A DNA stretch of 59,249 bases from Acidobacteriaceae bacterium (GTDB lineage Bacteria; Acidobacteriota; Terriglobia; Terriglobales; Acidobacteriaceae). The notes beneath the pieces were generated by a model, which saw only the letters and a program-made list of their open reading frames with translations, was not told the origin of the DNA and ran no database searches. The position numbers and the translations under genes were made by a program. The stretch is from NCBI GenBank assembly GCA_003138365.1, contig PLFY01000216.1, positions 1 through 59,249 of the forward strand, written 5' to 3'. Positions 1 through 59,249 of this stretch are shown here, in pieces. Positions within the stretch are counted from its first letter, which is position 1, and each line of letters opens with the position of its first letter.

Positions 1-75
1 TCGTTGTGCGGTGCGCTCTACCCGGCCTGGATGGCAGCGCGGAAAGACCCGATCGACGCGCTGGCGTACGAGTAG
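1..75 (+). CDS. ABC transporter permease, C-terminal tail (partial)
   Basis: Only the last 24 codons are present; the gene enters from the left edge and stops at TAG 73-75. The tail YPAWMAARKDPIDALAYE matches the typical end of MacB/FtsX-type permeases, where a last membrane helix is followed by a P-A-x-x-A-x-x-x-P-x-x-A-L-x-x-E motif. Such permeases export peptides or lipophilic compounds with a separate ATPase, and long fused versions are common in acidobacteria. The substrate cannot be inferred from this fragment. Confidence 0.7.
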   Translation, partial: SLCGALYPAWMAARKDPIDALAYE

Positions 76-130
76 CGCATGAACTGATTTTTCGGGGCCG
101 GCCTGGTGGGCGCCGTGCTGGAGACTCGCT

Positions 131-646
131 TCAGTCGAGAAGCTTCTCGATCTCGTCCAGGTCGAAGCGGCACGAGCTGCCGGGGATATTGAAGCAGCGG
201 GCTTGCAGGGGCTCAAGCCGGCCCGCAACAAACTGATACTTCGGCCCGTCCGGATCAATGACGAGAATGGTTTGGATACCCATTTGCTCATACCTTCCGC
301 ATTTGGTCATGACCCGCTTGAGCGTGTCGGTGGGCGAGAGAACCTCAAATACTGCGACCGGAGGATGAGTAACAATCTGCTCGATGGGCAAGTTGCGGTC
401 GAGAAGGGCCACGTCGGGTACGAGGAAACAAGTAGGCGCGACCTGCACTCTGAGCTCCGGCCGGACGCGAATCTGACCTTTCTGCGCCTGTTGTTCAAAC
501 CAGACAAGGATTGCTTTCTGCCACGCGGAATGATCGTTTTCTCCCACGGCGCGCTCCTCGATCTGCCCGTCGACGTATTCGGCATCGGGCTCGAAGGAAC
601 TGCGCAGATACTCTTCAAGAGGCACAAACGTTGTCGCGGCTGCCAT
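131..646 (-). CDS. Uma2-family (DUF820) putative endonuclease
   Basis: A 171-aa protein. The start at 646 is chosen because an excellent ribosome site (AGGGAGG) lies just upstream; the frame stays open further upstream, but that extension has no such site and no family resemblance. The fold is the PD-(D/E)XK-like restriction nuclease fold of the Uma2 family: an N-terminal EEYLR...DAEYVDGQI segment, a central VPDVALLD carrying the putative metal-binding Asp, VFEVLSPTD carrying the Glu, and the closing ILVIDPDG strand. The family is highly expanded in cyanobacteria and acidobacteria, and its cellular role is unknown. It stands alone, antisense to the permease tail. Confidence 0.8.
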   Translation of the reverse strand: MAAATTFVPLEEYLRSSFEPDAEYVDGQIEERAVGENDHSAWQKAILVWFEQQAQKGQIRVRPELRVQVAPTCFLVPDVALLDRNLPIEQIVTHPPVAVFEVLSPTDTLKRVMTKCGRYEQMGIQTILVIDPDGPKYQFVAGRLEPLQARCFNIPGSSCRFDLDEIEKLLD

Positions 647-1257
647 GGCTCCTCCCTTGAAGACCATCTTACTCCCGCGCCATCGCTCTCCCACGCCACC
701 GAAGGCGCGGAATTGGCCTTTCGTGCCAGGAAAGAACAAGCCACCCATCCTGAGCGATCCGTCATTTTTGCCCGATAAGGAGCCCTGCGCCGGGGCTTGC
801 AGCGGACGCCAGCCGGCGGGAATTGGGTTTCGGGCCAATTTTGCACTTCTCAAGGGTAGGGTATTCATTTAGACTGACCGTGTCCCCCAGAATCAACGCC
901 GCAAGAGATCAGAGAATATACGCGGCAACGAAATACGATGGGGGCGTACCTCAGCCAGCGGCAACCACTGCCGGCGCCAGAACGGGCTCCAGATGGGGAC
1001 AAAAGATTTACCAGCTTGCAACACTTCTGTATTCTGGTGTATACCGGGCAATCGTTACAAATAGAGAACCGCTTCAGTTTGGATTTGGCAGATGAGCGGT
1101 CGAGCCCAGAAAAATACCTTTGACGGATTCCTCATTTTAGACGGAACCGCCGCAAGACCCTTTGCACGAAGTTGAGACAAAGTTAGGCCTAGCCGGCCGC
1201 CGGGGCACGTGGCGCGGAGGGCGACGCACAACAAAATTCTTTGAGGAGAGCCAATAC
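647..1257. other. Intergenic region, divergent upstream sequences
   Basis: This 611-bp region separates the Uma2 gene (minus) from the TonB receptor (plus). No convincing gene is seen. A possible housekeeping promoter reading right is TTGCAA (1016-1021), an 18-bp spacer and TATACC (1040-1045), which would give a leader of about 200 nt for the receptor. The receptor's ribosome site GAGGAG lies at about 1243-1248. The promoter is a weak match and is inferred only. Confidence 0.3.
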
Positions 1258-4200
1258 ATGTCAAGGAACCTGCTGAACAGAGTTGTATTTGTATTCGCGT
1301 TGCTTCTGGTGTGTATGGCGCCAGCCGTTGCGCAGACATACACCGAAGGCGCGCTCGCGGGCACAGTATTTGACCCCAGCGGTGCAGTTGTAGCGAACGC
1401 GGCGATTGTCATCCACAACGATGGCACCAATGCCGAGGTGCGTCTGTCCTCTGACGGCAGCGGTTACTACAAGGCGGCGCAATTGCCTGCGGCCGTGTAT
1501 ACCGTAACGGTGAACGCGGCGGGTTTTGGTGCGTTCAAGGAAGTCAACGTGATCGTGCAGGTTGGCCAGACGACTGAAGTCTCGCCTCATCTGTCGGCCG
1601 CCGGCGCCACATCGAATGTGGTGGTGACCGGTGAAGCTCCGATTCTGAACTTCGAGTCGCCGGATATCAGCGCGGTTCTTACCTCGGAGAACCTTGAGGA
1701 TTTGCCGCTGAACGGCGGTCGCTGGTCGGATATGACGCTGCTGACTCCGGGCGCGGTGGGCGACGCTAACGGTTTTGGCTTGATTTCTTTCCGCGGTATC
1801 AGCCCGCTTCTGAACAACGTTGAAATCGACGGCGCGGACGACAACCAGGCCTACTACTCTGAAGAGCGTGGCCGCACACGTGAAGGCTACTCCACATCGA
1901 AGTACATGGTCGAGGAGTTCCAGGTCAACACCGGCGTCTACTCGACAGAGTACGGGCGCGCCGCCGGCGGCGTGATCAACGCCGTATCGAAGAGCGGCTC
2001 CAACACTCTCCACGGCATCGCATATTTTTCCGACCGCGACAACGACTGGGGCGCGTTGAATCCCTTCGTTACCAACACGGTGAATACAGGCACCCCAACG
2101 TCGCCAACCTTTGCCACAGGACCCTACAAGCCGAAAGACTGGCGCAAGGAATGGGGATTCGATGCGGGCGGCGCGTTGAAGAAGGATAAGCTTTTCTGGT
2201 TCTATGGTTTTGCCCAGTATCGGCGCAACTTCCCTGGTACCGCCAAGGCGGATACGCCCGGCTCGTTCTTTGTGCTCCCGGATGCGGTCGCTCCCGCAGG
2301 CTCGAGCTGCAACGTCAACACAACCGCGGGCAGCTATGGGTACATGACCGGGCTCAGCAGCAGTTCAGCCACTTATTCGGTGGACCAGCAGTCTTGTGAG
2401 TTGGCCGCTCGCCTCACCGCCGCGGGTCTGGGCGGATACAACACATACGCGGCCGGCGCAACGGCTTACTCCACCCAGTTGGTCAACCTGCTTTCCGATT
2501 TGGGGACCGTTCCACGCACAGGCAACGAGGAACTGAACACGCCCAAGCTTGACTGGCATGTCAATGGCAAGAATACGGCCAGTTTTCTCTTCCACCGGCT
2601 GCGTTGGGATTCGCCGGGCGGCGTTCAGACGCAGTCCACGAATGCCTATGCCGTGGACACATTCGGAACCGACTTTGTGAAGTTGGACTACGGTCTGACG
2701 AAGCTGGACAGCTTGATCACGTCAAACATCGCCAACGAAGTTCGCTATCAGTACAGCCGGGAGTTGAATGACGAAGGCCAGCAGCCGTACAGTGCTTACA
2801 CCAAGCAATACCTGCAAAGCACCAACGGCGTTACGAATACAGCCGCGGGGGATTTTAGTCCCAATGTGCCGGAAGTATCGCTGGACTCCCCCTCCTCGGT
2901 CGGATTCTATCTAGGGTCGCCATATTACTCGTACCGCAAGGCGCTGCCCGACGAGCGCAAATGGCAGGTGGGCGACACGCTGTCGTGGCAGAAGGGGAAC
3001 CACTCCTTCAAGTTCGGTGCGGACCTGATCCACAACTACGACATCCTCAATAACACCTACGAGGGCAACGGAGTCTATTCCTACAGTTACATCGGCAACT
3101 ACTTTGCCGACATCATGACGGAAGGAAACAAGACCGACTCCTGCAACAGCAGCGGCCCTACGTCGCCTGGCACCAGCGGCACAAATTACACGGGGACCTC
3201 TCCCTGCGGAACCTTCGTTCAGGGCTTTGGACCGGCTGCTTGGGACATGGCGACCATGGATTACGGCTTCTTTGGCGAGGATCACTGGAAGCTTACCCCG
3301 CGTCTGACCATCGATCTCGGCCTGCGCTGGGACTATGAAAGCCTTCCGGCGCCGTACGCAGCCTTGACTGTAGCATCTGGCAGTTTCACGCCTTATCTGG
3401 CGTCGTCGAATGGTATTTGCGGTGCTTACACTGGCCCCGGCACCTGCCCCTCGCTGGCTGCCCAGGCTAATCTTACCAATCACCCCAGCGACAAGAATAA
3501 TTGGGGTCCACGTGTCGGCCTGGCATACGATCCCTTTGGTGACGGCAAGACCACGGTTCGCATCGGTTACGGCCTCTTCTTTGGCCGCGTGACCAACGGC
3601 GCATTGCTCAACAACTTGCTGAATACGGGCAGTCCGGCGGGCCAGTACACCACCTCGTCTATCAAGCCGAGCAGCGCGACGGCGCCGCAGTTCCCCAATA
3701 TCATCACCTCGGGATCCTTTAGTGGGCCGAGCTCCTACTTCTTCGCGCAGAACTTCCACAACCCGGAGGTTCATGAGTTCGACGCTTCGCTGCAACAGGC
3801 GGTTGGACGCGGCACGATATTCCAACTGAACTACCTGGGTTCGCTGGGCCGGCACATGCCGAACGCGCTCAACATCAACCTGAACCCGAATGCGAATACG
3901 AACGCCACCGCGGTCACGCCCAACGGAGTCATCGATAGCGTGATCACCGTTTACGACCCGACCGGTGCGGGGCCAATTCCTTCGGGAAGGACCTTCGTGG
4001 TTCCAACCTACACCAACCTGCTGAATTCCAACTTCGGGGCTGTGAACGAACTGGTGAGCAACATCAATTCCAGTTACAACGCCCTGGTTGGTGAGATACA
4101 GAACAAGTCGTTGAAGCTGTTTCAGTTCGACGTGAACTACACCTGGTCCCACGCCCTGGACTACAACCAGAACGAGTCAACCACCACCCTGAGCAGCGGC

Positions 4201-4872
4201 ACATTCGATCCGTACAACATTGACGGATATGTCAAGGGCGCCAACTACGGAAACTCGCAGTTCAACGTACCCAACCGTCTGGTCGCCTGGGCGCTGATCA
4301 ACTCGCCCAACAGCCAGAGAACCGACTGGGTGAAGTATTTTGCGAACGGCTGGAGCCTGAACCCGGTATTTCAGGCGCAGAACGGCCTGCCGTATTCGGC
4401 CTCAATCGGTACCGGTTACCCGTCCTATTCCGCGTACGGCTCCAATTGGAACGGCGCCGGAACCAACTACTGGATTCCTGCGATTGGCCGCGATACTTAT
4501 AAGCAGGCACGCACGATGGTTGCCGATATGCGGTTGGAGAAGCAGTTCACGATCAATGCCTACGACAAGCCGTATCACTTGCAGTTACTGGGCGAGTTCT
4601 TCAACATCGCCAATCACGAGAACGTTACAGGCGTGAGCTCGAACGCGTACAACCTTGCAGATAACTCCGGCGTGACGAAGCTTTGCACCGGCACAGGGTC
4701 AGGCGGGTCGACGGTGGCAGGTCAGGCGCAGGATGAATGCGCAACCATGACCTTCCTTCCAAAGGCGGGCGCAGGGTATCTTGCCAGCGGCTTTGGCGTG
4801 CCGACGAACGCCAACTCCAACTTTGCCTATAGCCAGCGCCAGGTGCAGTTGTCACTGCGGCTGGACTTCTAG
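1258..4872 (+). CDS. TonB-dependent receptor with carboxypeptidase-regulatory domain (Oar-like)
   Basis: A 1204-aa outer-membrane protein. ATG 1258 follows GAGGAG and begins a signal peptide (residues 1-25, cut after AVA). Residues about 30-110 form a CarboxypepD_reg beta-sandwich (GTVFDPSGAVV...). A plug-like segment follows (residues about 130-260, with ENLEDLPLNGG and TEYGRAAGGVINAVSKSG), then a long beta-barrel rich in Asn, Tyr and Ser that ends in the outer-membrane signature LSLRLDF with a terminal Phe. Acidobacteria carry dozens of such receptors for uptake of large substrates, perhaps glycans or peptides; the ligand is unknown. It is monocistronic and ends at a strong terminator. Confidence 0.92.
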   Translation: MSRNLLNRVVFVFALLLVCMAPAVAQTYTEGALAGTVFDPSGAVVANAAIVIHNDGTNAEVRLSSDGSGYYKAAQLPAAVYTVTVNAAGFGAFKEVNVIVQVGQTTEVSPHLSAAGATSNVVVTGEAPILNFESPDISAVLTSENLEDLPLNGGRWSDMTLLTPGAVGDANGFGLISFRGISPLLNNVEIDGADDNQAYYSEERGRTREGYSTSKYMVEEFQVNTGVYSTEYGRAAGGVINAVSKSGSNTLHGIAYFSDRDNDWGALNPFVTNTVNTGTPTSPTFATGPYKPKDWRKEWGFDAGGALKKDKLFWFYGFAQYRRNFPGTAKADTPGSFFVLPDAVAPAGSSCNVNTTAGSYGYMTGLSSSSATYSVDQQSCELAARLTAAGLGGYNTYAAGATAYSTQLVNLLSDLGTVPRTGNEELNTPKLDWHVNGKNTASFLFHRLRWDSPGGVQTQSTNAYAVDTFGTDFVKLDYGLTKLDSLITSNIANEVRYQYSRELNDEGQQPYSAYTKQYLQSTNGVTNTAAGDFSPNVPEVSLDSPSSVGFYLGSPYYSYRKALPDERKWQVGDTLSWQKGNHSFKFGADLIHNYDILNNTYEGNGVYSYSYIGNYFADIMTEGNKTDSCNSSGPTSPGTSGTNYTGTSPCGTFVQGFGPAAWDMATMDYGFFGEDHWKLTPRLTIDLGLRWDYESLPAPYAALTVASGSFTPYLASSNGICGAYTGPGTCPSLAAQANLTNHPSDKNNWGPRVGLAYDPFGDGKTTVRIGYGLFFGRVTNGALLNNLLNTGSPAGQYTTSSIKPSSATAPQFPNIITSGSFSGPSSYFFAQNFHNPEVHEFDASLQQAVGRGTIFQLNYLGSLGRHMPNALNINLNPNANTNATAVTPNGVIDSVITVYDPTGAGPIPSGRTFVVPTYTNLLNSNFGAVNELVSNINSSYNALVGEIQNKSLKLFQFDVNYTWSHALDYNQNESTTTLSSGTFDPYNIDGYVKGANYGNSQFNVPNRLVAWALINSPNSQRTDWVKYFANGWSLNPVFQAQNGLPYSASIGTGYPSYSAYGSNWNGAGTNYWIPAIGRDTYKQARTMVADMRLEKQFTINAYDKPYHLQLLGEFFNIANHENVTGVSSNAYNLADNSGVTKLCTGTGSGGSTVAGQAQDECATMTFLPKAGAGYLASGFGVPTNANSNFAYSQRQVQLSLRLDF

Positions 4873-4895
4873 CCAACGCAAAAGCAAGTTGAATG

Positions 4896-4925
4896 AGGGC
4901 GGTGGCTTCGGCTGCCGCCCTTTTT
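4896..4925 (+). terminator. Rho-independent terminator of the TonB receptor gene
   Basis: An 11-bp stem (AGGGCGGTGGC / GCTGCCGCCCT, two G-T wobbles) closes a TTCG tetraloop and is followed by five T residues. It lies 24 bp after the receptor stop codon. Confidence 0.85.
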
Positions 4926-5123
4926 CTTGCCGGTGAAGAAACCGGAGATGCCTTCCATACGATTGGGATTTGAAGACCGGCGGATCGTTCTGCGCGGAGA
5001 GCCGCCACGTTTTCTTATCGCGCGACCGGGGCCTGGCGCGAAGAGCGGTTCGGGCGCGGTATACTCGATGCATTCCCTTCGAGACGTTCTTTAATTCAGG
5101 CCTGCACCGCGGAGAAACGGCCA

Positions 5124-6758
5124 TTGACCCATTCGTCCAAACGCTGGCTTTACGCAACCTGGCTGGTGCCGATCGCAGGCTTCGCGGTTTTGCACGCGCT
5201 CAATTTGAGAGCCGATTTTCCCAACCATTCCCCGTGGTATATGGATTGGGCCAAATACACCGATGAGGGCTGGTATGGGAACGCCGCCATTCGCGCGCAT
5301 CTGTTCGGGAACTGGTATCTTCCGGGGGACTTCAATCCCGCGCCCGCGGTTCCCGTGTGGCCGTTTCTGGAGTGGATACTGTTCTTCTTCACCGGGGTTA
5401 CGATCCAGGCAGCGCGCGGGTTGGCCATCGCTTTCCTTTTTGCCAATCTGCTGTTGAGCTACCTGCTGCTGAGGGCCCGGGGGCCGCGTTGGATGGGGCT
5501 TCTCGCGGTCACGCTGCTGGTGAGCAGCCCGTTTCTTTATTGCTTCAGCCGGCTTGCCATTCTGGAGCCGATGCTGACCACGCTGACGCTGGCAGCTTTG
5601 AATCTGGCGATCCGGCTGCCCCGATTGCGCCGCCCGTTGTGGGCCTCGGCCTGGATCGGCCTGCTCTTCACCTTGATGATGCTCACCAAGACCACCGCTG
5701 CTTTTCTCCTTCCGGCTCTTGGGTGGGCCATGGTGCTGCCGCTTTGGCAAAACCGCAGAGCCGCCGTGCGCTGCGCTCTGGCGGCGGCGGGCGTCTTTGC
5801 CGTCACATTTGGCCTTTGGATGACGCTGGTCGTCAGCTTGGGTCTGTTTCCCGACTACAAGTACCTTTTCTTTGTGAACAAGTACGACAAGCCGCCGGAG
5901 TTCTACTGGCCGCTGATCAGCTTCTGGTGGTCGTTCCACGGCGGACTTTGGGTGGACAGTATTCTGATTCCGCTCGCCGGCGTGGTGGTGTTGGGCGCCG
6001 TCCTGGCTGGAACTCTACGATTCCGGCGCGACACGTGGGGCCGCAGACTGTTGCTTGACCCGGTCTTTGGGGCTTCAGTCTTGGCTGTCGCCGGCTATAT
6101 CCTTTTCATGACCTACCAGAACCATCCCCAGCCGCGTTATTTTGCCGTGGTGGCCTTCTTCAGTTTCTTTTTGGTGGCGCAGGGGGCCGAGGCGCTGCTC
6201 AGGCAAGCGGCCCAGCCTGGCCAAGACAGGATGCGCCGGCTCTCAACCCGCCTTCTGGGTTGGGGCGTAGTTGGACTGGCGGCGATGGCGGCGGCAATCA
6301 ATGGCGCATGGACCTTGAACTACGCCGCCCATCCGGAATACACGTTTGTGAATGCGGCAGAGCGGCTGACCCACTTTATCGATACGCACCCGAACGGCAA
6401 GCGGCTGCTGGTTTCGATCAGCGGCGACCAGATCACGCTGGTGACCCACCTGCCCACCCTGTGCGACGATTTCGGCACGCCCACCCGCTCCATGCCGGAC
6501 CTGGTCTCCAAACTCGCGTACTATCAGCCGGGCTGGTATGCCACCTGGAACGACCTTGATCCCGGAACCATCGAGGATCTCCATAGCCGCTTCTCGCTGG
6601 AACAGGTAGCCAGCTTTCGCGCCTTCGACGATTCGGATCGCAACATACTGGTGCTCTTCAAGTTGCACCCGCTCCCCGGCGGACGGGTTCGCATCCCCGG
6701 CGACCAGAACCTGCAGGTTCCGCTCCCCGGCGACAAGTTCGACATTCCGGTCGAGTAG
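5124..6758 (+). CDS. GT39/ArnT-like membrane glycosyltransferase family protein
   Basis: A 544-aa polytopic membrane protein. The proposed start is a TTG at 5124, nine bases after GGAG. Residues 8-28 form the first helix. The next loop has an acidic pair (YMDWAKYTDEGWYGNAAIRA, residues about 39-58), resembling the catalytic D-E of GT-C enzymes of the PMT/ArnT type, which transfer sugars from polyprenyl phosphates. About ten hydrophobic segments follow up to residue about 400, then a soluble C-terminal domain. Acceptor and donor are unknown. No sugar or lipid-A genes adjoin it, so the function is a family-level call. Confidence 0.72.
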   Translation: MTHSSKRWLYATWLVPIAGFAVLHALNLRADFPNHSPWYMDWAKYTDEGWYGNAAIRAHLFGNWYLPGDFNPAPAVPVWPFLEWILFFFTGVTIQAARGLAIAFLFANLLLSYLLLRARGPRWMGLLAVTLLVSSPFLYCFSRLAILEPMLTTLTLAALNLAIRLPRLRRPLWASAWIGLLFTLMMLTKTTAAFLLPALGWAMVLPLWQNRRAAVRCALAAAGVFAVTFGLWMTLVVSLGLFPDYKYLFFVNKYDKPPEFYWPLISFWWSFHGGLWVDSILIPLAGVVVLGAVLAGTLRFRRDTWGRRLLLDPVFGASVLAVAGYILFMTYQNHPQPRYFAVVAFFSFFLVAQGAEALLRQAAQPGQDRMRRLSTRLLGWGVVGLAAMAAAINGAWTLNYAAHPEYTFVNAAERLTHFIDTHPNGKRLLVSISGDQITLVTHLPTLCDDFGTPTRSMPDLVSKLAYYQPGWYATWNDLDPGTIEDLHSRFSLEQVASFRAFDDSDRNILVLFKLHPLPGGRVRIPGDQNLQVPLPGDKFDIPVE

Positions 6759-6922
6759 CTCGCGAGCGGCTGGGAGCGCGCCTCACTTGGGGAAGGAAAG
6801 GCGGCATCGGACAGCCCAGGGCGGCCTCAGGAGCCAGCGTGTGCGCAACCCATGCGCCGGTGCTCGGCAAAGTCCCGCCCAAATCGGTCCTTTTCGGATT
6901 CGGGAAGGGGGCTCGGAAATCC

Positions 6923-6938
6923 TGTGACTGCAATCACT
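6923..6938. promoter_or_regulatory. CRP/FNR-type binding site upstream of hppA
   Basis: TGTGACTGCAATCACT fits the TGTGA-N6-TCACA palindrome with one mismatch. It is centred about 123 bp before the hppA start codon. The rest of the 295-bp gap between the glycosyltransferase and hppA shows no gene and no clear sigma-70 promoter. Confidence 0.45.
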
Positions 6939-7053
6939 CGACAGCGGCCAGCGCGGATGGTAGCCTTGCCGTGGCTTTTCCCCAGTGTTCAAAGAGGTCG
7001 CGTTTCCTGGGGTCGTTCGTAATACGGCTTCAAACCTTTGTCTTGGAGGACAT

Positions 7054-9645
7054 GTGACAGTTCAGTATTGGGTGTACTTCTTTCTGGGCGTGAGCGTGCT
7101 ATCGCTCGTTGTAGCCTTCTTCTTCGCGCGCCAAGTGATCGGCTCTGACAGCGGAACTCCGGCGATGCGGAAGATCGCAGGAGCCATCAAAGAAGGCGCG
7201 GCGGGGTTTCTGAAGCGCCAGTACAAGACCGTGGCGGCCCTCCTGGCCCTGCTGCTTCCCACATTCGCTTACGCCCAGACGGAACACGCAGGCGGCGGAG
7301 GCGAAGCCAACCTGGTGCTGCCGGATTTGTCGAGCGTGAATTTTTTCGGCATGAACGGGCATGCTCTTCTGATGATCGGATTGCTGTTCTGCGCCGGCGG
7401 CCTGTTGTTCGGCCTGACGATCTATGTGCAGTTGAAGAACCTGCCGGTTCATCGCTCGATGCGCGAAGTGTCCGAACTGATCTATGAGACGTGCAAAACG
7501 TATCTGGTGACGCAGGGCAAGTTCATTCTTCTGCTCTGGGTTTTCATCGCGGTAATTATTTCGCTGTACTTCGGCGTTCTGGCGCCGGTGCCGAACAAAC
7601 CGATTGCGGTTACGCTGCCGATCATTCTGTTTTTTTCGCTCCTCGGCATCGCGGGCAGCTACGGGGTGGCGTGGTTCGGAATTCGCGTGAACACATTTGC
7701 GAACTCGCGGACGGCATTCGCGGGGTTGCGCGGCAAGCCGTATCCATGCTTTGCGATTCCGCTCAAGGCCGGCATGAGCATCGGCATGTTGCTGATCTCG
7801 GTCGAACTGCTCATCATGCTCTTCATCCTTTTGTTCATCCCGCGGGATTATGCGGGCCCATGCTTTATCGGCTTCGCAATCGGCGAATCGCTGGGCGCCG
7901 CGGCCCTGCGCATTGCCGGCGGCATCTTCACCAAGATCGCCGACATTGGCTCCGACCTGATGAAGATCGTCTTCAAGATCAAGGAAGACGATGCGCGCAA
8001 CCCCGGTGTCATCGCGGACTGCACGGGTGACAACGCGGGCGATTCCGTCGGCCCCAGCGCCGACGGCTTTGAAACCTACGGCGTCACCGGCGTGGCCTTG
8101 ATCGCATTCATTCTGCTGGCCGTCAAGAGTCCCACCACGCAAGTGCAACTGCTGGTATGGATCTTCGTCATGCGCGTGGCAATGCTGGTCTCCAGTTCGG
8201 GCGCGTACTTTCTCAATGGCGCAATCGCTCGCGCGAGATACGCGGACTCCGACGAAATGGACTTCGAGGCGCCATTGACCTCGCTGGTATGGATCACCTC
8301 CATCGTTTCCATCGTCCTGACCTTCATCGTCACGTACTACATGATTCCCACTCTCGGGGACGGAACGCTCTGGTGGAAGCTGGCTTCCATCATCTCTTGC
8401 GGAACCCTCGCCGGCGCGGTCATACCCGAATTGGTCAAGGTCTTCACTTCCACCAACTCCAGCCACGTGAAAGAGGTCGTAAAATCGGCGCAGGAAGGCG
8501 GCGCTTCCCTGGGAATCCTGTCGGGACTCGTGGCCGGCAATTTCTCGGCCTACTGGCTGGGATTGAGCATGGTCGCGCTGATGGGAATGGGCTATTACTT
8601 CAGCACGGGCCCGTCCATGGATGCCCTGATGCTCGCTCCAGCCGTCTTCGCGTTTGGCCTCGTGGCGTTCGGCTTCCTTGGCATGGGGCCGGTCACGATT
8701 GCGGTGGATTCATACGGGCCGGTAACCGACAATGCTCAATCCATCTACGAGCTGTCGCTGATCGAAACCATTCCCGGCATCGAAGCTGAGTTGAAGAAGG
8801 ACTACAACTTCGACGCGAAGTTCGAACGCGCAAAATACCTGCTGGAAGCCAACGATGGAGCCGGCAATACATTCAAGGCTACGGCAAAGCCGGTGCTGAT
8901 CGGCACAGCCGTGGTGGGCGCGACCACGATGACATTCTCGATCATCATGGCCCTGACCCACGGACTGACCGTTGACGAAGATAAACTCTCTCTGCTGCAC
9001 GCGCCCTTCATGCTCGGGTTGATCTGCGGTGGTGCAGTGATCTTCTGGTTCGCGGGCGCTTCCATGCAGGCGGTCACCACCGGCGCTTACCGCGCGGTCG
9101 AGTTCATCAAGCGGAACATCCACCTGGAAGGCGCGGAGAAGGCATCGGTCAGCGATAGCAAGAAGGTGGTGGAGATCTGCACCAAGTACGCGCAGAAGGG
9201 AATGTTCAACATCTTTCTCGCCGTCTTCTTCGCCACACTTTCGTTCGCGTTCATGGAGCCGTTCTTGTTTGTCGGCTACCTGTTCTCGATTGCGATCTTC
9301 GGTCTGTATGAGGCCATCTTCATGGCCAATGCCGGCGCCGCCTGGGACAATGCGAAGAAGATCGTAGAGGTCGAACTGAAACAGAAAGGGACACCTCTGC
9401 ACGACGCGACCGTGATTGGAGACACGGTCGGCGATCCGTTCAAAGACACCTCGTCGGTGGCAATGAACCCGATTATCAAGTTCACGACGCTGTTCGGATT
9501 ACTTGCTGTCGAGCTTGCAGTGACGCTCAGTTCGCACAATTCGCTGCTCACACACATGCTGGCAGTCGCATTCTTCCTGGTGTCGATGTTCTTCGTGCAT
9601 AGATCGTTCTATGGAATGAGGATTGACTCCAAGGAAAGCGCCTGA
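7054..9645 (+). CDS. hppA: Membrane-bound H+-translocating pyrophosphatase, K+-independent type
   Basis: An 863-aa integral membrane enzyme that couples hydrolysis of pyrophosphate to proton pumping. The start is GTG 7054 after GGAGGA; the open frame extends 69 bp further upstream without a ribosome site. About 16 hydrophobic helices are visible. The catalytic loops are clear: DIGSDLMK (from residue 297) running into EDDARNPGVIADCTGDNAGD, and a late DTVGDPFKDTSS. The position that separates potassium-dependent from independent enzymes reads GNTFK (604-608); a Lys here instead of Ala marks the K+-independent subtype. The N-terminal loop (AYAQTEHAGGGGEANL) is longer than in short bacterial forms. 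Single gene with a terminator just downstream. Confidence 0.95.
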   Translation: MTVQYWVYFFLGVSVLSLVVAFFFARQVIGSDSGTPAMRKIAGAIKEGAAGFLKRQYKTVAALLALLLPTFAYAQTEHAGGGGEANLVLPDLSSVNFFGMNGHALLMIGLLFCAGGLLFGLTIYVQLKNLPVHRSMREVSELIYETCKTYLVTQGKFILLLWVFIAVIISLYFGVLAPVPNKPIAVTLPIILFFSLLGIAGSYGVAWFGIRVNTFANSRTAFAGLRGKPYPCFAIPLKAGMSIGMLLISVELLIMLFILLFIPRDYAGPCFIGFAIGESLGAAALRIAGGIFTKIADIGSDLMKIVFKIKEDDARNPGVIADCTGDNAGDSVGPSADGFETYGVTGVALIAFILLAVKSPTTQVQLLVWIFVMRVAMLVSSSGAYFLNGAIARARYADSDEMDFEAPLTSLVWITSIVSIVLTFIVTYYMIPTLGDGTLWWKLASIISCGTLAGAVIPELVKVFTSTNSSHVKEVVKSAQEGGASLGILSGLVAGNFSAYWLGLSMVALMGMGYYFSTGPSMDALMLAPAVFAFGLVAFGFLGMGPVTIAVDSYGPVTDNAQSIYELSLIETIPGIEAELKKDYNFDAKFERAKYLLEANDGAGNTFKATAKPVLIGTAVVGATTMTFSIIMALTHGLTVDEDKLSLLHAPFMLGLICGGAVIFWFAGASMQAVTTGAYRAVEFIKRNIHLEGAEKASVSDSKKVVEICTKYAQKGMFNIFLAVFFATLSFAFMEPFLFVGYLFSIAIFGLYEAIFMANAGAAWDNAKKIVEVELKQKGTPLHDATVIGDTVGDPFKDTSSVAMNPIIKFTTLFGLLAVELAVTLSSHNSLLTHMLAVAFFLVSMFFVHRSFYGMRIDSKESA

Positions 9646-9663
9646 TTCCTGTCTTGTAATTCG

Positions 9664-9700
9664 AAGAAAACGTCGCCTGGAAACGGGCGGCGTCTTCTTT
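9664..9700 (+). terminator. Terminator after hppA
   Basis: A 14-bp stem (AAGAAAACGTCGCC / GGCGGCGTCTTCTT, two imperfect pairs) with an 8-nt loop, rich in A on the left and T on the right, begins 18 bp after the hppA stop. It could also act on the minus strand. Confidence 0.75.
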
Positions 9701-9859
9701 GCACAATAGGGCGGCGTTCGCTCATCAAGCTGCTGTGCACTGTCACGTTTGTCATGGCGCCCTTGTTCCTGTAGTTTCCAAGGCCTTGTCATCCACGCTT
9801 CGGCGGGACGTCAGGGACGATCACCGATGCACGACCAGACTGGCGGACAACAGAACCGC

Positions 9860-9892
9860 AACGGCCTCACGCTCTGAGTGTGAGGCCGTTTT
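9860..9892 (+). terminator. Second hairpin between convergent genes
   Basis: A perfect 11-bp stem (AACGGCCTCAC / GTGAGGCCGTT) around a 9-nt loop ends in TTTT on the plus strand. It sits between hppA and the convergent GNAT gene and probably insulates them. The 170 bp between the two hairpins show no gene. Confidence 0.6.
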
Positions 9893-9922
9893 GCGTTTGA
9901 GGTTGTAGCTGGGTGCCGGAGG

Positions 9923-10669
9923 TCAGCTCAGCGCTGCGGCAATCTCCGCCAGACCCCGCCGTTGCCGCCCGTCGCCGTCGAAGTTGGCGGGGTCCAGCCA
10001 GGTTTCGAAGGCTCGCTTGCGGGCGGGCCATTCGCGGTCGAGCATCGAGAACCAGGCCGTGTCCCGGTTGCGGCCTTTAACGATCATGTGCTGGCGGAAA
10101 ATGCCTTCGAAGGTGAAGCCCAGGCGCTCGGCGGCGCGGCGGCTGGGCAGGTTCTCCGCATTGCACTTCCACTCGAAGCGGCGGTAGCCCAGATGGTCGA
10201 AGATGTGGCTGGCTAACAGGAACATGGCCTCTGTGGCCGCGGTGGTGCGCTGCAAGGCTGGCGAAAGCAGGATGTTGCCCACCTCGATGACCCCATGCTG
10301 AGGCTCCATGCGCATGTAGCAGGCCCAACCGGCGGCGCGGCCACCCCACGGACCAGGACCTGCGGGGTACCCACTCTGTGGGTCGGAGGACCCTGGTTCA
10401 CCCTTTGCGGCAGGCACGATGGCAAGAAAGAGAGAGCTGGCTGCGGCCTGCTTCGCCTCAATGGCCCGGTGCAAATCGGACTCGGCGGCGAAGGGGCCGT
10501 CGAAGAGCCAGGTCCATAGCTCATCGTGGCCGTCCGTGGCCTGCCAGAGGGCCGCGGTATGGCGCTCCGCGTCCAGAGGCTCCAAAGTGACATAGCGGCC
10601 ACGGAGCGTGACAGGGACGGGCAGCGGGACAGGTTTCCAGTCGAGGCTGGATGGGGTGGGTGCGTTCAC
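9923..10669 (-). CDS. GNAT-family N-acetyltransferase (RimJ/RimL-like)
   Basis: A 248-aa acetyl-CoA-dependent transferase starting at GTG 10669, without a strong ribosome site. The layout matches RimJ/RimL proteins: an N-terminal LRGRYVTLEPLDAERH, the strand MRMEPQHGVIEVGNILLSP, the helix ATEAMFLLASHIFDHLGYRRFEWKCN, and the signature NLPSRRAAERLGFTFEGIFRQH that contacts acetyl-CoA. Residues about 91-112 (GEPGSSDPQ...GPWGG) are an extra Gly/Pro-rich stretch between two core strands, encoded by a palindromic DNA segment (10351-10399). The substrate could be a ribosomal protein N-terminus or a small amine; the sequence does not decide. It is transcribed divergently from parDE. Confidence 0.85.
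   Translation of the reverse strand: MNAPTPSSLDWKPVPLPVPVTLRGRYVTLEPLDAERHTAALWQATDGHDELWTWLFDGPFAAESDLHRAIEAKQAAASSLFLAIVPAAKGEPGSSDPQSGYPAGPGPWGGRAAGWACYMRMEPQHGVIEVGNILLSPALQRTTAATEAMFLLASHIFDHLGYRRFEWKCNAENLPSRRAAERLGFTFEGIFRQHMIVKGRNRDTAWFSMLDREWPARKRAFETWLDPANFDGDGRQRRGLAEIAAALS
10351..10399. repeat. Palindromic (REP-like) segment inside the GNAT gene
   Basis: The core ACCCACTCTGTGGGT (10369-10383) is a perfect 6-bp inverted repeat with a 3-nt loop. Imperfect outer arms flank it (ACCAGGACCT on the left, AGGACCCTGGT on the right). It is translated in frame as the Gly/Pro-rich insertion of the acetyltransferase. The structure is seen; that it is a dispersed genomic repeat is inferred. 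Confidence 0.5.
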
Positions 10670-10723
10670 TGCATCAGGCTATCAGCCGCAGTGCGCCATG
10701 AGCGCATGGGTCCTGTTCTGGAA

Positions 10724-10767
10724 TGGCCAAATTGAGGTTTGGCAAAGTTGGCCAATCTGCCTATACT
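10724..10767 (+). promoter_or_regulatory. parDE promoter with embedded palindromic operator
   Basis: TTGGCA (10739-10744), a 17-bp spacer and TATACT (10762-10767) form a strong sigma-70 promoter. The spacer contains the palindrome TTGGCCAA (10748-10755), and a second TGGCCAA lies at 10724-10730. Repeated palindromes across the promoter fit autorepression by the antitoxin, as known for ParD proteins. Confidence 0.65.
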
Positions 10768-10783
10768 GCAATTGAGGTGTCCC

Positions 10784-11041
10784 ATGCCGACTCGCAATGT
10801 CAGCCTGACCAAGGAACTGGACCAGTTCGTGGCTTCGAAGGTGGAGGCCGGACTCTACGCCAATGCCAGCGAAGTCATGCGCACGGGCTTGCGATTGCTG
10901 GAGCGCGATGAGCGGGAGTACGAGGAGAAGCTGGCGGCGCTTCGGACGGCTATTGATCAGGGCCTCGCGAGCGGAATCGCCGAACCCGGCGTTTTCTCCC
11001 GTATTCGCAAGAAATACGGCCTCCCGCAGAGAGAGGCTTGA
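10784..11041 (+). CDS. parD: ParD-family antitoxin (ribbon-helix-helix)
   Basis: An 85-aa protein starting at ATG 10784, after GAGG. The N-terminal half (TRNVSLTKELDQFVASKVEAG, then NASEVMRTGLRLLERDE) is the ribbon-helix-helix DNA-binding and dimer domain of ParD antitoxins. The acidic/basic C-terminal half (EEKLAALRTAIDQGLASG) is the toxin-wrapping segment. It should neutralise the ParE toxin encoded next and repress its own promoter. The start codon of the toxin lies only 2 bp after its stop, which is typical of a coupled toxin-antitoxin operon. Confidence 0.9.
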   Translation: MPTRNVSLTKELDQFVASKVEAGLYANASEVMRTGLRLLERDEREYEEKLAALRTAIDQGLASGIAEPGVFSRIRKKYGLPQREA

Positions 11042-11043
11042 CC

Positions 11044-11343
11044 GTGCTTCAAGTCGATGTTTCCGTTGAGGCCGAGGAGGATATCGATCTGATTGCTGCC
11101 TATACGACAAGAACCTGGGGATGGCGGCAGACAAATGAATACCTCGCCAAACTTGAAGATGGATTCGATCTTTTGGCCATGAGCCCTTTCATCGGTCGAT
11201 CCTGCGATTCGATTCGACCTGGACTGCGCCGGTTTGAGATAGGCAAGCACGTCGTGTTTTACCTTGCCCAGTCAGACGAGCTACTGATCGTGCGCGTTCT
11301 GCACCAGCAAATGATTCCGGTCAAGACGCATTTCGGGCAGTGA
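11044..11343 (+). CDS. parE: ParE-family toxin
   Basis: A 99-aa protein of the RelE/ParE superfamily. GTG 11044 is preferred, 7 nt after GAGAGG; an overlapping TTG at 11038 is too close to that ribosome site. Recognisable elements are the N-terminal VSVEAEEDIDLIAAYTTRTWG, the central EDGFDLLAMSPFIGRSCDSIRPGLRRFEIGKHVVFY, and the closing VRVLHQQM. ParE toxins poison DNA gyrase; closely related RelE toxins cleave mRNA. The pairing with a ParD antitoxin supports ParE. Confidence 0.88.
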   Translation: MLQVDVSVEAEEDIDLIAAYTTRTWGWRQTNEYLAKLEDGFDLLAMSPFIGRSCDSIRPGLRRFEIGKHVVFYLAQSDELLIVRVLHQQMIPVKTHFGQ

Positions 11344-11678
11344 CGGTCTGGGCGGCTCTTCTCGGCGAGCTTCTCTGTTAAGGCTCGACCTCCGGCCGGC
11401 TGCTGGCAGGCAGGCCGGAGAACCAGGGCCCAGGAGAACCAGGGCCCAGTTGTCCACTTCTCCACATCCTTGGTCCCAATCTGCACCATTTCTGCGTCTT
11501 GTACCCGACCTCTGCGAGGACTAGCCTTGTTTGTGCATCGGTAGGCACCGGCAACGCGAGCGTGGCATCGAATTGAGGGCAGAATTGGAGGGTGAAGTCC
11601 GCGCTGCGCAACGGTGTTTTGAGCTTTCCACAGGCAATTGCCGCTGTTTAGCAACCGGATGCGAGGAACACAAACAAA
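11344..11678. other. Intergenic region after parE
   Basis: No gene is supported here. The only notable structure is an exact tandem duplication of the 16-mer GGAGAACCAGGGCCCA at 11417-11448. The remainder is unremarkable up to the nrdJ control region. Confidence 0.5.
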
Positions 11679-11730
11679 ATACAAGATATAGTGGTTTGTT
11701 GTTGACTTGTACCACAGACAGCGGTATTTT
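11679..11730 (+). promoter_or_regulatory. nrdJ promoter with probable NrdR box
   Basis: TTGACT (11702-11707), a 17-bp spacer and TATTTT (11725-11730) form a clear sigma-70 promoter about 200 bp before nrdJ. Just upstream, ATACAAGATATAGTGG (11679-11694) matches 12 of 16 positions of the NrdR box ACACTATATATAGTGT. NrdR represses ribonucleotide reductase genes when dATP is high. A second box, usual in such promoters, is not evident. The leader of about 190 nt shows no B12-riboswitch core. Confidence 0.55.
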
Positions 11731-11930
11731 TTCATCTGCGACTGTAAACAGATTGTAAAGAAGCCTGGCGTGAAGAGCCGCCGGTAAGTCGCTGAGAGAA
11801 GAGAACCAGCGGCAGTTTCATCTCCCCGTTTCGCGTTCTTTGTCACAGATACAACCGCTGATTTCCAGGCCGCATTGCGGCGGTCGAAGCAGAGGATTCA
11901 CAGGCTTTTTTGTCGATTGAGAGGATTCTA

Positions 11931-15287
<3,357 letters not shown>

Positions 15288-15324
15288 AATTTGGTGAGCA
15301 ATCAGGAATGATGCTGTGGGTTTA

Positions 15325-15388
15325 CCCATAAGGTGAAAGTTTGACCGCATGAGGTGAAAGTTGACACCCCATAAGATGAAAGTTGTGG
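15325..15388. repeat. Short degenerate direct repeats
   Basis: Three imperfect copies of CCCATAAGGTGAAAGTTGAC occur with a period of about 21-22 bp (15325-15345, 15346-15365, 15368-15388); a weaker echo lies at about 15414. The rest of the gap to 15514 has no gene. Multiple short repeats containing an AACTTTC core (reverse strand) recall the ends of IS21-type elements, but no transposase is present, so a remnant end is only inferred. Confidence 0.45.
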
Positions 15389-15514
15389 CGCACGCTAAGG
15401 CTGAAGTCGATAACCCATAGGAACGAAGTCGTTCCCAAATTGGTCTCATCGACTTCGACCGGCGCGCGAAAACTAGCTTCAAAAAACCTCCATAACCTCC
15501 ATGACCTCCTCAAC

Positions 15515-15973
15515 TTACTTATTTTCTGTAGCTTGAGAATCATGGAGGTTCTTCGTCTCCGCCGGCGTATCCTCCATCATGTACACCACGGCAAGCTGCT
15601 GGATTCGGGCGAGGGTGGCCTTATCGAAGGTCAAGCCATTGCCGGTTTGTGATAACGGGCGAGTGCGCAGACCGAGCTTCTTCAATCGGTGGCCGACTTT
15701 TTCGGGACGCAACCGCGCCGTTTCGCCGCGCGCTTCCAGCCGACGGTTGACCTCAACCGCGATTTCCCGGGCATAGGCTTGTTGCCGCCCGTCACGGCTG
15801 AGCGCCCGGGTCGCTTCCAAGACGATGGCCTCGCTGGTATCCGACATTTCAGAGAGACGCAGCTGGTCTTGGGTTTTCAGCAGGGTCACCAGCTTTTGCC
15901 GGAGCTCGGGTGCGTCCACGATTTTGGAAGTTCGACGAACGCTCCACTTCCCAGTCGAATATCCCCTGCGCAA
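15515..15973 (-). pseudogene. Probable remnant of a larger replication or mobile-element protein
   Basis: The frame encodes 152 residues; ELRQKLVTLLKTQDQLRLSEMSDTSEAIVLEA onward looks like a genuine protein C-terminus. It contains EIAVEVNRRLEARGETARLRPEKVGHRLKKLGLRTRPLSQTGNG, a winged-helix-like segment of the kind found at the end of primase/helicase-type proteins of integrative elements. The first 20 residues look spurious and there is no good ribosome site, so it is probably a 5'-truncated fragment. It lies between degenerate repeats and the stator genes. The parent family is a guess. Confidence 0.4.
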
Positions 15974-16049
15974 CTGGTTCCGACATCGACAGCGGACTCT
16001 TTTGTTGCCCGGATGGGATTTTGGCGAGGGACAGCCAGAATGCTCATGG

Positions 16050-16838
16050 TCATGACCTGCCTCCTGGGGATTGCGCGGGCGGGGCCGCCGTTCCCAGGAC
16101 GACCAAATCGACTCGCCGATTTATTTTGCGGCCCTCGGGTGTTGCATTGTCGGCTAAAGGCCGGTACTGCCCGTAGCCGCACACCGAGATCCTCTTCGGG
16201 TCGAAGCCAGCATCATTCACAAGCAGGAGCAGCACAGCCATCCCGCGCGCCGTCGAGAGTTCCCAATTGGAGTGGAACTGCGCGCTATGGATTGGCTGAT
16301 CGTCGGAATGCCCCTCAATGCGAAGCTCCAACCCACGTTGCGACAAGATCCTGCCGATCTTCTCAATCTTCTTGTCCGCGCCCGGCAGCAGGACGGCCTG
16401 GCCGCTGTTGAAGAATCCGAGTTCTCGCAGGCTGATTACGAATCCCTCCGGGGTGATTCGCATCTCCATTTCCTTATTCCGAAGTTCCGCGCCGACGACC
16501 GACTCAAGCTGCCTTCGCAACGCGACGACATCGACTGGCGAAGTAGCCGCGTTGTCTTTCCGTGGATTTTCCAGACGGTCGGACGGTGTTCCAATCGTCG
16601 GATCGGGGACGATGTTGGGATAGGCAACGCCACTGTTGCTGGCCCCGCCGGAGGATGCGCCCAACTGCTGGAAGCCGACCTGGATAGCTTGAGAGAGTCT
16701 CTTGATCGTCAGGTTGTCCCGGTAGGAAGAAGCAAACAGGACAACAAACAGCGCGAAGAGCAGGGTCATGAAATCCGAGTAGGAGATCAGCCAGCGGTCC
16801 CTATTGGACGCCTCCTCAGTTTGTCTTCTCCTTCTCAT
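16050..16838 (-). CDS. motB: Flagellar stator protein MotB-like, first copy
   Basis: A 262-aa inner-membrane protein. One membrane helix (residues about 16-36) begins with SYSDFMTLLFALFVVLFAS; Asp22 is the proton-carrying residue of MotB. A Gly/Ser/Asn-rich linker follows. Residues about 125-250 are an OmpA-like peptidoglycan-binding domain (RIEGHSDDQPIHSAQFHSNWELSTARG, GYGQYRPLADN, NRRVDLVV). Its start overlaps the upstream motA-like stop by 4 bp (ATGA), so the two are translationally coupled. The first residues RRRRQ are strongly basic, as usual in MotB. Divergence from the second copy suggests a separate stator type, for example MotCD-like. Confidence 0.9.
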   Translation of the reverse strand: MRRRRQTEEASNRDRWLISYSDFMTLLFALFVVLFASSYRDNLTIKRLSQAIQVGFQQLGASSGGASNSGVAYPNIVPDPTIGTPSDRLENPRKDNAATSPVDVVALRRQLESVVGAELRNKEMEMRITPEGFVISLRELGFFNSGQAVLLPGADKKIEKIGRILSQRGLELRIEGHSDDQPIHSAQFHSNWELSTARGMAVLLLLVNDAGFDPKRISVCGYGQYRPLADNATPEGRKINRRVDLVVLGTAAPPAQSPGGRS

Positions 16839-17623
16839 CGACTGGCCACTTTCTTCAAAGCATGCGCGGGCCTATCAAAAAACTTTCCAAGTTGCAGCTC
16901 CAAAGCTCGGGGATGCACACCCTCGACGATCGACAACACTGCCTCAAGCGTCATCTCTTGAATCACTTGTTTTTCGCGCAGCCGAATTTTGAGCTTTCCG
17001 GCCCAGGGCAGGAAGAGGAGATTTGCCGATGCGACACCATAAATGGTGGCGACGAAGGCTACCGCGATGCCCTTGCCGACCTCATTCACATCCGAAAGCC
17101 GTTGCATCACCTGAATAAGGCCAAGAACCGCACCGAGAATCCCAATGGTTGGCGCGAACCCGCCCGCAGCCTCGAAAACCTTCGGGATTTTCTCATCCTT
17201 TTCGCCTTGATAGTCAAGTTGAACTTCCATCATTTTGCGCAGGTCGACGGGCTTGACACCATCGATTGCCAGCATGAGGCTCTCTCTCAGGAAAGGATCT
17301 CGAATCCTCTCCAACTCCGCATCGAGGGAAGCGATCCCTTCCTTGCGAGCCTTGTATGCAAATCGGAGCAGATTCTGGACCAGGTTGTCGGGCTCTGGGT
17401 CCGCATGCAGCAGGACATCCATAAGCTGTCGCACCGCCTGGATCACGATGCGAAGTGGAAATTGGACCATGACGGCGCCCAGGGTGCCGCCGAAGACAAT
17501 CAGGGCAGCGGTCGGCTGCAGCATTTGTGGCAACTTGACGCCCTCGAGCATCAAGCCTATCCCGAGTCCAGCAAACGCGAGGGTTAACCCCCCGATAGTG
17601 CCTTTGTCAATAGTCGTCTTCAC
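16835..17623 (-). CDS. motA: Flagellar stator protein MotA-like, first copy
   Basis: A 262-aa protein with four membrane helices (GGLTLAFAGLGIGLMLEG, AALIVFGGTLGAVMVQFPL, APTIGILGAVLGLIQVMQRL, GIAVAFVATIYGVASANLLFLPWAGKL). The cytoplasmic loop between helices 2 and 3 carries the charged surface (residues about 80-150) that acts on FliG, and the conserved Pro of helix 3 is present. Length and helix pattern match the short MotA/PomA/MotC type. The start is GTG 17623 with a weak ribosome site. A near-perfect FliA promoter lies about 140 bp upstream. Confidence 0.9.
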   Translation of the reverse strand: MKTTIDKGTIGGLTLAFAGLGIGLMLEGVKLPQMLQPTAALIVFGGTLGAVMVQFPLRIVIQAVRQLMDVLLHADPEPDNLVQNLLRFAYKARKEGIASLDAELERIRDPFLRESLMLAIDGVKPVDLRKMMEVQLDYQGEKDEKIPKVFEAAGGFAPTIGILGAVLGLIQVMQRLSDVNEVGKGIAVAFVATIYGVASANLLFLPWAGKLKIRLREKQVIQEMTLEAVLSIVEGVHPRALELQLGKFFDRPAHALKKVASR

Positions 17624-17763
17624 GAAGTCCAGTCACCAAAGCAAGAGCAAGCAGGCGGGGCCAACCAAGCACGACGGCCACAAAGTTCGCAGTTTGCTCT
17701 CGCTCATCTGCATGCGGACTTTGCCTGAATGCTGTCGTGCAGCATTTCAAACAGGTCGATTTT

Positions 17764-17791
17764 TTATCGGCAAGCGGAGCAGACGATTCTA
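17764..17791 (-). promoter_or_regulatory. FliA (sigma-28) promoter of the first motAB operon
   Basis: Read on the minus strand: TAGAATCG, a 12-bp spacer, GCCGATAA. The -10 element is identical to the enterobacterial sigma-28 consensus. The leader is about 130 nt. Confidence 0.7.
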
Positions 17792-17888
17792 GGGTCGCGG
17801 TAATCGAATAACTGGTGCGAAGATAGATTCGATGTTCATTGCCGTTGGGCGTACAGGACTGAAGTTCAACGGTCGTCTTCCCCGTCCT

Positions 17889-18380
17889 TTATGCGTTGAT
17901 GGAAAAGGTGCCGGCGGTGGGCAACATAGAGGCGTTTAACGCACCGCTGACGGCGCCTTGCTGGATTGAACCGTATGCCAACAGAGCGGCAGTTAATGGA
18001 TTGGAGCCGGCGCCAAACAGGCTGGATTCGCCGGATGCATCACTTGCCAAGCTCTTGCCCGCACTCGATACCGGTTTGGCAGGTGAATGATGCAACACTT
18101 GCGTCAGGTCCTGTGCAAGGGTCGTCTTGAAGGCGGTAAAGTCAGCTTGCGCAGCGGGTAGGTTGCCGGATTCAAGATCCTGGCCGATCTGCGAGAGCTG
18201 ACCGGTAGGCGAGGTTCCACCAGCACTCGAATTTGACCCCGACGCAAGAAGCGTTTGCTGCAGCGCTCCGAACACGGACTGGGCGCCCGTGTTCTGGTTG
18301 GCCGCGGGCGCCAATTTCTGCGCGACCTGAGATACAGCGTTTGCGAAAAGACTGCTACCGAGGATTCCTGCTACGGACAT
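17889..18380 (-). CDS. Uncharacterised Ala/Ser/Gln-rich protein
   Basis: A 163-aa protein with a strong ribosome site (GGGAGG, 5 nt before ATG). It is low in charge and rich in Ala, Ser, Gly and Gln, with only short hydrophobic stretches and no convincing signal peptide. Residues about 60-95 (QLSQIGQDLESGNLPAAQADFTAFKTTLAQDL) form a helical repeat-like unit (S-G-N-L-x-A-A-Q) seen in small acidobacterial proteins of unknown role. It lies between two stator operons and has a possible FliA promoter, so a motility-linked or secreted role is possible but unproven. I do not recognise a named family. Confidence 0.65.
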   Translation of the reverse strand: MSVAGILGSSLFANAVSQVAQKLAPAANQNTGAQSVFGALQQTLLASGSNSSAGGTSPTGQLSQIGQDLESGNLPAAQADFTAFKTTLAQDLTQVLHHSPAKPVSSAGKSLASDASGESSLFGAGSNPLTAALLAYGSIQQGAVSGALNASMLPTAGTFSINA

Positions 18381-18404
18381 AGGAGCCTCCCGAACAAAAA
18401 TGGT

Positions 18405-18431
18405 CTAACGGCATGATGGTGGGCCGCTTTC
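18405..18431 (-). promoter_or_regulatory. Possible FliA promoter of the orphan 163-aa gene
   Basis: Read on the minus strand: GAAAGCGG, an 11-bp spacer, GCCGTTAG, 25 bp before the start codon of the 163-aa gene. The -10 element is good and the -35 element weak. Confidence 0.4.
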
Positions 18432-18718
18432 CGGAGAACTCAACCACCCTTGTGACTCAAGGTGCCGGATTCTCCGCAGCTCATCTGCCTGAAAGAGTTG
18501 CACGTCGGGAGCCAAAGCAAAGTGGTCCGAGACCAGTGAGATAACATCCATGAAATGAATAGATTAGCGCCATAATTCCAATTGCATATCGCCTCGATAA
18601 GTGGGCAAAAGCTGCCTATCCGGCAAAAAGTAAGGCGCAGGAAATGTCCGTTGGAGCGAGCAAGGCTCCAACCGGCGACCCGAAACTCACCCGAAGCCGG
18701 ACGTTTGCGGTGCGCCGC

Positions 18719-18746
18719 TAGAAATTGCGCCTCGATTTGCCGATTA
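18719..18746 (+). promoter_or_regulatory. FliA (sigma-28) promoter of the second motAB operon
   Basis: TAGAAATT, a 12-bp spacer and GCCGATTA, with a 98-nt gap to the GTG start. It resembles the promoter of the first stator operon (TAGA-N16-GCCGAT). The 464-bp gap from 18381 to 18844 holds no gene. Confidence 0.5.
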
Positions 18747-18844
18747 AGAGCGGGCAACTCGATACATTGACTGCAAAATGGTTGCGGCTCAAATCAGGTG
18801 TCGAATCCACAACTCGGCAGGGGAATGCCAAAGGACGAAGCCAC

Positions 18845-19723
18845 GTGTTTACGATCGTTGGAATTCTCATCGTTTTCGGCGCGGTGCTGGCCGGCTTCTT
18901 GATGGAAAAGGGGCCAGTGGCTGTTCTGTTCCAGCCATCCGAGTTTGTGATCATCGCGGGGGCTTCGATTGGGATCCTGATCGCCTCAAATCCTGTGCAC
19001 GTCTTAAAGAAGATTGCCAGCGGCCTGACGGGACTTCTTGGAGGTTCGAAGTTCTCGAAGGATCGATACATCGACTCTCTCAAGATGATGTTCAATCTCT
19101 TCATCAAGGCGCGCAAAGACGGATTGGTGGCGATCGAGAGCGATGTTGAGGAACCGGAGAAGAGTCCGGTGTTTTCCAAATATCCAAGCTTCATGAAAGA
19201 CAGTCATTTTCGAAACTTCGTGTGCGACACAATGCGCACGGCGCTGACTGGAGGCGCGAGCAGTCATGACGTCGACCAGATGATGGAACTGGATATGGAG
19301 GTCCATCATGCCAGTGCCAGGACTCCGACTTCCGCATTGTTCGCCATGGCAGATGCCTTGCCGGGCCTGGGAATCGTCGCCGCGGTTTTGGGGGTTGTGC
19401 TCACCATGAGTTCGCTCGGCGGGCCGCCCGAAGAGATTGGGCACAAGGTAGCGGCAGCGCTGGTGGGAACGTTTCTGGGGATTCTGATGTGTTACGGAAT
19501 GGTTGGCCCACTGGCGTCGAAGATGTCAAAGCAGGTGGAAGAGGAACATGCGTACTACTACGTTTTGCGTGTTGTCATGCTCTCCTACATCAAAGGGATG
19601 GCCCCGCTGCTGGCGATAGAAATGGGACGGCGGGCAATTCCGGATCATGTCCGGCCCAGTTTTCAAGAAGTGGAGAAAGCGTGCCGCCAAAAGGATGAAG
19701 CGGTCAAGGCGGTCGCTGCATAG
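18845..19723 (+). CDS. motA: Flagellar stator protein MotA, second copy
   Basis: A 292-aa protein of the longer, Escherichia-like MotA type. GTG 18845 is preferred: AAAGGA lies upstream, and the next residues (FTIVGILIVFGAVLAGFLMEKG) form the first helix exactly where MotA proteins begin, while the upstream frame has no family resemblance. Further helices are PSEFVIIAGASIGILIASNP, ALPGLGIVAAVLGVVLTMSSL and VAAALVGTFLGILMCYGMVGPLA. The cytoplasmic loop contains charged residues that contact FliG. It forms an operon with the following motB. Its low similarity to the first MotA argues for a distinct stator, not a recent duplication. Confidence 0.93.
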   Translation: MFTIVGILIVFGAVLAGFLMEKGPVAVLFQPSEFVIIAGASIGILIASNPVHVLKKIASGLTGLLGGSKFSKDRYIDSLKMMFNLFIKARKDGLVAIESDVEEPEKSPVFSKYPSFMKDSHFRNFVCDTMRTALTGGASSHDVDQMMELDMEVHHASARTPTSALFAMADALPGLGIVAAVLGVVLTMSSLGGPPEEIGHKVAAALVGTFLGILMCYGMVGPLASKMSKQVEEEHAYYYVLRVVMLSYIKGMAPLLAIEMGRRAIPDHVRPSFQEVEKACRQKDEAVKAVAA

Positions 19724-19847
19724 AGCAACTTAGCCCTTGCCGGGCCCTTCCATGTGGATGTTTCCCAAGGAAAGATCCATAGGATGGTGGTGGTTTCGGG
19801 GCATGGTAATCGTTGAATCGCTGTCACCGTCTTCAGAAGAGAGCATC

Positions 19848-20630
19848 ATGGAAAATACGCCACCAGTTATCATCATCAAGAAGAGTTCGGGTCACAACGA
19901 GCCTCACGGCGGCGCCTGGAAGGTGGCGTATGCCGACTTTGTGACTGCAATGATGGCTTTGTTCATTGTTCTTTGGATGATGAACGCCAGCAAGGAAGTT
20001 CAGGAGGCGGTTGGCGGCTACTTCAAAGATCCAAGTGGCAATGCCAAGTTGGTGGGCAGCAATAAGAATGGCGCAGGGGTCTTTGTAGCTCTGAAGAAGG
20101 ATGACCTGGAAAAGCTCAAGACCCAGTTGGAGAAGTCCATTCACCGTGTCGACCCATTGGATAAGTTGAAAAAACAAATTGAGATCACGATTACTGATGA
20201 GGGACTGCGGATTGAGCTAATGGAATCGGCCAAGGGTACATTCTTTGAGTTGGGAAGCTCGAAGCCTACCCCCGCGCTCAAGGAGCTGCTGCAGGTTTTA
20301 TCGGAACAATTGGGGCAGCTTCCGAACAAAATATCGATCGAAGGGCACACCGATTCCAAGCCTTACGCGCAAAGCAGGACCTACGACAACTGGGATCTGT
20401 CGTCGGATCGGGCAAACGAGGCTCGACGAATGATGCAAAAGGAAGGTGTCCCGTCGGACCAGATATCGCAGGTACGTGGATTCTCGGACCAGCGGCTGAG
20501 ATTGCCGAAGCAACCAGAGGACCCGTCCAACCGCAGAATCTCTCTCGTGGTTCAATACCAAGTCGTGAATTCTTCGGAAGTGCCTCTTCCCAAGCAGCTT
20601 ATGTCCTCAACCGCACGGCCGCCAACCTAA
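19848..20630 (+). CDS. motB: Flagellar stator protein MotB, second copy
   Basis: A 260-aa partner of the preceding MotA. ATG 19848 follows GAAGAGAG; the frame is open upstream, but the N-terminus MENTPPVIIIKKSSGHNEPHGGAWKVAYADF is the classic MotB start (basic segment, then W-x-V-A-Y-A-D-F). Asp30 at the head of the single helix is the proton acceptor. A periplasmic linker follows, then an OmpA-like domain (ISIEGHTDSKPYAQSRTYDNWDLSSDRAN, GFSDQRLRLP, NRRISLVV) that anchors to peptidoglycan. The gap of 124 bp to motA is longer than in most motAB operons. Confidence 0.93.
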   Translation: MENTPPVIIIKKSSGHNEPHGGAWKVAYADFVTAMMALFIVLWMMNASKEVQEAVGGYFKDPSGNAKLVGSNKNGAGVFVALKKDDLEKLKTQLEKSIHRVDPLDKLKKQIEITITDEGLRIELMESAKGTFFELGSSKPTPALKELLQVLSEQLGQLPNKISIEGHTDSKPYAQSRTYDNWDLSSDRANEARRMMQKEGVPSDQISQVRGFSDQRLRLPKQPEDPSNRRISLVVQYQVVNSSEVPLPKQLMSSTARPPT

Positions 20631-20647
20631 CGGTTAGCAGGCACGGA

Positions 20648-20986
20648 CTAGTCAAGAAGTTGGGGCCCCGGCCTGTTCTGGGGCTCTACCGCTAAAGCAA
20701 CAAAATGAGCCATCATATTGCGCTCTTCTTCCGATTTATATATGAACTCCAAAACGCTCCATTTTGATTCCGAACGCACTAAGCGCGCGTCGAGTTCAAC
20801 AGTCATGCCCTTGTTGCTAACTTCTACAACCCCGTTACAATTCTCCAGGGGATGCTTGATAGCCTCCAGCACCATGCCGTCTTCGCTTATCTCCCTGCAT
20901 CGTGCCGCCACGGTCGAGTTCGCGATGGTGAGCTGAACCAGAAGATCGACAGGAAATCTTGGAGCCCGATAGATGAATTTCCGCAT
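20648..20986 (-). CDS. PilZ-domain protein (probable c-di-GMP effector)
   Basis: A 112-aa single-domain protein. The PilZ signature is present in diverged form: a basic YRAPRFPVDLLVQL segment near residue 6 (corresponding to RxxxR) and REISEDGMVLEA near residue 30 (corresponding to D/NxSxxG), followed by beta-barrel strands. PilZ proteins bind cyclic di-GMP, and those near flagella, such as YcgR, act as brakes on MotA or FliG. It converges on the second motAB operon, which supports such a role. The start codon ATG 20986 lacks a strong ribosome site. Confidence 0.75.
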   Translation of the reverse strand: MRKFIYRAPRFPVDLLVQLTIANSTVAARCREISEDGMVLEAIKHPLENCNGVVEVSNKGMTVELDARLVRSESKWSVLEFIYKSEEERNMMAHFVALAVEPQNRPGPQLLD

Positions 20987-21303
20987 GATCGCTCACTTAA
21001 TCGGGTGCGTTTCCTGATTCGTACTCCAAACGAAACTGCACCGCTGCTACTCGTTTAGGGCCAAGAACCTCAGTATTGCCGACGATGCCTGCAGCCTGCC
21101 AGCCTCGATCTGGACTCCATTGCAAACCGGAGCGCAACGAACCCTAAACTAGGCCGGATGCTAGCAGTTTTGCTGCAAGATGTCCATAAGCCTATCGATT
21201 TGTTCGAAGTGCACGACGCGGGATCGATTTGAGTTGTTTGCAAACCAGGGTAACCAACTCGAATCGCGCGCGGTATCGATATCATCACTCTCATGCCATT
21301 TTA

Positions 21304-21319
21304 TGTGATTTGCGTCACA
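21304..21319. promoter_or_regulatory. CRP/FNR-type binding site upstream of the regulatory block
   Basis: TGTGATTTGCGTCACA is a perfect TGTGA-N6-TCACA palindrome, the consensus recognised by CRP. It lies about 110 bp before a 40-codon frame and 245 bp before the OmpR-type regulator. The surrounding 20987-21420 region holds no gene. Confidence 0.6.
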
Positions 21320-21420
21320 GGAAACGAATTTCTAGGAAATCTGGAATCAAGCGAGGTCATTACGAGTTTGGTGCGGCTTATTCGCAGTTTCGTTGAATTT
21401 TAAGAAAGCCGGGGGGTACT

Positions 21421-21543
21421 ATGGCCTTGCAAGCGAATAGCACTAAAGTAATCACGCGGACCAGCAAGATGGGCCGGCCGGGTGACTATTGTGTGGTGAA
21501 CAAGCGTAACCGAAATCGAATTGCAGGATACGCAGGTTTGTAG
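21421..21543 (+). CDS. Possible 40-aa small protein
   Basis: ATG 21421 is preceded by GGGGGG and opens a 40-codon frame (MALQANSTKV...RIAGYAGL) that ends 13 bp before the response regulator start. It is basic, has no membrane helix and matches no family I know. The strong ribosome site and its place between the CRP-type site and the regulator support a leader peptide or small protein. A chance frame cannot be excluded. Confidence 0.35.
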   Translation: MALQANSTKVITRTSKMGRPGDYCVVNKRNRNRIAGYAGL

Positions 21544-21556
21544 AAATAAGGGGCAA

Positions 21557-22303
21557 ATGATATCGGCATCGGCACAATACGAAGAACGAACCAACCTGGA
21601 CGCCAGGGTGTTCAACCCATACGCAGGCCGACATGTGCTGATCGTTGAAGATGATATTTCCTTGGCTAAGTTTCTCAGCGATGAACTTCGGGCAGAATCC
21701 TTCGCCGTCGATATGGCTCACGATGCCGAGGCGGCACTGGCAATGCTTGAGGAGGGCCGGCGGTGCGATCTGGTGATTCTCGATCTGAATCTCCCCAATC
21801 TTGACGGCATAAGTCTGCTGCAGCGCGTGAGGCCGCGCAGGCCGCGGATGCCGATGATCGTGCTATCGGCGCGGAGCCGGGTGGAGGACAAAGTCAGAGC
21901 GCTGCAGAACGGGGCGAATGATTATCTGGTAAAGCCGTTCTCTTTTCTCGAGCTTCTGGCGCGTGTCCAGGCGCTGTTACGACACAATTCCGGGCCCATC
22001 GACAACGTTTCCAAAGTGGGCGATCTTACGTTGTTCCGAGAGGAGCGCCTGGTTGAACGGAACGGCAGGCGGATCGATCTGACCCCCCGCGAATTTGCAG
22101 TTCTCGAGTATATGATGCGCAACGCCGGACGCTCAGTAGCGCGCGCGCAGCTCTTCGAGGAAGTGTGGAACATGCCGCACGATCCTTCTACGAATATCGT
22201 CGACGTGTACATGAAGTATGTGCGCGACAAGGTGGACCTTCCCGGGGAGCACAAGCTTACCCACACGATTCGAGGGATCGGCTATGTGCTCCGCGAAGAG
22301 TAA
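21557..22303 (+). CDS. OmpR/PhoB-family response regulator
   Basis: A 248-aa two-domain regulator. ATG 21557 follows AAGGGG; a TTG 36 bp upstream in the same frame lacks such a site. The receiver domain (residues about 25-140) is intact: acidic residues Glu31, Asp32 and Asp33, phosphoacceptor Asp76 in DLVILDLNLPNLDG, and the conserved Lys in DYLVKPF. A winged-helix DNA-binding domain follows (about 150-248, RIDLTPREFAVLEYMMRNAGRSVARAQLFEEVWN...GIGYVLRE). Its stop overlaps the next gene by 20 bp, so the two are likely a signalling pair. The targets are unknown. Confidence 0.9.
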   Translation: MISASAQYEERTNLDARVFNPYAGRHVLIVEDDISLAKFLSDELRAESFAVDMAHDAEAALAMLEEGRRCDLVILDLNLPNLDGISLLQRVRPRRPRMPMIVLSARSRVEDKVRALQNGANDYLVKPFSFLELLARVQALLRHNSGPIDNVSKVGDLTLFREERLVERNGRRIDLTPREFAVLEYMMRNAGRSVARAQLFEEVWNMPHDPSTNIVDVYMKYVRDKVDLPGEHKLTHTIRGIGYVLREE

Positions 22304-23048
22304 AGATGTGTTGACCAGCGAAGGTCCATGCGCTTGGATGGGCGCCGAAGCCGGCAGGTTCCATGCCAATCTGTCCTCCTGTCTCCATGCCATAGGTCAG
22401 CCGCTGACAGTCCTGCGCTGCACGGTCGCGGCCTCCGCTGTGCAGGGCATCACGGCTGAAAAGCAGCAAAGGTATTTGGGCACTTCGGCTGAGCAGGTGG
22501 AGCTTCTGTGCGGCCTGTTCGACTGCTTGCGGGAGCTTGTGGATTCAAGCCAGGCCGGCGGGGAGCGTTCACCCGTGGAGGTTTCGCAATTATTGTCCTT
22601 CGTCGTTGAAGATCAGATGCCTTCGCTTCAGGCATCTGGCTTGGCGATCGACGTAAGCATCCCAGCAGAGATCCATTCAACCATGCTGACAGATATGAAC
22701 AGATCGTTGATGGCGCTCACCTCGGTGCTCAAGATTGCAGCTTCGGTCTCTTCCCAAGGCGATGTGATCGAGGTGAGGGTGGCGCCCAAGAATGGTGGAG
22801 TTGAATTGATCGTCCAGAACGAGCGCGCCCAGCGAAGAAGCTTCACTTCGTTGGAGCGCCTAAGCCTGGCTGTGGCTGAGGCTAATATCCGGAGCCAGGA
22901 CGGAGACTACGTGTGCGTCGAAGACCCATTTCGTGTTTCATTCACGCTGCCGGTTCAGAATCCGGGGCACAATCGATTTCTGAATTTCGCCCAATTGAAG
23001 GGCAAGAGGGCTCGCTATGGTGCGCTGGCGGGCCAGCTTTGTTCATAA
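22284..23048 (+). CDS. Histidine-kinase-like protein without recognisable ATP site (phosphotransferase-like)
   Basis: A 254-aa protein starting at ATG 22284 inside the end of the regulator gene (GAGGG upstream). Residues about 27-95 resemble a two-helix dimerisation domain; HAIGQPLTVLR (His35) matches the H-box pattern H-x-x-x-x-P-L-T but lacks the usual acidic residue after His. The rest follows the HATPase fold in outline (LMALTSVLKIAASVS, then VELIVQN, then FRVSFTLPV), yet N-box, G1 and G2 motifs are missing. There is no sensor or membrane part. This matches histidine phosphotransferases of the ChpT kind rather than an active kinase; that role is inferred. Confidence 0.6.
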   Translation: MCSAKSKDVLTSEGPCAWMGAEAGRFHANLSSCLHAIGQPLTVLRCTVAASAVQGITAEKQQRYLGTSAEQVELLCGLFDCLRELVDSSQAGGERSPVEVSQLLSFVVEDQMPSLQASGLAIDVSIPAEIHSTMLTDMNRSLMALTSVLKIAASVSSQGDVIEVRVAPKNGGVELIVQNERAQRRSFTSLERLSLAVAEANIRSQDGDYVCVEDPFRVSFTLPVQNPGHNRFLNFAQLKGKRARYGALAGQLCS

Positions 23049-23850
23049 GATCGACGGCACGATCGGGCACAGGTTTCAAGGGAATCTTGACAATTGAGGA
23101 AGAGGAAGGAGAAAGGCATCATGGCAAGTACGGTTACGCAATTGGCCAGCCGCGGGGATCGAGATCCGATCGATGTGTTCATTGTCTGCCCCAACTCCAA
23201 GCTCCGTCAGAATCTGAATGACAAACTGAATCTTCCCCGTTGGAATGTGGTTCAGGCAGGAACGGGCGAAGGAGCGCTGCAGATGCTCCAGCAACATGGC
23301 GCCGACGACGGGATCCTTTTGCTTGATCCGAATCTGCCGGATCTGGGGCTCAATGACTTTCTCGACATCGTGGAAGTTCAGTATCCGAACCTTCGGCTCA
23401 TGACCCTGGACTCCGATACCGGGCAGTTGAAGTGTTCTTGAGCCAGTTTTGTTCACAACATCCGTTCCCAATTCAAGAGGGGATTCCGGTTTCCAATGCG
23501 GCTCTAAGAACTGGCAAAAGGAGAAAGGCTTCATGGCAAGTCTCGTCGCGCAATTCACACGTCAAGAAGATCGGATGCCAATCGATGTGTTCGTTGTCTG
23601 TCCCAACTCCAGGCTCCGCCAAGATCTGAATGAGAAGCTGGGTCTTCCCCGTTGGAATGTGATTCAGGCAGAAAGCGGCGCTGGAGCGCTTGAGTTGCTC
23701 CAAAAACATGGCTCTGACGATGGAATCCTCTTGCTTGATCCGAATCTGCCGGATCTTGAGCTGAATGAATTTCTCCGCATCGTAAAAGTTCGGTGTGCGA
23801 ACCTTCAGCTGATGACACTGAACTCCCACACTGGCCAGTTGCTGATCGGA
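23032..23850 (+). repeat. Tandem duplication of about 410 bp
   Basis: Unit 1 (about 23032-23441) and unit 2 (about 23442-23850) are similar end to end. Both begin with GCCAGYTTTGTTCA, both have AGGAGAAAGGCWTCATGGCAAGT at the gene start, and the start codons are 412 bp apart. The coding parts are roughly three-quarters identical by eye. Unit 2 continues into an AAA+ domain; unit 1 does not. Confidence 0.85.
23121..23441 (+). CDS. Stand-alone pseudo-receiver protein
   Basis: A 106-aa protein from ATG 23121 (AAAGG before it). It is a near copy of the first 100 residues of the next gene. The receiver fold is recognisable, with LLLDPNLPDLGLNDF carrying Asp69 at the phosphoacceptor position. The acidic pair that binds Mg2+ is replaced by CPN (23-25), and the switch Thr/Lys region is missing because the frame stops after DSDTGQLKCS. 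It is probably not phosphorylated and may act as a dimerisation partner or decoy for the next protein. It could also be a decaying duplicate. Confidence 0.65.
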   Translation: MASTVTQLASRGDRDPIDVFIVCPNSKLRQNLNDKLNLPRWNVVQAGTGEGALQMLQQHGADDGILLLDPNLPDLGLNDFLDIVEVQYPNLRLMTLDSDTGQLKCS

Positions 23851-24711
23851 GGCGCATCGCCAACCCCAATATCGACGCGGCTTGCCGAATTGATCAACCG
23901 CGGAGTCGCCGCGGCTCCGAGACCCTCCCCCGATAATGATGGAGAGCCTTTTCGCGACGTGGCTGACGCGAGGCTTAATCTGCGCGGCATGATTGGCGAT
24001 TCCGAGCGGATGAAGCGGACCTACCATTTGACGCGCATGGTCGCGGTCCGCGACACAACAGTGTTGGTCACGGGCGAAAGCGGTACGGGCAAAGAGCTCA
24101 TCGCGCAGGAGATCCATTTGATCAGCCCGCGGCGAAAGCAGCCGTTTGTGGTGGTGAATTGTTCCGCTATCCCTGAGACACTGCTCGAGGCAGAGCTCTT
24201 CGGCTATGTAAAGGGCGCGTTTACCGGTGCGGTTCAATCGCGCATCGGACGGATACATTCAGCGCACGGCGGCACACTGTTTCTCGACGAGATAGGCGAC
24301 ATGCCGTTGTCGCTGCAAAGCAAGATTCTGAGATTTCTGGAACAGGGAGAAGTGCAGCGTTTGGGAGGACTCGACAATCTGAAGGTGGACGTTCGGGTGG
24401 TTGCAGCGACCAATGCCGACCTCAAAAAGCTCATCTCTCAACAGCAATTTCGTGAGGATCTCTATTACCGCGTTGCCATCTTTCCCATCCAACTGCCGCC
24501 ACTGCGCGAGCGGATGAGCGATCTGGAGGAATTGGCGGAGTGGTTTGTTGCCAAGTATAGCCGCGGAATTTCGCTGAGCGGCGAGGCCTTGCAAATGTTG
24601 CAGCAGCATCACTGGCCGGGGAATGTGAGAGAGTTGCGCAACGTGATCGAGCGGGCAACGGTATTAGTTGGAGCAGGGCGAGAAATCAAGTCCGAACACA
24701 TCTTTTTGTAG
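23533..24711 (+). CDS. Sigma-54-dependent activator with pseudo-receiver and no DNA-binding domain
   Basis: A 392-aa protein starting at ATG 23533 after AAGGAG. Residues 15-100 are an atypical receiver (Asp69 kept, acidic pocket replaced by CPN). A Pro-rich linker leads to a complete sigma-54 AAA+ domain: Walker A GESGTGK (181-187), the sigma-54 contact loop GAFTGA, Walker B GGTLFLDEIGD, and PPLRERMSD. The protein ends at REIKSEHIFL, right after the AAA+ lid, so the usual Fis-type HTH is missing; the following bases encode none. FlgR of Helicobacter is a known flagellar precedent for such a truncation. It probably activates RpoN from solution, perhaps in hetero-oligomers with the FlrC-like protein. 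Confidence 0.85.
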   Translation: MASLVAQFTRQEDRMPIDVFVVCPNSRLRQDLNEKLGLPRWNVIQAESGAGALELLQKHGSDDGILLLDPNLPDLELNEFLRIVKVRCANLQLMTLNSHTGQLLIGGASPTPISTRLAELINRGVAAAPRPSPDNDGEPFRDVADARLNLRGMIGDSERMKRTYHLTRMVAVRDTTVLVTGESGTGKELIAQEIHLISPRRKQPFVVVNCSAIPETLLEAELFGYVKGAFTGAVQSRIGRIHSAHGGTLFLDEIGDMPLSLQSKILRFLEQGEVQRLGGLDNLKVDVRVVAATNADLKKLISQQQFREDLYYRVAIFPIQLPPLRERMSDLEELAEWFVAKYSRGISLSGEALQMLQQHHWPGNVRELRNVIERATVLVGAGREIKSEHIFL

Positions 24712-24774
24712 TTCAGGTTCCTATTGTGGGCAGGCTTTTCCAGTTTGGCACTCATCGTGCTACTAGATAGGCAA

Positions 24775-26034
24775 ATGCTGCCCGGTTCTCATCTTGTTCC
24801 AATAAATGGCGTCGCGCCTCCCCCTCTGCACAACCAGGGGATGCTGGCCGACGCCTTTTCCGAGTTCATATCCGCGTCGTCGTTGCTGGAGGCGTCTTAC
24901 CGCGACCTGCAACAGGAAGTTGCACACCTCGGATCCGAATTGGCGCAGCGCAACGCCTCTCTGACCAGAAGCCTGGCAGAGAACGATCGGATGCGCGCAG
25001 CCCTGCAGCAAATCATCGATTCGATGCCCTGCGGCGTTCTCGTTCTGGATGCCGCCGAAGCCATCGTGACGATCAACCCGGAAGGGCGCAGGCTGCTGGA
25101 GCTTGGAAATGCGCATGTGCGGAATCTGCGCGAGCTCTCCGCGGTTAGCCGGATTGACTTCGAGTCTCTGGCAGGCAAGTCGGAAGATCGCCTCGACAGC
25201 GAACTTTGCATTCCATCCGCGGCGGGAAAGCGCTGGTTGGCAATCGGCAACCGGAAGCTCCGTTGCCCATCCGCGGACCGGGAGTCGGGCGATCGGAGGA
25301 CGCCGCTGGAAAGCGTTTGGATTCTCCGCGACATCACAGCTTACAAGCAGGCCGAGCGGGAACGCGAGTCGGCGCGGAACACCATGGCGTTGGCCGAGAT
25401 GTCGACGATTCTGGCCCACGAGATTAGGAATCCGTTAGAGAGCATGGAATTATTTGCCGGCTTGATCGCCGAAGATCCGGCACAGACGTCCCATTGGGTC
25501 TCGCACCTCCGCGCCGGCATTCGCATGCTTTCGGGAACCGTAAACAATGTACTGAGCATTCATAGTGGAGGCAATCCCAATCTTGCGCCGGTGAATTTGA
25601 CTGCCTGCGTTCGCAGCGGAGTGGAATTTGTGCGCCCGATCGCGGAGCAAGCCGGTGTGACGCTCCTGTTGGTCGAAGGCGATGACAGCCTTGTGATTCA
25701 GGGCAACGAGAACATGCTTCGCCAGATGATCCTGAATCTCATTTGCAATGCGATTCGCCACACACCCGCTGGCGGAAAGATCGACGTATCGACCAGGAGG
25801 AAATCGTGGCAAGGAGCCATCCACGCGCATCTCGATATCAAAGACACTGGCTGCGGAATTCCCGCAAATCTGATTGATCGCGTCTTCGATGCCGGATTCA
25901 GCGGGGGAGGCGACACACCGGGCCTCGGCCTGGCCGTCTGCAAGCGCCTTATGAACCAGCACCGCGGAGAGATTCGCGTTTCAAGCCGCGTGAACCGCGG
26001 CAGCACCTTCCAATTGGAGTTCCCGGCCTTATGA
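24775..26034 (+). CDS. flrB: PAS sensor histidine kinase, FlrB/NtrB-like
   Basis: A cytoplasmic kinase of 419 aa from ATG 24775 (AGG upstream; a TTG at 24724 is possible). A coiled-coil N-terminus (about 40-85) precedes a PAS domain (about 85-190, IIDSMPCGVLVLDAAEAIVTINPEG). The H-box is LAHEIRNPLESMELF with His215, followed by N-box NLICNAIRHTP, G1 KDTGCGIP and G2 GGDTPGLGLAVCKRL, all intact. There is no membrane segment, as in FlrB/FleS kinases that sense flagellar assembly. Its stop overlaps the cognate regulator's start by 4 bp. The gene name is assigned by analogy of context and architecture. Confidence 0.88.
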   Translation: MLPGSHLVPINGVAPPPLHNQGMLADAFSEFISASSLLEASYRDLQQEVAHLGSELAQRNASLTRSLAENDRMRAALQQIIDSMPCGVLVLDAAEAIVTINPEGRRLLELGNAHVRNLRELSAVSRIDFESLAGKSEDRLDSELCIPSAAGKRWLAIGNRKLRCPSADRESGDRRTPLESVWILRDITAYKQAERERESARNTMALAEMSTILAHEIRNPLESMELFAGLIAEDPAQTSHWVSHLRAGIRMLSGTVNNVLSIHSGGNPNLAPVNLTACVRSGVEFVRPIAEQAGVTLLLVEGDDSLVIQGNENMLRQMILNLICNAIRHTPAGGKIDVSTRRKSWQGAIHAHLDIKDTGCGIPANLIDRVFDAGFSGGGDTPGLGLAVCKRLMNQHRGEIRVSSRVNRGSTFQLEFPAL

Positions 26035-27398
26035 CGAGAGATGAAGCGCCTTCGGTAATGGTGGTAGACGACGAACCGGGCATTCGCACCGCGCTCCGCG
26101 CCAACTTTCTTCGTCACGGATGGCGGGTTGAGACTGCCAGCGGCGTTCGTGACGCGATCCTCAAGCTCGAAGACCGTGAGTTCGACCTGGTGGTGACGGA
26201 TATTCGCATGCCGGATGGGACGGGCTTGGAAGTGATGCGCTCGGCCCGTCGTGCCGCTCCGGGAGCAGCCATCATCTTGCTCACGGCATACGGCTCGGTT
26301 CCGGATGCGGTGAGCGCCATGCGCGACGGGGCCCTGGATTATTTGACCAAGCCGATTTCATTCGATCAATTGCAGGCAACGGCCGCGCAGGTCATGCATC
26401 GGGCCAAACAAGCTGAGATCGCCGATCCCAGCTCGGCGGGAGACATTGTTGGGCGCGCTCCGACATTGCTTCGCGCTATCCAGCGTGCTCGAGCGGCAGC
26501 CAGCACAGGCGCCGATGTTCTGATTGAAGCGGAAAGCGGAACAGGCAAGGAATTGCTGGCGCGATTCATACACGATTCGAGCGATCGAAGCCGCAAGCCC
26601 TTTATTGCCTTGAATTGTGCCGCCGTCCCCGAATCTCTGCTGGAGAGCGAGTTGTTCGGCCATGGCCGGGGCGCATTTACCGGCGCAATCGCTGCCAAGC
26701 CGGGCAAGTTTGAACTGGCGGATGGCGGGACGATTCTGCTCGACGAAATTGGAGAAATGCCGCTCCACCTGCAACCCAAACTCCTGCGAGCCCTGCAGGA
26801 ACGCGAGTTTGAAAGACTTGGCGAATCCCGATGCGTGCGCGTAGATATACGGGTGATCGCCACGACCAACGTCTCACTCGCCTCGATGGTCGAGCGCGGT
26901 GATTTTCGCGGCGATCTGTACTATCGGCTCAATGTGATTCCTCTCTCGCTGCCGCCGCTGCGTGAGCGCCGGGAAGACATTCCTGTTCTTGCCCATCATT
27001 TCGCCGCAAAGTTTGCCCGTCAGTTGGGAACCGAGCCTCCCCGGCTTCATGCGGAGTTCCTCAGCCGCTTGCAGTCGCACCACTGGCCCGGGAATGTGCG
27101 GGAACTGGCCAACTTTATGCGGCGGGTTCTCACCCTGAGCGGAACAATCGAAATCGATGGCGGCTGTTTCGAAACAGAGTTCCAGGGAACCTCGAGATCT
27201 TCGCTTGCATCTCCAGTCGCGTTTTCAGTTCCTGCCGCCGGTACTCCAATCCGCCAGGTCGAACGGCTGCACTTGGAGAGCACCTTGGCGCTGACGGATG
27301 GGAATCGAACCCACGCGGCCGAGATGCTGGGCATCAGCCTGAGAACTCTGCGAAACAAGATCCGTGAATACGGTCTTCCACCCAGGAGGTACGCATAA
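26031..27398 (+). CDS. flrC: NtrC-family sigma-54 response regulator, FlrC-like
   Basis: A 455-aa activator with three full domains. The receiver (about 7-120) has Asp13, Asp14, phosphoacceptor Asp57 in VVTDIRMPDGTG, and a Lys in LTKPIS. The AAA+ domain (about 140-375) has Walker A ESGTGK (168-173, with Ala instead of the first Gly), GAFTGA and TILLDEIGE. The C-terminal Fis-type HTH (about 405-450) reads ALTDGNRTHAAEMLGISLRTLRNKIREYG. It lies directly before flgB and probably activates the sigma-54 promoters found before fliK and flgF. It is the only activator here that can bind DNA specifically. Confidence 0.9.
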   Translation: MTRDEAPSVMVVDDEPGIRTALRANFLRHGWRVETASGVRDAILKLEDREFDLVVTDIRMPDGTGLEVMRSARRAAPGAAIILLTAYGSVPDAVSAMRDGALDYLTKPISFDQLQATAAQVMHRAKQAEIADPSSAGDIVGRAPTLLRAIQRARAAASTGADVLIEAESGTGKELLARFIHDSSDRSRKPFIALNCAAVPESLLESELFGHGRGAFTGAIAAKPGKFELADGGTILLDEIGEMPLHLQPKLLRALQEREFERLGESRCVRVDIRVIATTNVSLASMVERGDFRGDLYYRLNVIPLSLPPLRERREDIPVLAHHFAAKFARQLGTEPPRLHAEFLSRLQSHHWPGNVRELANFMRRVLTLSGTIEIDGGCFETEFQGTSRSSLASPVAFSVPAAGTPIRQVERLHLESTLALTDGNRTHAAEMLGISLRTLRNKIREYGLPPRRYA

Positions 27399-27399
27399 C

Positions 27400-27744
27400 A
27401 TGTCCACATTCTCCGCGATTCAAATGATGCAAGGCTACCTGCAGGTGGTCACGGACCGCCAGCAACAGATCACATCGAACATAGCGAATGTAGACACCCC
27501 CGGATATCGCAGCAAGGATGTGAACTTCCATGAGGCAATGCAGCGTGTGATGAATGGGAATCCCAACATGCAATTGCAGCCTGTTTCTCAGGAAGAATTC
27601 GGACTAACGGAGCGCCCTGACGGGAACAACGTAGATATCGACCGCGAGAGCCTTCTGCTTTCGCAGACACAACTTCAGTATCAGCTCGGTGTGCAGCTGG
27701 TTAAGTCGCAGTTTCACACGCTGCTGACCGCTATCAAGGAGTAA
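27400..27744 (+). CDS. flgB: Flagellar proximal rod protein FlgB
   Basis: A 114-aa rod protein. ATG 27400 follows a perfect AGGAGGT; an upstream in-frame ATG at 27364 lies inside flrC and has no such site. The family motif RQQQITSNIANVDTPGYRSKDVNF is present, and the C-terminal helix (LSQTQLQYQLGVQLVKSQFHTLLTAI) packs against other rod subunits. FlgB forms the base of the rod on the MS ring and is exported by the flagellar type III system without a cleaved signal. It starts one base after flrC stops and heads an operon running to at least fliJ. Confidence 0.95.
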   Translation: MSTFSAIQMMQGYLQVVTDRQQQITSNIANVDTPGYRSKDVNFHEAMQRVMNGNPNMQLQPVSQEEFGLTERPDGNNVDIDRESLLLSQTQLQYQLGVQLVKSQFHTLLTAIKE

Positions 27745-27750
27745 GCAGTC

Positions 27751-28200
27751 ATGGGCCTTTTTGACATGTTGAGCATAAGTGCATCCGCCTTGACCGCGGA
27801 AAGACAGCGGGCGGAAGTTACCTCTGCAAATCTTGCCAACGCCGAGACGACACATACCGACTCAGGCGGCCCGTATGTGCGCAAGGAAGTAGTTTTCAGC
27901 GCCACTGGGGGCTCGCCGTTTCGCACCGTCTTGAATCAAATTGGCCAGTTTTCTCAACCGCCGGCGGGCACGGTCCGGCTAAGTCAGGTTGTAAGCGATC
28001 CAACCCCGCCGATCCGGCGCTATGAACCCGGGAATCCGGATGCGGACGAAACGGGATACGTGGATTATCCCGCCATCAACCCGGTCAACGAGATGGTGGA
28101 CCTTATGGGAGCTGCCCGCGCATATCAGTTGAATGCATCGGCGGTTTCAGCGGCCAAGCAAATGATTCAGGAATCCATCGACATTTTGAAATCTTCGTAA
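27751..28200 (+). CDS. flgC: Flagellar proximal rod protein FlgC
   Basis: A 149-aa rod protein, partner of FlgB. The N-terminus (MLSISASALTAERQRAEVTSANLANAETT) is the usual rod/hook helix with the A-N-L-A-N-A motif. The middle includes GYVDYPAINPVNEMVDLMGAARAYQLNASAV, diagnostic of FlgC, and a C-terminal helix closes the protein. AAGGAG lies at the end of flgB, and the genes are 6 bp apart. Length is normal for the family. Confidence 0.95.
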   Translation: MGLFDMLSISASALTAERQRAEVTSANLANAETTHTDSGGPYVRKEVVFSATGGSPFRTVLNQIGQFSQPPAGTVRLSQVVSDPTPPIRRYEPGNPDADETGYVDYPAINPVNEMVDLMGAARAYQLNASAVSAAKQMIQESIDILKSS

Positions 28201-28215
28201 GCCGGGAGGCAAAAG

Positions 28216-28518
28216 ATGAGCAACGTCAGTCTGGGCGGAATTCCAAACTCGTACATGCCGGATACCGCGTCCTTCGGCGTAGGCAATGACAGCCATGGGG
28301 GCAGTTTTGGAGACGTGTTGAAAAGCGCCGTTCAAGGCGTGAATCAACTGAACCAGTCAGCCACGGCGCAGGTCAATAACCTGCTGCAAGGCGGAAGCGG
28401 CGACGTGAACGGCGTCATGATTGCCGTGGAAAAGGCGGATGTTTCATTCCAGCTCATGATGCAGGTTCGCAACAAGATAGTGAGCGCATACCAAGACATA
28501 GAAAAGATGCAGTTCTAA
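28216..28518 (+). CDS. fliE: Flagellar hook-basal body protein FliE
   Basis: A 100-aa adaptor that joins the MS ring to the rod. ATG follows GGGAGG. The first 35 residues are variable and rich in Gly and Ser. The conserved part is SFGDVLKSAVQGVNQLNQSATAQVNNLLQGG and VMIAVEKADVSFQLMMQVRNKIVSAYQDIEKMQF, a textbook FliE C-terminus. Gene order flgB-flgC-fliE-fliF is the common one in many phyla. Confidence 0.95.
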   Translation: MSNVSLGGIPNSYMPDTASFGVGNDSHGGSFGDVLKSAVQGVNQLNQSATAQVNNLLQGGSGDVNGVMIAVEKADVSFQLMMQVRNKIVSAYQDIEKMQF

Positions 28519-28530
28519 GACGGAGACGAG

Positions 28531-30150
28531 ATGGCAGGCCCAAACGAAGCAATCACGCAGGCACGACAGTTCTGGGAGACCCGGAGTTCGGGGCAGAAGG
28601 GGCTCCTTGTTGCCGGGGCGTGCGCAACGGCGGTGATTGTCACGCTCTTTGTCCGGCTGATCGGCTCGCCCGACTATAAGCCGATGTCAAGCGGCCTGGA
28701 ACCTGCCGAGGCACAAGCACTCTCCGCGCAACTCGATGCCGACGGCATTCCCCATCAGGCCAGCGCCGACGGCAAGACGATCAGCGTTCCCGCTGAAAAA
28801 ATGGCTGAAGCCCGCATGAAGACCGCGTCTCAGGGCGCCGCGCACAGTGGGCGGCTGGGGTTCGAGTTATTCGACAAGATGTCGTGGGGGCAGACTGAAT
28901 TCGACCAGAAGGTCACTTATCAACGCGCACTTGAAGGAGAGCTCGAAAAGACGATCGAAACGCTCAGCGATGTGGAAAGCGCTCGCGTGCATCTGGTGAT
29001 GGCGAAGGATTCCGTTTTTCTGGACAAGGAGCAACCGGCCAAGGCGTCGGTCATTCTGAAGCTTCACGGCAACGGTCTTCCCAAAGAGTCAACTCTGGCC
29101 ATCGCGCGGCTGGTGTCGGGAGCGGTTGATCAGCTCAGTCCGGAAGATGTTTCCATCATCGACGCCGATTCAGCCAGGTCCCTCGGAGTGACCCATAATG
29201 GGCAGGGTGATGCCGACGGCATTGAAGAGAATTTGACGCAGCGCCTGATCAGCACGCTTGGGCCAGTGGTGGGTAACGACAAGATTCGCGCCAGCGTCAC
29301 CGTCGATCAGACCCAGGAATCGACCGAAGAGAGTCAGGAGAAATACGATCCGTCGGTAAGTGCCCTGTTGAGCGATCAGAAATCCGAGGAGACGGCCAAT
29401 GGAGGCGCGGTCCCTTCGGGTGTTGCCGGCACCTCCAGCAACACGCCATCGCCAGCCAAGTCTGCCGAAGCAACGAAGCAAAGCGCGGCACTAAGCCAGG
29501 GGCAGAGTTCGGCGCAATCGTCGAAGACGGAGACGGCGCAGTATGGGGTCAACAAGGTCGTTCTCCACACGGTATCGCCGGCCGGGCGAATTGAGCGAGT
29601 AAGCGCAGCCATTCTGGTGGACGATATGGTTGCCAAAAGCGTCCAGGGCGGCAAGACGACCTATACGCGTAAAAAGTGGTCGCAGACGGAATTGGACAAG
29701 ATTCAGGGGCTTGCGGAGGCGGTCATCGGCTTCGATGCAAAGCGGGGCGATACCGTGACCGTTCAAAACATGTCTTTCGACTCCGACCCGATCGTGGCTG
29801 ATCTTCCGGCTCCGAATTGGATGGATCAGGGGCGCAGGATGGCCGCAGATTATTCATCTTTGCTTAGGCCTGTTTCGCTGCTCTTTCTATTTATGCTGGC
29901 CTATTTGTTCATTGTGCGGCCCATTCAGAAACAAGTGATGAGCGCCCCACCGGCTCAATTGAGTGCGGCGCCAGCGCAAGCCTTTCCCGCCGGCACGGGA
30001 ATGAACCGGCTCAGCGGGGGCCTCACGGACCGGGATGAGATTGCACAGGCAGCCGCCAAGCTGAAAGAACAAATGGTTGGGGTCATTAAAGAGAGTCCGG
30101 TGAACTCAACGCGTGCCGTGCAGGCGTGGCTGCGAGAGGAGCAATCATGA
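28531..30150 (+). CDS. fliF: Flagellar MS-ring protein FliF
   Basis: A 539-aa inner-membrane protein that multimerises into the MS ring. The first membrane helix (about 24-43) is followed by ring-building motifs (YKPMSSGLEPAEAQALSAQLDADGIPH; GRLGFELFDKMSWGQTEFDQKVTYQRALEGELEKTI; ARVHLVMAKDSVFL). A Ser/Ala/Gln-rich insert lies at about 285-335, and the second helix at about 448-468 (SLLRPVSLLFLFMLAYLFIV). The cytoplasmic end (AVQAWLREEQS) binds FliG. The stop overlaps the fliG start by 4 bp. Confidence 0.96.
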   Translation: MAGPNEAITQARQFWETRSSGQKGLLVAGACATAVIVTLFVRLIGSPDYKPMSSGLEPAEAQALSAQLDADGIPHQASADGKTISVPAEKMAEARMKTASQGAAHSGRLGFELFDKMSWGQTEFDQKVTYQRALEGELEKTIETLSDVESARVHLVMAKDSVFLDKEQPAKASVILKLHGNGLPKESTLAIARLVSGAVDQLSPEDVSIIDADSARSLGVTHNGQGDADGIEENLTQRLISTLGPVVGNDKIRASVTVDQTQESTEESQEKYDPSVSALLSDQKSEETANGGAVPSGVAGTSSNTPSPAKSAEATKQSAALSQGQSSAQSSKTETAQYGVNKVVLHTVSPAGRIERVSAAILVDDMVAKSVQGGKTTYTRKKWSQTELDKIQGLAEAVIGFDAKRGDTVTVQNMSFDSDPIVADLPAPNWMDQGRRMAADYSSLLRPVSLLFLFMLAYLFIVRPIQKQVMSAPPAQLSAAPAQAFPAGTGMNRLSGGLTDRDEIAQAAAKLKEQMVGVIKESPVNSTRAVQAWLREEQS

Positions 30151-31169
30151 GCTTTGGAGACCGTAGCTCTCTCAGTGGCGCGCGCAAGGCTGCGATTCTC
30201 TATTTGCTGCTCGGAGAGGACGCTACAGCCCACATCTTCCGAAATCTTCCCGAGGAAGATCTGCAGCGAGTGACCGAAGAAGTCGCAAACCTGGGACACG
30301 TCCCTTTTGAACAAAGCCTGGAAGTATTGAGGGAATTCGACCAATTGATTTCCGCTCAGGAATTCATCGCAGTGGGAGGGCAGGAAGTTGCAAGCCGGCT
30401 ACTGATCAAAGCCCTCGGAGAGCAGGGCGCCAAGACCATGGTTGAGCGGTTGATGCGTGCCGGCGAGCTGAACTCTTCCCGTGTCGACTCGCTGAAGAAG
30501 GCGGATCCGCAGCAACTGGCCAGGTTCCTGGTTGGCGAGCATTCACAGACCAAGGCATTGGTTCTTGGCCATCTCGATCCGAAGCAGGCGTCGGCGGTGT
30601 TGATGGAGTTGGAGCCGGAAACACGATCCGATTGCGTGTGGCGGCTTGCGAATCTGGGTCATTTCTCTCCGGATGTAGCCGCGAAGGTTTCCACAGTGTT
30701 GAATCGCCGATTGAAGTCCGTTGGCGACCACACAAGGCGCGCCGATTCCGGATACAGAAGCGTCGCCGAACTCATGAATCGGCTTGACAAGACTACAACG
30801 CGCGAGATTCTTGAAATCATTGAAAGAGAGGAACCCAAGGTCGCGATCGCCATCCGCGATCTCATGTTCACGTTCGAGGACTTTCTTGAAGTCCCCGAAC
30901 AGGAAATGCGCACCTTGGTGAATGCGATTGACAAGAAAGCCTTGACGATCGCACTCAAAGGAGCGGGCGAGGAATTGAGGAGCCACTTTTATCGCCCCAT
31001 GTCGACGCGTGCCGTGGAAATGATGAAGGAAGACTCCGAAGCGATGGGGCCGGTTCGGGGCAAAGACGTGGCTAAAGCTCAAGCGGAGATTGTGGCCATC
31101 GCGCGAAAACTTGAGGCGGAGGGCACGATGGTATTGAAGAGTGAGGGGGAAGACGAGTATGTCCTCTAG
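30147..31169 (+). CDS. fliG: Flagellar rotor switch protein FliG
   Basis: A 340-aa C-ring protein. ATG 30147 (GAGAGGAG upstream) overlaps fliF by 4 bp. The N-terminal domain binds FliF (SGARKAAILYLLLGED). The middle domain carries the FliM-contact motif as EHSQT instead of the usual EHPQ. The C-terminal torque helix is intact (KVAIAIRDLMFTFEDFLEVPEQEMRTLVNAIDKKAL), with charged residues that face the stator. With two MotAB sets in the window, this single FliG must serve both. Confidence 0.95.
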   Translation: MSFGDRSSLSGARKAAILYLLLGEDATAHIFRNLPEEDLQRVTEEVANLGHVPFEQSLEVLREFDQLISAQEFIAVGGQEVASRLLIKALGEQGAKTMVERLMRAGELNSSRVDSLKKADPQQLARFLVGEHSQTKALVLGHLDPKQASAVLMELEPETRSDCVWRLANLGHFSPDVAAKVSTVLNRRLKSVGDHTRRADSGYRSVAELMNRLDKTTTREILEIIEREEPKVAIAIRDLMFTFEDFLEVPEQEMRTLVNAIDKKALTIALKGAGEELRSHFYRPMSTRAVEMMKEDSEAMGPVRGKDVAKAQAEIVAIARKLEAEGTMVLKSEGEDEYVL

Positions 31170-31833
31170 TGGGGAATTCAACCCGACGCTGGCGCGTCCC
31201 TTCATGGCCGTGGAGTACCGCGATTTGGCAGAATATCCGCCTGCGGGCGTTGCAGCGAAGGGGCCTCTGGAAACGCGATTCGCCGCCGGAATCGTCAAGA
31301 ACCATGTTGACGGCCTGCTTTCAATGGCAGAAGCCGATGAGAAGATCAAGCTCGCGAAGGCCGAGGCGGTCCTGCAGGCGCGCGAGGAATATGAGCAGAA
31401 GCTCGACATTGCGCGCGCACCCATCGCGGCCGCGCTCAGGGCTTTCCAGATGGAGAGAGCCGATTACTATGCGCGCGTAGAAGCTGAGATTGTTCAACTT
31501 GCCTTGGCGATTGCTGCCAAGATCCTGCATCGGGAAGCGCAAGTCGATCCAATGCTGGTTGCCGCTCTGGTAAGAATGGCGACGGAGAAGATGTGTGACG
31601 GATCCAGCGTGACCGTCCGAGTAGGTCCGGGAAACGGCAAGCGGTGGAAGGAGTTCTTTGACCGGCAATCGGGAACTGCGTGCTTCGAGGTAGTTGAGGA
31701 TGTGGGGCTCAGCGATCAGGACTGCATTCTCGAGACTAAGCTTGGATCGACCAACTTTGGTTTGGACGTTCAACTGAAAGAAATCGAGCAGGGATTCTTC
31801 GATCTTCTTGCGTTGAGGCCGGTGAATCCATGA
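31159..31833 (+). CDS. fliH: Flagellar export stator protein FliH
   Basis: A 224-aa regulator of the export ATPase. ATG 31159 overlaps the end of fliG by 11 bp, with GAGGGGGAAG before it. A central coiled coil (about 50-110, MAEADEKIKLAKAEAVLQAREEYEQKL) leads to the conserved C-terminal domain (VQLALAIAAKILHREAQVDPMLVAALVRMATEKM), which binds the FliI N-terminus. The family is poorly conserved, and the call rests also on the fliG-fliH-fliI order. Confidence 0.88.
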   Translation: MSSSGEFNPTLARPFMAVEYRDLAEYPPAGVAAKGPLETRFAAGIVKNHVDGLLSMAEADEKIKLAKAEAVLQAREEYEQKLDIARAPIAAALRAFQMERADYYARVEAEIVQLALAIAAKILHREAQVDPMLVAALVRMATEKMCDGSSVTVRVGPGNGKRWKEFFDRQSGTACFEVVEDVGLSDQDCILETKLGSTNFGLDVQLKEIEQGFFDLLALRPVNP

Positions 31834-33137
31834 GCCGTTCGATCCTGGCCCCCTACATGCACCATCTTGATGCCGGCTCAACATTGCGCTGGAGAGGCCG
31901 GGTCAATCAGGTTGTTGGCAACCTGATTGAGTCGGAGGGCCCGTTCTGCTTTGTGGGCGAGTCGTGCGAGATTACCGGCGCCGGCGGCCGATCGTATGCA
32001 GGGGAGATCATCGGCTTTCGTGGATCCACCATGCTGTCCATGGCAGCCGACAATCCGCAGGGCATTCGCTTCGGGGACCAAATCATGACGTGGGGTGCTC
32101 GGCCGTCAGTTCGAGTGGGGCCGGAGCTGCTGGGGCGGGTGATCGACCCGACGGGAAATCCGGTCGACGGAAAAGGAGAGTACCGAGCCACACATGGGGT
32201 TAGCATTGACGGTTCAGTGCCGATGGCTCTTGAACGCGTCCCTATCCGTGAACCGCTCGGCTGCGGCATCAGGGCGATCGATGGCTTCCTAACCTGTGGG
32301 AGAGGACAGCGTGTCGGCATCTTCGGCGGAAGCGGCGTGGGAAAAAGCACGCTGATTGGCATGATGGCGCGCGGGACGTCGGCGGACATGACGGTGCTGG
32401 CTCTGGTTGGGGAGCGCGGCCGAGAGGTGGGCGAGTTTCTTGAAGTTCTCGGCGAGGAAGGTCTTCGCCGCGCTGTGGTCCTTGTATCCACTTCAGACCA
32501 ATCGCCGCTGCTAAGGATCAGAGCGGCTCTGGCGGCGACCGCGGTTGCCGAATACTTTGCGAGCCTGGGCAAGAATGTACTCCTGATTGTGGATTCGCTC
32601 ACGCGCTTTGCAATGGCGCAGCGCGAGATTGGATTGGCCGCCGGTGAGCCGCCGACCGCGAAAGGCTACACGCCTTCTGTATTGAATATGCTCGCTCGCC
32701 TCATAGAGAGGGCCGGAAACTTCTCACAAGGCAGTATCACCGCCTTCTACACCGTGCTGATGGAGGGTGACGATCAGCAGGATCCAGTCGTCGATACGGT
32801 CCGCTCGCTCTTGGATGGCAATGTGGTTCTGGATAGAAACCTTGCCATGAGCAGCCACTATCCCCCCATCTCAATTCTGGATAGTCTTAGCCGATTGATG
32901 CCATATGTAGCGTCTGAGCAACATGTTGCCAAATCGAATTCCCTGCGGCGATTGATGGCGGCTTATGCGCGGTCCGAGGACTTGATCCGCATCGGCGCCT
33001 ATCAGAAGGGTTCCGATCCCATACTGGATAATGCCATTGGGAATCTGCCCGCACTGAATGAGTTCTTGCAGCAGAAGCCCGATGTTCTCTGCAAACACGA
33101 GGACGTCGTCAAGTTGCTGATGGCTCTGCCAGGCTAG
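31830..33137 (+). CDS. fliI: Flagellum-specific ATPase FliI
   Basis: A 435-aa ATPase of the type III export apparatus, related to the F1 beta subunit. Walker A is GGSGVGKS (166-173); Walker B follows in VLLIVDSLTRFAMAQREIGLAAGEPP, and the catalytic Glu lies in LVGERGREVGEFLE. The family signature SITAFYTVLMEGDDQQDPVVDTVRSLLDG is complete. ATG 31830 overlaps the fliH stop by 4 bp. Length is typical. Confidence 0.96.
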   Translation: MSRSILAPYMHHLDAGSTLRWRGRVNQVVGNLIESEGPFCFVGESCEITGAGGRSYAGEIIGFRGSTMLSMAADNPQGIRFGDQIMTWGARPSVRVGPELLGRVIDPTGNPVDGKGEYRATHGVSIDGSVPMALERVPIREPLGCGIRAIDGFLTCGRGQRVGIFGGSGVGKSTLIGMMARGTSADMTVLALVGERGREVGEFLEVLGEEGLRRAVVLVSTSDQSPLLRIRAALAATAVAEYFASLGKNVLLIVDSLTRFAMAQREIGLAAGEPPTAKGYTPSVLNMLARLIERAGNFSQGSITAFYTVLMEGDDQQDPVVDTVRSLLDGNVVLDRNLAMSSHYPPISILDSLSRLMPYVASEQHVAKSNSLRRLMAAYARSEDLIRIGAYQKGSDPILDNAIGNLPALNEFLQQKPDVLCKHEDVVKLLMALPG

Positions 33138-33223
33138 AGCCTGTCTGATGCGCTTGAAGGCGAAGGCAGACCGGCACATCGAGGCTCTGAAACACATCGC
33201 GCAACTGGAGAAAAGATAAAGCG

Positions 33224-33661
33224 ATGCCATTTCGTTTCCCACTTGCGACCGTGCTTCGGGTTAGGGAGAGCGTGCAGAGGCAGGAGGAGCGCGCACTGCA
33301 GAAGATCCTGCTCGAGATGGCTCGCTTGACGCATCAAATCGATCGGCTGACTGCGGAGATCGCTGAAGCTTTCAACGCGGAGCAGAGAGCTATGCAGCGG
33401 CCGATTCCAGCCAGTCAGGTGCAAATGCTGGTTTGGACGAAGCAGGCGGCGGTTGAGAAGAGGACGGCCCTCGACCGCAATCGCCAGACTCTCGGACAAC
33501 AGCGCGATCGGCAGTTGAAGATCTATCACGCTGCTTACCGCAACTGCGAAACGCTGTCCAACTTGCACGATTCGCAGCGAGATAAGTACGAGCAGGAAAA
33601 AACTCGAGCTCACCAAAAGCGAATTGACGACATATTTGCCGCGCGGCGACAGCGCGGCTAG
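33224..33661 (+). CDS. fliJ: Flagellar export protein FliJ
   Basis: A 145-aa almost wholly helical coiled-coil protein. It starts PFRFPLATVLRVRESVQRQEERALQKIL, the usual FliJ opening, and continues with heptads to its basic C-terminus (RAHQKRIDDIFAARRQRG). FliJ is the central stalk of the export ATPase and escorts chaperones to FlhA. It lies 86 bp after fliI, a gap wider than elsewhere in this operon, and is the last gene before a sigma-54 promoter. Confidence 0.88.
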   Translation: MPFRFPLATVLRVRESVQRQEERALQKILLEMARLTHQIDRLTAEIAEAFNAEQRAMQRPIPASQVQMLVWTKQAAVEKRTALDRNRQTLGQQRDRQLKIYHAAYRNCETLSNLHDSQRDKYEQEKTRAHQKRIDDIFAARRQRG

Positions 33662-33901
33662 AGCTATCTATTGACTAACAGGCCGACATTGCCTGGTTCC
33701 TTCCCCATATTCCCATCGGCGCTGGCTACTCAACCTACGACGCGATGCCTGCATCTCCTGTGGGCACACATTGCCTAGTAGAGAGGGCAATGGTTGCCGG
33801 TTTGCCCGGGCAGGCCAGCGCTCTGTCTAGACATCTCTCCAGTAACACGTTTGTAATGAATGGTCTGCGCTACCATGCTTTCCTGCTGCGATGCCAAAAA
33901 G

Positions 33902-33918
33902 TTGGCACGAAACATGCA
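33902..33918 (+). promoter_or_regulatory. Sigma-54 promoter of fliK
   Basis: TTGGCACGAAACATGCA matches TTGGCACG-N4-TTGCW with one mismatch (first T of the -12 element). GG and GC are correctly spaced. Transcription would start near 33929, which excludes start codons upstream of this point for fliK. The 287-bp gap after fliJ shows no other feature. Confidence 0.75.
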
Positions 33919-33948
33919 GTTACGTTTGGCATGCGAGGTCCATCGCAA

Positions 33949-35931
33949 GTGACGACAGTGAATTCAGCTTCGACGCCGCTGTTACAAACCGGCAAGACCG
34001 ACCGCGGCTTTCTGGCGATACTTGCCGAAGCTTCTGCGAACGAAAGCTATGGAAATAGCACGGCGGGCTTAGGCCAGGGGGTGGCTACTGGAGCGAACAC
34101 TGCGAAAGGTGGAACAGGAACGCAACATGAAGAGCAGTTACCTGTCCTTGAAGTTACGCCCGCAAACCGTGAAGCTGACGCAAGTGCGACAGGGACTCTT
34201 CCTCCTGCCGATCATGACAAGGTTCCGGCAAACGGAACGTCAAACGCACAACAAGATAATCTTGCGCCAAATCGCCGGGTATCCGAATCGCCTGCGACAA
34301 CTGAAGTGCCTCTCAATGCGAAGCCCTCAACAGTCGCCCCCGAAATCCAAGCGCAGTTGGTTGCCGCGCAGTGGACGCGAAGCGCATCTACCCCTGAGCC
34401 GCCTGCAACCCCGCGGACGCACACGGCTACTGAAATGCCTCTCAATGCCAAGCCTTGGGCAGTCGTTTCCAATATCAAGGCGCCGTTGGTTGCTGCGCAG
34501 TGGACGCGAAGCGCATCTGCCGCTGAGCCGCCTGCAACCCAGCAGGCGCACGCGGCTAATCCAATGCCGTTCAATGCCGAGCCTTCGGCAGTTGTTTCCC
34601 ATACGCAGGCGCCGTTGGTTGCCGCGCAGTGGACGCCGAACGCACCAGCCACTGAGCCGCCTGCAACCCAGCAGGCGCACGCGGCTAATGAAATGCCTCT
34701 CAATGCCAGGCCCTCGGCAGTTGTTTCCGATATTCAGCCGCAGCTCATTGCCGCGCAGGCGACGCAAGGAGCGCCGGGCGCTGAACTGCCTGCAAACCAG
34801 CAGGGCACAGCTAATAAAGTGCCCCTCAATTCCGATTCCTCAACAGTCGCCGCCGATATCCAAGCGCAGTTCGCTGCCGCGCAGTGGACGCGAAACGCAT
34901 CTGCCGCTGAGCTGGCTGCAAACCAGCAGGCGCGCATGGCTTTGGGGGCGGTGCTGGATGGGGCAGTTGCTAAAGGGCCACGTGCGGAAGTTACTTCGAA
35001 TGGAACGCAAGTCGTGGACGGCCCCACAACGGCGGTTGGAGAAATGCTCCAGGCATCAGTGGAAGCGTCGTTGCGAGTTGCTTTCCCCGACAATGCAGCC
35101 GTGGGGGCAATTGGCGCCACAGGGCGCATTCAACCAGCCAAAGCGGCGGAGTTGAAGGAAGCACCTGGCACAACCGCCCCCAAGAATCCAAGCCTAACGA
35201 ATGCGGCGGATGCGGATATCAACAAGACCGGGTCGACAGCGGTTGGGGTGCACAATGGCTCGTCCGGCGGTCAGAACAGCGACCAATCTCCGCAGAACAT
35301 GAATGGCAGTCCCGATCAAATAGAATCTGCCGCGGCTCGGGTTGCGGCCAGTAGTTTGCCCCAGGCCCAGGTACAAACGATCGCGACTTCCGGGGCTTCC
35401 CATGAAATCGCATCGTCCGTCTCCATGCCAAACGGTCTTGCAGATAGATCGCGTTCTGCCGGGCAAGTGGAAACTCCCGGCATCAACCAACAGGATATCG
35501 GCGAGGGCGTAGTAACGACGGCCATTAACAGCGCGAAGCTTATCCAGACGATGGGCCAGACAGAGATGCGTGTCGGATTGCACACGAGCGATTTTGGCGA
35601 CATCTCGATCCGCACTTCAGTCTCCCAACAGCAAATGCAGGCTCAGATATCGGTCGATCACTCCGAGTTGAGCCAGGCAATAGCGGCTCATATCTCATCC
35701 GTGCAGACAAAGCTGGGAGACGAGCACGGCATTCAAGCATCGATCCAGATCGATAACCAAGGTTCATCGCATTCAAGTAACTCGGAGCAATCTTCACAGA
35801 AGCAGCAAGACGCGTTTGCCGGTTCCGCACGCTCAGCAGACGCCGCGGATCTTACCGAGGCCGACAAGGGGATAAACCTCGGGATGCTCGTGGCGGCAAG
35901 CGGCAATCACCGGCTGGACATCAGAGCCTAA
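33949..35931 (+). CDS. fliK: Flagellar hook-length control protein FliK
   Basis: A protein of about 660 aa. The frame is open from 33745, but the sigma-54 promoter at 33902-33918 puts the transcript start near 33929, so GTG 33949 (GAGG ten bases before) is the best start; ATG 33931 is the alternative. FliK is secreted during hook growth, measures hook length and switches FlhB specificity. The N-terminal part is disordered and rich in Ala, Thr, Asn and Pro, with five 43-residue repeats (34303-34932). The C-terminal globular domain is at about 540-620 (MRVGLHTSDFGDISIRTSVSQQQMQAQISVDHSELSQAI). It is long for the family, and flgD and flgE follow. Confidence 0.85.
   Translation: MTTVNSASTPLLQTGKTDRGFLAILAEASANESYGNSTAGLGQGVATGANTAKGGTGTQHEEQLPVLEVTPANREADASATGTLPPADHDKVPANGTSNAQQDNLAPNRRVSESPATTEVPLNAKPSTVAPEIQAQLVAAQWTRSASTPEPPATPRTHTATEMPLNAKPWAVVSNIKAPLVAAQWTRSASAAEPPATQQAHAANPMPFNAEPSAVVSHTQAPLVAAQWTPNAPATEPPATQQAHAANEMPLNARPSAVVSDIQPQLIAAQATQGAPGAELPANQQGTANKVPLNSDSSTVAADIQAQFAAAQWTRNASAAELAANQQARMALGAVLDGAVAKGPRAEVTSNGTQVVDGPTTAVGEMLQASVEASLRVAFPDNAAVGAIGATGRIQPAKAAELKEAPGTTAPKNPSLTNAADADINKTGSTAVGVHNGSSGGQNSDQSPQNMNGSPDQIESAAARVAASSLPQAQVQTIATSGASHEIASSVSMPNGLADRSRSAGQVETPGINQQDIGEGVVTTAINSAKLIQTMGQTEMRVGLHTSDFGDISIRTSVSQQQMQAQISVDHSELSQAIAAHISSVQTKLGDEHGIQASIQIDNQGSSHSSNSEQSSQKQQDAFAGSARSADAADLTEADKGINLGMLVAASGNHRLDIRA
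34303..34932 (+). repeat. Five tandem 129-bp repeats in fliK
   Basis: Units begin at 34303, 34432, 34561, 34690 and 34816, the last two slightly shortened. Each encodes a 42-43 residue version of EMPLNAKPSAVVS-x-I-x-A-P-L-V-A-A-Q-W-T-R-S-A-S-A-A-E-P-P-A-T-Q-Q. Copies are similar but not identical, and each keeps a VAAQWT-like core. Confidence 0.9.
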
Positions 35932-35962
35932 GGCTCAATCACTCTCCAGAAAGGGAGGGCAA

Positions 35963-36493
35963 ATGAACATTCAAGGACTGCAACCCAGCATTACCGCGCC
36001 CGTGCAGGCACAAACCGCCAGTGCGCCTAAGGCGGCTAGTAGCACGAGCGGGACGAGTGGGACGAGCGGCACGTCAGGCAGCACTTCGAACAGCTCGTTG
36101 GGTACTTCGTCGACCAGCCTTCAGGAAACATTTCTGAACCTGCTCGTTACCGAACTGCAGAATCAGGATCCCACCGATCCGGTCGATCCGACCGAGATGG
36201 TTGGCCAACTCGTTTCTCTCAACCAACTGGATCAACTCATCTCGATCAATTCCACATTGTCGAGCTTGGTGCCATCCACATCGAGCTCCACAGGCACAAG
36301 CTCAAGCGGGGGGACGGGGTCATCCGGCTCCTCTGGTGGAGCATCAGCCCAGGCAGTCTCGGCTGCAGGTGCGCCTGGCCAAACTCAACCGGCGAACAAC
36401 AGTGTTCCAAGCTCATCGGATCTCATGAACCTGTACGGCAGCTTCGGGGCTCCGGCCCAAACTTCAAATCTCACCAACACAGGAGGTATGTAA
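35963..36493 (+). CDS. flgD: Flagellar hook assembly scaffold FlgD
   Basis: A 176-aa hook-capping protein. ATG follows AGGGAGG. The conserved core is SLQETFLNLLVTELQNQDPTDPVDPTEMVGQLVSLNQLDQLISIN, the FlgD signature. It is flanked by low-complexity stretches: (TSG)n at residues about 29-40 and Ser/Thr/Gly-rich sequence after residue 105. The tudor and FnIII domains of enterobacterial FlgD are lacking, so this is a minimal version. It lies between fliK and flgE, a standard order. Confidence 0.92.
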   Translation: MNIQGLQPSITAPVQAQTASAPKAASSTSGTSGTSGTSGSTSNSSLGTSSTSLQETFLNLLVTELQNQDPTDPVDPTEMVGQLVSLNQLDQLISINSTLSSLVPSTSSSTGTSSSGGTGSSGSSGGASAQAVSAAGAPGQTQPANNSVPSSSDLMNLYGSFGAPAQTSNLTNTGGM

Positions 36494-37735
36494 ATGGCAT
36501 CGTATTCGATTCCACTCTCTGGCCTGCAGGCAGAATCTTCATCGCTCAACGTGATTTCAAACAACCTTGCGAATCTCAACACGGACGGCTACAAGAATCA
36601 GACGCTGAACTTCGGCGACGTCTTCGCTGCGGCGCAAGGCTCATCGGGGAATGGCGACCCTATACAAGTAGGATCGGGTGTGCAGGTCATCGGCACGAGT
36701 TCGAACTTCTCCAATGGCGACGTCGAATCAACGGGCGTTGATTCGAACATGGCAATCCAAGGCAACGGAATGTTCGTGGTGCAGTCTGCCAATGGTCAAA
36801 CAAGCTACACGCGCGACGGTGACTTTACGGTGAATTCATCGGGCCAGCTGGTAACTCCGGGCGGAGAACTGGTTATGGGGTATCCGGCGGCCAATGGGGT
36901 GGTTTCAACCTCCGGCACTCTGAGCCCCATCACGGTGGATTCGTCGGGAACGGCCCCCGGTGCGACTACCACAACCTTCCAAATGACAGCAAATCTCGAC
37001 TCCAGCGCCACCGTTGGCACCACGTTCAGCACACCCATGACCGTCTACGACTCGCTGGGGACGGCGCAGACCCTGAATGTTCAGTTTACGAACACAGGGA
37101 CGGGCGCCTGGAGCTACGCCATCACGTTGCCGGCGTCCGCAACGGGCGGCACTGGCAGTCCAACGACGGTTTCCAGCGGCACGATGACCTTTGACCAATC
37201 GGGGAATCTGCTCACGCCAAGCGGCGGATCGGTCACCGGCATCGACGTCTCGGGCCTGGCCGATGGCGCCGCGAACATGAACCTGACCTGGAATCTTGGC
37301 GGATCGGGAAGCTCAACGATCACGCAGTTGGACTCGGCCAGCGCCACTAGCGCAACCACTCAGAACGGCTATGGAGTGGGGACGCTCACTGGCTTCACGG
37401 TTGCCCCGGACGGAACCATCGAGGGGCAGTTCAGCAACGACCAAACGCAAGCACTGGGACAAGTGGCATTGGCGAGCTTCGGGAACGTCCAAGGACTCAC
37501 GCAGTCGGATAACGGCGACTATCAATCCACACCCGCCTCGGGAGCCGCAGTCATTGGACGAGCCGGCGCCGGCGGGAACGGTACGATCGAGGGCTCATCG
37601 GTTGAAGAGTCCAACGTGGACCTCTCTGCCGAGTTTTCAAACTTGATCGTCGCGCAGCAAGGTTACGAGGCCAACGCCAAGGCTCTCACGACCTTCGATC
37701 AGATTGCGCAGGCGACGATTCAGCTCGTTACCTAG
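36494..37735 (+). CDS. flgE: Flagellar hook protein FlgE
   Basis: A 413-aa hook subunit starting immediately after the flgD stop (GGAGGT upstream). The N-terminus (SIPLSGLQAESSSLNVISNNLANLNTDGYKNQTLNFGDV) and the C-terminus (VEESNVDLSAEFSNLIVAQQGYEANAKALTTFDQIAQATIQL) form the D0 coiled coil. The middle (SYTRDGDFTVNSSGQLVTPGGELVMGY, then a FlgE D2 domain) is exposed on the hook. It lacks Cys and is rich in Thr, Ser and Gly, typical of type III-secreted axial proteins. Confidence 0.96.
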   Translation: MASYSIPLSGLQAESSSLNVISNNLANLNTDGYKNQTLNFGDVFAAAQGSSGNGDPIQVGSGVQVIGTSSNFSNGDVESTGVDSNMAIQGNGMFVVQSANGQTSYTRDGDFTVNSSGQLVTPGGELVMGYPAANGVVSTSGTLSPITVDSSGTAPGATTTTFQMTANLDSSATVGTTFSTPMTVYDSLGTAQTLNVQFTNTGTGAWSYAITLPASATGGTGSPTTVSSGTMTFDQSGNLLTPSGGSVTGIDVSGLADGAANMNLTWNLGGSGSSTITQLDSASATSATTQNGYGVGTLTGFTVAPDGTIEGQFSNDQTQALGQVALASFGNVQGLTQSDNGDYQSTPASGAAVIGRAGAGGNGTIEGSSVEESNVDLSAEFSNLIVAQQGYEANAKALTTFDQIAQATIQLVT

Positions 37736-37867
37736 AATCGAGAAGAAGGACGAATTTGTTAAGCCACGATTAGAAGCTTCCGCCGGGAGAAAGCGACTCC
37801 TGGCGGGAGCCCTGTGCCGGCCTTTCATTCTCATGGCTGTCTCACCAGTTGCCGGGGTCGGTCTGGT

Positions 37868-37904
37868 AGGCAATATTTGCCTGCAAGATATTATTGATCA
37901 ATAA
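37868..37904. repeat. Two adjacent perfect palindromes after flgE
   Basis: AGGCAATATTTGCCT (37868-37882) and TTATTGATCAATAA (37891-37904) lie 8 bp apart in the 345-bp gap between flgE and the fliN-like gene. They lack a T-run, so they look more like protein-binding sites than a terminator. Confidence 0.55.
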
Positions 37905-37956
37905 CTTATCGGACAAGAAGACCCTCCAGGGCGACGCCCGGATGCCGCCTGAGATT

Positions 37957-37973
37957 CCGGCCCTCCAATTGCA
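37957..37973 (+). promoter_or_regulatory. Possible sigma-54 promoter of the export-gate operon
   Basis: CCGGCCCTCCAATTGCA keeps GG, GC and the full TTGCA at correct spacing, but matches the -24 element only partly. It would start transcription near 37985, about 95 bp before the fliN-like gene. Confidence 0.35.
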
Positions 37974-38080
37974 TTGACCTTTGTGCATTCGCTCCACTCA
38001 TCGTGTTCAGGATCCGCCACGCGCGTCCAGCTCGGCCGGGTCATGGAGAAACGATTGGGGCGGGAAGCGTGCGAGGTCCA

Positions 38081-38383
38081 ATGAGTACCGCAGTCCTGAA
38101 TCCAGAGCCGAATTCTGAAGAGCCTTCCCGTTCAACCCCGGTGGCGCGTGAAAGGGATCTACTCGACACGATGCCGTGGCTGCCCTGCAGGCTTAGCCTC
38201 GAAATACCCGTGGTTCGATTTACGATTGGCGACCTTCTCACTCTTACCAAAGGCTCGATCGTGGAAACCGCCTATCACCATACCAGCGATGTTCCGCTGC
38301 GGGTCAATCAACTTCTTCTCGGTTGGACTGAATTCGACGTCATCGGAGATCATCTCGCGGTGCGCATAACGGAACAAGCATGA
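38081..38383 (+). CDS. FliN-like SpoA-domain protein (second FliN paralogue)
   Basis: A 100-aa protein from ATG 38081 (GAGG upstream; the frame extends further 5' without support). Residues about 30-100 form one SpoA/FliN C-terminal domain (RLSLEIPVVRFTIGDLLTLTKGSIVE...DVPLRVNQLLLGWTEFDVIGDHLAVRITE). It is more diverged than the FliN at 45888. It occupies the place usually held by fliL or fliM/fliN directly before fliO. It might form a mixed C-ring or sorting platform with FliN. The start overlap of the next gene (ATGA) marks it as part of the export-gate operon. Confidence 0.8.
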   Translation: MSTAVLNPEPNSEEPSRSTPVARERDLLDTMPWLPCRLSLEIPVVRFTIGDLLTLTKGSIVETAYHHTSDVPLRVNQLLLGWTEFDVIGDHLAVRITEQA

Positions 38384-38982
38384 CGGCGCAGAATCGAAAT
38401 CCCAATCCTCCGCTCATTGGCCCGCGTTGGCAGGAGTTCTGCCTTGCGCCCGCGCCGGCGGCTCGAGAAGCATCGTTTCATGCTTCGCTCCGAGATTGTG
38501 CGATCGATTATGTGGAGCAACCTGAATCGGAGCCGCAAAAATCCGTTTCCATTCAACCTCGCGCCAACGAGCCAAAACAGCCTCCCCGCAATTCGCGCGG
38601 CCGCTCATGGCCATGGACGCGGGCGAAAAACACCGTGCTCTCGAAAAAACAATTGCAAGCGGTTAAACCGGTCGCCATCGAAACGAGTCTGCCCAACCTC
38701 TCGCAGGAGGGCCAACCAGAACGGACTGGTTCGCGCATCCTGGCACACCTCTGGTCATGGCTCCACGCGAAATACACGCTGTCTTCCACCAAGCGATTGC
38801 GAGTAATGGAAATGGTCCCGCTCGGCGAAAAGAGATTCCTGGCTGTGGTGAGCGTGCAGGGACGCGAATTCCTGATCGGAGGAGGAGTGTCCGGGGTGTC
38901 GGTGGTCACGCAGCTGGAGGGGGCGCTTGAAACTGCCGCCGCTCCTGGTGCCGAGTTCGCGTTGCAGGGGAAGTCGGCATGA
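38380..38982 (+). CDS. fliO: FliO-like protein without a membrane helix
   Basis: A 200-aa protein between the fliN-like gene and fliP, overlapping both by 4 bp. Residues about 140-182 (TKRLRVMEMVPLGEKRFLAVVSVQGREFLIGGGVSGVSVVTQL) match the cytoplasmic domain of FliO, the assembly factor of the FliP ring. Unlike known FliO, there is no N-terminal membrane helix; the first 130 residues are polar and Pro/Arg-rich. An internal duplication is visible: W-P-W-T-R-A-K-N-T-V-L-S-K-K-Q-L (about 77-92) against W-S-W-L-H-A-K-Y-T-L-S-S-T-K-R-L (about 126-141). The call rests on the domain and position. Confidence 0.7.
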   Translation: MTAQNRNPNPPLIGPRWQEFCLAPAPAAREASFHASLRDCAIDYVEQPESEPQKSVSIQPRANEPKQPPRNSRGRSWPWTRAKNTVLSKKQLQAVKPVAIETSLPNLSQEGQPERTGSRILAHLWSWLHAKYTLSSTKRLRVMEMVPLGEKRFLAVVSVQGREFLIGGGVSGVSVVTQLEGALETAAAPGAEFALQGKSA

Positions 38983-39863
38983 ATCGGAACTGCGCAGGCC
39001 GAGGGATAACGACGATCGCATCGATTGTGATCGCGCTTACTGCTTCGGCAGCAGGCCAGGGACGCTTCCCAACGATTTCCGCCAACGTTGTCGACCCCGG
39101 CAGTTCGGCGAATCGAACCGATCATAGTGTGTCGGGAGATGGGGCTGGATCTTCTTCAAGGGTCGAAAACTCCGCAGGCCCCGCTGCCGCGTCCCCGTCC
39201 GGGATTGGCGGCGGCCTGCAAATTACCGGGGCGCCCAGCAACTCCGTGCCTTGGTCCATCGTGATTCTGCTCACCGGGCTCACGCTGATTCCTTCAGTCC
39301 TGGTGTGCATGACGCCTTTCGCGCGGCTGCTGATTGTTTTTCATTTTCTGCGCCAGGCTCTGGGACTCCAGACCACGCCATCAAACCAGACGCTCATCGG
39401 ACTCTCGATGATCCTGACCTTCTTCATAATGCAACCCGTCGCAAACAAGATCTATGCAGACTCCTTTGTTCCGATGCAGGGAGGACAGATCACCGCCATG
39501 GATGCGCTCACTCGCGCGGAGGCGCCCATTCGCGAGTTCATGAGCCGCTATGTCCGCGAGAAGGACGTGGCCCTCTTCATCGAATTGGCGAAGGAACCTC
39601 GTCCAGCTTCACCCCACGACCTGTCGATGCGCGTGCTTCTGCCGGCCTATATCTTGTCTGAGCTGAAAGCCGGCTTTCAGATTGGCACCGTGCTGTTTCT
39701 TCCATTCCTGATCGTGGACATGGTGGTGGCTTCGATTACCACATCCGTCGGCATGTTTCAACTGCCGCCGGTGGTCATTTCAACACCGCTCAAGCTGCTT
39801 CTTTTCCTGATCGTGGACGGCTGGCATCTGTTGATCGGATCTCTCATGAGGAGTTTTCAATAA
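38979..39863 (+). CDS. fliP: Flagellar export gate protein FliP
   Basis: A 294-aa membrane protein of the export gate. An N-terminal signal sequence (residues about 1-26) is followed by a Ser/Gly-rich spacer and four helices: VPWSIVILLTGLTLIPSVLVCMTPF, QTLIGLSMILTFFIMQPVA, GFQIGTVLFLPFLIVDMVVASITTSVGMFQ and PLKLLLFLIVDGWHLLIGSLMRSF. The family signature FARLLIVFHFLRQALGLQTTPSNQ is clear. The spacer of about 65 residues after the signal is longer than in Salmonella FliP. Confidence 0.95.
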   Translation: MNRNCAGRGITTIASIVIALTASAAGQGRFPTISANVVDPGSSANRTDHSVSGDGAGSSSRVENSAGPAAASPSGIGGGLQITGAPSNSVPWSIVILLTGLTLIPSVLVCMTPFARLLIVFHFLRQALGLQTTPSNQTLIGLSMILTFFIMQPVANKIYADSFVPMQGGQITAMDALTRAEAPIREFMSRYVREKDVALFIELAKEPRPASPHDLSMRVLLPAYILSELKAGFQIGTVLFLPFLIVDMVVASITTSVGMFQLPPVVISTPLKLLLFLIVDGWHLLIGSLMRSFQ

Positions 39864-39867
39864 CGCC

Positions 39868-40137
39868 ATGAACGTAGATAGCGTTGTATTGCTCGGTCGA
39901 ATGATGTTGCAGGAAGTGATCATCCTGGTTGGCCCGGTATTGGCTGTAGCCATCGTCGTCAGCCTGGTCGTCAACATCCTTCAAACGCTGACTTCGCTGC
40001 AGGACAACACAATTTCCACGGTGGCGCGCCTGTTCTGCACGGGAGCCGCGCTGTTCTTCATGATGCCGTGGATGTGGCGTCACCTTTCGCTTTACACGCT
40101 GACATTGTTCTCCGACTTCAAGGTGTTCCTGGGATGA
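39868..40137 (+). CDS. fliQ: Flagellar export gate protein FliQ
   Basis: An 89-aa protein with two hydrophobic helices (MLQEVIILVGPVLAVAIVVSLVVNILQTLTSLQDNT and LFCTGAALFFMMPWMWRHL). The loop TLTSLQDNTISTVARL contains the conserved Q-x-x-T-x-L-Q-[DE] motif. Four copies surround the FliP ring. Its stop overlaps the fliR start by 4 bp. Confidence 0.94.
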   Translation: MNVDSVVLLGRMMLQEVIILVGPVLAVAIVVSLVVNILQTLTSLQDNTISTVARLFCTGAALFFMMPWMWRHLSLYTLTLFSDFKVFLG

Positions 40138-40904
40138 TTGAGATACCTCTACTCACGATCATCGGCGGCCTGCTGACCATTAGCGTCCGGCTTACCGGGC
40201 TGATGCTTTTCGCGCCGTGGTTTGGCAGCACCGTTATTCCGGTGCGCATCAAAGCCGGGTTGGTCCTGGCCCTGACGCTGCTCCTGTTTCCCAGTGTCGG
40301 GCATGGAATCGGCGCCTATCCCATGGTCCAATGGCCCGTCGTGGTCATCACGGAGTTCATCATCGGCGTGGGGATGGGCCTGGCAACCAATGTCGCCTTC
40401 GAGGGCGCCCAGTTGGCGGGAGAGATCCTTGGCATTCAAATGGGCTACTCCCTGGTGACGATTATCGATCCGATGTCTCAGGCGGAGTCAAAGGTGATTC
40501 CGATTTTTTACCAGTCCATGGTTGTCTTGCTCTTTCTGTGCATGGATGTTCACTACTGGCTTCTGAGAGCGATCGGGAAAAGCTTTCTGTATTTGCCGCC
40601 CGGCACCATGCACCTGAGCGGCTTGTTTACCTGGACGATTATCGCGACCGGCGGCACCATTTTTGGGTTGGGTGTTCAGATTGCCGCGCCAGTTCTATCG
40701 GCCACTCTGGTGACCGATGTCCTGCTCGGATTTCTGGGTAAGGCATCCCCGCAAATGCCGTTGATGGTGCTTGGACCGGCAATCAAAAGCATTCTGGGAG
40801 TCCTGATATTGATCGCGACACTCAAGTTCTGGCCCGACCTCTACCATCATCTTTTTGTCGATTCCGTAACCACAGGCGAACACATACTGCACCTGGCACG
40901 ATGA
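40134..40904 (+). CDS. fliR: Flagellar export gate protein FliR
   Basis: A 256-aa membrane protein with six hydrophobic stretches. ATG 40134 overlaps fliQ; the frame is open 66 bp further 5' but only inside fliQ. Diagnostic segments: RLTGLMLFAPWFGSTVIPVRIKAGLVLALTLLLFP, EFIIGVGMGLATNVAFEGAQLAGEILGIQMGYSLVTIIDPMSQ, and LLGFLGKASPQMPLMVLGPAIKSILGVL. One FliR completes the FliPQR pore. flhB follows after 6 bp. Confidence 0.95.
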   Translation: MIEIPLLTIIGGLLTISVRLTGLMLFAPWFGSTVIPVRIKAGLVLALTLLLFPSVGHGIGAYPMVQWPVVVITEFIIGVGMGLATNVAFEGAQLAGEILGIQMGYSLVTIIDPMSQAESKVIPIFYQSMVVLLFLCMDVHYWLLRAIGKSFLYLPPGTMHLSGLFTWTIIATGGTIFGLGVQIAAPVLSATLVTDVLLGFLGKASPQMPLMVLGPAIKSILGVLILIATLKFWPDLYHHLFVDSVTTGEHILHLAR

Positions 40905-40910
40905 GGCTGA

Positions 40911-42017
40911 ATGGCTGACTCGAACAAAACCGAAAAGGCAACACCGCGGCACCGGCAAAAGGCGCGCGAGCAAGGCCGCGTGACGCGTTCGCGCGAGCTG
41001 ACCAGCGCCCTGAGCCTGTTTGCGGTGGGAGGCGTGCTGTGCCTTCTGGTCCGCCAGGGAGCGGCGCATTGGACCGACTTTTTCCGCGAAACGCTTGAGT
41101 CCGCCAACAGTGACACGATCGAGACAAATGGGCCACTGCTCTTCTGGACAAGTGTAGAAGCAATGCGCTGGATCGTTCCGATTCTGGCGTCCGGGTTCGT
41201 GGTATCGCTGCTCGCCGGATTGGCGCAAGGCGGATTCGTCGTCGCGCCAGAGGCGCTTGCACCCAATTTCGAGCGGCTTAACCCTGCCGGCAAGATGCAA
41301 CAGATCTTCTCCCCCGCGGGGCTCAGCAACATCCTCAAGAGTCTTATCCCGTTCTCCGCGATGGTCTGGGCTGGCGTTGCTTGTCTTGTCAGCCATTGGA
41401 CAGAGATTCTCGGCAGCTCTTACGCAGAGCCGCGTGCGTTTATCAGCCTTGTCGGCGCCATTCTCCTGGAGCTCTGCTGGAAGTGCGGTCTGATCCTCCT
41501 CGTTTGGTCAGGTGTGGACTACATGCTCCAGCGCCTGAAAAACGAAGGCGACCTCAAGATGAGCCGCCAGGAAATCCGAGAGGAAATGAAGGAGACCGAC
41601 GGCAATCCCGCGAGCAAGGCAAGAATCCGGAGGCTGCAGCGTCAGGCTCGCCGCAAAAGGATGATCAAGGCCGCGGAAGCCGCGACCGTCGTCATCACCA
41701 ACCCGACCCACTACGCGGTCGCACTAAAGTTCGAGTTGAACATGGCCGCGCCCATTGTTGTGGCAAAGGGGCTCGATCTGCTGGCAGCCCAGATTAAAGA
41801 AATTGCCCGGGACCGCGGCATTCCAATCATGGAGAACCGGCCTCTTGCGCAGGCGCTCTACAGGGGCGCCGAAGTCGGCGATGCAATCCCCTCTGCGCTG
41901 TACCACGCTGTTGCTGAAATTCTTGTCTTGGTCTTCAAGGCTCAGGACGAAGTGAAACGCCGCGAGGCTCAAAGGAGAGCCTCCGCCAACCTGTCGGGAG
42001 CAATGATACTGCCGTGA
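40911..42017 (+). CDS. flhB: Flagellar export switch protein FlhB
   Basis: A 368-aa protein. The start DSNKTEKATPRHRQKAREQGRVTRSREL is the FlhB signature. Four helices occupy residues about 30-215. The cytoplasmic domain holds the autocleavage site NPTH (264-267), intact, so the FliK-triggered switch from hook to filament export should work. The tail after residue 345 is short and basic. Its stop overlaps the flhA GTG start by 4 bp. Confidence 0.96.
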   Translation: MADSNKTEKATPRHRQKAREQGRVTRSRELTSALSLFAVGGVLCLLVRQGAAHWTDFFRETLESANSDTIETNGPLLFWTSVEAMRWIVPILASGFVVSLLAGLAQGGFVVAPEALAPNFERLNPAGKMQQIFSPAGLSNILKSLIPFSAMVWAGVACLVSHWTEILGSSYAEPRAFISLVGAILLELCWKCGLILLVWSGVDYMLQRLKNEGDLKMSRQEIREEMKETDGNPASKARIRRLQRQARRKRMIKAAEAATVVITNPTHYAVALKFELNMAAPIVVAKGLDLLAAQIKEIARDRGIPIMENRPLAQALYRGAEVGDAIPSALYHAVAEILVLVFKAQDEVKRREAQRRASANLSGAMILP

Positions 42018-44092
42018 CCAAGAAAAAGGGACTCCTCAGCACGTTACGCGCATCCTCCGATTGGTTCATTCCGACCGGTGCGGTCGCCTTGGTATTCGTA
42101 ATGTTGGTGCCTATGCCGAGCTTCATGCTCGACTTGCTGCTTACCCTCAGCATTACGGCGTCGGTGCTTGTGCTGTTGACCGCAATTCAAATTCAGCGCC
42201 CGGTGCAATTCTCAGTATTTCCAAGCGTCATCCTCCTATTGACGCTGATGAGACTGTCACTCGATCTGGCCAGCACGCGGCGCATCCTGCTCCACGGAAA
42301 CGAGGGCTCATCGGCGGCGGGAAGGGTGATCGAGGCATTCGGACAGTTTGTAGTGGGCGGAAATTACATTGTCGGCTTTGTAATCTTTCTCGCGCTCATT
42401 GCCATCCAGTATCTCGTGGTGAGCCACGGCGCCGTTCGCACTGCCGAGGTGACGGCCCGATTCACCCTCGACGCCATGCCTGGAAAGCAGATGGCCATCG
42501 ATTCCGATCTGAATACCGGGCTTATCAACTCCGAGCAGGCGAGAGAACGCCGGGAAATGGTGGCGCGCGAGGCAGAGTTTTGCGGTTCCATGGACGGCGC
42601 AGCCCGCTTCAGTCAACGAGATTCGCTGGCCACTATTCTCATCATGGCCATCAACATCATCGCGGGTTTCCTGATCGGCGTATTCCAACAGGGTGTTCCG
42701 TTCCAGCAAGCTCTCAAGACCTACACCATTCTCACCGTAGGCGACGGGTTGGTTACGATCATTCCTTCACTGCTGGTCTCCGTTGCCGGTGGGATCGTTG
42801 TTACACGGGCCGGATCGGACTTTTCGCTGGGCAGCGACATCGGCAAGCAGATGTTCAGGACCTCGCGTCCGCTATGGATTGTAAGCGGAGTCCTGTTGAC
42901 ATTGGCCATGATTCCCGGCATGCCGAAGATATCGTTTATAGCGTTAGGCGGCGTTTTGATGTTCGCGGCCTGGAAGATGAAACCAGCCGCATTGGAACCG
43001 GCCGCCGGTGCAAAAGGCGCGGCAGGGAAGGGCGCTGGCGGAGCTCCGACAGTCGATCCCATGGATGCGGTGCTTAAACTGGACGAACTTATGCTCGAAG
43101 TGGGCGTAGGCCTTGTACCGCTTGTGGATGCCAAGCAGGGTGGCCAGCTGCTTTCGAGAGTGAAATCGCTGCGCAAGAATCTTGCCCAGCAACTGGGATT
43201 CCTGGCCCCGTCAATTCATATCACCGACAACTTATCCCTCAGGGAAAGAGAGTATGTCGTCTACCTTCGCGGCGTTGAGATTGCACGCTGGGAACTTCGG
43301 CGCGACCGATTGCTCGCCGTACACTCAAACCCCAAGCCTGGAGATATTCCGGGGCAGGAGACGCGTGAACCCGCGTTCAATTCACCGGCGAAGTGGATTA
43401 CGCCCGATCTTCAGGCCCAGGCCATCTCCACCGGATATGCCGTGGTAGACCATACGTCCGTGCTGGCAGCTCATCTTACCGAAATCATCAAGCAAAATGC
43501 ACACGACCTGCTGACCCGCCAGGAGGCCAAGCGCCTCATCGATCGTCTGGCCGACTCGCATCCGAAACTCGTGGAAGAGCTGATTCCGAAACTCATGAGC
43601 CTCGGTGAAGTGCAAAAGGTACTTCAACAGTTGCTCCGAGAGCAAGTGTCCATTCGCGATCTGGGGACAATTCTTGAAGTGCTGGTCGAGATGGCAGCGG
43701 TCAACAAGAATCCGGTGGGCCTGATCGAAGCAAGCAGACACGCCCTTGGACGCGCTCTTATTCGCCCGCTACTGGACGATCTCGGGCAACTTAAGGTGGT
43801 CACGCTCCATAACTCCCTTGAGGAGGAATGCTCCCGCACTTCCGCTCAGCAGCCACAGATCGTTCCCGCGGGCGGAGCGTTGCAGGTCTCCGTGGTGCAC
43901 CGGGTGTTGGATGGCCTGCGGGCCATGCTCGGCGACCAGGTAACGGTGGCGCCGCCAGTGCTGCTTTGTTCTTCTCCGGGCCGTTTTTACCTGAGGCGGA
44001 TGCTGGAGCCGTTCATTCCAAAGATAGTCGTGATTTCGCCGTCCGAAATACCGCCCATGACGCCGGTTCTCTCGCTAGGTTCGGTTCGATGA
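42014..44092 (+). CDS. flhA: Flagellar export gate protein FlhA
   Basis: A 692-aa protein that forms the nonameric cytoplasmic ring and proton channel of the export gate. It starts at GTG 42014, coupled to flhB. Eight helices lie in residues about 20-320. The family signature is complete: RLSLDLASTRRILL, then VTARFTLDAMPGKQMAIDSDLNTGLI...REAEFCGSMDGAARF. An Ala/Gly-rich linker (AAGAKGAAGKGAGGAP) leads to the cytoplasmic domain that receives chaperone-bound substrates. The stop is 37 bp before fliA; flhF and flhG, often found here, are absent. Confidence 0.96.
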   Translation: MTKKKGLLSTLRASSDWFIPTGAVALVFVMLVPMPSFMLDLLLTLSITASVLVLLTAIQIQRPVQFSVFPSVILLLTLMRLSLDLASTRRILLHGNEGSSAAGRVIEAFGQFVVGGNYIVGFVIFLALIAIQYLVVSHGAVRTAEVTARFTLDAMPGKQMAIDSDLNTGLINSEQARERREMVAREAEFCGSMDGAARFSQRDSLATILIMAINIIAGFLIGVFQQGVPFQQALKTYTILTVGDGLVTIIPSLLVSVAGGIVVTRAGSDFSLGSDIGKQMFRTSRPLWIVSGVLLTLAMIPGMPKISFIALGGVLMFAAWKMKPAALEPAAGAKGAAGKGAGGAPTVDPMDAVLKLDELMLEVGVGLVPLVDAKQGGQLLSRVKSLRKNLAQQLGFLAPSIHITDNLSLREREYVVYLRGVEIARWELRRDRLLAVHSNPKPGDIPGQETREPAFNSPAKWITPDLQAQAISTGYAVVDHTSVLAAHLTEIIKQNAHDLLTRQEAKRLIDRLADSHPKLVEELIPKLMSLGEVQKVLQQLLREQVSIRDLGTILEVLVEMAAVNKNPVGLIEASRHALGRALIRPLLDDLGQLKVVTLHNSLEEECSRTSAQQPQIVPAGGALQVSVVHRVLDGLRAMLGDQVTVAPPVLLCSSPGRFYLRRMLEPFIPKIVVISPSEIPPMTPVLSLGSVR

Positions 44093-44129
44093 AGATTGTT
44101 GGTTCTCACATGTTCGAAGAGGTGAAGAA

Positions 44130-44927
44130 ATGACGCCAGCCGAAGTGGCATACAAATCAAGCGTGGCGGAAGTCGAGGATCCGAACGATCTTGTGATGCG
44201 GGAATTGTCACAGGTCTACTACATTGCCGCGCGAATTTGCGAACGGCTTCCCCGCCAGGTTGAAATGGAGGATCTTGTGAATGCGGGGGTGATCGGCCTG
44301 CTGGAAGCGAGCCGGAGCTTCGATAGTTCAAAGAACATCCAGTTCAAGGCCTTTGCGAAGTTTCGAATTCGAGGCGCAATTCTGGACAGCCTGCGCGAGG
44401 CCGACTGGGGGTCGCGCTCCCTGCGCAGACGCGGACGCGAAATAGCCGACGCAACCGCACGGCTCGAAGCCAGGCTCAGGCGTCATCCGGCGGAGTCGGA
44501 GATTGCGGAGGAAATGAACCTCGAGATCGGTCAACTGCAAAAAATCGTTGCACAGATCGACGGTCTTTTTGTGGTGGGCCAGCAGACCGCAGTTTCAAAC
44601 GATCGGACTATGCTGCTCGATGTGATTGAATCCGCACCCGCCCTGGACGATCCAAACCCGTTCGATCTCTGTCTGCGGGGCGAAATGAGGGCTCATTTGG
44701 CCGCGGCCATCGCAAAACTCAGCAAGAGGGAACAACTGATTCTTTCTCTTTACTATCGCGAAGAGCTCACGATGAAGGAAATATCGGAAGTGGTGGGAGT
44801 GGCGCTTTCGCGTGTTTACCAAATATTGCAGGCGACCTTAAGAAAGCTCAGAGAGTTGCTCGCGCACCTGCAGATGGAGCCATCGGCAGGTTACGCGTCG
44901 AAGGGAGGATCCGTTGAACGCGCTTAG
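44130..44927 (+). CDS. fliA: Flagellar sigma factor FliA (sigma-28)
   Basis: A 265-aa RNA polymerase sigma factor with regions 2, 3 and 4: YYIAARICERLPRQVEMEDLVNAGVIGLLEASRSFD (region 2), FRIRGAILDSLREADWGSRSLRRRGREI (2.4-3.0, the FliA/WhiG signature), and LSKREQLILSLYYREELTMKEISEVVGVALSRVYQILQATLRKLR (region 4 HTH). It directs late genes from promoters of the form TAGA/TAAA-N15-16-GCCGATA found at six places in this window. FlgM (52601-52885) is its expected anti-sigma factor. Confidence 0.95.
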   Translation: MTPAEVAYKSSVAEVEDPNDLVMRELSQVYYIAARICERLPRQVEMEDLVNAGVIGLLEASRSFDSSKNIQFKAFAKFRIRGAILDSLREADWGSRSLRRRGREIADATARLEARLRRHPAESEIAEEMNLEIGQLQKIVAQIDGLFVVGQQTAVSNDRTMLLDVIESAPALDDPNPFDLCLRGEMRAHLAAAIAKLSKREQLILSLYYREELTMKEISEVVGVALSRVYQILQATLRKLRELLAHLQMEPSAGYASKGGSVERA

Positions 44928-45885
44928 TCAGGAAGATCCAGAGGCAACGGTCAAGGTTTCACAGCGGAAAGGGTCACAGAGCGCGGACAGGCCGCCGCGT
45001 TCGGTCCAGGCCTGCAACTTCAGATCGGCGGGAAGAATGTCGAACGAGAATGTGCGGGCTCTGACTGCAATTCACGAGACATTTGCACGCCACCTGGCGG
45101 TTACCCTGGACGATTACCTGGGGACGGTGATGGGGGTGAAACTGAAGGGGCTCGATCAGATTCCCATACTTGAGCACATTGCAAGCATCCCTCCCCTGAG
45201 CTACATCGTTCCATTTTTCCTGCGCTCGGTTCCATGCACCATCTTCGTGGAATGCGACCTCAACGTTGTATTTCCAATCATCGAACGGCTTCTGGGCGGT
45301 GTGGGAGGGCCTGTACACGGTGTGCGGGAGCTTTCCGAGATCGAAGAAGAGATCATGCAGGGCGTCACGTCTTTGGTCGCGCGAAAAGCGGAACAGGCAT
45401 GGCGTATTCCCAACATGTCTTTGGAACAAGACCGGCGAATCAAGTCCTCGCTCATGGGCCAGAATTGCACACCTACGGAAAAAGTTTCGATCCTCAAATT
45501 CACCATCGAGATGGGGGGTACCACGGGTTCGTTTCAATTGGTTCTCCCGGCTTCGTTCTCCAATCTTCTAATGAAAAAGATCCGCGGGGATCAGCCAGAA
45601 GCTAGAAGCAGATTGCGCTTTTTCCCATTGCCAAGTATTCGCGAACGGATTTTGGATTCCGATGTAGTGGTTGCGGCCGGTCTCTTCCCTTTAAAGATTC
45701 CAGTGCGAGACCTGGTCGCGCTCCAAACAGGAAGCGTCCTGAAGCTCCGCGCGCCAGTTGGAGCACCCACGGCATTGAGCATAGAGGGGCGGGAAATATT
45801 TGAGGCACTGCCGGTCAGGAACGGATCGCAAAAAGCAGCTCAACTCGGTCGCCGGACGCAACAGACAAGCTGGGAAGGAGAGTAG
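44914..45885 (+). CDS. fliM: Flagellar motor switch protein FliM
   Basis: A 323-aa C-ring protein starting at TTG 44914, seven bases after GGGAGG, inside the end of fliA. The middle CheC-like domain holds the FliG-binding loop LLGGVGGPVHG. The C-terminal SpoA domain (about 225-295) pairs with FliN. The N-terminal CheY-P binding peptide, normally LSQxEIDALL, reads LSQEDPEATV, so only the first half is kept and CheY binding may be weak or different. TTG as start, with overlap into fliA, suggests coupled and moderate translation. Confidence 0.93.
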   Translation: MNALSQEDPEATVKVSQRKGSQSADRPPRSVQACNFRSAGRMSNENVRALTAIHETFARHLAVTLDDYLGTVMGVKLKGLDQIPILEHIASIPPLSYIVPFFLRSVPCTIFVECDLNVVFPIIERLLGGVGGPVHGVRELSEIEEEIMQGVTSLVARKAEQAWRIPNMSLEQDRRIKSSLMGQNCTPTEKVSILKFTIEMGGTTGSFQLVLPASFSNLLMKKIRGDQPEARSRLRFFPLPSIRERILDSDVVVAAGLFPLKIPVRDLVALQTGSVLKLRAPVGAPTALSIEGREIFEALPVRNGSQKAAQLGRRTQQTSWEGE

Positions 45886-45887
45886 AA

Positions 45888-46202
45888 ATGGCGGACAACC
45901 AGAAGAACAACGCTGCGATTGAGGCGGAGGATCCTAAAGCGGATTCCGTCAATCTGAAACTCGTCATGGACGTCGAATTGAATGTTTTGCTTCGATTCGG
46001 CCAGCGTCAAATGCCGCTCCGCGAGGTGCTGGAACTGGCCACCGGTTCGGTGATTGAGTTGGACCGCCAGGTGGACGAACCTGTCGAACTGCTGCTTGAC
46101 GGTAAGGTGATTGCTCGCGGTGAAGCCGTTATCGTTGACGGCAACTACGGATTGCGGGTCACGGAAATCCCCCAACCCATTGCATCCCACTTTGTTCATT
46201 GA
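45888..46202 (+). CDS. fliN: Flagellar motor switch protein FliN
   Basis: A 104-aa protein from ATG 45888, preceded by GGGAAGGAG, two bases after fliM. Residues about 22-98 are a canonical SpoA domain (LVMDVELNVLLRFGQRQMPLREVLELATGSVIELDRQVDEPVELLLDGKVIARGEAVIVDGNYGLRVTEI). It forms the base of the C ring with FliM. It is the better-conserved of the two FliN-type proteins in the window. Confidence 0.95.
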   Translation: MADNQKNNAAIEAEDPKADSVNLKLVMDVELNVLLRFGQRQMPLREVLELATGSVIELDRQVDEPVELLLDGKVIARGEAVIVDGNYGLRVTEIPQPIASHFVH

Positions 46203-46277
46203 TCGCTGGAGGAATGGAATTCGATGAAACTCTCGTTGCGCGGAATCATGTCGGGTACTGGCCGGGAAGGGAAGCAA

Positions 46278-47126
46278 ATGGCGTGTGCGCTCCGGGAATG
46301 CCCGAACACACTGCTGATGCGAATCGTGACCCAGGGCAACACCGGAATTCATGTGGACCAGGACTGGTACTGCAGCGTCGGTTGCTTTGCTGAAGCCGCA
46401 TTCAACCGGTTTACAGCAATCTCAACAGCGCGTCTAGTGGAGATGCCGCATAGTCCTCGATTGACGATAGGACTGGCGATGCTCACGAAAGGTTATCTGA
46501 CCGAGGAGCAGCTTCGCTTTGCGACGGCTCAGAGCAGGGTGCGAGGCGAGCAACTGGAGACAGTGCTGGTCCAGCTTGGCCTGGCCAACGAATGGCAATT
46601 GACGGCGGCCAGAGCGGCACAGTGGGGAGTACCGGTACTCGGAAAGGACCGCATCGCCCAACCGGTAGAGTCGGATATTCCGGTCACACTCCTGCGTGCA
46701 TACTCGGCGGCGCCATTGCACTATTCCGCTGCCGCGAAACGATTGGTCCTGGGTTTCGTATATCGCGTCGAACATTGTCTTCTTGATTCGCTGGAAGCAA
46801 TCACTGGGTGCAGGGCGGAGCCATGCTTCATCACGCCGACCGAGTTCGCCGAGCAAATGGCTCGGCTGACAGCAATTCCAGACCACAAAGAAATGATCTT
46901 CGAGGATAGCCTTACGCCGGCGAAGATGGCGAACAACCTGGCTGGCGCCGCAGTGGAGGTCTCCGCGCGAGAAGCGAGATTTGCGTGTTCGCGAAACATG
47001 GTATGGATCAGGATGGCGGGCAAACGGCGCAAGGTCGACGTGCTTTTTCGGGGAAAAATCGAATCAGCGCTTGAAACAACAGAAAAATCTCTTCTCTTGG
47101 AAGATAGAATCGGTTCTTGGGGGTAG
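46278..47126 (+). CDS. MshEN-domain protein with N-terminal Cys motif (possible c-di-GMP effector)
   Basis: A 282-aa protein from ATG 46278 (AAGGGA upstream); ATG 46224 is possible. It starts with a Cys-x4-Cys ... Cys-x3-Cys motif (CALREC and CSVGC, within the first 35 residues) that could bind zinc. Residues about 60-130 match the MshEN/T2SSE N-terminal domain (LTIGLAMLTKGYLTEEQLRFATAQSRVRGEQLETVLVQLGLANEWQL), known to bind c-di-GMP in MshE, though the first motif has RLT instead of RLG. There is no ATPase domain. The C-terminal part (CSRNMVWIRMAGKRRKVDVLF) is unrecognised. Its place between fliN and the rod genes suggests motility control. Confidence 0.65.
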   Translation: MACALRECPNTLLMRIVTQGNTGIHVDQDWYCSVGCFAEAAFNRFTAISTARLVEMPHSPRLTIGLAMLTKGYLTEEQLRFATAQSRVRGEQLETVLVQLGLANEWQLTAARAAQWGVPVLGKDRIAQPVESDIPVTLLRAYSAAPLHYSAAAKRLVLGFVYRVEHCLLDSLEAITGCRAEPCFITPTEFAEQMARLTAIPDHKEMIFEDSLTPAKMANNLAGAAVEVSAREARFACSRNMVWIRMAGKRRKVDVLFRGKIESALETTEKSLLLEDRIGSWG

Positions 47127-47171
47127 ACAAATCCGCGAGACCTGCCGATGAATGTTGCAGGGGGTGGCCCA

Positions 47172-47894
47172 ATGCCCAACAGTGAACATTCTCAAAGCCC
47201 AACTAGCCTCAAGCAGGTTGTGATCCTGCAGCCAACACAAGTCGGCGCTGCTCCCGATCCAGCGATACCCATCATGCAAGAAACCCTCTTGCTCCTCGAC
47301 CTTGCGGTTCAGGAATCGTCCGTCGATCTTCGTGAAATTTCCCAGCTCGTTCTTGACGATCTCGGGGCTACCTTGCAGATATTGCGCCTGGCAGGGCGCG
47401 AGTATGCCAACTCCCACGACCGGCCCCTTCGCATCGAGGATTGCATCTCGGCTCTTGGCGTCAATGCATGTATGCAGGCAGTATCGGAGACGAGGGCGGC
47501 CCGTGATGGCCGCCAGAGGGCTATCGCCGAGATGTGGGCGCATGCCAGAGAGATTGCGAAATACTCGAAGGAAGTTGCAGATGAACTGCCGGAAGTGAAC
47601 CCCGATCAAGCCTACTTGGTAGGCCTCCTCCATTTGATCGGATCTCTTCCCTCGGTTCTGGGATGGAATGACACCAGAAAAGATGCGGCTGCCGAAGCGC
47701 TCAATGGACTTCAAATGGCAAAGCGATGGTGGCTTCCGCCATTTGTGCAACAGTTCTTCGCGGAGATTCAATCAGCCGAGTTCAAATCCGAGTGGTCGGA
47801 GATCGTGCGATTGGCCCATCAGCGTGCAACCCGGTCATCTTTCAAATGCCCATTCGATCCGGAGTTCCGCCCAATCCTTATTCAGGACGTATAG
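47172..47894 (+). CDS. HDOD-domain signalling protein
   Basis: A 240-aa protein from ATG 47172 (AGGGGG upstream; ATG 47148 is possible). Residues about 40-230 resemble the HDOD fold: SSVDLREISQLVLDDLGATLQILRLAGREYAN, LRIEDCISALGVNACMQAVSE, MWAHAREIAKYSKEVADELPEVNPDQAYLVGLLHLIG. HDOD proteins are HD-like helical bundles without a metal-dependent active site, often linked to motility and c-di-GMP responses. The following sigma-54 promoter begins a new operon, so this gene probably closes the fliA-fliM-fliN operon together with the MshEN gene. Confidence 0.75.
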   Translation: MPNSEHSQSPTSLKQVVILQPTQVGAAPDPAIPIMQETLLLLDLAVQESSVDLREISQLVLDDLGATLQILRLAGREYANSHDRPLRIEDCISALGVNACMQAVSETRAARDGRQRAIAEMWAHAREIAKYSKEVADELPEVNPDQAYLVGLLHLIGSLPSVLGWNDTRKDAAAEALNGLQMAKRWWLPPFVQQFFAEIQSAEFKSEWSEIVRLAHQRATRSSFKCPFDPEFRPILIQDV

Positions 47895-48072
47895 GTAAGT
47901 TCACTTAATGCGTTGCGCCCAAACCGTGAGCGCTGATTGTTTTTGCATGAGAAGAAGCGGCAAGATTCCAATCGGAATGTGTCTCGTCGTTCTTCTTCTC
48001 ATCAGTCCCTCATCAACTACCCATTTTTGACCTCGAATTCGGCCTTTTTCCGGGCAAATTCTGCCGCGACAA

Positions 48073-48089
48073 TTGGCACCCGGATTGCA
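48073..48089 (+). promoter_or_regulatory. Sigma-54 promoter of the flgF operon
   Basis: TTGGCACCCGGATTGCA matches the sigma-54 consensus at every defined position except one. Transcription would start near 48100, just before the flgF ribosome site GGGGGAG. The upstream 47895-48072 region has no gene. Confidence 0.85.
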
Positions 48090-48113
48090 TTGGTAAGAAT
48101 CGGGGGAGTGCAT

Positions 48114-48851
48114 ATGGGCAGTGGATACTATGCCGCGAGTACAGCTCTGATTGCTCGCACGCAGGCATTGGATACGATCGCCAACAATCTGGCGAATGCC
48201 AGCACGGTCGGATTCAGGGCTGAACATAATGTCTTCAAGTCAGTGCTCGCGGACGCTGGAAATGCGTCGGCCACGGCCCTCAATCAGGCGGTCAACGACT
48301 ACAGCGTGCTGGGCGGAACGAACCTGGATCTCGGTCAGGGCGCCATGCAAAAGACCGGAAACGATCTTGATGTTGGCATCCAAGGGTCGGGCTTCTTCGC
48401 AATCCAAACCGCGAATGGCCCGATGTATACCCGCGACGGCGCCTTTCAGGTCTCAAGCACTGGGCAGCTGGTTACTTCCACCGGCGATGCCGTCATGGGT
48501 GACAAGGGCATCCTATCGATACCCCCCGGCCCAGTCTCGATCAGCGCAGATGGAACCATATCTTCAAACGGAGCTGTGGCGGGTAAGTTGAAGTTAGTTC
48601 AATTCCCGACCGGCACGCCCCTGACCAGCGCGGGCAGCCACTACTATTCCGCTCCTGCGAAAAGCGAGATACCGTCGACCGATTCAACGGTGCAGCAGGG
48701 GGTCCTGGAAAGCTCGAACGTGAATCCCATCTCCAGCATGGTTGAGCTCATCACGGCGCAGCGATCGGCCGACATGATGCAGCGAGCGCTTTCGGTCTAC
48801 AACTCGGAGATGGACAAGACCGCAACCAAAGAACTTCCCAAGGTCGGCTAA
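48114..48851 (+). CDS. flgF: Flagellar basal-body rod protein FlgF
   Basis: A 245-aa proximal rod protein. ATG 48114 follows GGGGGAG and lies just after the predicted sigma-54 transcript start; the frame extends far upstream but would lie outside the transcript. The N-terminal rod motif is TALIARTQALDTIANNLANASTVGFRAEHNVF, the middle is GSGFFAIQTANGPMYTRDGAFQVSSTGQLVTSTGDAVMG, and the C-terminus is LESSNVNPISSMVELITAQRSADMMQRALSVYNSEMD. Its neighbour flgG is the distal rod protein. Confidence 0.94.
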   Translation: MGSGYYAASTALIARTQALDTIANNLANASTVGFRAEHNVFKSVLADAGNASATALNQAVNDYSVLGGTNLDLGQGAMQKTGNDLDVGIQGSGFFAIQTANGPMYTRDGAFQVSSTGQLVTSTGDAVMGDKGILSIPPGPVSISADGTISSNGAVAGKLKLVQFPTGTPLTSAGSHYYSAPAKSEIPSTDSTVQQGVLESSNVNPISSMVELITAQRSADMMQRALSVYNSEMDKTATKELPKVG

Positions 48852-48863
48852 AGGAGATCAAGA

Positions 48864-49655
48864 ATGTTTCACGCCCTGTACACCGCGGCCAGCGGAATGA
48901 CGGCACAACAAGTCAATCTCGACAATATCGCGAACAACCTCGCCAACTCCAGCACCTCCGGATTTCAATCGCGTCGCGTGCAGTTCTCCGATCTTCTCTA
49001 TCAGAATGAAGTGATGCCGGGCGCGGCCGCAACACAGCAGACCACAGTGTCCTCCGGATTGCAGATCGGACTTGGTACCAGATCCGCCAACACCGAGATT
49101 GTTCAGACGCAGGGCGATTTGACCAGCACGGGAAACCCTTTGGATCTTGCCATCGAAGGCACTGGCTTTTTTCAGATTCTGCTGCCGGACAATCAGATTG
49201 GCTACACGCGGGCAGGTTCCTTTCAGACGGATTCGCAGGGCAACCTTGTTACGGCGAACGGAAATAAACTTCAGCCGACGATTACTCTTCCGCCCACAGC
49301 TACCAATGTGACCATCGGCAGCGATGGCACTGTGAGCGTTTCGCTGCCTGGACAAACGGCAGCGTCGCAGGTGGGAGTGATCCAGCTGGCGAGTTTCGCG
49401 AATCCCGGTGGACTTGACAGTGTAGGCAACAACATCTATCTGCAAACCACCGCATCGGGAAATCCCATTGTCGGCGTTCCGGGCGGGTCGGACGGCCTCG
49501 GCACACTTCAGCAGGGAATGCTCGAACAGTCGAATGTCAACATTGTCGACGAATTTGTGAATATGATTCTGGCGCAACGCTCCTATGAATCGAACTCGCG
49601 AGTGGTGAAGGCTGCCGATGAGATGCTTCAAGGGTTAAACCAGCTCGCTCAATAA
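48864..49655 (+). CDS. flgG: Flagellar distal rod protein FlgG
   Basis: A 263-aa rod protein with AAAGGAG before the ATG. The N-terminal ALYTAASGMTAQQVNLDNIANNLANSSTSGFQSRRVQFSDLLYQ and the C-terminal LEQSNVNIVDEFVNMILAQRSYESNSRVVKAADEMLQGLNQL are highly conserved FlgG signatures. Length matches the family (about 260 aa), as expected for a rod whose length is fixed by the periplasm. Confidence 0.97.
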   Translation: MFHALYTAASGMTAQQVNLDNIANNLANSSTSGFQSRRVQFSDLLYQNEVMPGAAATQQTTVSSGLQIGLGTRSANTEIVQTQGDLTSTGNPLDLAIEGTGFFQILLPDNQIGYTRAGSFQTDSQGNLVTANGNKLQPTITLPPTATNVTIGSDGTVSVSLPGQTAASQVGVIQLASFANPGGLDSVGNNIYLQTTASGNPIVGVPGGSDGLGTLQQGMLEQSNVNIVDEFVNMILAQRSYESNSRVVKAADEMLQGLNQLAQ

Positions 49656-49667
49656 GGAGATCGCTCT

Positions 49668-50225
49668 ATGAAGAATGACAGTTCGATGTCGGCACTGGTC
49701 CTTTGCACGGCTATGGCATTCCCAGCCGCTGCTGCGCCGAGCCCAATCGCTATCACGACTGCGCAGGTTGCGGACGTGCTCAGCGACGCGGGCATCAAGG
49801 TGTCCGCGCGGCAGGTGACGCTTCTGGCCGATGTTGTTGCATCAACCGGAAATCCAAAGCTGAGGGTCGAGTCCATGGAGCGCTGGGGCGATCATCGCAT
49901 GAGGGTCCGCCTGGCTTGCGATTCGAATACCGATTGCCTGCCGTTTCTGGTCGCAGTCAATTGGAGTGGCGACGACGCGGTGCCGGCCGGCCCGGCAAGT
50001 TCGACTGCAATCCCGCCGGCTAAAACCGGCTCGGACCCCTTTGTCATGCACGCCGGCTCGCCCGCAATTCTGCTGCTTGACGGTGAACACGTACATATTC
50101 AACTGTCTGTGACTTGTTTGGAGAACGGCGCTCCCGGCCAAACGGTTCGAGTCGTTAGCAAGGAACAACGCAGAACTTTCTCCGCTCAAGTGTTCTCTGA
50201 AACAGTGTTGAAGGGCAGACTGTGA
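49668..50225 (+). CDS. flgA: P-ring assembly chaperone FlgA
   Basis: A 185-aa periplasmic protein with a signal peptide (about 1-22, ending AAAA). It has two regions: residues about 30-105, a poorly conserved domain with two Cys (CDSNTDC, possibly a disulfide), and a C-terminal SAF-like domain (about 120-185, VMHAGSPAILLLDGEHVHIQLSVTCLENGAPGQTVRVVSKEQRRTFSAQVFSETVL) that is diagnostic of FlgA. FlgA helps FlgI assemble into the P ring, and flgI follows in the same operon. Confidence 0.88.
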   Translation: MKNDSSMSALVLCTAMAFPAAAAPSPIAITTAQVADVLSDAGIKVSARQVTLLADVVASTGNPKLRVESMERWGDHRMRVRLACDSNTDCLPFLVAVNWSGDDAVPAGPASSTAIPPAKTGSDPFVMHAGSPAILLLDGEHVHIQLSVTCLENGAPGQTVRVVSKEQRRTFSAQVFSETVLKGRL

Positions 50226-50236
50226 GGATAGCATCC

Positions 50237-50956
50237 ATGAGAATGCACACCCTCCGAAATCTCGCGGTTGGAATCCTGCTTCTCGTCGTGGCTGCTCAGT
50301 TTGGGCGCGCGTCAGGCCTCAAAAAGCAGAAGAACAACACTGCGCGGTCAAGAGAGCAGTACGTAACGCGACTGCAAGAGCAGGATGCGCATGCGGATAC
50401 AGGGAGGACTGTTGGCAGCCTCTGGTCCGGCGGGGGCAACCCGTTGGGAGATATCTCGACCGACTACAAGGCACAGAAGGTCAATGACACAATCGTGATC
50501 ATCGCCGCAGTGCAAACGGCAGCAACGCAGAGCGGAACTTCGGCCTATCAGCGAACGTTCCAAACCAGCTCCGGGATCACCGGGCTGGCCGGAGACGTGA
50601 AGACCACCGGCCTCAATCCTCTGTTGAATGCCAATTCTGCAACTCAGCTGGCGGGTCAGGGCGCAACGGCCTCGAATACGACGTTTCAAACCAGTCTCAC
50701 CGGACAGGTGGTGGCAGTATTGCCAAGCGGCAACCTGGTGGTAGAAGCGCAACGCAAGATCTTCATGAACAATCAGCACGAGGACATAACGATCCGCGGA
50801 GTCGTGCGCCCCGGCGATATCGGCCCGAGCAACACGATCTCTTCCGCCTCTTTGAGCAATCTTGAGATTGAGATGAAAGGCAAGGGAATCATCTCCGACG
50901 CCACGCGACCCATTAACCCGATCATGAAAGCCATTCTGTGGCTGATTGGATTCTGA
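50237..50956 (+). CDS. flgH: Flagellar L-ring protein FlgH, without lipobox
   Basis: A 239-aa outer-membrane ring protein. ATG 50237 is preferred (AGGA eight bases before); GTG 50222 overlapping flgA is the alternative. Residues about 1-25 form an export signal. FlgH is normally a lipoprotein, but no Cys is found near the cleavage site or anywhere in the protein. Family motifs are present: LGDISTDYKAQKVNDTIVIIA, GQVVAVLPSGNLVVEAQRKIFMNNQHEDITIRGVVRPGDI and ITPDN-like SNTISSASLSNLEIEMKGKG. flgI starts at the last base of its stop codon. Confidence 0.92.
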   Translation: MRMHTLRNLAVGILLLVVAAQFGRASGLKKQKNNTARSREQYVTRLQEQDAHADTGRTVGSLWSGGGNPLGDISTDYKAQKVNDTIVIIAAVQTAATQSGTSAYQRTFQTSSGITGLAGDVKTTGLNPLLNANSATQLAGQGATASNTTFQTSLTGQVVAVLPSGNLVVEAQRKIFMNNQHEDITIRGVVRPGDIGPSNTISSASLSNLEIEMKGKGIISDATRPINPIMKAILWLIGF

Positions 50957-52128
50957 TGCCGATGAAGGTGAAGCACACATTTTCGAACGCAGGCGGCTGG
51001 ACCATTCTTTGTTCAGCTTTAGCGCTGTGCGCATTCTTGTTTCCATCTGCGCTCAATGCCGCCTCCGGGGATACCGATCGCCAGGTCATGGTGCGGGATA
51101 TTACCAATGTTGAAGGTGTGAGAGACAACCTGTTGGTGGGCTACGGTCTCGTGACCGGGTTGCGTGGCACCGGAGACACACAACAGACCATCTTCACGAT
51201 GCAGACGCTGGCCAATGCCATGCAGAAGATGGGGGTGCTGGTTCCCGCGGGCACTGCCGTTGTGAAGAACGTGGCGGCGGTTTTCATTACTGCATCGCTT
51301 CCGCCATTTGCCCGGCCCGGCGCGAAGCTCGACGTGACCATTTCTTCCGTTGGCGATGCCCGCAGCCTCGAAGGCGGCATCTTGCTGATGAGCGCGCTGC
51401 GTGGTCCGGATGGACAGATCTATGCCGAGGCGCAAGGACCGCTGGTGATGGGAGGATACGTCGCTGGCGATGGCGCGAACCGGAAGGAAGTGAACTCCGC
51501 CAACGTCGGCATGATTCCCAACGGGGCAATCATCGAGCGCGACACAGCCGTGGATCTCAAGGGATTCAAGACAGTGTCGCTGCTGTTGCGGAATCCGGAT
51601 TTTGCGACCGCAACGCAGATCGCGGAAACGGTGAACCGGGAGTTTAAGAAGCACGTTGCCGTTGCGCTCGACAGCAGGCGCATCGACGTCAGCGTGGCCG
51701 ACGCATCTGAGCAATCGGTGCCCCAGTTGATCGCGCGGGTGCAGAGTCTGATGCTCACAGTTAACACCCCGGCCAAGATCGTGATCAACGAGCGCACCGG
51801 CACAATTGTGCTGGGCGGCAGTGTCAAGCTCTTGCCCGTCTCCGTGATCCACGGCAGTCTTTCCATCCAGGTAGTCACCTCTTATGAAGTCGTGCCAGGA
51901 GGGATGATGCCCGGCCAGAAAACTCCGACCCCAGCTACTCTTGTGCCGGAGACAAGGTTGAATGTGAATGAGGCCCCGGCCCAATCGATGCGGTTGGATG
52001 AGGGCGCGAATGTAGAGGAACTTGTTAACGGACTTCACGCCATCGGCACCACCGCTCGCGATGTCGTCGCAATCCTTCAGGCCATCAAGGCTGAGGGTGG
52101 AATCCAGGCTGAGTTGGAGATCCAATAA
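50956..52128 (+). CDS. flgI: Flagellar P-ring protein FlgI
   Basis: A 390-aa periplasmic ring protein. ATG 50956 shares a base with the flgH stop; ATG 50962 is an alternative. A signal peptide (about 1-36, ending LNAA) is followed by the family hallmarks VMVRDITNVEGVRDNLLVGYGLVTGLRGTGD, LVPAGTAVVKNVAAVFITASLPPFARPGAKLDVTISSVGDARSLEGGILLMSALRG, and a C-terminal LDEGANVEELVNGLHAIGTTARDVVAILQAIKAEGGIQAELEI. It forms the bushing in the peptidoglycan layer together with the L ring. Confidence 0.96.
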   Translation: MPMKVKHTFSNAGGWTILCSALALCAFLFPSALNAASGDTDRQVMVRDITNVEGVRDNLLVGYGLVTGLRGTGDTQQTIFTMQTLANAMQKMGVLVPAGTAVVKNVAAVFITASLPPFARPGAKLDVTISSVGDARSLEGGILLMSALRGPDGQIYAEAQGPLVMGGYVAGDGANRKEVNSANVGMIPNGAIIERDTAVDLKGFKTVSLLLRNPDFATATQIAETVNREFKKHVAVALDSRRIDVSVADASEQSVPQLIARVQSLMLTVNTPAKIVINERTGTIVLGGSVKLLPVSVIHGSLSIQVVTSYEVVPGGMMPGQKTPTPATLVPETRLNVNEAPAQSMRLDEGANVEELVNGLHAIGTTARDVVAILQAIKAEGGIQAELEIQ

Positions 52129-52536
52129 ATGGCAACGAGTTTGGTTTTAGGCTCACTGAGCCCGCAACAAAGCGTTTTGCAAGCGAGGCAGGACCATCTG
52201 CTTCAGCAGATGCAGTCCCCTGATCGGCTTAGCGACGCCAAGATCGACAAGGGATCCAAGGAGTTTGAGGCCATCCTGTTGGGAAGCTGGCTGCAACAGG
52301 CAGAGCAGTCGTTTACCACTCTTCCAGGCGCCGATGACGACGACAAGGACGTGGCGAGCGACTCGGTAATGAGTTTCGGCGTGCAAGCGCTTTCAACCTC
52401 CATGGCGGCCTCAGGAGGCATTGGCATCGCCAAGATGGTCGCCAAAGCCATGCACGCGGCGGCTGACAAGGCGAATCCACAGGCCTCTACGCCAGCGGGG
52501 CCGGCAAAGGAAACAGAGCCCGCGAAAAAGAAATGA
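52129..52536 (+). CDS. flgJ: Rod-binding protein, FlgJ N-terminal domain only
   Basis: A 135-aa protein starting immediately after flgI. Residues about 35-115 match the rod-capping domain of FlgJ (KIDKGSKEFEAILLGSWLQQAEQSF...SFGVQALSTSMAASGGIGIAKMVAKAM). The muramidase domain of enterobacterial FlgJ is absent, as in alphaproteobacteria and many other phyla, so peptidoglycan must be opened by another enzyme. The tail is Lys/Pro-rich (KETEPAKKK). Confidence 0.88.
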   Translation: MATSLVLGSLSPQQSVLQARQDHLLQQMQSPDRLSDAKIDKGSKEFEAILLGSWLQQAEQSFTTLPGADDDDKDVASDSVMSFGVQALSTSMAASGGIGIAKMVAKAMHAAADKANPQASTPAGPAKETEPAKKK

Positions 52537-52545
52537 GATTCGGAC

Positions 52546-52572
52546 TAAACTTTCTCGTGAATCTGCCGATAG
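52546..52572 (+). promoter_or_regulatory. FliA (sigma-28) promoter of flgM
   Basis: TAAACTTT, an 11-bp spacer and GCCGATAG, almost identical to TAAAGTTT-N11-GCCGATAA. It lies 28 bp before the flgM start codon and drives flgM-flgN-flgK-flgL. Confidence 0.85.
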
Positions 52573-52600
52573 GGTCAGCAGTGTAGTTTAAGGAGCCGGA

Positions 52601-52885
52601 ATGAGAATCGATGGATACAATCCAGCAGCAAACGATGTTTCGAGCGACGCGAGTTTGCCGCAAGCCGGAGCGCAAAGCGTTACCCAAACGGCCGGGGCAA
52701 GCGAGCAGGACCGGGCTACGCTCTCGTCCGATTCGGCGTCTCCCAGTTCGCTTGCGAGCATAGCTCTCAATTCGCCCGAGGTTCGGCAGGACAAGGTGAA
52801 TAGCCTGGCCCAATCCATCGAAAGCGGAGAGTACGACCTGGACCCAGCCAAGATCGCTTCGGCGATGATCGATGAATACGCTTGA
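52601..52885 (+). CDS. flgM: Anti-sigma-28 factor FlgM
   Basis: A 94-aa protein with AAGGAG upstream. The N-terminal half is disordered and rich in Ser, Ala and Gln. The C-terminal half (ALNSPEVRQDKVNSLAQSIESGEYDLDPAKIASAMIDEYA) is the conserved helical segment that wraps FliA region 4. It is made from a FliA promoter, giving the expected feedback loop: export of FlgM after hook completion frees FliA. Confidence 0.93.
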   Translation: MRIDGYNPAANDVSSDASLPQAGAQSVTQTAGASEQDRATLSSDSASPSSLASIALNSPEVRQDKVNSLAQSIESGEYDLDPAKIASAMIDEYA

Positions 52886-52941
52886 GATGATTGGCGGTAG
52901 GGTAGGTCCCGGATCGAGAGCCTGTTGAAAGAGCGCGAAGG

Positions 52942-53370
52942 ATGAACTTTGGCGATGCACAGAATCGGAACCGGAAAGCAGCGGAGTATCTTCAGCTGTT
53001 GGGGGCTCTGGCCGCCGAATTGGAAAAGGCCTTGTCTGCCATTGCTCAGAACGCACTTCCGGATCTCGAAGAAAGCGTCGTCAACCAGCAAGCGTTGAGC
53101 GGCAGACTTACCTCACTCGTGACCCAAATATGCATTCCCCTTGAAACCAAGGCTCCCACTTCTGAATCTAGCCTTGATGAAGATTTGATTCAGCAAATTC
53201 GCTCCGCGTCCGATTCGTTGCAACAGCTCAACCGGCGCTACGCCGCTCTGCTCCAGCATTCCAGCCGCTCCGTCGCACAGATGGTGGGGCTATTCAACTC
53301 GGTTCGAGGGCAAATTCAGGAGGCTTCTGGGTCCAGGCTGAAGGTTCAGACCTGGTCTTGCCAGGTGTAA
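52942..53370 (+). CDS. flgN: FlgN-family export chaperone
   Basis: A 142-aa helical protein. Heptad-like Leu patterns and the segment LGALAAELEKALSAIAQNALPDLEESVVNQQALSGRLTSLV resemble FlgN, the chaperone of FlgK and FlgL. The long second coiled coil (DLIQQIRSASDSLQQLNRRYAALLQHSSRSVAQMVGLFNSV) fits as well. The family is weakly conserved in sequence; the position between flgM and flgK makes the call firm. Confidence 0.85.
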   Translation: MNFGDAQNRNRKAAEYLQLLGALAAELEKALSAIAQNALPDLEESVVNQQALSGRLTSLVTQICIPLETKAPTSESSLDEDLIQQIRSASDSLQQLNRRYAALLQHSSRSVAQMVGLFNSVRGQIQEASGSRLKVQTWSCQV

Positions 53371-53375
53371 TCGAT

Positions 53376-54758
53376 ATGGGTGGTTTGAATACATCGCTTC
53401 TGATCGGCTTGCAGGCGCTGGAAGTAAACCAGGGCGCTCTCGATGCCACCAGCAACAACATCGCCAACGTCAACACTCCGGGTTACACCCGCGAAGAGGC
53501 GCAGCTCAGCGAGAACCAGCAATACGTGTCCGGCAACAACGTAACGGGCGGAGGCGTTTCGCTCAATGCGATCCAAAGCATCCGTGACGAACTGCTCAAC
53601 CTTCAGATTCAGCAGCAGACCTCTCTGCAAAACAGCGCTGACGCGCAATCGTCCAGTCTCCAGCAGATTCAAACTGCGTTCACAACGACGGGCGGCGACA
53701 TTGCGAGCGAGCTGACCGCGTTTTCAAGCAGCCTGGCGCAGTTGTCCGCGAGTCCCACCAGCACAGCCGCTCAGCAGGGCGTCATCGCCAGCGGCCAGGA
53801 CCTCGCGGGCGCCTTCAACTCCACCGCCAACGCGCTGACCTCGGCGCAATCGCAAGCGGACGGTCAAGTCACACAGACCGTTGCACAGGTCAACACGCTC
53901 ACCCAGCAGATCGCGCAGCTGAACGGTCAGCTCGCGCAGGTGCCGGCCGGTGAGGATGGCGGCACGGTTGAAGACCAGCGCGACCAGTTGGTCCAGCAAC
54001 TCTCCGGTCTGGTTGGTATCTCCATCACGCAAAGCAGTGATGGAGAGACCATCACCACCGCCAACGGTTCGCCGCTGGTTATGGGCGGACAGAGCTTCAA
54101 TCTCCAGACGGCCACCGGCAGCGACGGGTTCCAGCAGGTAATCGATTCGAATGGCAACAACATCACGGCTTCGATCCAAGGTGGAACCCTCGGCGGAGTC
54201 ATTCAGGTCCGTGACCAGATCGTTCCCGGCCTGCTCTCGCAGTTGAACATTCTTGCCAGCCAGTTTGCCGCAGCGTTTAACTCCGCGCAGGCACAAGGTA
54301 CCGATTCGAATGGCAACACAGGCGCGGCCTTTTTTGCGGTCCCGTCGAATCCAGAAGATGCCGGCGCCGCCGCGGGCATGGCCGTCTCCATCACCGATCC
54401 GTCGCAGATTGCCATCAGTTCGAATGGATCCGTCGACAGCAACGGCAATGTCGCCAATTTATCCGCGGCCCTGACCCAGAATCTGCCGTCAGGCCAAACC
54501 CCCGCTGGAGCCTATGCCAGTTTGGTCTTTCAGGTGGGCAATGCCGCCTCCAATGCAAGCACCCAATCCTCCGCCATCGGCCAGAACCTGACGCAGCTCA
54601 CAAGTCAGCAGGGTTCTGTCTCGGCGGTAAGTGTCGATGAGGAAACCACCAACTTGCTTCGTTACCAGACGGCCTATGAGGCGGCTACACGAATCGTCAG
54701 TACGATTCAGGTACTCAATAACGCACTTCTCAACATGGGATCCACCACGAGCTTCTGA
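53376..54758 (+). CDS. flgK: Hook-filament junction protein FlgK (HAP1)
   Basis: A 460-aa protein from ATG 53376, nine bases after AGGTG. The N-terminal LLIGLQALEVNQGALDATSNNIANVNTPGYTREEAQLSE and the C-terminal SAVSVDEETTNLLRYQTAYEAATRIVSTIQVLNNALLNMG form the D0/D1 helices. The variable outer domain is reduced compared with the 540-550 aa of enterobacterial FlgK. It joins the hook to the first ring of FlgL. Confidence 0.94.
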   Translation: MGGLNTSLLIGLQALEVNQGALDATSNNIANVNTPGYTREEAQLSENQQYVSGNNVTGGGVSLNAIQSIRDELLNLQIQQQTSLQNSADAQSSSLQQIQTAFTTTGGDIASELTAFSSSLAQLSASPTSTAAQQGVIASGQDLAGAFNSTANALTSAQSQADGQVTQTVAQVNTLTQQIAQLNGQLAQVPAGEDGGTVEDQRDQLVQQLSGLVGISITQSSDGETITTANGSPLVMGGQSFNLQTATGSDGFQQVIDSNGNNITASIQGGTLGGVIQVRDQIVPGLLSQLNILASQFAAAFNSAQAQGTDSNGNTGAAFFAVPSNPEDAGAAAGMAVSITDPSQIAISSNGSVDSNGNVANLSAALTQNLPSGQTPAGAYASLVFQVGNAASNASTQSSAIGQNLTQLTSQQGSVSAVSVDEETTNLLRYQTAYEAATRIVSTIQVLNNALLNMGSTTSF

Positions 54759-54763
54759 CTGCT

Positions 54764-55663
54764 ATGCGCATTGACCCAAACATTGTTCCCGAAATTCTCT
54801 CCGACCTGCAAACGAGCCAGGTGTCGCTCAACACTGCGCTGCAGCAGGTGTCCACTGGCAAGAGCGTGAGCGTGCCTTCAGACAACCCGGCCGCAGCTGC
54901 GGCCATGGTGCAAAACACCATCGAGACCGGGGACGTAGATCAGTACACGCAGAACGTCTCGACGCTACAGACTACAGTCCAGTCCGCCAGCTCCGCATTG
55001 AGCTCGGTTGTTACGTCCCTCACCCAGGCAGTGTCGCTCGGCACCGAGGGCGCAAATGGCACCAACTCTTCGGCCGATCTGCAGGCGCTCGCTCAACAAG
55101 TGCAGGGGATCCTGACTTCTGTGGTGTCTCTTGCCAATACTTCGGTCGGGGGGGCATATCTATTCGGCGGAACCGGCACAACCACTCCTTACACGGCGGA
55201 TTCGTCTTCGCCTACCGGCTACACCTACAACGGCAACAACGACACGAACTCCGTGCAAGTGGGCGACCAGACCAGCATCCAGGTAAACCTTCCGGGCAGT
55301 CAGATCTTCTCCAATTCGAGCAACAACGTTGTTGGTTCGCTGAGTTCGCTAGTCACGGCGCTGCAAAGCGGGAACAGCTCGCAGATCGCGACGGCCACCA
55401 CGAGCGTGGACTCGGCCGTTAGCTTCATTGGCCAGCAGCAAGTGTTCTACGGCAATGCCGAGCAGCAGTTAAACTCTCAGGAGCAATACCTGCAGCAGGA
55501 CACGGTTAGCCTGGCGTCGCAAGAGAACAATCTGGTCGGCGTGGATATGGCCACCGCTGCAACAAACCTGAGCCAGGCCGAAACCGACAATAGCGCAGCC
55601 CTCGCCGCTGCAGCAAAGGTCCTGCCAAACTCCTTGTTGAATTACCTGACGACCCCGAGCTGA
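54764..55663 (+). CDS. flgL: Hook-filament junction protein FlgL (HAP3)
   Basis: A 299-aa flagellin-like junction protein, 6 bp after flgK. Motifs: MRIDPNIVPEILSDLQTSQVSLNTALQQVSTGKSVSVPSDNPAAAAAMVQN at the N-terminus, SVGGAYLFGGTGTTTPY in the middle (the FlgL-type GxYLFxG), and VDMATAATNLSQAETDNSAALAAAAKVLPNSLLNYL at the C-terminus. It is the last gene of the plus-strand flagellar block. Confidence 0.94.
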   Translation: MRIDPNIVPEILSDLQTSQVSLNTALQQVSTGKSVSVPSDNPAAAAAMVQNTIETGDVDQYTQNVSTLQTTVQSASSALSSVVTSLTQAVSLGTEGANGTNSSADLQALAQQVQGILTSVVSLANTSVGGAYLFGGTGTTTPYTADSSSPTGYTYNGNNDTNSVQVGDQTSIQVNLPGSQIFSNSSNNVVGSLSSLVTALQSGNSSQIATATTSVDSAVSFIGQQQVFYGNAEQQLNSQEQYLQQDTVSLASQENNLVGVDMATAATNLSQAETDNSAALAAAAKVLPNSLLNYLTTPS

Positions 55664-55706
55664 TTCCGGTCCTGGCGCAACCCCCTCCACCTGGAAGACA
55701 AACCAA

Positions 55707-55739
55707 GAGCGGCAACGAGATGGTCTCTCGCTGCCGCTC
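55707..55739. terminator. Hairpin between flgL and fliS
   Basis: GAGCGGCAACGAGA pairs with TCTCGCTGCCGCTC with one mismatch and a short loop. It lies between the convergent flgL and fliS genes. No T-run follows, so it is a weak or bidirectional terminator candidate. Confidence 0.55.
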
Positions 55740-55822
55740 AGTCTCAACCAACAATCTTGGTGCTCTCTTGCCCGTATCACGGGCCCAAGCATTTGAAGTG
55801 TGCAAGGCTGGATGGTAAAGGA

Positions 55823-56290
55823 TTAAGCCGACCAGCGAGATGAGTTGCGCTCATACATCGGCAACGAGGAGCCGGGATAGGTCGGAGCCTGAACCAAGCC
55901 TGGAACGTGCGCCGCGGTTGTTGTGCCCCGGCTCTCGGCCTGCTGCCAGACCGCCCGAATTTCCAGGACGCGCGCCATCTCTTCTTCAAGGATCTCGGGG
56001 GACCGCTTGGCTTGCGCTTCGATTATTCTGCGGCGAAGCGATTTGAAAAAGCCCTTGAATAGGTCAGCCAGTTCTCCGCCTGTCCCTTGATCGATCCAGT
56101 CTTCCAAATGCGACAGAATCAGTAGTGCATGACTCGCTTGGCGGCAGCGCTTCTCGATATCGCCGCGGCGCTCGGCCTCTGCGGCACGGCGCAGATCTCC
56201 TGCAAGCGTGTCGTAAAGGGCGATCATCAAGCCAAAACCGCTGGCGCCGCCAAGTGCGGTTTTCCGATATGCCAGTTCCGTTGGACTCAT
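55823..56290 (-). CDS. fliS: Flagellin export chaperone FliS
   Basis: A 155-aa protein, preceded by TGGAGAAG. The four-helix bundle pattern is visible: YRKTALGGASGFGLMIALYDTLAGDLRRAAEAERRGDIEKRCRQASHALLILSHLEDWID covers the FliS core with the L-I-x-x-L-Y-D motif. The extended C-terminal tail (about 120-155, Thr/Pro/Ser-rich) exceeds the usual 130 aa. FliS binds the C-terminal helix of flagellin until export. It lies 12 bp after fliD in the same operon. Confidence 0.9.
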   Translation of the reverse strand: MSPTELAYRKTALGGASGFGLMIALYDTLAGDLRRAAEAERRGDIEKRCRQASHALLILSHLEDWIDQGTGGELADLFKGFFKSLRRRIIEAQAKRSPEILEEEMARVLEIRAVWQQAESRGTTTAAHVPGLVQAPTYPGSSLPMYERNSSRWSA

Positions 56291-56302
56291 GGTCTTCTCC
56301 AG

Positions 56303-57730
56303 TTAGTTCCCTGATGAGGAATTGTTCATGCCCAGTTCGGCGTCAACATCCTTTAGTTCGCCCGGCAGTTGCTGCAAGGCAATTTCTGCCTGACTGTATT
56401 CACTTTGCAATTGCTTTTGCAGAGGGTCGATAGTATTGGTCTGGAAGTTGTTGATGTCGTCCTGTAGGGAGGTGTTTTCGCTGCTGATGCTTTGCAGATC
56501 CACCGTGAACGCTCCGTCCGCCGGGCTGATGAAGCTGGTAAGCTGTTGATCCATTGAATTGGCAAACCCGTTGAGCGCAGTTCCTTGAAAAAAGTTCTGC
56601 ACTTGGCTGAAGTTGTTCTGAAGCGCGCTGTTCAGCGTTGTGCTATCCACGCTGAGCGTGCCATCGGAGTTCACCGTGATGCCCATCGATGCCAGGCTCG
56701 TCACCGTTTCACTGCTCCCCGATCCGGTCGTAGACGTAAAATCCAATGCTCCCAGCAGGTCGCTCTGCAGCGTCTGCACGGTGGGATCCTCTGCCAGAAC
56801 CCCCTGGCCCGAACCCGAGGTATAGGTGAATTGCGAGTTCACAGCGGTGATGAGCGTGTTGTAGTCGGTCACAAATTGGTTGATGGCTGTTGACGCCTGC
56901 GAAGTATCCGGCGCGACAGTGAGGCTCACTTGAGTGCCGGGGCTGGCGCTCTGCAGAGTGAGCGTCACGCCGGGGATAACGCCCGTGACCGTATTCGATG
57001 CGCTGGAAATGCTGATCCCGTTCACTGTAAGAGAGGCGTTGCTGCCCGCCTGCGCCTGCGTGAAGCCGAAGCTTCCACCGGACGATGACACCGTGAAAGC
57101 GCCGGCGCTGCCTGTCGTGTTGCTTACAATCGCGAGTTGACCGCCGTTTGCGTCGGTGATGATGCTGGCCGTGACGCCGAGTCCCGCGTTATTGACGGCA
57201 TTCTCCAGGCCGGTCAGAGTATCGACGCCGCTGCCGGTCGTGATGGTTGTTGCCGAGCCGCCGGCAGGTGTGATCGTGATGCTCTCCGCCGGTAGATCGG
57301 TTGTCGCGCTGGCGACGGCGCCCGAAGCATAGGAGGCCGCGGTGGCCAGGCTATTGACTACCACTACGTTGTTTCCAGCGGTGCTCCCGGACGCCGCCGA
57401 ACCTGTAACAATGCCCGAGTTTGAAGAGCTTACCGTTGCCGCGGATAGTGGACCGGTCAGGTTGTTGAGCGCCTGCACATCGTTGTCGAGGTCGGTCGCA
57501 TCGGTCTGGAGCGAGTCCAATGCACTCGTTTGGTTTTGTAGCGTCGTCTGCTGCGATTCCCATGCTTGCTCCGGAGCCTCGGCTGCAGTTACGGCGGCAC
57601 TCACGGCAGCGTTCACGTCGATGCCGGGGGTGGATGCGCCCGTTGCCGCTTCCAGTATTTCGCTCAGATCGAGGGCCGATGAAGAGTTTGACCCGGATAA
57701 TAGCGAATTCAATGCGGAGACCGAGCTCAT
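56303..57730 (-). CDS. fliD: Filament cap protein FliD (HAP2)
   Basis: A 475-aa filament cap protein. The N-terminal part (SSALDLSEILEAATGASTPGIDVNAAV) and coiled coil (QQTTLQNQTSALDSLQTDATDLDNDVQALNNL) match FliD_N. The middle carries flagellin-hook-IN-like repeats (ITITPAGGSATTITTGSGVDTLTGLENAVNNAGLGVTASI). The C-terminal coil (DDINNFQTNTIDPLQKQLQSEYSQAEIALQQL) matches FliD_C. It folds flagellin monomers at the tip. It has its own FliA promoter just after the fliC terminator. Confidence 0.94.
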   Translation of the reverse strand: MSSVSALNSLLSGSNSSSALDLSEILEAATGASTPGIDVNAAVSAAVTAAEAPEQAWESQQTTLQNQTSALDSLQTDATDLDNDVQALNNLTGPLSAATVSSSNSGIVTGSAASGSTAGNNVVVVNSLATAASYASGAVASATTDLPAESITITPAGGSATTITTGSGVDTLTGLENAVNNAGLGVTASIITDANGGQLAIVSNTTGSAGAFTVSSSGGSFGFTQAQAGSNASLTVNGISISSASNTVTGVIPGVTLTLQSASPGTQVSLTVAPDTSQASTAINQFVTDYNTLITAVNSQFTYTSGSGQGVLAEDPTVQTLQSDLLGALDFTSTTGSGSSETVTSLASMGITVNSDGTLSVDSTTLNSALQNNFSQVQNFFQGTALNGFANSMDQQLTSFISPADGAFTVDLQSISSENTSLQDDINNFQTNTIDPLQKQLQSEYSQAEIALQQLPGELKDVDAELGMNNSSSGN

Positions 57731-57806
57731 AGACTTTGCCCATTCCTTTGAAAGGAGCGCGTGAGTTCGCGCGCGCCTGGATTACATCGGGTCTAACCGT
57801 ACCACA

Positions 57807-57833
57807 ATATCGGCACATCCGGGTCGGTCGTTC
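57807..57833 (-). promoter_or_regulatory. FliA promoter of fliD-fliS
   Basis: Read on the minus strand: GAACGACC, an 11-bp spacer, GCCGATAT, 76 bp before the fliD start. The -10 element is good and the -35 element partial. Confidence 0.55.
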
Positions 57834-57847
57834 AGAGCCGTGGAACA

Positions 57848-57884
57848 AGAAAAATAACGGTGGCGCCTTCAGGGCGCCACCGTT
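57848..57884 (-). terminator. Rho-independent terminator of fliC
   Basis: A perfect 12-bp stem (AACGGTGGCGCC / GGCGCCACCGTT) with a 5-nt loop, followed on the minus strand by ATTTTTC, lies 18 bp after the fliC stop. It separates fliC from the fliD promoter. Confidence 0.9.
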
Positions 57885-57902
57885 GGGAGGGAGATGAAGA
57901 GT

Positions 57903-58724
57903 CTACTGGAGAAGCTTCAGAACATTCTGCTCCGCCGACTGCGATTGCTGGATAGCAGCGAAGCCGGTCTGCTCCAGGATGTTGTACTGGGTCAGGTTCG
58001 AAGTTACGGATGCGATGTCCGCGTTCTGAACGTTGTTCTGAGCGCTGGTCAGGTTTTGCACTTGCGTCGTCTCAACGTTCGAAGTCGATGTCAGTTGGTT
58101 GATGCTGGCGCCGATGGTGCCGCGGGTCGCGGAAACGGTGTCGATTGCGGCGGTGATGTCGGTCAGCGCCGTTTGGGCCTTAGTGGCGGAGGTCAGAACA
58201 TCGGCGTTCAGGGCTAGCGTGGTGGATGAAAGCGCACCGACCGAGGTGCTGGTGGTGGTGGCGCCGGCGGATGTGCCATCGCTGGTGAACGTCGTGTTAG
58301 CGGTGGCGCTGAACACGGCCGTTCCGTTGTAGTTTGTGGTCGAGCCAATGTTGTTGATCTCAGTCAGAATTGACTGGAACTCTGTATCCAGGGCAGTCGA
58401 CTGTGCGGTGGTGAGGCCGCCGGTGGAAGCTTCGGTTGCTATCGTTACTGCCTGGTTGAGGATAGTGTTGACCTGCGAGAGCGCGCCGTCAGCGGTCTGC
58501 AGGAAGCCGATGCCGTCCGATGCGTTCTGGCTGGACTGGGTGAGGGCTGAGATGCTGGCGCCCAAACCGGCGGCGATCGAGAGGCCCGCCGGGTCGTCCG
58601 CTCCGGAGTTGATCTTCAACCCGGTGGACAGTTGTTGGAGTGTACTTTGCAGTTTTGTCTGGGTGTTGGAAACTGCATTCTCTGCTACCAGAGAAGAAAT
58701 GTTGTTCAGCAGTGTGATGCTCAT
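57903..58724 (-). CDS. fliC: Flagellin FliC
   Basis: A 273-aa filament subunit from ATG 58724 (AGGAG eight bases before); the frame extends upstream without a ribosome site. The N-terminal D0/D1 part reads SITLLNNISSLVAENAVSNTQTKLQSTLQQLSTGLKINSGADDPAGLSIA, and the C-terminal part ends NVQNADIASVTSNLTQYNILEQTGFAAIQQSQSAEQNVLKLLQ. Only about 80 Thr/Ser/Ala-rich residues lie between, so D2 and D3 are missing and the filament should be thin and smooth. It is monocistronic with its own FliA promoter and terminator. Confidence 0.97.
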   Translation of the reverse strand: MSITLLNNISSLVAENAVSNTQTKLQSTLQQLSTGLKINSGADDPAGLSIAAGLGASISALTQSSQNASDGIGFLQTADGALSQVNTILNQAVTIATEASTGGLTTAQSTALDTEFQSILTEINNIGSTTNYNGTAVFSATANTTFTSDGTSAGATTTSTSVGALSSTTLALNADVLTSATKAQTALTDITAAIDTVSATRGTIGASINQLTSTSNVETTQVQNLTSAQNNVQNADIASVTSNLTQYNILEQTGFAAIQQSQSAEQNVLKLLQ

Positions 58725-58827
58725 GGTGATGGCTCCTCGTTTCGAATTCCGCCTGCACCGAAACCGTTCTGCGTACCGCACAGCTCAGAATCGTTACTTG
58801 GAGCAGGAGGTTTATCTTGCGGGCAAT

Positions 58828-58854
58828 CTATCGGCATCTCATTGGCGGATTCTA
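58828..58854 (-). promoter_or_regulatory. FliA (sigma-28) promoter of fliC
   Basis: Read on the minus strand: TAGAATCC, an 11-bp spacer, GCCGATAG. The leader is about 95 nt with AGGAG near its end. Confidence 0.75.
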
Positions 58855-59249
58855 GTCTGCGCTCAAAAAAATCTAAAGCCGCATCCGCCCGGCAGAGGAT
58901 TTGGGGGGCAGATTGCTTCCAGCGCACGCCTGGGAGACGCTCTTGTTCGGTGAGTGCAACGTTGCCTCATCTCGGCGTACAGCGCAGTCTAATCCCTGTC
59001 CCTCGCCAAAATCCGTCCAGGCGCAAGATGGCGCCGGCGCCTCATCTCGGCAATCGCTTTCAGAATGGCTTTCGACCGCGAAGGAGCCGCTCGGTGACCA
59101 AAGTGCACGCTGAAACCTCGGCGAAGCGAAGAGTGCGGGTCCGAAAGCCTCGACGTGGTTGGTCACCTTTTTATACTCGCCACGATGATCCTGATCCTTG
59201 CTGCTGTACTTGAGCAACACGCCGTGCAATTGCTTGATTTGATTTTTGG
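58855..59249. other. Right-edge region without a supported gene
   Basis: No frame here looks like a protein, on either strand. A 13-bp direct repeat, GCCTCATCTCGGC, occurs at about 58962 and 59039. The last 100 bp become AT-rich, which may mark the control region of a gene beyond the window. Confidence 0.4.

Follow-up and report, generated by a model that had tools for sequence, protein, structure and literature searches.

Gene content and features of the locus

The window, that is, the whole stretch of DNA analyzed, comprises 59,249 nt of contig PLFY01000216.1 from a soil Acidobacteriaceae bacterium (assembly GCA_003138365.1). The block under study, at positions 21,304-24,711, encodes an OmpR-type regulator, a histidine kinase homologue (HK*), a stand-alone receiver, and a sigma-54 activator, and is followed by an FlrB/FlrC-like pair:

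21304..21319, no strand: perfect CRP-type palindrome TGTGATTTGCGTCACA, 5′ of the OmpR gene
21557..22303, + strand: OmpR-type response regulator with a complete receiver pocket (E,D / D / S / K) and a winged helix
22284..23048, + strand: HK*, a 254-aa soluble, kinase-dead histidine kinase homologue with His35, a DHp hairpin, and an ATP-less Bergerat-like domain
23121..23441 (ATG at 23121), + strand: stand-alone pseudo-receiver, 106 aa, a partial copy of the activator's N-terminus
23533..24711, + strand: sigma-54 activator, 392 aa, with a pseudo-receiver lacking the acid pair, an AAA+ domain with GAFTGA, and no HTH
24724..26034, + strand: FlrB-like sensor kinase with PAS, HisKA, and an intact HATPase_c
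26031..27398, + strand: FlrC-like NtrC-type regulator with an intact receiver (DD/D/T/K), AAA+ domain, and Fis HTH

As the sequence-only reading had it, the OmpR-type regulator is complete, with Pfam matches to the receiver (2.7e-28) and the winged helix (1.9e-23). Its frame opens at a TTG (21521), and the ATG at 21557 is the likelier start. Against the NCBIfam CtrA equivalog NF045991 it scored 145.8 bits relative to a cut-off of 350, placing it outside CtrA membership. The HK* frame starts with an ATG and overlaps the OmpR stop codon. As previously proposed, it has a candidate His and no ATP-binding boxes; the His lies in LHAIGQPLTV. AlphaFold predicts a histidine kinase fold for 22284-23048 (pLDDT 89), comprising the DHp hairpin (17-90) and the Bergerat-like domain (95-225); no conserved ATP-binding fold with its boxes was found in this region. 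The HK* of the window has no Pfam match at E values up to 1, and within the family HisKA is matched by 38 of 56 members at E 0.1 and HATPase_c, weakly, by three of 56 (best 2.9e-4). Across the 56 aligned rows, the N-box Asn is found in none (two being bare DHp rows without the domain), as is the first Gly of G2, and the G1 Asp column is a gap in 54.

The His is invariant in this alignment (A3; 24 of 58 homologue proteins plus 32 locus proteins), partly by choice, because an H...QP pattern had served to select 30 of the locus proteins; counts made without this filter give the His in 56/56 profile-chosen genes and in 64/64 short homologues. It is kept down to 16-18% identity, and a Q at H+4 is conserved as strongly. 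Six of the 58 homologue proteins lack the His, and in all six the recorded protein starts after it; P0056-P0059, with records beginning just past the His, were excluded from A3. Open frames are maintained in both sets (58 homologues and 64 short homologues, each including the query's own record). The dN/dS values for HK* are 0.17-0.46 in eight of nine pairs and 0.64 in the remaining pair, versus 0.03-0.18 for OmpR, indicating that HK* is the faster evolving protein.

The sigma-54 activator also fits its earlier description as a protein with a defective receiver and no DNA-binding domain: CP replaces DD, GAFTGA is intact, and the HTH is absent, the protein ending 33 codons (including the stop) past the start of WPGN versus 105 for FlrC. 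The acid pair is absent from 41/41 activator receivers, and the phospho-site Asp (LLLDPNLPD) is kept in 40 of the 41, the window being included in both counts. Since the acid pair is absent, phosphorylation of this receiver appears unlikely, as judged from its residues. The most likely role of the protein is that of a flagellar activator that is co-transcribed and acts from solution; a direct phospho-link from HK* to the activator is not supported.

The stand-alone receiver had been described as lacking its acidic pocket; the acid pair is indeed missing, but the phospho-site Asp is retained. The gene is a partial copy, in tandem, of the activator N-terminus, with 81% identity at the nucleotide level across 326 nt. 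When 298 genomes were searched with this N-terminus, two side-by-side matches occurred only in G000, the genome of the window, and no tandem copy was seen in the other annotated loci inspected. As a private partial duplicate outside the conserved module, it was ruled out as a relay element.

The perfect TGTGA-N6-TCACA palindrome reported upstream of the block was confirmed and is the sole perfect one in the window, where two sites with at most one mismatch were observed versus ~1.4 expected (five shuffles). Sites with one or two mismatches lie 5′ of OmpR in seven of 31 scanned relatives (L022, L024, L026, L058, L118, L123, and L124), at differing distances in some; the other 24 have none with up to two mismatches, making the site a weak candidate for conserved control. 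One simple pattern found no sigma-54 promoter 5′ of OmpR in the window and the 31 relatives.

Conservation of the module

The block is not private to the genome of the window. In the flagellated relatives compared, a co-occurrence check recovered a conserved, class-wide gene order: OmpR, HK* (the dead kinase), HTH-less activator, FlrB, FlrC, FlgB, and onward. The first three genes are co-oriented and adjacent in most HK*-bearing loci. Adjacent HK* is missing from 24 of 80 counted OmpR rows, and the activator is next in 23 of these 24; in L169, OmpR faces away. Eight loci (L066, L067, L069, L072, L073, L075, L209, and L210) have HK* beside OmpR but lack a sigma-54 gene in the vicinity. The earlier proposal that all four proteins form one circuit is thus not supported in that form, the stand-alone receiver being a local duplicate and OmpR and HK* pairing up without a sigma-54 gene; on these sequence comparisons, the demonstrable unit is OmpR-HK*.

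The 80 rows exclude L158 and L160 (the same loci as L026 and L024), L121 (OmpR cut by a contig end), and L202 (broken OmpR); loci with no OmpR gene in the stretch examined (e.g., L127, L164, L170, L175, L180-L182, and L211) were not counted. The state of HK* was assigned by profile within ~400 nt of OmpR, a range that would overlook partner genes encoded at other places in the genome; for L173 and L174 it was set by reading frames (HK* present) rather than by script. A contig scan with a single HK* protein returned no loci, and a scan with the alignment returned six. An HK*-sigma-54 fusion in L174 was discarded as a "Rosetta stone", its frame crossing a masked N stretch.

Presence of HK* and state of the OmpR pocket

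The phospho-pocket of OmpR is intact in 83/83 counted loci with the partner gene and damaged in 15/34 counted loci without it (Fisher p 1.3e-9, uncorrected for relatedness). On the main tree, which was midpoint-rooted, with ancestral states assigned by Fitch and ties broken towards presence, six independent damage events were placed, all on partner-less branches (~p = 0.005). In these same loci, the FlrC pocket stays intact. In a conserved-column control, the columns were chosen in HK*-bearing rows, whose high scores are therefore built in; among the HK*-less rows, those whose pocket is intact kept 92% of these columns in the receiver and 98% in the DNA-binding domain. The confinement of pocket decay to loci without HK* suggests that HK* and OmpR very probably work as a pair. 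The correlation gives no direction, and pocket decay could have preceded gene loss. The remaining 19 of the 34 partner-less loci, including the second flagellar cluster of the window's genome (L214), keep an intact pocket, implying that OmpR can be served otherwise or that these losses are recent.

Reduction series in the HK* slot

Across genomes, the slot holds a complete kinase (in L232, one distant relative), degenerate kinases, hairpins of 71-128 aa with the His helix pair only, or nothing. Judged by these sequences, HK* appears to have arisen independently, through reduction of a sensor kinase already resident in the slot, and the series may mirror the course that evolution took; the kinase of L232, however, could have been acquired as a replacement and need not represent the ancestral form. 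Within 900 nt 3′ of OmpR, no HK* remnants were found in the 24 HK*-less loci, save one chance HRKSQRIS (L124). Among the matches listed for 13 HK*-less genomes, short frames occurred in G110, as an HK* copy with its own OmpR (C27, L209), and in G272, as the bare DHp of the genome's other locus (C7, L212); the remaining matches listed were long frames resembling ordinary kinases. In L211, an HK*-like frame of 191 aa occurs without any OmpR match within 13 kb.

Discussion

The dimeric phosphotransferases ChpT and Spo0B resemble histidine kinases, Spo0B, from Bacillus sporulation, having a kinase-like C-terminal domain, and CtrA is an OmpR-type regulator that drives flagellar genes. ChpT controls CtrA via phosphorylation in Caulobacter (PMC3433190). 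Like ChpT (4fpp), HK* is soluble and has a DHp hairpin with one His, a Bergerat-like domain predicted not to bind ATP, a Pro at H+5, and a replaced ATP lid; unlike ChpT, it is encoded beside its regulator in a flagellar cluster and is reduced to a bare hairpin in many relatives. The ChpT-like role suggested from sequence alone is the best reading, given the kinase fold without ATP boxes, the conserved His, and the strong evolutionary tie to OmpR, but HK* falls outside the ChpT family by sequence: HPTransfase (PF10090) is matched by 0/56 members at E 0.1, with sub-cut-off matches (E 0.012 and 0.021) in two distant class-level relatives. Neither the absence of 4fpp from the 50 structural matches listed for HK* nor that of Spo0B from its PDB profile matches at E 0.1 excludes anything; Spo0B, in addition, belongs to a different pathway. 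With HisKA sensor kinases of the HExxQPL type, a complete one of which occupies the slot in L232, HK* shares fold, H-box, and gene position after an OmpR regulator; unlike them, it has no ATP boxes and no visible sensor or membrane part, and it has mostly lost the H+1 acid.

In the gene order FlrA/FleQ-FlrB/FleS-FlrC/FleR, FlrA/FleQ carry an HTH. The locus here likewise has a sigma-54 activator with a degenerate receiver immediately 5′ of the FlrB/FlrC pair, but the activator is HTH-less and is itself preceded by an additional OmpR-HK* pair. FlgR is an activator in flagellar use. Group 5 bEBPs (FlgR and CtcC) are receiver-AAA+ proteins without an HTH (PMC7175178); the present activator, an AAA+ protein with GAFTGA and no HTH, resembles them, except that its receiver lacks the acid pair.

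HK* is proposed to be a kinase-dead sensor-kinase derivative that acts as histidine phospho-partner dedicated to the OmpR regulator encoded immediately 5′ of it (probability roughly 0.6). From the comparative data, it would very probably work by ChpT/Spo0B-like phosphotransfer for OmpR, and less likely as a phosphatase. An HK* dimer would form a four-helix bundle that may be charged by the receiver of another (hybrid) kinase, the putative donor, and pass the phosphoryl groups to the OmpR Asp, or drain them back; OmpR would then set expression of the flagellar cluster.

A distinctly less probable explanation makes HK* and the hairpin-only proteins phosphatases dedicated to OmpR~P: OmpR would be charged by a different kinase or by acetyl phosphate, and water would be positioned by the H+4 Q, whose conservation matches that of the His. 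In its favor, the DHp domain of EnvZ alone can suffice for dephosphorylation. The comparative data are also compatible with a phosphatase because such enzymes can use an amide at H+4, as for RapH-Q47 and NarX DxxxQ, and do not require the acid at H+1; however, HisKA phosphatases usually have T or N at H+4, not Q (PMC3510030). Moreover, a pure phosphatase has no obvious need for the conserved His, and its loss alone would leave OmpR phosphorylatable, so that pocket decay is unexplained unless the charging kinase was lost too. It is unlikely that HK* is instead a pseudokinase scaffold holding or sequestering OmpR without phosphoryl chemistry. DivL and RetS, the cores of which are among the structural matches of HK*, do act largely without kinase chemistry, but conservation of the His at such low identity, its retention in bare hairpins, and a coupled decay that strikes exactly OmpR's catalytic pocket argue against this.

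A single phosphorelay of all four genes, feeding sigma-54 activators, appears improbable: adjacency and co-orientation in most HK* loci and the nearly invariant receiver Asp favor it, but the acid pair is missing from every activator receiver, OmpR-HK* occurs in eight loci without a nearby sigma-54 gene, the activator is present in 23 of the 24 OmpR rows missing HK*, and the stand-alone receiver is a private duplicate. Least probable, and very much so, is a functionless, decaying remnant of a former kinase. The loss of sensor, ATP boxes, and then the entire CA domain, the absence of the gene from many loci, and the relaxed dN/dS of one pair would suit it, but the other eight pairs are constrained, H and Q are conserved, 58 and 64 proteins remain open frames, and OmpR pocket damage is confined to loci missing HK*.

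To our knowledge, intermediates between histidine kinases and ChpT/Spo0B-type dimeric phosphotransferases are rare. Here, a single gene slot holds the whole series, from kinase to bare hairpin, in a phylum for which the literature searched yielded no study of flagellar control; at the level of titles and opening lines of abstracts, with most subscription papers and all of bioRxiv outside its scope, that search returned no description of an OmpR-HK*-activator module, which is no claim of absence from print. The favored phospho-partner reading proposes a function for a family annotated "hypothetical" in Edaphobacter and Granulicella records, and its occurrence there makes the prediction testable in cultured relatives. 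Partner loss together with regulator pocket decay constitutes a natural experiment that names the partner of HK* ahead of bench work. At about even odds, a sensor kinase lost, while staying in its slot, first its sensor and ATPase and then everything but a bare DHp hairpin of 70-130 aa, to become a dedicated histidine phosphotransfer protein for one OmpR regulator in a class-wide acidobacterial flagellar switch; phosphotransferases of the ChpT/Spo0B type would then have originated here independently, with the steps preserved, and losses of the protein would free the regulator from phosphorylation, including by Asp-to-Glu changes in two lineages.

Organization and conservation of the locus

The window is contig C59 of its genome, G000 (4.78 Mb, 230 contigs). 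From left to right it encodes MotA, MotB, a divergent PilZ protein, an OmpR-type regulator (OmpR), a kinase-like protein (HK*), a stand-alone pseudo-receiver, a sigma-54 activator, FlrB-like and FlrC-like proteins, FlgB, FlgC, FliE, and FliF, where the Flg/Fli names are our presumptive assignments from sequence and order. A second MotA/MotB-like pair (16050-17623, minus strand) is present, as in several relatives.

20648-20986, minus strand: PilZ-domain gene between the MotB and OmpR genes
21557-22303: OmpR regulator (Pfam: complete receiver and winged helix)
22284-23048: HK*, kinase-like gene (no Pfam match at E up to 1)
23121-23441: stand-alone pseudo-receiver
23533-24711: sigma-54 activator (Pfam: AAA+, no HTH)

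An alignment scan of named records identified six relatives of the locus (L022-L027), all Acidobacteriaceae and including Silvibacterium bohemicum. MotA-MotB-PilZ (minus strand)-OmpR-HK*-activator is found in all six, and FlrB-FlrC-FlgB-FlgC-FliE-FliF continues after the activator in all five that are not truncated at the end of a contig. Retention of the PilZ gene in 6/6 loci suggests that this locus receives input from c-di-GMP. The order OmpR-(HK*)-activator-FlrB-FlrC-FlgB recurs in many genomes of the order; arrangements that include HK* extend to further families within the class (L218, L221, L223, L230, L231, and L236). The sequence-only reading had proposed a four-gene block beginning with a complete OmpR regulator; OmpR is indeed complete and the order OmpR, HK*, activator is conserved, except for the pseudo-receiver, a tandem copy of the start of the activator gene (81% identity over 326 nt) seen only in G000 among 298 genomes.

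The activator had also been described as lacking a DNA-binding domain and having a defective receiver, and both features recur in relatives. The precomputed Pfam column shows an HTH domain for 0 of the 120 activator rows listed, and all 40 activators with a readable C-terminus end at most about 33 residues past the lid, too short by length for a Fis-type HTH; in a separate inspection 7/7, including that of L214 (the second flagellar cluster of G000), stop 34-40 codons after WPGN. The HTH-less build is shared with FlgR and CtcC, given as group 5 bEBPs of this kind in PMC7175178, but the activator receiver, lacking the acid pair in 41/41 cases, is probably not phosphorylatable. Because of this defect, and because eight loci carry OmpR-HK* with no activator nearby, the proposal that HK* and the activator form one circuit is not supported.

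In genus g33 the OmpR-HK* pair lies apart from flagellar genes (L066, L069, L072, L073, L209, and L210), in L066 flanked by amidohydrolase and PGM genes near CdaA (DAC); these six genomes have the activator beside FlrB/FlrC on other contigs (L180, L182, L181, L186, L192, and L191). FliA-like sigma-70 genes with regions 2 and 4, plus region 3 in L075, adjoin the triad or pair at L063:1625-2416 and L075:10671-11540, where FlrB/FlrC are absent.

Apparent reduction of the kinase in the HK* slot

The slot after OmpR holds kinase forms that can be ordered as a reduction series. L232 (family f11) has a 337-aa kinase between OmpR and the activator, with a complete HATPase_c domain (3.9e-30; NVIQNALEYS, DNGPGIP, and GTGIGLA) and an N-terminus that by eye looks membrane-spanning; it may be a later replacement by another kinase. 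The ATP-binding boxes are partly broken in L237 and L221 (HATPase_c 4e-7 and 2e-8), and within the order most counted rows (49/80) carry the ATP-less form. Frames of 71-128 aa reduced to the His-bearing helix hairpin (bare DHp) occur at seven loci (L119, L126, L165, L203, L206, L208, and L212) and at 18/20 loci of a further set, always with the His, although L165 reads QRL instead of QPL. Searching with the L206 protein listed 64 proteins of 54-109 aa, itself included, all with H...QP, several being Edaphobacter or Granulicella records named hypothetical; across the 28 of them that were aligned, H and QPLTVLQCRL are invariant. Elsewhere the gene is lost and OmpR abuts the activator. Judging from dN/dS in nine pairs (0.17-0.64 versus 0.03-0.18 for OmpR), HK* is under purifying selection, though faster-evolving than OmpR; the pairs are not all independent of one another, and in some dS is close to saturation.

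Decay of the OmpR pocket without a partner

For each locus, the OmpR equivalents of the two acids, phospho-Asp, Ser/Thr, and Lys were read out, and the slot was scored for a partner (HK*, bare DHp, or complete kinase).

Loci with intact OmpR pocket, by partner
Main set (80 rows): full HK* 49/49; bare DHp 7/7; absent 10/24
Class extension: present 9/9 (including the L232 complete kinase); absent 7/8 (L234 damaged)
Further loci: bare DHp 18/18; absent 2/2
Sum: with partner 83/83; without 19/34

Fisher's test on the main set, which ignores relatedness, gave 1.3e-9. On an OmpR tree built without pocket columns, Fitch parsimony (ties broken towards presence) placed all six independent decay events on partner-less branches, a state occupying 42% of tree length (0.42^6 = 0.005). 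As a control, the FlrC pocket is kept in 16/16 readable partner-less loci (L110 unreadable; seven loci without FlrC in the stretch). Damage comprises acid changes to Ser/Gly/Gln/Ala, milder Asp-to-Glu changes in the acid pair (L108 and L111), and phospho-site Asp-to-Glu in two lineages without HK* (L112, L113, and L161), where the Glu is possibly phosphomimetic. Rows with decayed pockets keep 97% of conserved DNA-binding columns and 87% of conserved receiver columns; where the partner is missing but the pocket is intact, the corresponding values are 98% and 92%. Decayed OmpR thus appears to remain a DNA-binding protein that has lost its switch.

The intact pockets in partner-less loci, L214 on C25 among them, imply that other kinases can serve OmpR or that the losses are young. 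At E 1e-10, G000 encodes 41 receiver domains; it also has five Hpt matches, one a 129-aa frame. The L214 cluster (G000:C25, L214:6795-12061) encodes OmpR with an intact pocket, a 446-aa HTH-less activator, FlgB, FlgC, FliE, and FliF; HK* and FlrB/FlrC were not found in this stretch. At least five relatives (G008, G175, G202, G220, and G251) have two FliF genes. The sole orphan HK*-like frame seen (191 aa, L211:6029-6604) has no OmpR match in the surrounding 13 kb.

Putative role of HK*

The comparative data fit phosphotransfer and phosphatase action of HK* on OmpR almost equally. A putative transfer role is favoured, because the His is conserved and because losing a phosphatase would not by itself relax the pocket. 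In its predicted working HK* is most like ChpT, which PMC3433190 presents as an ATP-less kinase fold with a His shuttle serving a transcription regulator. Of the ChpT-like hub proposed earlier, this likeness survives. By sequence HK* is not a ChpT family member, giving no match to the family profile PF10090. The reduction series within one slot suggests that HK* descended separately from ChpT.
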